Source of the DNA: Alphaproteobacteria bacterium
GTDB lineage: Bacteria; Pseudomonadota; Alphaproteobacteria; Geminicoccales; Geminicoccaceae
Direction of reading: 5' to 3'
Assembly (NCBI GenBank): GCA_009908425.1
Contig: JAAAPF010000089.1
Location: 1-34,710, forward strand
DNA length: 34,710 bases
The notes under the pieces: model-generated
The model's database searches: none
Seen by the model: only the letters and a program-made list of their open reading frames with translations
Told to the model about the DNA's origin: nothing
Made by a program: the position numbers and the translations under genes
Part shown: positions 1 through 34,710 of the stretch, one piece after another
Numbering within the stretch: the stretch's first letter is position 1
Layout of the letters: each line of letters opens with the position of its first letter

Positions 1-730
1 GGCCGGGGATGAGCCGGCCGCTGTCCTTGGCACCGGCGCGGCGCTTGATCCAGCTCTCGAACAGATCGCCGAGCTGGGCGACGACCCCGAGCGCGGCCCC
101 CAACAGCGCCGAGCCGGCGACGAAGGGCAGCGCGAACACCTCGGCCATGACGACGCCCACCGCGCCGGCGCCGACGATGCCGCCGACGAAGCCGGCCCAG
201 GTCTTGTTCGGGCTCCAGCGCGGCGCCAGCTTGGGACCACCGATGGCGCGCCCGGCGAAATAGGCGGTGGTGTCGGCGGCCCAGACCGCCGCGAACAGAA
301 AGAGGACGAAGACGAGACCGTCGTCGGTGGCGTTCCGGAGCCAGACCAGCATCGTCGGGGCGACGCCGATATAGAGAACGCCGAAGCCGAACCAGCCGGC
401 GGGCCAGCCGCGCAGGCGGGCGAGTCCGGCGAGCAGCACCGCGATACCGGCGACGGCGGCGAGGCCGACCCAGCCGGCGACGAGCTTGCCGAGGAGAATG
501 CCGGCGACGGCGGCGAGCGCCGTCGGCACCGCGACGTAGCCCGCGAGCTCGCGGCGGCCGTGGCGCCGGGCGGCGAGCCGGCCCCATTCCAGGGCCATCA
601 GGGCGGCCACGACGGCCACCAGCGTCGAAAAGCTCCACCCGCCCGCGACCGCGTCGGCGACGACGATGGCGGCGAGCGCGAGGCCCGAGAGCACGCGCTG
701 CCACAGCTCGCGGCGCGCGCGCTCAGCCAC
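1..730 (-). CDS. cdsA: Phosphatidate cytidylyltransferase CdsA (partial, C-terminus beyond window)
   Basis: This integral membrane enzyme converts phosphatidic acid and CTP to CDP-diacylglycerol, the precursor of bacterial phospholipids. Translating the minus strand from the GTG at 728-730 gives 243 residues of hydrophobic, multi-pass protein. It contains the conserved stretch WAADTTAYFAGRAIGG, then SPNKTWAGFVGG, and near the window edge IKRRAGAKDSGRLIPG, the first half of the family signature (K-D-x-x-x-x-x-P-G-H-G-G). The gene is therefore cut just before the GHGG part, and roughly 25-35 residues are missing. The GTG start overlaps the uppS stop by 8 nt (GTGGCTGA), and no better start lies downstream. 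The order uppS-cdsA at the end of an rpsB-tsf-pyrH-frr run is classical for Proteobacteria and supports the call. Confidence 0.93.
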   Translation of the reverse strand, partial: MAERARRELWQRVLSGLALAAIVVADAVAGGWSFSTLVAVVAALMALEWGRLAARRHGRRELAGYVAVPTALAAVAGILLGKLVAGWVGLAAVAGIAVLLAGLARLRGWPAGWFGFGVLYIGVAPTMLVWLRNATDDGLVFVLFLFAAVWAADTTAYFAGRAIGGPKLAPRWSPNKTWAGFVGGIVGAGAVGVVMAEVFALPFVAGSALLGAALGVVAQLGDLFESWIKRRAGAKDSGRLIPG

Positions 731-1469
731 CGGAGGCCCCGTAACGCCGCTCGCGCCGAGCGTACTCGTCGAGGGCGGCTCGAAAATGGGCGTGGTCGAA
801 GTCGGGCCAGGCCACCGGGCTGAAGACGAACTCGGTATAGGCCAGTTCCCACAACAGGAAGTTCGACAGCCGCTGCTCGCCGCTGGTGCGGATCAGCAGA
901 TCGGGGTCGGGGACCTCGCCGGCGAGGCGGGTCCCGATCAGCTCGGCGGTGACGTCGGCGGGGTCGAGGTCGCCGGCCCGCGCCGCCGCCGCCAGCTCGC
1001 GCGCCACCCGGGTGATCTCCTGGCGGCTGCCGTAGTTGAGGGCGAAGGTGACCACCGCCCCGGTGTTGGCGCGGGTGGCGGCGCGCGCCTCGTCGATCAG
1101 CTGGCGGACCTCGTCGTCGAACGGCGCGAGATCACCCAGAAAGCGCAGGCGGACGTTGTTCTCCACCATCGTCTTGAGCTCGCGACGCAGATAGAACCGC
1201 AAGAGGTTCATCAGGTCGTCGATCTCGGCCGGCGCCCGGTTCCAGTTCTCCGTGGAGAAGGCGTAGAGGGTGACGTAGCCGATACCGAGGTCGCGCACCG
1301 TCTCGAGAACGGCGCGTACCGAGCCGGCTCCCTGCTGATGACCGAACATGGCCGGCCGCCCGCGTTCGCGTGCCCAGCGGCGGTTGCCGTCCATGATGAT
1401 GGCGACGTGGACGGGCAACCGGTGGCCGCCGTCGGCGGTCGTCGCCCGCGGGGCCGGCTGGCTCGACAT
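723..1469 (-). CDS. uppS: Isoprenyl transferase (undecaprenyl pyrophosphate synthase)
   Basis: A 248-residue cis-prenyltransferase that adds isopentenyl units to farnesyl diphosphate to make undecaprenyl diphosphate, the lipid carrier for peptidoglycan and polysaccharide synthesis. The signature HVAIIMDGNRRWARERG lies near residues 21-37, with the catalytic Asp at 27 in MDGNRRWA. The motif YAFSTENWNR follows, and the C-terminal substrate-binding block RTSGEQRLSNFLLWELAYTE is present. Length matches the family. The ATG at 1467-1469 was chosen because it lies 2 nt after the frr stop codon and leaves the usual short N-terminal lead. It is co-transcribed with frr upstream and cdsA downstream, which overlaps it by 8 nt. 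Confidence 0.97.
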   Translation of the reverse strand: MSSQPAPRATTADGGHRLPVHVAIIMDGNRRWARERGRPAMFGHQQGAGSVRAVLETVRDLGIGYVTLYAFSTENWNRAPAEIDDLMNLLRFYLRRELKTMVENNVRLRFLGDLAPFDDEVRQLIDEARAATRANTGAVVTFALNYGSRQEITRVARELAAAARAGDLDPADVTAELIGTRLAGEVPDPDLLIRTSGEQRLSNFLLWELAYTEFVFSPVAWPDFDHAHFRAALDEYARRERRYGASGG

Positions 1470-1471
1470 CA

Positions 1472-2041
1472 CTAGACCGTCAAAATGTCCTTTTCTTTGG
1501 ACTGCAACATGTCGTTGATGGTCTGGACGTGGCGGTCGGTCATCGCCTGCACTTCGTCGGCGAAGAGCTTGTGGTCGTCCTGCGAGATGTGGCCGTCGCG
1601 CTCCAGCCGCTTGAGGTCGTCCATGCCGGCGCGGCGGACGTTGCGCACCGCGATGCGGGCCTGCTCGGCGTACTGGTGCGCGACCTTCACGAGCTCCTTG
1701 CGGCGCTCTTCGGTGAGCTCGGGGATGGGGATGCGGATCAGCGTGCCGTCGACCACCGGGTTGAGCCCGAGCCCGGCGTTGCGGATCGCCTTGTCGACCT
1801 TCTGGATGTTGCCGCGGTCCCAGACCGCGATGGTGATCATCCGCGGCTCGGGGACGTTCACGGTGCCGAGCTGGTTGATCGGCATCTCGGTACCGTAGGC
1901 CTCGACGTGCACCGGCTCGACGATGCTCGCCGACGCCCGGCCGGTCCTCAGGCTCTGCAATTCGTGGCGGAAGGCGGTCACCGCGCCGTCCATCCGGCGC
2001 TCCAGATCGTCGAGGTCGGGCTCGGTCTGCTCTTCGGTCAT
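1472..2041 (-). CDS. frr: Ribosome recycling factor
   Basis: A 189-residue RRF that, with EF-G, splits the post-termination ribosome. The protein shows the expected charged three-helix bundle: an N-terminal helix ending in [19 protein letters not shown], then the domain II segment with [23 protein letters not shown], and the C-terminal helices with [29 protein letters not shown]. Length is normal (about 185 in most bacteria). The start ATG overlaps the pyrH stop in an ATGA tetranucleotide at 2038-2041, indicating translational coupling. uppS starts 2 nt after its TAG stop. Confidence 0.98.
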
Positions 2042-2778
2042 GCCGCCTGATCCTCTTCTTCGGTGATGATGGTGTGGGCACCCCGGCCGCGCATCACCTC
2101 ACCGTAGGCACCCGCATCTTCGGCCGAAAAGACGATGATCGGAATGTGACTGTCGCGCGCGAGCGAAATGGCCGAGGCGTCCATCACCTTGAGGTCGTCG
2201 GCGAGGACCTGCAGATAGCTCAAGCGGTCGTAGCGCCGCGCGGTCGGGTCACGCTTGGGATCCGCCGAGTACACCCCGTCCACCTGCGTCGCCTTCAACA
2301 ACGCGTCGCAGCCGACTTCGGCGGCACGCAGGGCGGCGGCGCTGTCGGTGGTGAAGAACGGATTGCCGGTGCCCCCGGCGAAGATGACCACCCGCCCCTT
2401 CTCCATGTGGCGGATGGCGCGCCGGCGGATGTAGGGCTCGCACACCGACGCCATCGGGATCGCCGACATGACGCGGGTGGGAAGCCCCGCGGACTCGATC
2501 ACGCTCTGCACGGCGAGCGCGTTGATGACGGTGGCGAGCATGCCCATATAATCAGCGGTTGTGCGCTCGATGCCGTCGGCGACGGCGGCCGAACCGCGCA
2601 GCATGTTGCCGCCCCCGATCACCAGGCACTGCTCGACGCCGAGGGCGTGGACCGCCACCACCTCTTCGGCCAAACGCCCGAGGAACTGGGGATCCTGGCC
2701 GAACCCGCGCCCACCCATGAGCGCCTCGCCCGACATCTTCAAGAGCACGCGGCGGTAAAGCGGGCTGGCGTCATTCAT
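2038..2778 (-). CDS. pyrH: Uridylate kinase (UMP kinase)
   Basis: A 246-residue amino-acid-kinase-fold UMP kinase that phosphorylates UMP to UDP in pyrimidine nucleotide synthesis; family members are hexamers regulated by GTP and UTP. Visible motifs are [15 protein letters not shown] at the N-terminus (phosphate-binding Lys and Gly), the GGGN turn near residue 60, and [20 protein letters not shown] followed by [19 protein letters not shown] near the ATP site. An in-frame start also exists at 2841, but it would add an Arg-rich low-complexity tail. The ATG at 2776-2778 has a GAGGT ribosome-binding site about 6 nt upstream and gives the normal length. frr overlaps its stop by 4 nt. Confidence 0.97.
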
Positions 2779-2829
2779 GGCGGGACCTCGGCGGCGGGGG
2801 CGGCGGCGGACCGGCACGAGGCCCGCCCG

Positions 2830-2858
2830 CACCAACGGCACCCCGACAACCGCTGGTG
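2830..2858 (-). other. Hairpin in the tsf-pyrH spacer
   Basis: In the 92-nt gap between tsf and pyrH, CACCAACGG (2830-2838) pairs with CCGCTGGTG (2850-2858). In the minus-strand RNA this gives a 9-bp stem with one G-U pair and an 11-nt loop. No U-run follows, so it is not a typical intrinsic terminator. It could be an RNA processing, stability or attenuation element that separates abundant rpsB-tsf mRNA from pyrH. Only the inverted repeat is seen; the function is inferred. Confidence 0.4.
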
Positions 2859-2870
2859 TACGACAGACCG

Positions 2871-3797
2871 TCAGCCACCCGCAAGCTGGGCGACCTCGGC
2901 GGCGAGGTCGGTCTCCTCCTTCTCGACGCCCTCGCCCAGCACGAACTTGACGAAGCCGCCGATCGTCACCGGTGCCCCGAGCGCCTCCGCCCGCGCCGCG
3001 ACGAAGTCCTGCACCTTCTTGTCGGTGTCGATGACGAAGACCTGCTCGTTGAGGACGACCTCCTCGTAGAACTTGCGGAGGCGGCCTTCCACCATCTTCT
3101 CGATGATGTTGTCCGGCTTGCCGCTGGCCTTGGCCTGGTCGACGAGGATGGCGCGCTCGTGCTCGATCAGGGCGGGGTCGAGGTCGTCGACCGTCACCGA
3201 CTGCGGGCTGGAGGCGGCGACGTGCATCGCCACCTGCTTGGCGATGTCGGCGAGCTGGTCGTAGTCCGTCGACGGCGAGCGCACGCCGACGAGCACGCCG
3301 ATCTTGCCGAGCCCCGGCGCGACCTGGGCGTGGACGTAGCCGCCGACGACGCCCTCGTCGACCCGCACCGTGGCGGTGCGTCGCAGCCGCATGTTCTCGC
3401 CGATGACGCCGATGGCGTTGGTGATCTCGTCCTCGACGGTGCGCCCCGTCGGCAACTCGAGCCTCTTGAGCGTCTCGACGTCGCCGTCGGCCTCCGGCGC
3501 CCGGCGCGCGATCGCGCTCACCATCTCTTGGAAGCTCTCGTTGCGGGCGACGAAGTCGGTCTCGGCGTTGACCTCGACCAGCGCCCCGGTGTTGCCCTCG
3601 AAGGCGATCCCGACGAGGCCGTCGGCGGTGGTGCGTCCCGCCTTCTTCTGCGCCTGCGCCAGTCCCTTCTTGCGCAGCCAGTCGGACGCCGCCTCGAGAT
3701 CGCCGTCGCTCTCGGCGAGCGCCTTCTTGCAGTCCATCATGCCGGCGCCGGTCTGCTCGCGGAGTTGCTTGACGAGCGCGGCGGAAATCTCAGCCAT
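2871..3797 (-). CDS. tsf: Elongation factor Ts
   Basis: A 308-residue nucleotide exchange factor that regenerates EF-Tu-GTP. The N-terminal UBA-like domain, residues about 5-45, reads [20 protein letters not shown] then [10 protein letters not shown]. The core signature TDFVARN of the EF-Tu-binding region follows near residue 80, then two EF-Ts dimerisation repeats. Length is typical. The ATG at 3795-3797 is preceded by a strong AGGAGGAG ribosome-binding site with good spacing, which fixes the start. It lies 32 nt downstream of rpsB, the near-universal rpsB-tsf pair, and is followed by a hairpin-bearing spacer before pyrH. Confidence 0.98.
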
Positions 3798-3829
3798 GTC
3801 TCCTCCTGAAGACTTCTGGGCCCGCCGGC

Positions 3830-4681
3830 TCACGTGGCCGCGGGCGTCTGCTCCTCGCCGGCGGGCGCGGCTTCGCCGGCCGGCGCGCTCTCGGTCGCGG
3901 GCGCGGCGGGCGCCTCCGCCGGCGCTTCCTCCTCCTCGACTTCGTCTTCGACCTGATCCTCGAGGGCGCCCATGTCGACGCCGGAGGCGTGCATCTCGGC
4001 ACGGATGCCGTCGAGCACCGCCCCCACCATCAACTCGCAGTAGAGGTTGATCGCGCGACTGGCGTCGTCGTTGCCCGGGATCGGGTAGGTGACGCCCTCC
4101 GGGCTGGAGTTGCTGTCCACCACGGCGACCACCGGGATCCCGAGCTTCTTGGCCTCGGCGATCGCCAGCTGCTCCTTGTTGGTGTCGATCACGAACAGCA
4201 GGTCCGGCAGTCCGCCCATGTCCTTGATGCCGCCGAGCGCCCGCTCCAGCTTGTCGCGCTCGCGGTTGAGGAACAGCAGCTCTTTCTTGGTGAGGCCGCT
4301 GTTCTCCTCCGAGAGCCGGCCCTCGATCTCGCGCAGCTTCTTGATCGAGTGCGAGATCGTCCGCCAGTTGGTCAGCATGCCACCGAGCCACCGGTGGTTG
4401 ACGAAGTACTGCCCCGATCGCCCGGCCGCTTCGGCGACCGGCTCCTGGGCTTGGCGTTTGGTCCCGACGAACAGCACCCGGCCGTTGTTGGCGACCGTCT
4501 CGCGCGTCACCATCAGCGCCCGGTGCAGCATCGGCACCGTCTGGGTGAGGTCGATGATGTGCACGCCGTTGCGGCTGCCGAAGATGTAGGGCGCCATGCG
4601 CGGGTTCCAGCGGCGCGTGACGTGCCCGAAATGCACGCCGGCCTCCAGCAGCTGGCGCATGGTGAAGGTGGGAAAGGTCAT
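3830..4681 (-). CDS. rpsB: 30S ribosomal protein S2
   Basis: A 283-residue S2 protein of the small ribosomal subunit. The N-terminus shows [20 protein letters not shown] and [17 protein letters not shown], both diagnostic. Further on are [14 protein letters not shown] and [29 protein letters not shown]. The C-terminal 40 or so residues are an Ala/Glu/Pro-rich acidic extension, seen in other alphaproteobacterial S2 proteins and probably disordered. The ATG at 4679-4681 was chosen because sequence upstream of it lacks S2 similarity. A candidate promoter lies about 110 nt upstream. It heads the rpsB-tsf-pyrH-frr-uppS-cdsA run. Confidence 0.98.
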
Positions 4682-4789
4682 CGTTCCGTCCTGGTCCGGT
4701 TGAGCCACCGCGGGCTGAGGCCGCCCGTCCCAGACGTGCGGCACCGGACGCGACCTGGAGGGCCGCACGCCCGCGTGCGAGGTATCGGG

Positions 4790-4818
4790 GGTATAGGTGT
4801 GCTGCCGCCGGGACGCAA
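4790..4818 (-). promoter_or_regulatory. Candidate sigma-70 promoter for rpsB
   Basis: On the minus strand, TTGCGT (4813-4818) and TATACC (4790-4795) are separated by exactly 17 nt, in the 164-nt gap between dnaE and rpsB. The -35 element is weak (TTG conserved) and the -10 shares its TATA core with the consensus. The leader to the rpsB ATG would be about 100 nt, long enough for S2-type autoregulation, but I did not identify an S2-binding fold. Confidence 0.4.
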
Positions 4819-4833
4819 GCACCGAGCGGCGAC

Positions 4834-4845
4834 GAACCCGGGTTC
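4834..4845. repeat. 12-bp perfect palindrome after the dnaE stop
   Basis: GAACCCGGGTTC reads identically on both strands and directly abuts the dnaE stop codon. It has no spacer and no U-run, so it is a poor terminator. It could be a protein-binding dyad or chance in this GC-rich sequence. It lies upstream of the candidate rpsB promoter. Confidence 0.35.
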
Positions 4846-7800
4846 CTACACCACGTCGCGGACCGCCGCCACCCCCGCCAGCACCGCCACGTCCGGGCGC
4901 CGCGCCGGCGGCAACAGGGCGGTGTCGGGGAGGTCGATCAGCACGCGTTCGCCCGCGGCCTCGCCGGGCACGCTCAAGCGCACCCGCGCCGCCCCCTTCG
5001 CCTCGCCGGCGAGCAGGGGGATCAGCCGGTCCACCGCCTCGCCACCGGCGAGTTCGATCTCGACCAGCGAGCGCTCGTCGCCGAGCGCCGCGCTCAACGG
5101 CTCGATGTCGCGCGCGACGAGGCGGACGTCCTCGCCGTCGAGCCGGCCGTCGGCGTGGACCAGCAGCGGTTCGGTGCGGTCCAACAACTCGCGCACCTGG
5201 CCGAGCAGATCGCCGTAGACGGTGATTTCGCCCTGACCGCTCGGGTCCGACAGCGTCACGAACGCGAAGCGGCCGCGCGCGCCGGTGCGCTCCTGGCGGG
5301 CCACCGCGATGCCGGCCAGCTTCAAGACGCGCGGGCCGTCGCCGCCGGCGACCAGCGGTGCGACCTCGGCGAGCGGCACGGTGCCGAGACGCTGAAGAGG
5401 GCGGCGGTAGCCGTCGAGCGGATGCGCCGAGAGGAAGAACCCGAGCGCCTCGTGCTCCTGTTCGAGCACCTGGAGCATCGCCGCCTCGCCGCGCTCGGTG
5501 ATCGCCGGCTTCGGGATCGCGACGTCGGCGCCGAGCCCGTCGAACAGGCCGGCCTGACCGCCCTCGCGGGCGTCGACGACGGCCTGGCCGTAGCGCAGCG
5601 CCCCGTCGACGGCGTCGAGATGCGCCGCCCGGGACGGCCCGAAGCCGTCGAGCGCGCCGGCGCGGATCAAGCCTTCCAACAGCCGCCGGTTGAGTACGCG
5701 CGGACCGACGCGGCCGACCAGATCGAAGATGTCGGTGAACGGGCCGCCGGCGCGCCGCTCGGCGACCAGGCTGGTCATCGCCTGCTCACCGACCCCTTTG
5801 ATGGCGGCGAGCGCGAAGCGGACGGCACCGGCGTCGTCGCCGTCGGGCAGCCGCTCGATGGCGAACAGCACCTCGGAGCGGTTCACGTCCGGCGGCAGCA
5901 GCGCGATGCCGTGCTGGATCATCTCCTCGCGGGCGTTGGCCAGCCGGGCGTGGTTGCCGCGGTCCATCGTCATCGACGCCGCGAAGAAGGCGAGCGGGTA
6001 TTTCGCCTTCAGATAGGCCGTCTGGTAGGCCAAGAGCGCGTAGGCCGCCGCGTGGCTCTTGTTGAAGCCGTAGGAGGCGAACTTGGCGACTTGCTCGAAG
6101 ATGGTGGTGGCGAGGCCCTCGTCGAGCCCTTTCGCGATCGCGCCGTCGATGAACACCCCGCGCTGCTGGTTCATCTCCGTCTGGATCTTCTTGCCCATGG
6201 CCCGGCGCAGGAGATCGGCGGCGCCCAGCGAGTAGCCCGCGAGCTCCTGGGCGATCCGCATCACCTGTTCCTGGTAGATGATGACGCCGTTGGTCTCCTC
6301 CAGGATCGGCCGCAGCTTGTCGTGCAGGTATTCCGGATGCTCACGGCCGTGCTTGACGGCGATGTAGCGCGGGATGTTGTCCATCGGGCCCGGCCGGTAG
6401 AGCGACACCATGGCGATGATGTCCTCGAAGCAGTCGGGCTTGAGTTCCTTCAAGGCCGCCTTCATCCCGCCGGATTCCAGCTGGAACACGCCGGTGGTCT
6501 CGGCCCGGCTCATCAGCGCGTAGGGCGCGGGATCGTCGAGCGGCAGCTGGTCGAGCTCGAGCGGCACGCCGAGCGCCTCGTTGACGAAGGCCTCGGCCTT
6601 CTCGAGCAGCGTGAGCGTGGTGAGGCCGAGGAAGTCGAATTTGACGAGGCCCACCTTCTCCACCGCCTTCATGTCGAACTGGGTCACCGGCATCGGCGAG
6701 CGCGGGTCGCGGTAGAGCGGCACCAGCGCGTCGAGCGGACGGTCGCCGATGACGACGCCGGCGGCGTGGGTCGAGGCGTGCCGGGGCAGCCCTTCCAGCT
6801 TGCGCGCCGTCGCCAGGAGCTGGGCCACCTGCTCGTCGGCCCGGCGCTCCTCGTCCAGTCGCGGCTCCAGCTCCAGCGCCTGCTCGATCGTCGGCGGGTT
6901 CGCCGGATTGTGGGGGATCAACTTCGAGATGCGGTCGACCTGGCCGTAGGGCATCCCCATCACCCGGCCGACGTCGCGCACCACCGCCCGCGCCTGCAGG
7001 CGGCCGAAGGTGATGATGTGGGCGACCTTGTCGTCGCCGTACTTGTCCCGGACGTAGTCGATGACCTCGTCGCGCCGATCCTGGCAGAAGTCGATGTCGA
7101 AGTCCGGCATCGACACCCGCTCCGGGTTCAAGAACCGCTCGAACAGGAGGCCGAAGCGCAGGGGATCGAGGTCGGTGATCTCGAGCGACCAGGCGACCAC
7201 CGAGCCGGCGCCGGAGCCGCGGCCGGGGCCGACCGGAATGCCGCGGCCCTTGGCCCAGCGGATGAAGTCGGAGACGATCAGGAAATAGCCCGGGAACTGC
7301 ATGTGCACGATGATCCCGAGCTCGAAGTCGAGCCGGTCGCGGTAGCGCTGCAGCACCGCCTCGCGATCGTCGTCATCCCCGAGCCGGGAGACGACGTGGC
7401 GCTCCAGGCGGCGCTCCAGACCCGCCGCCGCCTGCACCCGCAGCTCCTCGGCCTCGTCGCGGCCCGCGCCGACCTCGTAGGGCGGCAGGATCGGATCGCG
7501 CGGGGAAATCATGAAGGCGCAACGCCGTGCCACCACCACCGTGTTGGCGACAGCCTCCGGCAGATCCGCGAACAGCTCGGCCATCTCGACGGCGGTCTTC
7601 AAGCGGTGCTCGGGGCTGGTGCGCGGCCGGTCCTCCTCGATCAGCCGGCGGCCGTGGGCGATGCAGGCGAGCACGTCCTGGGCCTCGTGCTCGTCGCCGC
7701 CGACGAAGCGGACGTCGTTGGTGGCGACCAGCGGCAGCTCGCGGGCGTAGGCCTGATCGACGAACCAGTCCTCGGTCCGGGCCTCGGCGTCGCCGCCGGT

Positions 7801-8322
7801 GCGGATGAGCTCGACGTAGAGCCGATCCCCGAACACGCCGGCGAGTTGGGCGAGCGCCGTCTCGGCATCGGCTTCGCGGTGCGCCAACAGCAGCCGGCCG
7901 AGCGCACCCTCGGGACCGCCGGTGAGCACGATCAGGCCCTCGTGGTGGGCCCCCAGGCGGTCGAGCGTCACCCACAGCTCGCGGACCTCGCCCGCGAGAT
8001 ACGCCGCCGACAGCAGCTTCAAGAGCGAGCCGTAGCCGGCCTCGTTCTGGCAGAGGACGGTGAGGTCGCCGACGATCGGTTCGCCGCGCTCGCTGGTGGC
8101 GATCGAAACCGGCAACAGGCAGCCGACGATCGGCTGGACGCCCTTGGCCGCCGCCTTCTGGCCGAAGTCGAAGGCGCCGAAGAGGGCCGCCCCGTCGGTC
8201 ATCGCCACCGCCGGCATGGCAGCGGCGCGGCAGGCCTCGATCAGGCGGTCGGGCCGGACCGTACTCTCCAACAGCGACCACGCCGTGCGGACACGCAGGT
8301 GCACGAAGGCGGGCTCGCTCAT
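4846..8322 (-). CDS. dnaE: DNA polymerase III subunit alpha
   Basis: The 1158-residue replicative polymerase catalytic subunit. Domains in order are a PHP domain (about 1-270), the C-family polymerase core, a helix-hairpin-helix segment ([17 protein letters not shown]), and an OB fold near residues 950-1040. The core holds [10 protein letters not shown] near 366-375 and PDFDIDF at 406-412, supplying two catalytic Asp residues; the third is in [12 protein letters not shown]. The start ATG at 8320-8322 overlaps the lolD stop as ATGA, so the two are coupled. Family members usually begin HLRVHSAYSLLEG; here the PHP segment reads [13 protein letters not shown], with the metal-site His replaced by Arg. 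That fits loss of PHP metal binding, as in many proteobacterial DnaE proteins. Length is normal for alphaproteobacteria. Confidence 0.98.
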
Positions 8323-9032
8323 GGCGCGGTCTCCTCGGCGGCGGCGGGGGCGGGCTCGGCGGCGAGCCGACCGTGGGCGAGAACGTACACGCGATCCAAC
8401 CGACGCGCGAGGCGGCGGTCGTGGGTGGCGATCAGCGCACTCGCGCCGCGCGCCCGCAGCACCGCCAGAAAGCCGTCGAAGACGTGGGCGGCCGTCTCCT
8501 CGTCGAGATTGCCGGTCGGCTCGTCGGCGAGGACCAGGCCCGGGGCGTTGGCGAGCCCGCGGGCGATGGCGACGCGCTGCTGCTCGCCGCCGGAGAGCTG
8601 GCCCGGATGGTGGGCGAGCCGCTCGGCGAGCCCGACCGCGCCCAAGAGTTCCTCGGCCCGCGCCCGCGCCGCGGCGCGCGAGCTGCCGGCCAGCAGGCAC
8701 GGCAGCATGACGTTCTCGCAAGCGGTGAACTCGGCCAGGAGGTGGTGAAACTGGTAGACGAACCCGACGGCGTCGCGCCTGAGCCGCGTGCGCGGGCGAT
8801 CGCGGCGAGCGGCACGCTCGCCGGCGATCATCACCTCGCCGGCGTCCGGGCGCTCCAACAGGCCGGCGATCTGCAACAGCGTCGACTTGCCCGCCCCGGA
8901 AACGCCGACCAGCGCGGCCACCTCGCCCGCCGCCAACCGCAGGTCGATCCCCTTCAACACCTCGATCCTGGCCGGGCCCTGCTTGAAGCCGCGGCTGACG
9001 CCGTCGAGCACCAGGGCGTCGGGTACCGGCAC
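8319..9032 (-). CDS. lolD: Lipoprotein-releasing ABC transporter ATP-binding protein
   Basis: A 237-residue ABC ATPase that powers release of outer-membrane lipoproteins from the inner membrane to LolA. Walker A GVSGAGKST lies at residues 43-51, the ABC signature LSGGEQQRV at 146-154, Walker B LVLADE at 167-172, the D-loop in TGNLDEET, and the switch His in ATHD at 204. The VSRGF...VLKGIDL N-terminus is typical of the LolD/MacB-type subfamily. The start is a GTG at 9030-9032, 4 nt after the lolC stop. The 3' end overlaps dnaE by 4 nt. Adjacency to lolC distinguishes it from other MacB-like ATPases. Confidence 0.95.
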   Translation of the reverse strand: MPVPDALVLDGVSRGFKQGPARIEVLKGIDLRLAAGEVAALVGVSGAGKSTLLQIAGLLERPDAGEVMIAGERAARRDRPRTRLRRDAVGFVYQFHHLLAEFTACENVMLPCLLAGSSRAAARARAEELLGAVGLAERLAHHPGQLSGGEQQRVAIARGLANAPGLVLADEPTGNLDEETAAHVFDGFLAVLRARGASALIATHDRRLARRLDRVYVLAHGRLAAEPAPAAAEETAP

Positions 9033-9036
9033 CGCC

Positions 9037-10281
9037 CTATTCCCGCCGCAGCGCTTCGACGGGGTCGAGCTGGGCGGCGCGCCAGGACGGCACCAGGGTG
9101 GCGAGCAGGGCCAGCACCAGCGCCATCCCGACGACGCTCACGACGTCGCCCGTCTCCACCTTGGCGGGCAGCTGTGAGAGAAAACGGATCTCGGCCGACC
9201 ACAGCTCCGCACCGGTGAAGCGCTCCAGAAATCGGCGGATGGCGTCGACGTTGAGGGCGAAGGCGAGACCCAGGACGAAGCCGATGGCGGTGCCGACCGT
9301 ACCGATGGTCATGCCGGCGAGAAAGAAGATCCGCATGATCGCGCCGCGGGTCGCCCCCATCGTCCTCAAGATGGCGATGTCGCGTCCCTTCGAGCGCACC
9401 AGCATCGTCAGCCCGGTCACGATGTTGAAGGCGGCGACGAGGATGATGAGCGTCAGGATCAAGAACATGACGTTGCGCTCGACCTCGAGCGCGTTGAAGA
9501 ACTGGGCGTTGGCTTGGCGCCAGCTGGTGACCCAATAGCGCCCGCCGACCACCCGCTGAAAGGCGGCGTGGGCCGCGTCCAAGCGCTCGGGATCCGCCAG
9601 GAAGGCGTCGATGGCGTTCACGCGGTCGTCGAGATCGAAGTAGGTCTGGGCGGCGTCGAGCGAGGTGAAGACGACGCCGTTGTCGTACTCGTACATCCCG
9701 ATCTCGAAGACCGCGGCGATCTCGAAGCTCACCACGCGGGGCAGCGTGCCGAGGGCGGTGGCGGGGCCGTCGGGCGAGATCAGCGTGAGGTCGTCGCCGA
9801 GCCGAAGGCCCATGCGGCGGGCGAGCCGGCTACCCACCGCCAGCTTGCGCCCGCCCGCGACATCCCCGAGCGAGCCGCGCAGGATGTTCTGCTCGAGGAT
9901 GGTGCGCCCGCGCAGATCCGCCGGGCGAAGCCCGCGCATCAGCACCCCGCTCGCCGCGCCGTTGGCGCTCGCCATCGCCTGACCCTCCACGAAGGGCGTC
10001 ACCTCGCGGACGTCCTCGATCCGCATCAGCTCGTCGGTGAGCCGCTCGTAGTCGGCGATGCCGGCCGGCCCCGCCTGCACGGTCAGATGGCCGTTGAGCC
10101 CAAGGATGCGGTCCAGGAGTTCGGCGCGAAAGCCGTTCATCACCGCGAGCACGACGATCAGCGTGCCGACGCCGAGCGCGATGCCGGTGAGCGCGAAGAC
10201 GGTGATGACCGAGACGAAGCCGTGCTCGCGGGTGGGGCGGAGATAGCGCCGGGCGACCCAGCGCTCCGCGGGCCCGAACAC
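9037..10281 (-). CDS. lolC: Lipoprotein-releasing ABC transporter permease (LolC/LolE family)
   Basis: A 414-residue inner-membrane permease partnering LolD. One transmembrane helix lies near residues 22-48 (VSVITVFALTGIALGVGTLI). A large periplasmic MacB_PCD-type domain spans about 50-265, and three C-terminal helices from about 270 form the FtsX domain, ending in the characteristic WRAAQLDPVEALR. Conserved blocks include VMNGFRAEL and RTMGATRGAIMRIFFLAGM. The start is GTG at 10279-10281, one base after the proS stop. Only one permease gene is present here, as in many alphaproteobacteria, where a single LolC/E-like (LolF-type) protein may form a homodimer, so assignment to LolC rather than LolE is conventional. 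Confidence 0.93.
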   Translation of the reverse strand: MFGPAERWVARRYLRPTREHGFVSVITVFALTGIALGVGTLIVVLAVMNGFRAELLDRILGLNGHLTVQAGPAGIADYERLTDELMRIEDVREVTPFVEGQAMASANGAASGVLMRGLRPADLRGRTILEQNILRGSLGDVAGGRKLAVGSRLARRMGLRLGDDLTLISPDGPATALGTLPRVVSFEIAAVFEIGMYEYDNGVVFTSLDAAQTYFDLDDRVNAIDAFLADPERLDAAHAAFQRVVGGRYWVTSWRQANAQFFNALEVERNVMFLILTLIILVAAFNIVTGLTMLVRSKGRDIAILRTMGATRGAIMRIFFLAGMTIGTVGTAIGFVLGLAFALNVDAIRRFLERFTGAELWSAEIRFLSQLPAKVETGDVVSVVGMALVLALLATLVPSWRAAQLDPVEALRRE

Positions 10282-10282
10282 C

Positions 10283-11572
10283 TCAGCCGGCGAGCCGGTC
10301 GACGACGGCCTCGGGGCTCAGCTCCTCGGTCTCGCCGCTGGCGCGCGACTTGAGTTCGACGACGCCGGCCTTGAGCCCGCGCGGCCCGATCACGACCTGC
10401 CACGGGATGCCAATCAGGTCCATCGTGGCGAACTTGACCCCGGGGCTCTCGTCGCGGTCGTCGTAGAGAACGTCGACCCCGGCCGTCTTCAACTTGGCGT
10501 AGAGATCGCCCGTGACTTCGGCGCAGCCGGTGTCGCTGGCGCGCAGGTTGACGAGGGCGACGTCGAACGGCGCCACGCTCTCCGGCCAGATGATGCCCTT
10601 GTCGTCGTGGTAGGCTTCGATGATGGCGCCAACCAGGCGCGACACGCCGATGCCGTAGCTGCCCATCTCGACGAAGACGTCCTCGCCGTCGGGACCGGTG
10701 ACGGCGGCCCCCAAGGGCTTCGAGTACTTGGTGCCGAAATAGAAGATGTGACCGACCTCGATGCCGCGACCGTGCCGCAACCGCTCCGGCGGCAGCGGGC
10801 AGGCGTCGGGCAGGTGCTGCTCGTCGGTGGCGGCGTAGTAGCGCTGGATGGTGTCGACGTCGAGATCCGGCGCCAGCAGGTCCAACTCCTCGAAGGCGGC
10901 GTCGTAGAACACCTCGCTCTCGCCGGTCGAGGCCAGGATCTGGAACTCGTGGCTCATCGAGCCGCCGATGGCGCCGCTCTCGGCCCGCATCGGGATGGCG
11001 GTGAGGCCCATTCGCTTGAACGTCCGCAGATACGCGCTGAACATGTTGTCGTACGAACGCTTCGCTCCCTCGAAATCCAGATCGAAGGAATAGTTGTCCT
11101 TCATCAAAAACTCGCGGCCGCGCATGACCCCGAAGCGGGGTCGGATCTCGTCGCGGAACTTCCACTGGATCTGGTAGAGGTTCTTCGGCAGATCGCGATA
11201 GGAGCGGATACAGCGGCGAAAGATGTCGGTGACGACCTCCTCATGGGTCGGCCCGAAGAGCATCGCGCGCTCGTGACGATCCTCGAAGCGTAGCATCTCC
11301 CGGCCGTAGGCCTCGTAGCGCCCGCTCTCCTGCCAGATGTCGGCGGGCTGCACCGCGGGCATCAGGATCTCTTGACAGCCGGCGGCGTTCATCTCCTCGC
11401 GCACGATCTGCTCCACCCGGCGCAGCACGGCGTGGCCGAGCGGCAGCCAGGAGTAGATGCCCGCGCTCGACTGCCGGATCATGCCCGCCCGCAGCATGAG
11501 TTGGTGGGAGACGATCTGCGCCTCGGCGGGGCTCTCCTTCAACAGCGGCAGGAAATACGCGGAAAGGCGCAT
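10283..11572 (-). CDS. proS: Prolyl-tRNA synthetase
   Basis: A 429-residue class II aminoacyl-tRNA synthetase charging tRNA-Pro. The N-terminus [21 protein letters not shown] and [20 protein letters not shown] are diagnostic. [15 protein letters not shown] contains the ATP/proline site, [21 protein letters not shown] is motif 2, and [15 protein letters not shown] is motif 3. A C-terminal anticodon-binding domain starts near residue 335. At about 430 residues it is the short alphaproteobacterial form, lacking the roughly 180-residue editing insertion of E. coli ProS. The ATG at 11570-11572 matches family N-termini; an in-frame start at 11605 is less likely. lolC follows after 1 nt. Confidence 0.97.
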
Positions 11573-11654
11573 GGGGCGACCCGTGGGAGCGTCGTCGAAG
11601 CGCACGGACCATAGGGACGGCCGCCACGCGACGCAACGCGCGAGCGGCTCCGCG

Positions 11655-11900
11655 TCAAAGCGGCTCGTCGGGGCGCCAGTCCAGGAGGCCGCTCGCGAGC
11701 AGGTAGGCGAAGCCGGCCGTGACGGCGGCGGCGAGCACCGTCGTCACCACCGCCTTGAGGACCAGGCGCGGCCGTTCCGGCGCGCTCGCGGCGTGCCCCT
11801 GCTCGGGGTCGTCGGGCGGGCGGGCGCCGAAGGGCAGCGTCATAAAGAAGATCAGCCACCAGGCGATGACGAAGACGACGAGCGCCCCGAACGGGGTCAT
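11655..11900 (-). CDS. DUF1467 family small membrane protein
   Basis: An 81-residue protein with two predicted transmembrane helices, about residues 4-24 ([20 protein letters not shown]) and 47-70, joined by a polar Pro/Glu-rich loop ([19 protein letters not shown]). The first helix with W-W-hydrophobic-F-x-x-LPFG and the small size fit DUF1467, an alphaproteobacterial family of unknown function usually found next to mce and proS. It lies 26 nt after mce and 82 nt before proS on the same strand. No function can be assigned from sequence. Confidence 0.85.
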
Positions 11901-11926
11901 GACGACGCCACCCCGCCCGCGCGGGC

Positions 11927-12331
11927 TCAGACCTGCTCGAGCTCGACCAGCGTGCCGGCGAAGTCCTTGGGATGGAGGAACAGCACCGGCTTCTTGTGGG
12001 CGCCGATCTTGGGTTCGCCGTCGCCGAGGACACGCGCCCCGGTCTCCTTGAGCTGATCGCGCGCCGCGATGATGTCGTCGACCTCGTAGCAGACGTGGTG
12101 GATGCCGCCCTGCGGGTTCTTGTCGAGAAAGCCCTGGATCGGCGACTTTTCACCGAGCGGGTAGAGCAGCTCGACCTTGGTGTTGGGGAGTTCGATGAAG
12201 ACCACGGTGACACCGTGGTCCGGCTCGTCCTGCGGCGCGGAGACCGTGGCGCCGAGGACATCGCGGTACTTCGCCGTCGCCGCTTCCAGATCCGGCACGG
12301 CGATGGCGACGTGGTTCAAACGACCGATCAT
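11927..12331 (-). CDS. mce: Methylmalonyl-CoA epimerase
   Basis: A 134-residue vicinal-oxygen-chelate (glyoxalase-fold) enzyme interconverting (R)- and (S)-methylmalonyl-CoA, linking propionyl-CoA degradation to succinyl-CoA. Two beta-alpha-beta-beta-beta modules are visible. The metal ligands appear as His7 in RLNHVAIAV, His in GGIHHVCYEVDD, and Glu in GTLVELEQV; EKSPIQGFLDKNPQGGIHH is characteristic. Full length for the family. A strong GAGGGAGGA ribosome-binding site precedes the ATG at 12329-12331. It sits 43 nt downstream of rnj. In a phasin-bearing organism it may also supply propionyl-CoA-derived carbon, which is inference. Confidence 0.95.
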   Translation of the reverse strand: MIGRLNHVAIAVPDLEAATAKYRDVLGATVSAPQDEPDHGVTVVFIELPNTKVELLYPLGEKSPIQGFLDKNPQGGIHHVCYEVDDIIAARDQLKETGARVLGDGEPKIGAHKKPVLFLHPKDFAGTLVELEQV

Positions 12332-12374
12332 GCGATTTCCTCCCTCGACCGGCGGCCGTCGGGGTGACGGCCGC

Positions 12375-14063
12375 TCAGGTGGACACGTCCTCCAGCTGGG
12401 CCAGCATGTCCGGCGACAGCCGGGTGATCTGGACCTGGATCACCGGCCGGCGCTCACGCGACAACCCCAACAACCGGCGCACGGCGGTGCGCAGTCGGTC
12501 CTCGATCCGGGCGTCGGTCTCGACCTCGTGGTCGTCGAGGCCTTCGATCTCCTCCACCAGCGCGTCGGCGATCCGGCGGCGCGCCTCCGCGTCCTCGTCC
12601 AGCTCGACGCTGCCCACCGAGGCGACCTGCGGCGGGGCCAGCACCGAGCCGGCGTGATCGAGCACCAGGCTCACGAATACGCTGCCGTTGCTCGCCAGCT
12701 TGCGGCGCAGGCGAAAGCGGTCGGCGTCGACCGCGATCATCTCGCCGTCCTCGAAGGCGTGGCGGCCGATCGGGACCTCGCCCTCGATCTCGGGCTCGCC
12801 CGGTGCCAGGCGCACCAGATCGCCGTCGGTGACCAGGAGCGCGTGCGCGGTGCCGTTCGCCTTGGCGAAGGCGACGTGCTCGCGCAGATGGCGGAGCTCG
12901 CCGTGGACCGGCACCGCGATCCGCGGCTTCACCCAGCGATAGAGCTGGGCGACCTCGTCGCGCGAGGGATGGCCGGAGACGTGCACGAAATGGTCGTCCT
13001 CGGTGATCACCTGGACGCCGGCGCGCACCAGATTGTTGTGCAGATCGTAGATCACCCGCTCGTTGCCCGGGATGATCTTCGAGGAAAAGATCACCGAATC
13101 GCCCGAATCGAGGCGGATGCGCGGATGGGTGCCGGCGGCGACGCGGGCGATGGCGGCGCGCGGCTCGGCCTGGCTGCCGGTGCAGATCATCATGACCTTG
13201 TCGCGTGGCAGGTCCATGACGTCGCGCTCGTCGACCAGCGCCGGCATGTCCGCGAGATACCCGCAGTCCTTGGCGGCGGCGACCATGCGGTGCATCGAGC
13301 GCCCGATCAGCACCACCTCGCGGCCGGCCGCGCGGCCGGCCTGCATGGCGGTGTGCAGGCGCGCGACGTTGGAGGCGAAGGTGGTGAGCACGACGCGGTG
13401 CGGCTGGGCGGCAATGAGCTCGCTCAGGCTCTCCAGCACCTCGGCCTCGGAGCCCGAGGTCCCGGGGCTCATGATGTTGGTGCTGTCGGCGATCATCGCC
13501 AGCACGCCGCCCTTGCCGACGTCCTGCAGCGCCTCGATCTGCGAGGCCGCGCCGACCTGCGGCGCCGGATCGAGCTTCCAGTCACCGGTGTGGACCAAGC
13601 GCCCCTGCGGCGTCTCGATCACCAGCATCGCCGCCTCGGGGATCGAGTGCGTCATGTGGACGAAGCGACAGGCGAAAGGACCGACGGTGAAGACCTCGCC
13701 CGGCTGGACGATGTTGAGGGGTACGCGCCGCTTGATCCCGCTCTCGTCGAGCTTGCGCTTGAGGACCGCGGCGGTGAACGGCACGCACCAGATCGGGCAT
13801 TTCAACCGCGGCCACAGATAGGGCACCGCGCCCAGATGGTCCTCGTGGGCGTGGGTCAGGACGAGGCCGTCGAGCTTGTCGCGCTCCTGCTCGACGAAGC
13901 CGATGTCGGGCAGGATGATGTCGACCCCGGGCAAGCGCTCGTCGGCGAAGGTGAGGCCGAGATCGACCATCATCCAGCGCCCGTCGGTGCCGTAGAGGTT
14001 GACGTTCATGCCGATCTCGCCGGCGCCCCCCAGCGGCGCGAAGTAGAGCGGCGTGTCGGTCAT
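12375..14063 (-). CDS. rnj: Ribonuclease J
   Basis: A 562-residue metallo-beta-lactamase/beta-CASP ribonuclease acting in rRNA maturation and mRNA decay as endo- and 5'-3' exoribonuclease. The N-terminal FAPLGGAGEIGMN is the family hallmark. The zinc motif LTHAHEDHLGAV lies at about 69-80, and SIPEAAMLVIETPQGRLVHTGDWK includes further ligands. The beta-CASP region holds GSQAEPRAAIARVA and HVSGHPSRDEV. A C-terminal domain of about 100 residues completes it. The ATG at 14061-14063 overlaps the coaX stop as ATGA, and an ATG two codons upstream (14067-14069) is an alternative. RNase J is standard in alphaproteobacteria but absent from enterics. Confidence 0.96.
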   Translation of the reverse strand: MTDTPLYFAPLGGAGEIGMNVNLYGTDGRWMMVDLGLTFADERLPGVDIILPDIGFVEQERDKLDGLVLTHAHEDHLGAVPYLWPRLKCPIWCVPFTAAVLKRKLDESGIKRRVPLNIVQPGEVFTVGPFACRFVHMTHSIPEAAMLVIETPQGRLVHTGDWKLDPAPQVGAASQIEALQDVGKGGVLAMIADSTNIMSPGTSGSEAEVLESLSELIAAQPHRVVLTTFASNVARLHTAMQAGRAAGREVVLIGRSMHRMVAAAKDCGYLADMPALVDERDVMDLPRDKVMMICTGSQAEPRAAIARVAAGTHPRIRLDSGDSVIFSSKIIPGNERVIYDLHNNLVRAGVQVITEDDHFVHVSGHPSRDEVAQLYRWVKPRIAVPVHGELRHLREHVAFAKANGTAHALLVTDGDLVRLAPGEPEIEGEVPIGRHAFEDGEMIAVDADRFRLRRKLASNGSVFVSLVLDHAGSVLAPPQVASVGSVELDEDAEARRRIADALVEEIEGLDDHEVETDARIEDRLRTAVRRLLGLSRERRPVIQVQITRLSPDMLAQLEDVST

Positions 14064-14845
14064 GCGCATGTCTCCCGCCGGGCTTGGTGCAACCGGAAGA
14101 GGTCCACCAGCCCCGTCATCGTCAAATCGGTATCGACGCGGGCGATCGCTGCCGTCGCGTCGGCGAACAGCGGCGCCAGCCCGCCGGTGCCGATCGTGCG
14201 CATCGGCTCGCCGAACTCCGCCTGGATGCGCGCGACCAGCCCCTCGATGAGCCCGATATAACCCCAGAACACGCCCGATTGCATCGCCGAGACGGTGCTG
14301 TCGCCGATCACCGCCTGCGGCTTCTCGACACCGATCCGCGGCAGCTTGGCGGCGGCGCGGTTGAGCGCCTCCAGCGAGAGGTTGATGCCGGGCGCGATGA
14401 CGCCGCCGTGGTAGGTGCCCGCGCGGTCGACGACGTCGAAGGTGGTCGCCGTGCCGAAGTCCACGACGATGAGATCGCCGCCGTGATGGCGGTGGGCGGC
14501 GTAGGCGTTGACCAGGCGGTCGGCGCCGATCTCCTTGGGGTTGCTGAGCTTGATCCCGAGCGGGACCTCGACGTCCTCGCCCACGAACGAGACCGGACGG
14601 TCGAAGCGGTCGCGGCACATCCAGCGCAGCTGGCGGTCGGCCTCGGGCACCACCGACGACACCACCACCTCGTCGATGTCGCGCCAGTCGAAGCCGGCCA
14701 TCTCGATCAGCTGCACCAACGCGAGCGCGTACTCGTCGGAGGTCCGCTGGCGCACGGTGGCCAGCCGCCAGCTCGCCCGGGCCGTGGTGTCCTCGAAGAG
14801 CGCGAAGACGGTGTTGGTGTTGCCGACGTCGGCGGCCAGCAGCAT
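14060..14845 (-). CDS. coaX: Type III pantothenate kinase
   Basis: A 261-residue ASKHA-fold kinase phosphorylating pantothenate, the first step of coenzyme A synthesis. The phosphate-1 motif MLLAADVGNTN starts the protein, NPKEIGADRLVNAYAAH carries the catalytic Asp at about 109, and IVVDFGTATTFDVV at 126-139 is the phosphate-2 motif. GGVIAPGINLSLEALNRAAAKLP follows and is typical of type III enzymes, which are monovalent-cation dependent and insensitive to CoA feedback. The start overlaps the birA stop by one base (TGATG) and the stop overlaps rnj by 4 nt. Coupling of birA, coaX and rnj is therefore tight. Confidence 0.97.
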   Translation of the reverse strand: MLLAADVGNTNTVFALFEDTTARASWRLATVRQRTSDEYALALVQLIEMAGFDWRDIDEVVVSSVVPEADRQLRWMCRDRFDRPVSFVGEDVEVPLGIKLSNPKEIGADRLVNAYAAHRHHGGDLIVVDFGTATTFDVVDRAGTYHGGVIAPGINLSLEALNRAAAKLPRIGVEKPQAVIGDSTVSAMQSGVFWGYIGLIEGLVARIQAEFGEPMRTIGTGGLAPLFADATAAIARVDTDLTMTGLVDLFRLHQARRETCA

Positions 14846-15534
14846 CAGAAGGTCTCTCCCAGCCGGACGAGCTCGACGTCGCCGGCGAGCACGCTCTCGA
14901 CCCCGCCGGCGGTCTCCACGCGCAACGCGCCGTAGGCGTCGATGCCGCGGTGAACGCCCTCGAGGCGACGCTCCGGCAGGGTCACGCGGATCGGGCGGTT
15001 GAGCCCCGCCGCGCGCGCCAGCCAGGCGTCGCGCCAGCTCGCGGTGTCGCCCTCGGCGAGCGCCGCCGCCGCACGCCTCCACGCCGAAAGCCAGCGTTCG
15101 AGCACGACCGGGGCTTGCACGTCCAGCCCCCGACCGGCGAGCGTCGCGGCGTCGGGGAACGCCGGCGGGGCTGCCCGCAGGTTCACGCCGCAGCCGATCA
15201 GCACCGCCTCGCCGGCGACCTCCAAGAGCAAGCCCGCGAGCTTGCGACCGTCGAGCAGGACGTCGTTGGGCCATTTCACGCTCAGAGGCGGCGGCGTCGG
15301 GGAGAGCTGCTCGATCGCGCGACAGAGCGCGGTCGCGGCGATCAGCGAGCCGGCGGGCACGAACGCCGGCGCGAAGCGCGGCGCGGTGACGACGGTGGCG
15401 TAGAGGTTGCCCGGCGGCGAGGTCCAGCTGCGGCCGCGCCGGCCGTGGCCGCCGGTCTGCTCGTCGGCGACGACGACGAGCTCGCACCCACCCGCGCGCG
15501 CCAGCCGCCGGGCTTCGTCCTGGGTCGACGCCAA
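14845..15534 (-). CDS. birA: Biotin--[acetyl-CoA-carboxylase] ligase (monofunctional)
   Basis: A biotin protein ligase that activates biotin as biotinyl-AMP and attaches it to the carboxyl carrier protein of acyl-CoA carboxylases. Motifs are STQDEARRLA (variant of STNxEA), the biotinyl-AMP loop GGHGRRGRSWTSPPGNLY, SVKWPNDVLLDGRKLAGLLLE, and LIGCGVNL. No N-terminal helix-turn-helix is present, so it is not a BirA repressor. The coordinates use the only conventional start, TTG at 15532-15534, giving 229 residues. This start falls inside the conserved first strand. The same frame is open upstream to a CTG at 15589-15591, overlapping the nuoN stop as CTGA, which would give 248 residues with a complete strand (FAVAFHPRLASTQDEA). 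I favour the longer protein, but its start codon is non-canonical. Confidence 0.9.
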   Translation of the reverse strand: MASTQDEARRLARAGGCELVVVADEQTGGHGRRGRSWTSPPGNLYATVVTAPRFAPAFVPAGSLIAATALCRAIEQLSPTPPPLSVKWPNDVLLDGRKLAGLLLEVAGEAVLIGCGVNLRAAPPAFPDAATLAGRGLDVQAPVVLERWLSAWRRAAAALAEGDTASWRDAWLARAAGLNRPIRVTLPERRLEGVHRGIDAYGALRVETAGGVESVLAGDVELVRLGETF

Positions 15535-15587
15535 GCGCGGGTGGAAGGCGACCGCGAACCCGGCGACGGTCTCGGGCCAGACCGCGC

Positions 15588-17036
15588 TCAGGGGAACAGC
15601 GCCCCGGCGGCGACCCGGGCGGAGCCGAGGATCGGGCCGGGGACGACCACGAACAGCGCGGTGACCACGGCGCTCACGGCGATCACGCCGCGCAGCTCAG
15701 GCTCCATCCCGCGGTCGAGCGCTTCCGGCGCGCTGTCGAAGTAGACCAGCTTGACGATGCGCAGATAGTAATAGGCGCCAACCACGCTGGTCAGCACACC
15801 GATGACGGCGAGCCAGACCAGGCCGACCTCGATCGCCGCCAAAAAGACGTAGAGCTTGCCGAAGAAACCGGCGAGCGGGGGGATCCCGGCGAGCGAGAAC
15901 ATGAAGATGGCGGTGGCGAGCGCCAGAAGCGGCTGATCCTTGCCGAGGCCGGCGAAATCGTCGATTTGCTCGAGGCTCTGGCCGCGCCGGCGCAGCGCCA
16001 GCACGACACCGAAGGTCCCCACCGTCATGAAGAGGTAGATCGTCATGTAGACCAGCACGCCGTAGACCCCGCTTTGGGTGCCGGCGGCGAGCCCGACCAA
16101 GGCGTAGCCGACATGGCCGATGCCGGAATAGGCCAACAGGCGCTTGATGTTGCGCTGCCCGATGGCGCCGAAGGCGCCGAGCACCATCGAGCCCACCGAC
16201 ACCGCGATGATGATCTGCTGCCAGTCGGCGACGAAGGCGCCGAACGGCTCGGCGAAGACCCGCACGGTGAGGCCCATCGCCGCCAGCTTCGGCGCGGCGG
16301 CGAAGAGCGCGGTGACCGCGGTCGGTGCCCCCTCGTAGACGTCCGGCGTCCACATGTGGAAAGGCACCGCGCCGAGCTTGAAGGCGAGCCCGGCGGCGAT
16401 GAACACGACGCCGACGAGCGCCCCCAGCGGCAGCTCGGCGCCCTCCTCGTCCAGATACAGCGCGGTCAGCTCCTCGAAGAAGATGGTGCCGGTGAACCCG
16501 TAGACCAGCGAGACGCCGTAGAGCAGCATGCCCGAGGCCAACGCCCCCAGCACGAAGTACTTCAGACCGGCCTCGGTCGATTTGTAGGTGTCGCGCTGGA
16601 AGGCGGCGAGCACGTAGAGCGGCAGGCTCATCAGCTCGAGCGAGATGTAGAGCGCCAGGAAGCTGTTGGCCGACAGCAACAGCGACATGCCGGCGGTCGA
16701 GAAGATGACCAGCACGGCGTATTCGAAGCGCTCGATGCCCTCGCGGCGGAGGTAGGGCTGGGCGATGGCGAGGGTGCCGAGGGCGCCCAGCAACACCACC
16801 ACCTTCATGAAGCCGGCGAAGCCGTCCATCACGAAGTTGCCGCGGAAGGCGACGGCGCGGTCGGGGGCGGCCACCAGGACCAGGACGAGGGTGATGGCGA
16901 GGGTGCCGAGCGCCAGGTTGGAGACCAGCCGGGCGCCCGCCGCGGTCTCCTTGAACGCGCCTACGACCAGCAGCACGAGACCGGCGGCCAGGAGGAACAG
17001 CTCGGGAAGAGCGACGAGGAGGTAGGACTGAGACAT
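15588..17036 (-). CDS. nuoN: NADH-quinone oxidoreductase subunit N
   Basis: A 482-residue antiporter-like membrane subunit of complex I, one of three proton-pumping modules. About 14 hydrophobic helices are apparent. Key features are YISLELMSLPLYVLAAFQR, carrying the buried TM5 Glu, the Lys-bearing segment TEAGLKYFVLGALASGMLLYG, and FHMWTPDVYEGAPTAVTALFAAAPK with the discontinuous TM7 region. The ATG at 17034-17036 is 45 nt after nuoM. It is the last nuo gene, and birA begins at or just past its stop. Confidence 0.97.
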   Translation of the reverse strand: MSQSYLLVALPELFLLAAGLVLLVVGAFKETAAGARLVSNLALGTLAITLVLVLVAAPDRAVAFRGNFVMDGFAGFMKVVVLLGALGTLAIAQPYLRREGIERFEYAVLVIFSTAGMSLLLSANSFLALYISLELMSLPLYVLAAFQRDTYKSTEAGLKYFVLGALASGMLLYGVSLVYGFTGTIFFEELTALYLDEEGAELPLGALVGVVFIAAGLAFKLGAVPFHMWTPDVYEGAPTAVTALFAAAPKLAAMGLTVRVFAEPFGAFVADWQQIIIAVSVGSMVLGAFGAIGQRNIKRLLAYSGIGHVGYALVGLAAGTQSGVYGVLVYMTIYLFMTVGTFGVVLALRRRGQSLEQIDDFAGLGKDQPLLALATAIFMFSLAGIPPLAGFFGKLYVFLAAIEVGLVWLAVIGVLTSVVGAYYYLRIVKLVYFDSAPEALDRGMEPELRGVIAVSAVVTALFVVVPGPILGSARVAAGALFP

Positions 17037-17081
17037 GCGCGCGTCGTTCGCCGTGGCTTCGGGGATCGCCCGTGGGTTCCG

Positions 17082-18581
17082 TCAGTCGGCCGCCAGGGTG
17101 GTCGTGGCCTCGAGATGGGCCAAGAGGTCGTTCACGCTCGCCGCCATCGGGTCGAGGAAGAGCGAGGGATAGACACCCATCAGCAGGGTGAGCGCCACCA
17201 GCGGTGCGAAGGCCGCGATCTCGGTGCCGCGCATGTCCTTGATGCTCAACAGGTCCTCGCGGACGAGCGCGCCGAAGAGGACGCGGCGATAGAGCCAGAG
17301 CATGTAGCAGGCGCCGAGGATCATGCCGGTGGCGGCGAACAGGGCGACCCACTGATTGATCTGGAAGACGCCGACGATCACCAGGATCTCCCCGACGAAC
17401 CCGCTGGTGCCGGGCAGGCCCACCGACGCCATCGTGAACAGCATGAAGGTGAAGGCGTAGGCCGGCATTCGCTCGGCAAGGCCGCCGTAGCGCTTGATCT
17501 CACGACTGTGGATGCGGTCGTAGATCACCCCGACGCACATGAACAGCGCCCCCGACACCAGCCCGTGGCTCAGCATCTGGATGATGCCGCCCTGCAGCCC
17601 CTGCGGATTGAAGGTGAAGAGACCGATGGTGACGATGCCCATGTGCGCCACCGACGAGTACGCGATCAGCTTCTTCATGTCCTCCTGCATCAGCGCGACG
17701 AAGGAGGTGTAGATGATCGCGACCACCGACAGCGCATAGATGAAGGGCGCGAAGTCGGCCGAGGCCTCGGGCAGCATCGGCAGCGAGAACCGCAGAAAGC
17801 CGTAGCCGCCGAGCTTCAACAGGATGCCGGCGAGCAGCACCGAGCCGGCGGTCGGCGCCTCGACGTGGGCGTCCGGCAGCCAGGTGTGGAAGGGCCACAT
17901 CGGCACCTTGATCGCGAAGGATGCGAACAGCGCCAGGAACAGCCAGTACTGCGCGGTCGGGGGAAACTCGGTGCGCATCAACGTCGGCAGGTCGGTCGTG
18001 CCGGCAAAGATGTACATGTAGATGATGGCGACCAGAAACAGCACCGACCCGGCCAACGTGTACAAGAAGAACTTGAAAGCCGCGTAGATCCGGTTGGCGC
18101 CGCCCCAAATCCCGATGATCAAGAACATCGGGATCAGGATACCTTCAAAGAACAGATAGAAAAGGACGACGTCGAGCGCGGTGAAGACCCCGACCATCAA
18201 GGTGTTCATGACCAGGAACGCGATCATGTACTCCTTGACCCGGCTGGTCACGGAGTGCCACGAGCCCAGGACTACCACGACGGTCAAGAGGGTGCTCAAA
18301 AGCACGAACCAGAGCGAGATGCCGTCGACCCCGACATGGTAGTTGATGTCGAAGCCGGGTAGCCACGGCGCCTTCTCGACGAGCTGGAAGCCGGCGTCGG
18401 TGGGGTCGAACTGGACCCAGATCAACAGGCTCAAGAAGAAAGTGATGGCGGCGGTCCAGAGCGCCACCGCCTTGGCGTTCTGGGCGACCACCGCTTGGTC
18501 GTCGGCGCGGATGGCCAGGATGAAGGCGACGCCGACGAGCGGCAGGAAGATGACCAGGGAGATCAGCGGCCAATCGCTCAT
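17082..18581 (-). CDS. nuoM: NADH-quinone oxidoreductase subunit M
   Basis: A 499-residue antiporter-like membrane subunit of complex I. The N-terminal helices lead to [20 protein letters not shown], then [21 protein letters not shown], which supplies the TM5 Glu. [32 protein letters not shown] is the hallmark TM7-TM8 block. [23 protein letters not shown] contains the conserved Lys and broken helix. Length is usual for NuoM. It starts 4 nt after nuoL and is followed by a 45-nt gap to nuoN. Confidence 0.97.
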
Positions 18582-18585
18582 CGGT

Positions 18586-20514
18586 TCAGCCCTGCACCGC
18601 GAGGAGGTACCAGGTCACCAGCGCAACGACACCGATGAGCATGGCGAAGGCGTAGTGATAGATGTACCCCGACTGCAACCGCACGATCCGCTTGGTGCCG
18701 GCCAGCGTCGAGGCCGCGACGCCGTTGGGCCCCCAGTCGTCGATGACGCCGAGATCGACCTTGCGCCAGAGGAACGTCCCCAACCCGCGCGCCGGCCGGA
18801 CGAAGACGGCGTCGTAGAGCTCGTCGAAGTACCATTTGTGGTACGAGAACAGGTACACGGGCCGCACCGCGTTGGCGAGACGCCCCGGCAGCAGCGGGTT
18901 GGCGACGTACATCGTCCAGGCCACGGCCAGCCCGATCACGCCGGCGACCACGGGCAGCAGCTTCACCCACAACGGCACGTGATGCGCCGCCTCGATCGCG
19001 TTGTGGGCGAGGTCGCGGACGTGGATCGAGCCGGCCCAGAAGGCGTGGTCGCCGCTCACCATCGGCAGGCCCAAAAAACCGGCGCCGATCGCACCCGCCG
19101 CCAGAAAGCCCAGCGGCACGGTCATCACCGGTGGGCTCTCGTGGGCGTGTTCCATCACCTCCTCGCTGGCGTTGGGCTTGCCGTGGAAGGTCATGAACAA
19201 CAACCGCCCCGAATAGAACGCGGTCATCACCGCGGCCAGGATCCCGAGCCAGAAGGCGAAGCCGCCGATCCCGGTCTCGGCCGCGAACGCCGCCTCGAGG
19301 ATCAGGTCCTTGGAGTAGAAGCCCGAAAAGAAGGGGATACCCACGAGCGCCAGCGAGCCGATCCACATCACCGCGTAGGTGAACACCATCTTGCGCCAGA
19401 CGCCGCCCATGCGCCGCATGTCCTGCTCGTCGCCGAGGCCGTGGATCACCGAGCCGGCGCCCAGGAACAGCAGCGCCTTGAAGAAGGCGTGGGTGAAGAG
19501 ATGGAAGATGCCGGCGGCGTAGGCGCCCACCCCGCAGGCGAAGAACATGTAGCCGAGCTGCGAGCAGGTCGAATAGGCGATCACCCGCTTGATGTCGTTC
19601 TGCGTGAGCGCGACCGTGGCGGCGAAGAACGCGGTGGCGGCGCCGATGAAGGTGACGAAGGCCATCGCGGTCGGGGCGTACTCGAACAGCGGTGACATCC
19701 GCGCCACCAGGAAGACGCCGGCGGTCACCATCGTCGCGGCGTGAATCAGCGCGGAGACCGGGGTCGGACCCTCCATCGCGTCGGGCAGCCAGGTGTGCAG
19801 GAACAGCTGCGCCGACTTGCCCATCGCGCCGATGAACAGCAGGAAGGCGATCAGGTCGAGGGTCGACACCGACGCCCCGAACATCCGGGTGACGTGGTCG
19901 GCGTGGTCCGGCGCCGCCGCGAACACGGTGTCGAAGGCGAGGCTGTCGAACACGAGAAACACCGCGGCGATGCCGAGCATGAAGCCGAAGTCACCGATGC
20001 GGTTGACGATGAACGCCTTCATCGCGGCATTGTTCGCCGACGGTTTCTTGTACCAGTAACCGATCAGCAGATACGACGCGAGGCCGACGCCCTCCCAGCC
20101 GAAGAAGAGCTGGACGAAGTTGTCCGCGGTCACCAGCATCAGCATGGCGAAGGTGAACAAGGACAGATAGCTCATGAACCGCGGTATCGACTCGTCGTGG
20201 CTCATGTAGCCGATGGAGTAGACGTGCACCGCGGCGGAAACCCACGTGACGACGACCAGCATCACCGCGGTCAGCGCGTCGATCCGGAGCGCCCAGTCGA
20301 CGGCGAACGAACCCGACACGATCCAGGTGCCGAGGTCGACGGTGAAGGGCTCGCCGTAGGGCACGGTGAAGAGGGCGATGCCGGAGAGCAGCGCCGCCAC
20401 GATCAACAGCGCCGAGGTCACGACCTGTGACGCGCGATCGCCGATGATCCTGCCGAAGGCGCCGGCGACGAGCGCGCCGAGGAGCGGCAAAAACACGATG
20501 AGGCCGTACATCAT
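18586..20514 (-). CDS. nuoL: NADH-quinone oxidoreductase subunit L
   Basis: A 642-residue antiporter-like subunit at the distal tip of the complex I membrane arm, with the long C-terminal lateral helix typical of NuoL (residues beyond about 500). Conserved blocks include [41 protein letters not shown] with the buried Glu, [29 protein letters not shown], and [21 protein letters not shown]. Two adjacent ATGs (20514 and 20511) could start it; the first is used here, 5 nt after nuoK. The C-terminus has [22 protein letters not shown], diagnostic for NuoL. Confidence 0.97.
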
Positions 20515-20519
20515 GCCGC

Positions 20520-20828
20520 TCAGCCCTTCATGATGTTGATGTCGGCGACCTCGATCGAGCCCCGGGCGCGGAAGACGACGACGACGATGGCGAGACCGAT
20601 CGCGGCCTCGGCGGCGGCCACCGTCAACACGAACATCGCGAACAACTGACCCGCCAGATCACCCAAGTGCGCCGAGAAGCCGATCAGGTTGATGTTCACC
20701 GCCAGCAGAATCAGTTCGATCGACATCAAGATGACGATGATGTTCTTGCGGTTGAGGAAAATGCCGAAAACGCCGAGGGTGAACAGGATGGCGGCAACGG
20801 CGAGAAAATGACCAACCGGTACGGGCAT
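20520..20828 (-). CDS. nuoK: NADH-quinone oxidoreductase subunit K
   Basis: A 102-residue membrane subunit with three helices. The conserved membrane Glu residues of the proton path are visible at about 38 ([19 protein letters not shown]) and 74 ([16 protein letters not shown]). Length is exactly that expected of bacterial NuoK. Its ATG shares one base with the nuoJ stop (TGATG), and nuoL follows after 5 nt, so translation is probably coupled. Confidence 0.97.
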
Positions 20829-21439
20829 CAGCCGATCCCCTTACCGCTGTCGACCTTGCGCAGCTGGACCGCGGCGGGACGCTCGCGGTGCACCTGGCGG
20901 CCGATGTCCTGGCGCTTGACCGGCCCGCGGTCGCGCAAGGTCAGCGTGATCGCCCCGATGATCGCGACCAGGAGGATGATCCCGGCGAGCTGGAAGGCGA
21001 AGAAGTACTCGGTGTAGAGCACGCCGCCGAGCGCCTCGGTGTTCGACATCCCCTCCGGCACCGGCACCGCCGCCGCGATCGGCGCGGCGGTGCCGACCGA
21101 CAGCGTGCCGAAGACCAAGAAGAGCTCGACCAGCAGCACCAACCCGATGAGCGCGCCCACCGGCAGGAACTTCAAGAAGCCCTCGCGCATCGCCGTCAGG
21201 TCGATGTCGAGCATCATCACGACGAACAAGAACAGCACGGCGACGGCCCCGACGTACACCACGACCAGCACCATCGCCAGGAACTCGGCGCCGGCGAGCA
21301 CGAACATCCCGGCGGCGTTGAAAAAGGCGAGGATAAGGAAGAGGACCGAGTGCACCGGATTGCGGGCCGAGACGACCATGACGGCGGCGGCGATACACAC
21401 CCCGGCGAGCAGGTAGAAGACGAACAGGGCCACGGTCAT
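20828..21439 (-). CDS. nuoJ: NADH-quinone oxidoreductase subunit J
   Basis: A 203-residue membrane subunit of complex I with five helices. [30 protein letters not shown] and [20 protein letters not shown] correspond to the conserved TM2-TM3 region; TM3 carries the pi-bulge linked to quinone-coupled conformational change in known structures. The C-terminal tail is polar. The start ATG at 21437-21439 lies 67 nt after the nuoI stop, across a spacer containing a stable hairpin. The stop overlaps nuoK by one base. Confidence 0.96.
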
Positions 21440-21468
21440 CGTTATTGGCTCCGGTTCCCGGCGCGGCG

Positions 21469-21492
21469 GCCCGCCCCGGTTCGGGGGCGGGC
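21469..21492 (-). other. GC-rich hairpin between nuoI and nuoJ
   Basis: GCCCGCCCC (21469-21477) is the exact reverse complement of GGGGCGGGC (21484-21492), giving a 9-bp all-GC stem with a 6-nt loop in the 67-nt nuoI-nuoJ spacer. No U-run follows on the transcribed strand, so a terminator is unlikely. A processing-protection or stoichiometry-setting mRNA structure is plausible. The inverted repeat is seen; the role is inferred. Confidence 0.5.
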
Positions 21493-21506
21493 GGACCTCC
21501 GGGCGG

Positions 21507-21998
21507 TCAGCGGTAGGGCGCGTCGGCGGCGAGGTTGGCGGCGATCTCGCGCTCCCAGCGGTCGCCGTTCGCCAGCAGCTTCTCCTTGTCGTAGAAGAGC
21601 TCCTCGCGCGTGAACGAGGAGAACTCGTAGTTCGGGCCCTCCACGATCGCGTCGACCGGGCAGGACTCCTCGCAGAAGCCGCAGTAGATGCACTTCGTCA
21701 TGTCGATGTCGTAGCGCGTGGTGCGGCGGCTGCCGTCGGGCCGCGGCTCGCTCTCGATGGTGATGGCCTGCGCCGGGCAGACCGCTTCGCAGAGCTTGCA
21801 CGCGATGCACCGTTCCTCCCCGTTCGGATAGCGCCGGAGCGCATGTTCGCCGCGAAAGCGCGGGCTGAGGGGACCCTTCTCGTAGGGATAGTTCAAGGTA
21901 TACTTTTTCCTGAACATGTAGCGGAAGGTCAGCCAGAACCCGCTCACCAACTCCTGCAGCAGGAAAGTCTTCGCGGCACGATCGAGCGTGGTCGCCAT
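21507..21998 (-). CDS. nuoI: NADH-quinone oxidoreductase subunit I
   Basis: A 163-residue ferredoxin-like peripheral-arm subunit carrying clusters N6a and N6b, which pass electrons towards N2. Two 4Fe-4S motifs are visible: [12 protein letters not shown] (Cys 64, 67, 70 and 74) and [12 protein letters not shown] (Cys 103, 106, 109 and 113). The N-terminal amphipathic segment [18 protein letters not shown] anchors it to the membrane arm. Length matches the family. It starts 37 nt after nuoH. Confidence 0.98.
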
Positions 21999-22035
21999 GG
22001 ATTCCTCTCGTGAGCGTCAGCCGTCGGGAACGTCG

Positions 22036-23040
22036 TCAGGCCGGCAGCAGGTCGAACGCGACCATGAAGCCGGAGGTGAGGACCACCCAGAGCAGCGAGA
22101 AGGGCAGAAACACTTTCCAGCCCAGGCGCATCAACTGGTCGTAGCGGTAGCGCGGCAGGGTGGCCCGGGCCCAGAAGAAGACGAACAGGACCAGACAGAT
22201 CTTGAGGATGAACCACACCGGGCCCGGCAGCCAGGTGAACGGCGCCATCTCGAACGGCGCCAGCCAGCCGCCGAGGAACAGGGTGGCGAAGATCCCGCTC
22301 ATCAGGATCATGTTGGCGTACTCGCCCAAGAAAAAGAGGGCGAACGCCATCGAGCTGTACTCGACGTTGTAGCCGGTCACCAACGAAGCCTCGTCTTCCG
22401 GCAGGTCGAACGGATGGCGGTTGGTCTCGGCGAGGATGGCCGCCATGAAGACCACCGCCATCGGCAGATGGGGGAAGACGTACCAAAAGCCGTTGCCGGA
22501 CTGGGCGAGCACGATCTCGGTGAGGTTCAACGAGCCCGCCGAGATCAGCACCGCGATGATGATCAGGCCGATGGCGATCTCGTAGGAGATCATCTGCGCG
22601 GACGAGCGCAACGCGCCGAGAAAGGCGTAGCGCGAGTTCGACGCCCAGCCGGCCATGACGATGCCGTACACTCCGAGCGAGCTGACCGCGAACAGGTACA
22701 GCACCCCGACGTTGATGTCGGAGATCACCATGCCGTAGTCGAACGGGATCACCGCCCAGGCGATCAACGACAATACGAAGGTGATCATCGGCGCGAGCAG
22801 GAAGATCCCCCGGTTCGCACCCGACGGGATCACCGTTTCCTTCAAGAACAGCTTGGCGCCGTCGGCGATCGGCTGGAGCAGGCCGTAGGGCCCGACGGTC
22901 ATCGGGCCCTGGCGCAGCTGCATCGCCCCGATGATCTTGCGCTCGGCCCAGGTGGCGTAGGCCACGCCGAGGAGCAGCGGCCCCACCACCAGCATGATCT
23001 GGGTGACGATCCAGGCGACGCTGAGGATGCCGTCAATCAT
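22036..23040 (-). CDS. nuoH: NADH-quinone oxidoreductase subunit H
   Basis: A 334-residue, eight-helix membrane subunit that forms much of the quinone chamber where the arms meet. Family blocks seen are [19 protein letters not shown], the [12 protein letters not shown] segment, and [20 protein letters not shown], the charged loop lining the quinone site. The start ATG at 23038-23040 overlaps the end of nuoG by 8 nt. No truncation or missing motif is apparent. Confidence 0.97.
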
Positions 23041-25093
23041 CGCTGCCGGTCGCCTTCAGCTGCTGGCCGCGGATCTCCTCGACGCAGGCCTCCATCACTG
23101 CCGAGGCGCGGCTGATGGCGCAGGTGCGGTAGAAGTCCGCAATCGGCGAGACGAACGGCGCGTCGTCGAGCTTGCCGGCGGCCCCGAACTCGGCCCAGGG
23201 CGCCGCCTCGATGCGGTCGATCCGCCCCAGCCGGGGCGCCGGCTCGACGATCCGCCGCCGCAGTTGCGCCGGGGTGTCGTAAGGCAGCTTTTGGTCCAGC
23301 ACCTCGGAGAGCGCGCGTAGGATGCGCCAATCCTCCTTGGCCTCGCCCGGCGGGAAGGCGGTGAGCTTGGAGCGCTGCGGGCGGCCCTCGAGGTTGACCC
23401 AGGTCGCCGCCTTCTCGGTGTAGGCGGCGCCGGGCAGGATCACGTCGGCCACCCGCGCCCCGGCGTCGCCGTGGCTGCCCTGGTAGATGACGAAGGCGTT
23501 CTCCAGACCGCGGGTGTCGAGCTCGTCGGCACCCAGGAGGTAGACCACCTCGATCTCACCGGTGCGCGCGCCTCGAAGGATGCCCTCGACGTCGCGGCCG
23601 CCCTCGCCCGGCACGAGGCCGAGATCCATGCCGCCGACCCGCGACGCCGCGGTGTGCAGAACGTTGAAGCCGTTCCAGTCGTCGGTGACCATGCCGAAGC
23701 GCTCGGCGGCCTCGCGCGCCTTCGCCAGCACGGCGGCGCCGTCGGGCCGCGCCAAGGCACCGGGGCCGACGATGACCATCGGCCGCTCGGCCTTCTCGAG
23801 CACCTCGCCGAAGCTGTGCTCGCCGGCGAGGAGATCCGCGAGGCTCTGCGGGCCGGCGCCCACCTCCGTCGTGGGATAGGTCAGATCGCCCGGACAACCG
23901 ATGCGGCCGATCTCGAAGCCGCCCATGCGCTGGCGCTTGCGGATGCGGGCGTTGACCAGCGACGCCTCGTAGCGCGGAAAGGCGCCGACCAGCAGCAGCG
24001 CGTCGGCCTGCTCGATGCCGGCGATGGTGGTGTTGAAGAGCCAGCCGGCGCGCGCGCCCTCCAGCTTGGCGCCGTCCTGGCGGCAGTCGAGGTTGGGGGA
24101 GCCCAGCGCCCCCATCAGGTCCTTCAAGGCCGCCATCGCCTCGAGGTCGGCCTGATCGCCGGCGATCGCCGCGATCTTCGTGGCCGCCACCCCGTCGAGC
24201 CGGCTGCGGATCGCCGCCATGGCCCCGCGCCAGTCGGCGGCCTCGAGCTTGCCGTCGCGCTTGACCCAGGGCCGGTCGAGCCGGCGCTTCTTCAAGCCGT
24301 CGTAGACGAAGCGGGTCTTGTCGGAGATCCACTCCTCGTTCACGTCCTCGTGCAGCCGCGGCAGGATCCGCATGACCTCGTTGCCGCGGACGTCGACGCG
24401 GATGTTCGAGCCCACCGCGTCCATGACGTCGACGCTCTCGTGCTTTTTGAGCTCCCAGGTCCGCGCGCTGTACTCGTAGGGCTTCGAGTTCAAGGCACCG
24501 ACCGGGCACAGGTCGATGACGTTGCCGGAGAGCTCGGAGGTCACCGCGTGCTCGAGATAGGTGGTGATCTCCATGTCCTCGCCGCGACCGGTGGCGCCGA
24601 GCTCCTCGACGCCGGCGATCTCGTTGGCGAAGCGCACACAGCGGGTGCAGTGGATGCAGCGCGTCATGTGGGTGGAGATCAACGGCCCCATGTACTTGTC
24701 GGCGACGGGCCGCTTGTTCTCGGCGAAGCGCGAGCTGTCGGGGCCGTAGAACAGCGTCAGGTCCTGAAGGTCGCACTCGCCGCCCTGATCGCAGATCGGG
24801 CAATCGAGCGGGTGGTTGATCAACAGGAGCTCGAGCACGCCCTGTTGCGCCCGCTTGGCCTTCTCGGAGGCGGTGTGGACCACCATGCCGTCGGCGGCGG
24901 GCATGGCGCAGCTCGCCACCGGCTTCGGCGCCTTTTCCACCTCCACCAGGCACATCCGACAGTTGCCGGCGATGTTGAGGCGCGGGTGGTAGCAGAAATG
25001 CGGCACCTCGCGGCCGGCGAGCTCGCAGGCCTGGAACACCGTCGCCCCGGCCGGGACCTCGACCTCGATGCCGTCGATCGTCAGCTTCGGCAT
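23033..25093 (-). CDS. nuoG: NADH-quinone oxidoreductase subunit G
   Basis: The 686-residue largest peripheral-arm subunit. The N-terminal ferredoxin-like domain binds N1b (Cys 34, 45, 48 and 62). The His/Cys-ligated N5 follows (His94, Cys 98, 101 and 107, in [14 protein letters not shown]). N4 is ligated by Cys 146, 149, 152 and 196 (CIHCTRC and DLCPVGAL). The remainder resembles a molybdopterin oxidoreductase domain that lacks a functional cofactor site in complex I. The short C-terminal form is typical of alphaproteobacteria and mitochondria, unlike the 900-residue E. coli protein. It starts 25 nt after nuoF and overlaps nuoH by 8 nt. Confidence 0.97.
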
Positions 25094-25118
25094 GCCCTGT
25101 CCTCGTGCCTTCCCGGGC

Positions 25119-26411
25119 TCAGCTCGCCGCCGCCATGGCGGGCGCGGCCTGTTGCCGCTTGATGCGGTCCTCGATCTCCTGGCGGAAGTGCCGGATCAGC
25201 CCCTGCACCGGCCAGGCCGCGGCGTCGCCGAGGGCGCAGATGGTGTGCCCCTCGATCTCGCGTGAGACGTCGAAGAGCATGTCGATTTCCTCGGGTCGCG
25301 CCCGACCTTCGACCAACCGGGTCATCACCCGCCACAGCCAGCCCGTGCCCTCGCGGCAGGGCGTGCATTGCCCGCAGCTCTCGTGCATGTAGAACTTGGA
25401 GAGTCGGCAAATCGCTTTGACGACATCGGTGGAGCGATCCATCACGATGACGCCGGCGGTGCCCAGCCCGGTCTGGGCGTTCTTGAGGTCGTCGAAGTCG
25501 AGGCGGATCTCGTCGCACACCGACTTGGGGATCAGCGGGACCGAGGAGCCGCCCGGGATCACCGCCTTCAAGTTGTCCCAGCCGCCGCGCACCCCGCCGC
25601 AGTGCTTGTCGACGAGCTCCCGGAGCGGGATGCTCATCTCCTCCTCGACGGTGCACGGATGGTTGACGTGCCCGGAGATGCAAAAAAGCTTCGTGCCGGT
25701 GTTGTTCTCCCGCCCGAGTCCGGCGAACCAGTCGGCGCCGCGGCGCAGGATCGCCGGCACCTGGGCGATTGTCTCGACGTTGTTGACCGTCGACGGCCGG
25801 CCGTAGAGCCCGACCATCGCCGGGAAAGGCGGCTTGAGCCGGGGCTGGCCCTTCTTGCCCTCGAGGCTCTCGAGCAGGCCGGTCTCCTCGCCGCAGATAT
25901 AGGCCCCGGCACCGCGATGGAGGTAGAGTTCGAAATCGAAGCCGGAGCCGGCGATGTCGCGGCCGAGCAGCCCGGCCTCGTAGGCCTCGTCGATCGCCCG
26001 TTGCAACCGCTCGCCCTCGCGGACGAACTCGCCGCGGATGTAGATGTAGCCGGCGGTGCAGCCCATGCCGACGGCGGCGAGGATGCAGCCCTCCACGAGC
26101 TTGTGCGGCTCGTGGCGCATGATCTCGCGGTCCTTGCAGGTCCCCGGCTCGCTCTCGTCGGCGTTGACGACGAGATAGACCGGCCCGCCGTCGGTCTCCT
26201 TAGGCATGAACGACCATTTGAGGCCGGTCGGAAACCCGGCACCGCCGCGGCCGCGTAGGCCGGACTTCTTGACGGCGTCGACGATGGCCTCGCGACCCGT
26301 GAGGATCAGATCCTTGAGGCCGTCGTAATCGCCACGCGCCCGGGCTTCGGCGAGCCCCGGCCCCTTCTCACCGTAGATGTCGGTGAAGATGCGGTCCTTG
26401 TCCTGCAGCAC
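25119..26411 (-). CDS. nuoF: NADH-quinone oxidoreductase subunit F
   Basis: A 430-residue subunit where NADH reduces FMN, the electron entry point of complex I. The FMN/NADH fold shows [18 protein letters not shown] (about 51-68), [17 protein letters not shown] and [19 protein letters not shown]. Cluster N3 is bound by [12 protein letters not shown] (Cys 345, 348 and 351) and Cys391. The start is GTG at 26409-26411, one base after the nuoE stop; family N-termini usually resemble MLQDKDRIF, which supports this start. Confidence 0.97.
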
Positions 26412-26412
26412 G

Positions 26413-27000
26413 TCAGACCTCCAACAGCGTGGTCTTGCCGCCGAAGGGGATCGCCCCCTGGCGCCCGCTCTGCGGCCCCGGCGCCGGCCGCTCGCCGCGC
26501 TTGAGGGCCTCGATCACCGCGGTGGCGCGCTCCGGCGTCAGGTCTTCGTAGTAGTCGTCGTCGATCCACATCATCGGCGCGTTGGCGCAGGCCCCGAGAC
26601 ACTCGAACTCGCGCAGGTAGAACCGCCCGTCGGCGGTGTTCTCGCCGACCTTGCAGCCCAGCGCCGCCTCCACCGCCGCGACGATGTCGTCGGAGCCGCA
26701 GAGCCAGCACGGCGTCGTCGTGCAGATGCGGACCTGGCAGCGCGCCGTCGGCCCGGTGTTGAACATGTCGTAGAACGAGGCGACCTCCTCGACCCGGATC
26801 TTGGGCATCTCCAGGAACGCGGCGACGTATTCGATCGCCGCCTGCGGCAGCCAACCGCCGTGCTGCGCCTGGGCGAGGTGCAACAGCGGCAGTACCGCGC
26901 TGGCCTGACGGCCCTCGGGGTACTTGGCGATGTGGGCCCGCGCCCGCTCCTCGTTCTCGGGCGTGAAGGCGAAGCTTTCGACGTCCGGGCTGAGACTCAC
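26413..27000 (-). CDS. nuoE: NADH-quinone oxidoreductase subunit E
   Basis: A 195-residue thioredoxin-fold subunit holding 2Fe-2S cluster N1a, next to NuoF. The cluster ligands are Cys93 and Cys98 ([11 protein letters not shown]) and Cys134 and Cys138 ([10 protein letters not shown]). The start is a GTG at 26998-27000 overlapping the nuoD stop as GTGA. The frame continues upstream but is antisense-like Arg-rich sequence, so the GTG is preferred. The C-terminal [18 protein letters not shown] tail is typical of alphaproteobacterial NuoE. Confidence 0.95.
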
Positions 27001-28178
27001 CGGTCGACCTCCCCGAAGACGACGTCGAGCGAGCCGATGATCGCCACGATGTCGGCGAGTTGGTGTCCCTGCCCCATGTAGTCGAGCGCCTGCAGGTGGA
27101 CGTAGCCGGGCGAGCGGATCTTGCAGCGATAGGGCCGGTTGGTACCGTCGGAGACCAGGTAGACGCCGAACTCGCCCTTGCCGCTCTCGACCGCGGCGTA
27201 GCACTCACCGGCGGGGACGTGTACCCCTTCGGTATAGAGCTTGAAGTGGTGGATGAGCGCCTCCATCGAGCGCTTCATCTCGGCGCGCGGCGGCGGCGTG
27301 ACCTTCTTGTCGTCGGTGCGCACCGGCCCTGGCGGCATCTTGTCGAGGCACTGGCGGATGATGTGCACCGACTGGCGCATCTCCTCGACGCGGACCAGAT
27401 AGCGGTCGTAGCAGTCGCCGTTGGAGCCCACCGGCACGTCGAACTCGACCTGCTCGTATTTGGCGTAGGGCTGCGCCTTGCGCAGATCCCAGGGCATGCC
27501 CGTGGCGCGCAGCATCGGCCCCGAAAACCCCCAGTGCAGCGCGTCGTCGGTGCTCATCCGGCCGATGTCGACCGTGCGCTGCTTGAAAATCCGGTTCTCG
27601 GTCAGCAACCCTTCCATGTCGTCCACGAATTTCAAGAATTCGTCGGTCCAGGCGCGGATGTCGTCGGCGAGATCCGGTGGCATGTCGCGGTTGACGCCAC
27701 CCGGCCGATAATAATTGGCATGCATGCGGGCGCCGGTAAGACGCTCGTAGAACTCCATGGTTTTTTCACGGTGCTCGAAACCCCAGAGCATCGGGGTCAT
27801 GGCACCGCAGTCGAGCGCCATCGTCGTGATGTTGAGGAGATGGTTCCCGATGCGCGTGATCTCGTCCATGAAGGTGCGGATCCACAACGCGCGCTCGGGC
27901 ACCTCGACGCCGAGCAGACGCTCCATCGCCAGGATGTACGAGTGCTCCTGGCAAAGCATCGAGGTGTAGTCGAGCCGGTCGAAATAGGGAATCGACTGGA
28001 TGTAGGGGCGGTACTCGATGAGCTTCTCGGTGCCGCGATGCAGCAGGCCGATGTGCGGGTCGGCGCGATCGACGACCTCGCCGTCGAGCTCCAGCACCAG
28101 GCGCAACACCCCGTGGGCCGCCGGATGCTGCGGCCCGAAGTTCATGGTGAAGCTGCGCATCTCCACGTCGGTGGGCAT
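26997..28178 (-). CDS. nuoD: NADH-quinone oxidoreductase subunit D
   Basis: A 393-residue subunit derived from the large subunit of NiFe hydrogenases, forming the quinone site with NuoB and Nuo[26 protein letters not shown] at the start carries the quinone-proximal His. [30 protein letters not shown] and the C-terminal DVVFGEVDR are diagnostic. NuoD is a separate gene and not fused to NuoC as in E. coli. It starts 15 nt after nuoC and its stop overlaps nuoE by 4 nt. Confidence 0.98.
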
Positions 28179-28193
28179 GCCGGTCTCTCCGCC

Positions 28194-28835
28194 TCAGCCG
28201 CTCTTGGAGGCGGCCGCGTCGTCCGCCTTCTCGTCGCCCGGCAGCACGCCCTGCGCGCCCTCCCACGGGCTCAGGAAATCGAAGGTGCGCCAGTCCTGCT
28301 GCAACTGCACCGGTTCGTAGACCACGCGTTTCTGCTCCTCGTCGTAGCGGACCTCGACATAGCCGGTGAGCGGAAAGTCCTTCCGCAGCGGGTGGCCCTC
28401 GAAGCCGTAATCCGTCAACAGCCGGCGCAGGTCGTCGTGCTCCGCGAACAGGACGCCGTACATGTCCCAGGCCTCGCGCTCGAACCAGCCGGCGGTCGGG
28501 AACACGCCGGTCACCGACGGCACCGGCGTGTCCTCGTCGGTCGCGAGCCGCACCCGCACCCGCTGGTTGTGCTTGACGCTCAACAGGTGATAGACGACGT
28601 CAAAACGGGCTTGCGGTCGGTCCGGGTAATCGACCCCGCAGAGATCCATCAACTCTTGGAACAGCGCCGACGGCTCGTCGCGCAGCCAGCTCAAAATCCG
28701 GCGGATCGACGCCGCCTGGACGTCGACGTTGAGTTCGTCGCGCACCACCTCGGCGCGGACGACGTCGTCGGGAAAGGCCGTCGTGATCGCCTCGGCGAGA
28801 TCGCCGAGAGCGCCGACGTCGGGGTGCCAGACCAT
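28194..28835 (-). CDS. nuoC: NADH-quinone oxidoreductase subunit C
   Basis: A 213-residue (30 kDa-type) peripheral-arm subunit. The family signature [20 protein letters not shown] and [24 protein letters not shown] is intact. The N-terminus is the usual variable alpha/beta domain, and a short Asp/Ala/Lys tail ends it. The ATG at 28833-28835 lies 11 nt after the nuoB stop. There is in-frame coding upstream, but it overlaps nuoB and lacks similarity, so the internal ATG is preferred. Confidence 0.96.
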
Positions 28836-28846
28836 GGGCGTGTCCC

Positions 28847-29386
28847 TCAGCGGTCGATGGTGCCGGAGGTGCGGATCTTCTTCTGCAATTGCAGCACCCC
28901 GTAGACCAGCGCCTCGGCCGTCGGCGGGCATCCCGGCACGTAGAGGTCGACCGGGATGACCCGGTCGCAGCCACGCACCACCGAATAGGAATAGTGGTAG
29001 TAGCCGCCACCGTTGGCACACGACCCCATCGAAATGACGTAGCGCGGTTCCGCCATCTGGTCGTAGACCTTGCGGAGCGCCGGGGCCATCTTGTTGCAGA
29101 GCGTGCCGGCGACGATCATCACGTCGGATTGGCGCGGGCTCGGCCGGAACACCACCCCGAAACGGTCCATGTCGTAGCGACTGGCGGCGGCGTGCATCAT
29201 CTCGATGGCGCAGCAGGCCAACCCGAAGGTCATCGGCCACATCGACGACGAGCGCGCCCAGCCCACCAGGTCGTTGAGCTTGGTGACGAAGAAGCCCTTG
29301 TCCTCGAGGCCGGCGTTGACGTCTTCGAACAGATTGGCCGACGCCTGCGTGGGCGTCGCCGGCGCGGACGTCTGCGTCACTCCCAT
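28847..29386 (-). CDS. nuoB: NADH-quinone oxidoreductase subunit B
   Basis: A 179-residue subunit carrying cluster N2, the immediate electron donor to quinone. The ligands are the tandem Cys58-Cys59 ([12 protein letters not shown]), Cys123 ([12 protein letters not shown]) and Cys153 ([11 protein letters not shown]). The N-terminal 20 residues are Thr/Ala-rich and variable. The ATG at 29384-29386 overlaps the nuoA 3' end by 10 nt, the usual arrangement. Confidence 0.97.
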
Positions 29387-29733
29387 TCGAGGGCTCCCTT
29401 CTTCCACTCGTAGATGAAGCCGACGGTGAGGATGCCGAGGAACAGCATCATCGACCAGAACCCGGCGAGACCGATGTCGCCCAGCGCCACCGCCCACGGG
29501 AACAGGAACGCCACCTCCAGGTCGAAGATGATGAAGAGGATGGCGACCAGATAGAACCGCACGTCGAACTTGCGCCGGGTGTCCTCGAACGCCTCGAAGC
29601 CGCACTCGTAGGCGGAGAGCTTGTCCGAGTCGGGGTTCTGCCGCGCCACCACCAGGGTCGCGAGCATGATCACGACGGCGAGCCCGATCGCGAGCGCCAG
29701 GAAGATCAGGATCGGCAGGTAGTCCTCGAGCAT
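29377..29733 (-). CDS. nuoA: NADH-quinone oxidoreductase subunit A
   Basis: A 118-residue membrane subunit with three helices and the long first loop that borders the quinone site, [20 protein letters not shown], followed by [17 protein letters not shown]. It begins the nuo operon. The ATG at 29731-29733 has a GGAGG ribosome-binding site about 8 nt upstream. Longer in-frame readings upstream are Arg/Gly-rich antisense of a divergent gene and were discarded. Transcription must begin in the 175-nt gap to the divergent plus-strand gene. Confidence 0.97.
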
Positions 29734-29908
29734 GGCGACGCCTCCGCCGGGTGCTGCGACGCGCCGGTTGTGGCACAGTTGCTCCAGCCTGCAAATCCAC
29801 GTTGGCGATACCGGACCGATCTCACACCGGCGCGTTCGTCGCACCTCGTGGACCCGCGCCGGGGGCGCGGGCGCCCGCCGCGGCGGCCCATCGAAAGGAG
29901 CCAGACGC
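29734..29908. promoter_or_regulatory. Divergent control region between nuoA and a small exported-protein gene
   Basis: This 175-nt gap separates the divergent nuoA (minus) and the gene at 29909 (plus), so it should carry both promoters, including the main one for the long nuo transcript. I looked for -35/-10 pairs on both strands and found none convincing. A GC-rich hairpin (29853-29871) lies on the plus-strand gene's side, and a GAAAGGAG ribosome-binding site is at 29893-29900. Confidence 0.5.
29853..29871. other. GC hairpin upstream of the small exported-protein gene
   Basis: CCCGCGCC (29853-29860) and GGCGCGGG (29864-29871) form an 8-bp perfect inverted repeat with a 3-nt loop, ending 37 nt before the ATG at 29909. 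If transcribed it would sit in that gene's 5' leader. It may instead be a chance product of high GC. Confidence 0.35.
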
Positions 29909-30331
29909 ATGCGACGTTGGACGCGAGCAGCTGCAACCGCCGTGCTACTTTCGTTAAGTGCGTCGGCCGCGACCGCGCAAGTCTTCCCTTCCGTCCGCGG
30001 CCAACCCTCGGCCGCCCCGAGCGTACGGGCGCCGGACGCCGTCCAGCGCACCCTCGGCCCGCCCGAAGCTCCCGGTCGGCCCGAGCGCCGGGCGGACGAG
30101 CCCGACGTGCCGGCGCGCGCGACCACCCGCGGCGAGGCCGGCGAGGCCGTCGGCACCGCCGATCCCACCCGCAGCGGCCGGGCCGTCGCCCGCTCCTCCG
30201 AAGGCGAGGCGGTCGGCACCGTCGCCCCGGCGCGCTCCGGCGGCGGCGTGGTGCGGGCGCCCGACGGCACCGCCGAGGGCATCGTGCCGGCGCGCCCGTC
30301 GGCGCGTGGCATGGGGGCGGTGCGCCGCTGA
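29909..30331 (+). CDS. Small exported protein with 21-residue tandem repeats, unknown function
   Basis: A 140-residue protein that I do not recognise. The ATG at 29909 is preceded by a good GAAAGGAG ribosome-binding site 9 nt upstream. The first 24 residues are a clear Sec signal peptide: MRRWTR, a hydrophobic Ala/Leu core, then SASAATAQ with an Ala-Thr-Ala cleavage site. The mature part is Arg/Pro/Gly/Ala-rich with no Cys and probably disordered. From residue 78 a 21-residue unit recurs three times (starts at 78, 99 and 120). The first two share GEAVGT...P.RSG...V.R, and the third is degenerate. It diverges from nuoA and converges on a YeeE/YedE-like gene. The ribosome-binding site, signal peptide and repeat argue for a real gene, although the GC-rich composition would tolerate an accidental open frame. 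Confidence 0.7.
30140..30328 (+). repeat. Three 63-nt in-frame repeat units
   Basis: Units at 30140-30202, 30203-30265 and 30266-30328 encode 21-residue repeats in the small exported protein. Units one and two both begin GEAVGT and continue with P-x-RSG; unit three begins [10 protein letters not shown] and has diverged. The exact 63-nt register keeps the frame, suggesting tandem duplication. Confidence 0.6.
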
Positions 30332-30346
30332 CGGCGCCGGCACCGG

Positions 30347-30366
30347 GCGGCGGCGCGCCCCGCCGC
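30347..30366. terminator. Possible bidirectional hairpin terminator between convergent genes
   Basis: GCGGCGG (30347-30353) and CCGCCGC (30360-30366) form a 7-bp all-GC stem with a 6-nt loop. It lies in the 40-nt gap between two convergent genes. No T-run occurs on either side, so the call rests on position and stem strength only. Confidence 0.35.
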
Positions 30367-30371
30367 GGCCC

Positions 30372-30797
30372 TCAGGCCGCCGCCGGCCGCCCGCCCGCGA
30401 CCAGCCTCGGGACCATCACCCCGACCGCCATCGCGCCGGCGAAGGTCCAGAACTCGGCGCCGGTGAGCCCGATCGCGGCGAGCGCCGGCGCCGGGCAGAG
30501 GCCGGTGATACCCCAGCCGACGCCGAAGACGGCCGAGCCGCCGATCAGCCTGGCGTCGATCACGCCCGAGGCGGGGCCGGGCATGGCGCCACCGGCAAGG
30601 GCGTGAGCGCGGCCGCGGGCGAGCCGCCACGCCGGCGCCATCACCGCCAGCGCACCCGCCATGACGAAGCCGAGTTGCGGGTTCCACCCCCCGGCGACGT
30701 CGAAGAAGCCCAGCACGATCATCGGGTTCGCCATCCCGGAGACGACCAGCCCGATGCCGAAGAGCGCGCCCGCCGCCGCCGCGATGAACGGGCGCAC
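30372..30797 (-). CDS. YeeE/YedE-type half transporter, DUF6691-like
   Basis: A 141-residue membrane protein with about four helices, starting at a GTG (30795-30797) 3 nt after the preceding gene. The hallmark block [25 protein letters not shown], with Cys101 at the centre, is that of YeeE/YedE sulfur-transport proteins, in which membrane-embedded Cys residues relay thiosulfate or sulfide sulfur. [21 protein letters not shown] at the start matches the second half-size partner (PmpB/DUF6691 type). With its neighbour it probably forms a two-component transporter equal to one full-length YeeE. Family membership is confident; substrate is inferred from relatives. Confidence 0.88.
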
Positions 30798-30800
30798 CGC

Positions 30801-31223
30801 TCAGGCGCCCACGACGTGGCGGACGACGAACACGGTCACGCCCGTCGTCGTCAGGAAGGTCAACGTCGCCACGATCGACCGCTTGGAGAGGCGCGCCAGG
30901 CCGCAGACGCCGTGGCCGCTGGTGCAGCCGTTGGCGAAGCCGGCACCGACGCCGACGATCAATCCGCCCGCGGCCATCGTCGCCACGCCGAAGGGCGCCT
31001 CCAACGTCGGGCGGCCCACCATGTCGGCGTAGAGGACGGGGGCCGCGATCAGCGCCGCCACGAAGCCCGCGCGCTCCAGCCAGCGCGCGCCGAAATCGAG
31101 CTTCAAGAAGCCGCGCAGGATGCCCGTGGCGCCGGCGATGGCGCCGTTACCGAGCAGCAGGAGGGCCGCGGCGGCGCCGATCAACAGGCCGCCGACGAGC
31201 CCGTCGAGCCAGTTCGGGTCCAT
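30801..31223 (-). CDS. YeeE/YedE-type half transporter (PmpA-like)
   Basis: A 140-residue membrane protein with about four helices. The signature [22 protein letters not shown] (Cys100 and Cys107) marks the YeeE/YedE family (PF04143), linked to thiosulfate or other sulfur-species uptake. The start ATG at 31221-31223 has a GAGGGA ribosome-binding site. It pairs with the second half 3 nt downstream; such adjacent pairs (PmpA-PmpB) are common in proteobacteria, often with sulfur-transferase genes, none of which is seen here. A DUF4242 gene lies 63 nt upstream on the same strand and may be co-transcribed. Confidence 0.9.
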
Positions 31224-31286
31224 GTGCCGTTTCCCTCGTGCGCCGTCGTCGACCTCCGGCCCGGGCACCCCCGCCCCGGCGGCCGC

Positions 31287-31571
31287 TCAGCCCTCGCGGG
31301 CGGTGGTCGGATCGATCGTCTTGCGCACGGGCGTGATCGTCGTGGCCGGAAACCCGCTGAGTTCGGCGTGCTTGCGGATCACCGCCTCGTCGGTGGCGAG
31401 ATAGACGCAGAACGTCTTGTCGCCCGCGACGAAGCTCTCGACCCATTGGATATCGGGCGCGAGCTGGGCCAGCGCGGCGTTGGAGGTCGCGGCCGCGTCG
31501 CGGAGTTGCTCGCGTTCGAACGTCCCGACCGCCGGGATGTCACGCTCGATGATGAACTTCTGCAGGGTCAT
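31287..31571 (-). CDS. DUF4242 family small protein
   Basis: A 94-residue soluble protein. MTLQKFIIERDIPAVGTFE at the start and WVESFVAGDKTFCVYLATDEAVIRKHAELSGFPATTITPVRKTIDPT match the DUF4242 family, ferredoxin-like alpha/beta proteins. A Streptomyces member (SCO4226) binds nickel; whether that holds here cannot be told. The ATG at 31569-31571 was chosen because it restores the family N-terminus, while an upstream in-frame start adds an unrelated Arg-rich stretch. It lies between the phasin terminator and the YeeE/YedE pair, all on the minus strand. Confidence 0.85.
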   Translation of the reverse strand: MTLQKFIIERDIPAVGTFEREQLRDAAATSNAALAQLAPDIQWVESFVAGDKTFCVYLATDEAVIRKHAELSGFPATTITPVRKTIDPTTAREG

Positions 31572-31640
31572 GCCGCGCCTCGTCGAACCAGCTCGTACCG
31601 CCCCTAGCACCGAACGCGCGGTCGGCAAAGGCGCCTCGCG

Positions 31641-31672
31641 AACGACGAACGGCCGCCCGCACCGGACGGCCG
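31641..31672 (-). terminator. Rho-independent terminator of the phasin gene
   Basis: On the minus strand CGGCCGTCC and GGGCGGCCG form a 9-bp stem with one G-U pair and a 5-nt loop (31650-31672), followed by TTCGTCGTT (31641-31649), a T-rich run for this genome. It begins 32 nt past the phasin stop codon and precedes the DUF4242 gene. Confidence 0.55.
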
Positions 31673-31704
31673 CCGTCGCTCAGGCCGCGGGACGACGTTG
31701 GTCG

Positions 31705-32118
31705 TCAGGCGGCCAGCTTCTTCATCTCCTCGAGGTTGCTCAAGACGCACTGGTTGACCACGCGTAGCGCGTCGGCCTGCGCCTTGGCCACGATCTCCAT
31801 CAACTCGCGAGTGTCGCTGACCGCCTGCTCGTAGGCCGACTTGGCGTCGTCGACCTGCCCCTGCACGCTGGCGGCGTCGGCCTGCTGCGGCTTCATGTAG
31901 CTGCCGGCCTTGGCGTTGAAGTCGCTCATGCGGGCCTGCACGATCTCGTTCTGGCGCTGGGCGAAGCTGCGGGCGCCGTCGGCGAGGATCTGACCGGCGT
32001 TGGTCATCGCTTCGAGGTTGCGGCGCTGCGCCGCCATCACGGCCTCGGCGTCCGCCGGCTTCATCATCGGCATCATCGACATGTCGAACTTCGGCAGTTC
32101 GTAACCCTGGGTGGCCAT
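31705..32118 (-). CDS. Phasin family protein (polyhydroxyalkanoate granule-associated)
   Basis: A 137-residue phasin-type protein, an amphipathic helical protein that coats PHA granules and limits their coalescence. The N-terminus is Met-rich and lipophilic (LPKFDMSMMPMM), followed by a long helical region with AMTNAGQILADGARSFAQRQ and AYEQAVSDTRELMEIVAKAQADAL, typical of PF09361. The ATG at 32116-32118 has a GGAGGGG ribosome-binding site. Upstream is a good promoter with two operator-like boxes, and downstream a terminator, so it is probably monocistronic. No PHA synthase gene is in the window. Confidence 0.9.
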   Translation of the reverse strand: MATQGYELPKFDMSMMPMMKPADAEAVMAAQRRNLEAMTNAGQILADGARSFAQRQNEIVQARMSDFNAKAGSYMKPQQADAASVQGQVDDAKSAYEQAVSDTRELMEIVAKAQADALRVVNQCVLSNLEEMKKLAA

Positions 32119-32142
32119 GGTCACCCCTCCATCCGGTGTTTG

Positions 32143-32152
32143 CTGCACTGCA
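32143..32152. promoter_or_regulatory. Candidate PhaR operator, promoter-proximal
   Basis: CTGCACTGCA fits CTGC-N3-GCA. It sits within TTGCTGCACTGCAA, an imperfect dyad, just downstream of the phasin -10 element, where a bound repressor would block initiation. TGC-rich sites of this kind are known for the PHA-responsive repressor PhaR in alphaproteobacteria. Confidence 0.5.
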
Positions 32153-32180
32153 ACATAGAGACCGGCATGGGGACCCTCAA
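32152..32180 (-). promoter_or_regulatory. Sigma-70-like promoter of the phasin gene
   Basis: On the minus strand TTGAGG (32175-32180) and TATGTT (32152-32157) are spaced by 17 nt. Each matches four of six consensus positions, unusually good for this GC-rich window. The leader to the phasin ATG would be about 25-30 nt. Two CTGC-N3-GCA boxes flank it. Confidence 0.6.
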
Positions 32181-32191
32181 GGTCCGAATTG

Positions 32192-32201
32192 CTGCGTTGC
32201 A
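32192..32201. promoter_or_regulatory. Candidate PhaR operator, distal
   Basis: CTGCGTTGCA is a second CTGC-N3-GCA box, inside TTGCTGCGTTGCA, 49 bp from the proximal box in the same orientation and upstream of the phasin -35. The pair could allow cooperative or looped repression; the 49-bp spacing is close to 4.7 helical turns. Confidence 0.45.
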
Positions 32202-32261
32202 CAAAAGGCGGACCAGGCTCGACGGCGTCGCCTGACGGCGGACGGGGATCCTCGCCCCCGC

Positions 32262-32291
32262 TTGACCGCCGCCGCCGCCCTGGCCTATCTC
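32262..32291 (+). promoter_or_regulatory. Candidate promoter for rpmB
   Basis: TTGACC (32262-32267) matches five of six -35 positions, followed after 18 nt by TATCTC (32286-32291), a weaker -10. It lies about 100 nt upstream of rpmB in the 271-nt region divergent from the phasin gene, which otherwise holds the phasin promoter and its two boxes. Confidence 0.45.
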
Positions 32292-32389
32292 CGCGCTCTC
32301 GTTCGGCGGCGGGCCGCGCGACCGTTCGGTGCGCGCCGACGACGAGGTTCTCGTGACCGCACGGCGGTCCAGGTGGAAGGACGAACATC

Positions 32390-32689
32390 ATGGCGCGTCG
32401 GTGCGAGTTGACCGGCAAGGGCGTGCTCGTCGGCAACAACGTGAGCCACGCCAACAACAAGACCAAGCGGCGCTATCTGCCCAACATTCAGAGCCGACGG
32501 CTCTACAGCGAGTCGCTGGGCGAAACGGTGCGGCTGAAGATCGCGCTCAACACCCTGCGCACGATCGACAAGCACGGCGGGCTGGACGGCTACCTGCTGC
32601 GGACCAAGGACACGGCGTTGCCGGAGCCGCTGCGTCGGATGAAGAAGCGGGTGGCCGAGCGCCAGGGCGGCGCCGACGGCGCGGTCTGA
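32390..32689 (+). CDS. rpmB: 50S ribosomal protein L28
   Basis: A 99-residue large-subunit protein. [28 protein letters not shown] is the L28 signature, and [21 protein letters not shown] continues it. At about 99 residues it is the longer alphaproteobacterial form, with a C-terminal extension beyond the roughly 78-residue E. coli protein. A GGAAGGA ribosome-binding site precedes the ATG. The VUT-type transporter gene follows after 13 nt, so the two are probably co-transcribed. Confidence 0.98.
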
Positions 32690-32702
32690 GCGCGCCGACC
32701 GG

Positions 32703-33224
32703 ATGATGGCGGCGGCCAACTGGGCGGTGCCGTTCGCGGCGATGGCGGCGGTCGTCGTCGCGTCGAACGTGCTGGTCCAATTCCCGGTCAACGATTGGTT
32801 GACCTGGGGCGCCTTCACCTACCCAATTGCGTTTCTGGTCACCGACCTCACCAACCGCCGCCTCGGGCCCGAGGCGGCGCGCCGGGTCGCCGTCGCCGGC
32901 TTCGTGGCCGCGGTGCTCCTCTCGATCTGGCTGGCGACGCCGCGGATCGCGGTGGCCTCCGGTACCGCCTTCCTCACCGCCCAGCTGCTCGACGTCACCC
33001 TCTTCGACCGCCTGCGCCGCCGGCCGTGGTGGCAGGCACCGCTCGCGTCCTCGACGTTGGCCTCGGCGTGGGACACCGCGGCGTTCTTCTCGCTCGCCTT
33101 CGCCGGGACGGGGCTGCCCTGGATCACCTGGGCGCTGGGCGATTTCGGGGTGAAGCTGGCGATGGCGCTGGCGCTGTTGATCCCGTTCCGGGCGCTGATG
33201 GGGTCACGGCCGGCACCCGCCTGA
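32703..33224 (+). CDS. VUT family (YhhQ-type) queuosine precursor transporter
   Basis: A 173-residue integral membrane protein with five or six helices. The family block VLVQFPVNDWLTWGAFTYPI followed by FLVTDLTNRRLGPEAARRV, and later TAFLTAQLLDVTLFDRLRRRPWW and ASTLASAWDTAAFF, mark the VUT/YhhQ family. Members import preQ0/preQ1, precursors of the tRNA wobble base queuosine. The protein is shorter than E. coli YhhQ (about 220), as in many alphaproteobacterial homologues. The first of two adjacent in-frame ATGs is used. Its 3' end overlaps the convergent downstream gene by 21 nt. Confidence 0.88.
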   Translation: MMAAANWAVPFAAMAAVVVASNVLVQFPVNDWLTWGAFTYPIAFLVTDLTNRRLGPEAARRVAVAGFVAAVLLSIWLATPRIAVASGTAFLTAQLLDVTLFDRLRRRPWWQAPLASSTLASAWDTAAFFSLAFAGTGLPWITWALGDFGVKLAMALALLIPFRALMGSRPAPA

Positions 33225-34139
33225 GGCGGCCTCCGGCCAGCGGTAGTGGAGGACGACGGTGCGCTGGAACGGCGCCTGGTTGTCGTCGCTGACCACGAGG
33301 AGTTCCAGATCGGCGCCGTCCGCGCGCACCGCGATGCCCTCCATGTTGTCGACGCCGTCGGCGAAGCCGAGCCGCGCGAGCTCGACCGGCTCCAGCAGGG
33401 CGCCCGGCGTCACCACGGCCACCTCGACGCAGGTGAGCCGCGCCTGCCAGCCGCCCAAGAGGCTCACCCGGCGCTCGACGAAGAACAGCCGCCGACCGAG
33501 GCGATCCGCGCCGGTGGGCGCAAAGTCCGCCGCGGCGCGGTAGCGCAGCCGCTCGCGAGCGCGGGTGAAGGCGAGGTGCGTGCCGTCCGCGGCGCGGGTT
33601 TCCGCGACCGCGAGCCAGTCCTGGCCGGGCAGATCGACCAGCGCCTCGAAGCCGGCGTTGTGGGCGAAGTCCAGGTCGTCGCGAGTGAAGTAGCTGACCA
33701 GCCGCTCGGGGCGGGCGAGCGGCCCGGCGAAGCGCAGCACGTGGGGCGGGACTTCGACGCTGATCAGCAGCTGTCCGGCGCTGACGGCGAGGCCCTCGAG
33801 GTCGCCGCGCCCGCCGCGATAGGGTGGCCGATGGCTGGTCCAGTCGGCCAGCCCGGCGAGCGCTCCCGCCTCGTCGCGCCCCACCGCCGCGGCGAACAAC
33901 CGACCGCGATCGCTCGCGAACAGCAGGCGGTCGGGGCCGTCCCAGATCACCGCCGAGAGGCCGCCCAGCGCATCGGGACCCTCGACCGTGAGGTGGGCCA
34001 GGCCGACCAGCGGGCCGACGTCCCGCAGCGACTCGCGCTCGGTGGTCACCTCGAAGGCGGCGACGCCGACCGGCACCGCCGTCAACGCCGCGACGACGAC
34101 GAGGCGCCGAAGGCGCGCGAGGAGGGTGAACGGCGGCAT
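33204..34139 (-). CDS. Secreted esterase-like (phytase-like) beta-propeller protein
   Basis: A 311-residue exported protein. The N-terminus MPPFTLLARLRRLVVVAALTA is a signal peptide with probable cleavage near residue 28 (GVAAF). The mature part has beta-propeller-like repeats: GGLSAVIWDGPDRLLFASDRG, RGGRGDLEGLAVSAGQLLIS, NAGFEALVDLPGQDWLAVAE and FADGVDNMEGIAV. These fit the esterase-like activity of phytase domain (PF13449), whose true substrates are mostly unknown. It is the only minus-strand gene in this part, convergent with the VUT gene (21-nt overlap) and divergent from the MBL-fold gene. The upstream ribosome-binding site is weak. Confidence 0.85.
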   Translation of the reverse strand: MPPFTLLARLRRLVVVAALTAVPVGVAAFEVTTERESLRDVGPLVGLAHLTVEGPDALGGLSAVIWDGPDRLLFASDRGRLFAAAVGRDEAGALAGLADWTSHRPPYRGGRGDLEGLAVSAGQLLISVEVPPHVLRFAGPLARPERLVSYFTRDDLDFAHNAGFEALVDLPGQDWLAVAETRAADGTHLAFTRARERLRYRAAADFAPTGADRLGRRLFFVERRVSLLGGWQARLTCVEVAVVTPGALLEPVELARLGFADGVDNMEGIAVRADGADLELLVVSDDNQAPFQRTVVLHYRWPEAASGGCRP

Positions 34140-34270
34140 CCGCGGGGCTTAGCGTCGCGCCCGCTCGCCCGCAACCGCGGCTGCCGCCCCGGTCGCGGAC
34201 GGCACCGCCGGGCTCGACAAGCCCGCCGCGAGGCGGCATGGCACGGCCCTGCACCACCGGCGAGGGCGCG

Positions 34271-34710
34271 ATGGAACTCGAACGGGTGAGCGAACACGCC
34301 TGGGCCCACGTGAGCCCGGCCTATCGCTTCTGCGACGCCAATTCGGGCTTCGTCGCCGCCGCTCCCGGCGTCGTCGTCGACACCCAGTCCGACCTCGCCC
34401 ACGCCCGCGCGTTCCGCGACGCCATCGCCGCCGTCCGTCGCGATCCGCCGGGCTACGTCGTCAACACCCACGAGGACCTCGACCACGTCTTCGGCAACCA
34501 GGTGTTCGAGGGCGCCGAGGTGGTGGGCCACCGCTCACTGCCGGAACGCCTGCCCAAGGCCGCGAGCCCGATCCGGATGCGCAAGACGCTGGAGTACACC
34601 CGCAACAAGCTCGCCCGGCTCGCGCTGCGGATCTGGGCGCCCGGCGCGCTCGCGGCGGTCGACCAGCTCGCCGGCGACTACGACTTCACCGGCGTCGAGC
34701 TCGTCAAGCC
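34271..34710 (+). CDS. MBL-fold metallohydrolase (partial, 3' end beyond window)
   Basis: Reading from the ATG at 34271 gives 146 residues with no stop before the window end. YVVNTHEDLDHVFGNQVFEG is the metal-binding motif of a metallo-beta-lactamase-fold hydrolase, in the variant where the second His of HxHxDH is replaced (here His-Glu-Asp-Leu-Asp-His). AAPGVVVDTQSDLAHARAFRDAI upstream is the strand-helix that precedes the motif in this fold. A GAGGG ribosome-binding site lies just before the ATG. Substrate is unknown. Confidence 0.82.
   Translation, partial: MELERVSEHAWAHVSPAYRFCDANSGFVAAAPGVVVDTQSDLAHARAFRDAIAAVRRDPPGYVVNTHEDLDHVFGNQVFEGAEVVGHRSLPERLPKAASPIRMRKTLEYTRNKLARLALRIWAPGALAAVDQLAGDYDFTGVELVK

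Follow-up and report, generated by a model that had tools for sequence, protein, structure and literature searches.

Paired palindromic boxes at a phasin promoter in an alphaproteobacterial genome as predicted PhaR operators

Introduction

In the available portions of the papers on three bacterial species, the regulator PhaR is described as binding palindromes of the kind considered here and as a repressor of phasin genes that moves off the DNA to the PHA granule (PMC12542648; PMC6201568; PMC12849132). At Ralstonia eutropha phaP1, the two sites BS1 and BS2 carry the palindrome YTKNTGCRNYGCANMAR, one placed immediately before the -35 and the other around the transcription start, according to the sections available for that study (PMC12849132). 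For PhaR of Sinorhizobium meliloti (AniA), the corresponding sections report two palindromic sites per promoter at phaP1 and phaP2 (PMC12542648). A consensus, TGCRNYGCASMA, was deduced for Bradyrhizobium diazoefficiens from DNase I footprints together with further promoters, and phaP1 of that species has two such sites (PMC6201568; PMC10888616; text available in part).

Here we analyze a 34,710-nt stretch of DNA (hereafter, the window), which is the whole of one contig (C280) of a 3.36-Mb alphaproteobacterial genome assembled in 356 contigs. A first-pass annotation, made from the sequence alone, had noted two similar boxes around the promoter of a phasin gene and had proposed them as PhaR operators. 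We find the observation to be right and the interpretation, which is partly supported, to be largely right. Judged from the sequence, the two boxes very probably are operators of the single PhaR of this genome, which is predicted to repress the phasin gene until PHA granules form.

Results

Two palindromic boxes bracket the putative promoter of a phasin gene

The gene behind the boxes encodes a Phasin_2 (phaP-type) protein of 137 aa on the minus strand (31705-32118, start ATG at 32118). Its annotation as a phasin is borne out by matches above the curated cut-offs for both PF09361 (54.2 bits, cut-off 24.9) and TIGR01841 (35.0 bits, cut-off 30.2). The reading frame remains open beyond this ATG, upstream through both boxes; we placed the start at 32118 because of a Shine-Dalgarno-like GGAGGGG, read from the sequence (32124-32130, minus strand), and because of the starts of relatives. 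Divergent from the phasin gene lies rpmB (32390-32689). Beside the phasin gene, on the minus strand, is a gene for a small SCO4226-like protein of a nickel-responsive family (31287-31571). An uninformative contig scan with the phasin as query returned a single match, to Bartonella.

The two boxes were confirmed as a pair 49 bp apart in the same orientation: on the plus strand, TTGCTGCACTGCA occupies 32140-32152 and TTGCTGCGTTGCA occupies 32189-32201. The motif, first written as CTGC-N3-GCA, is better described as a palindrome, TGC-RNY-GCA with arms, and this core is present with the published arms in both boxes. The proximal box (32140-32156, no strand assigned), with the core TGCACTGCA at 32144-32152, matches the 17-bp palindrome YTKNTGCRNYGCANMAR with one mismatch, and its minus-strand 12-mer at 32141-32152 fits the consensus TGCRNYGCASMA. 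The distal box (32189-32205, likewise without strand), with the core TGCGTTGCA at 32193-32201, matches YTKNTGCRNYGCANMAR exactly and fits TGCRNYGCASMA on both strands. The proposed likeness to known operators was thus upheld, as the boxes fit the published PhaR sites of Bradyrhizobium and S. meliloti and the Ralstonia palindrome.

On the minus strand, a candidate -35 (TTGAGG, 32175-32180) and a candidate -10 (TATGTT, 32152-32157) are separated by 17 bp and may form the phasin promoter, which would be a weak one. A generic sigma-70 scan did not recover this promoter (0 found), and we base the assignment on the sequence and on the matching layout in other genomes, where a TTG likewise follows the distal core and a similar arrangement surrounds the -10. 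The proximal box overlaps the putative -10 and start region, and the putative -35 starts 12 nt past the end of the distal core and 8 nt past its 17-bp palindrome. The boxes therefore bracket TTGAGG-17-TATGTT as first described, one over the start region and the other upstream of the -35, at the probable promoter of a gene for a PHA granule protein.

The boxes and their layout recur upstream of phasin genes

The motif is concentrated before phasin genes in other genomes of the class as well. A search of 60 genomes, counting that of the window, gave 56 phasin matches, all of which were examined. For the best match per genome (30 loci, the locus in the window included and one locus with only 162 bp of upstream sequence), the core was found within 350 bp upstream in 26/30 loci, with two or more copies in 22/30. 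These 30 loci hold 49 core matches in 10.3 kb of upstream sequence versus 8 in their remaining 87.5 kb. Each of six scrambled motifs gave zero or one upstream match. The remaining 26 phasin matches have the core in 21 cases and two or more copies in 14. In a class-wide sample of 32 loci from phaR-bearing genomes, taken from the top of the match table downward with one locus per genome (G037, already examined, and G129 were left out), the core occurs within 500 bp upstream in 27 loci and at least twice in 23. Overall, 81 of 96 phasin upstream regions, which include 8 loci from genomes without a phaR match, have the core, and 64 have two or more.

Core pairs in these 96 regions fall into two spacing classes. 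Fifty neighboring core pairs are 41-64 bp apart, most commonly 52 or 57-59 bp, and 48 of these wide pairs have, by our reading, a TTG starting 8-12 nt past the distal core, as expected of a -35; many of the 48 also have a TAT-rich -10 that is covered or followed by the proximal box. The other class comprises 11 core pairs that are 17-30 bp apart. Both classes are represented in the genome of the window, by the 49-bp pair described above and by a 19-bp pair on contig C216.

The distal box had also been suggested as one that could affect rpmB. This box lies ~185 bp upstream of the rpmB start, and in one other genome, G037, rpmB likewise diverges from a phasin gene and cores lie between the two. 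However, among the 28 of 30 searched genomes in which rpmB was found, the core occurs within 400 bp upstream in only three, namely in the window, in G037, where rpmB has the same phasin neighbor, and in G006, where the core is single. The other 25 loci, one of which has only 89 bp of upstream sequence, are without the core. The boxes follow phasins, and additional regulation of rpmB through the distal box is very improbable.

The layout is consistent with repression of the phasin gene

By analogy with published work on other species, from which we infer binding, repression and release by PHA, PhaR would occupy both boxes when granules are absent, probably as dimers. The bound protein would cover the -10 and start region together with the edge of the -35 that faces upstream, and would keep the phasin gene from being transcribed. 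Once PHA granules form, PhaR would shift to the polymer, allowing the phasin to be made and to coat the granule. The layout fits such steric blocking of the promoter, which PhaR may exert in this organism. Alternatively, PhaR might bind the boxes but activate or merely fine-tune the phasin gene, given that it is reported to be an activator of phaP3 in Ralstonia, where BS1 and BS2, however, lie clearly upstream of the promoter (PMC12849132, as far as the available text goes). In the window, one box is on the -10 and start region, as at the repressed phaP1, and we consider activation or fine-tuning here very unlikely.

The genome encodes one PhaR

Absence of phaR had been named as evidence that would count against the operator proposal, and phaR is present. 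A PF07879 search for the DNA-binding domain of PhaR gave a single match in the genome, in a protein that has both PF07879 and PF05233 and scores 140 bits against TIGR01848 (cut-off 109.45). The preceding gene, named by eye, is presumably that of ribosomal protein L9, and the other end of the phaR contig bears a phaC gene cut by the contig end. Boxes had been expected at phaR and phaC too, although sites at these genes do not define a PhaR operator, an expectation that was not borne out for phaR, since the gap upstream of the gene has no core (one other core is present in this contig, at 5957), and hardly for phaC. Four phaC matches were found: two loci are without the core, one breaks off at the contig end, and in the fourth a weak core precedes a candidate start by 20-30 bp, which leaves one weak case among the three phaC genes with upstream sequence.

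We also noted boxes in genomes without a PF07879 match. Of nine such genomes examined, six retain boxes, at 9/10 loci (both loci of G029, and 7/8 loci of G094, G097, G216, G234 and G255), and three, G043, G049 and G050, have none (0/3 loci, one locus each). G029 comes from the 60-genome search; the other eight belong to the 19 of 240 class-sample genomes that have a phasin but no phaR match. Of these eight, G043, G049 and G050 were taken from the 60-genome phasin search, and the other five from among the best places in the class-wide phasin search. One further phasin match (G255:C104) starts at the contig end and was left out. Some of the six box-bearing genomes are fragmented or incomplete drafts from which phaR may have been lost in assembly, but the stated completeness is 100% for G097 and 96% for G216, which makes this explanation a guess. 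Persistence of the boxes in 6/9 genomes without a phaR domain match might suggest that a different regulator, also controlling phasins, binds them. Set against this are the identity of the motif with published PhaR sites of three species and the presence of the phaR domain in the genome of the window and in 45/60 genomes searched, this one counted, which make a regulator other than PhaR highly improbable.

The full motif is enriched at phasin genes of the genome

The exact 13-base sequence TTGCTGCNNTGCA has five matches in the 3.36-Mb genome: the two boxes in the window, one upstream of a gene for a marginal phasin-domain protein on contig C198, and two in one inverted repeat. The latter copies (C208:35517-35548) were rejected as an operator, as they are the arms of a repeat between convergent genes that is terminator-like rather than operator-like. 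When up to two mismatches were allowed, TTGCTGCNNTGCA was not enriched genome-wide (319+294 matches versus 519+528 for the reversed control); therefore, information comes from the full motif alone. The Bradyrhizobium consensus TGCRNYGCASMA, on the other hand, gave 41 strand matches genome-wide versus 20 for the reversed control, which hand merging of overlapping strands reduced to 36 distinct places.

Six of these 36 places are directly upstream of phasin-domain genes, where 0.019 would be expected (Poisson 6e-14): two at the gene in the window, one on C176, one on C198 and two on C216. Four of the five phasin-domain genes of the genome thus have a consensus place upstream, although one of the four, on C198, is marginal (24.9 bits with neighbors and 22.7 in a second run, cut-off 24.9). 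The fifth gene (C216:4226-4453) has no core nearby. Genes around the 36 places were called with a crude script, which treated the boxes in the window as coding via a too-early start. These counts agree with the predicted enrichment before phaP genes. The opposing possibility raised at the outset, that the motif is equally frequent at random sites, is contradicted by the enrichment of the full motif.

The C198 protein (L055, 776-1483), whose gene has a PhaR-type box just upstream, ends in a helix-hairpin-helix domain. Its C-terminal part resembles the PhaH phasin and L21-type tails, at scores below the NCBIfam cut-offs. The protein might link granules to nucleic acid.

Within the window, the pattern as first read, CTGCNNTGCA, was found twice versus 1.10 expected, a count reached in 31/100 shuffles, and the bare core TGCRNYGCA six times versus 4.26 expected, reached in 27/100 shuffles. 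With at most one mismatch, the 17-bp palindrome YTKNTGCRNYGCANMAR matched the two boxes only (0.12 expected), and two matches were obtained in 0/100 shuffles. In the window, the short patterns alone are not significant, whereas the full palindrome is. That the boxes are TGC-rich sequence arising by chance, for which the unremarkable short patterns might speak, has a negligible probability given the shuffles with two full palindromes (0/100) and the enrichment in this and other genomes.

Candidate targets beyond phasins

A PhaR-type core (C304:7067-7078) lies 48 bp before the start of an acetate-CoA-ligase-alpha-like gene. The first 410 residues of the 902-aa open frame match the acetate-CoA ligase alpha part (TIGR02717), with a score for this partial query of 435 bits, below the cut-off of 567. 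Among 13 of the 30 loci fetched, each the best match of a different genome, seven have the core 48-72 bp upstream (0.48 expected), and six of 12 do when the genome of the window is set aside. In the available text of one paper, SMc04095 (putative acyl-CoA synthetase) and SMa0150 (fatty acid CoA ligase) are among the proteins lowered without PhaR, and the available part of its site table lists neither (PMC12542648). An acetate-CoA-ligase-like target was not found in the portions available of another (PMC6201568).

We also observed a PhaR-type box before an acyl-CoA carboxyltransferase gene (C315:3159-3170) and two cores before a MaoC/phosphate acetyltransferase gene (C329:1298-1329). For the latter gene, one core was found in G010 and none in the other six full-length-type loci; overall, 3/17 loci examined (30 fetched) have the core, making the case for this gene as a PhaR target weak.

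Discussion

We read the two boxes as PhaR operators because they fit published sites, PhaR is present, the motif is concentrated at phasin genes and the layout recurs. Somewhat more speculatively, the wide layout, with boxes mostly 46-60 bp apart, could be a phasin architecture shared by the class in which PhaR bridges the boxes in a LacI-like manner, and PhaR could also control the acetate-CoA-ligase-like gene; we put this combined proposal forward tentatively, as somewhat short of an even chance. The comparison with LacI has already been made for Ralstonia phaP1 (PMC12849132, in the text available). If true, PhaR control of the acetate-CoA-ligase-like gene would tie acyl-CoA supply to granule status. 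A consensus and a layout are now available from 96 phasin upstream regions, and the acetate-CoA-ligase-like gene is named as an extra candidate target.

Compared with the described systems, as documented in the available portions of the papers, the wide layout is that of Ralstonia phaP1, and the boxes in the window share both its palindrome and the positions of its sites; for phaP1 itself, a further site within the gene is predicted (PMC12849132). The S. meliloti phaP1 and phaP2 sites have the same core and A/T-rich arms but are spaced 18 and 28 bp apart by their table positions, in contrast to 49 bp here (PMC12542648). The two Bradyrhizobium phaP1 sites, which share the consensus with the boxes in the window, are also closer together, flanking the -35 at a distance of 6 bp on each side and listed at -101 and -72, that is, 29 bp apart (PMC6201568; PMC10888616). 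It is the narrow class of pairs (17-30 bp) that resembles these S. meliloti and Bradyrhizobium phasin promoters. On this evidence, the PhaR code described in the literature for phasin control extends to this lineage, with no current knowledge overturned, and a PhaR operator pair at a phasin promoter, which is well supported here, is of an ordinary, known kind.
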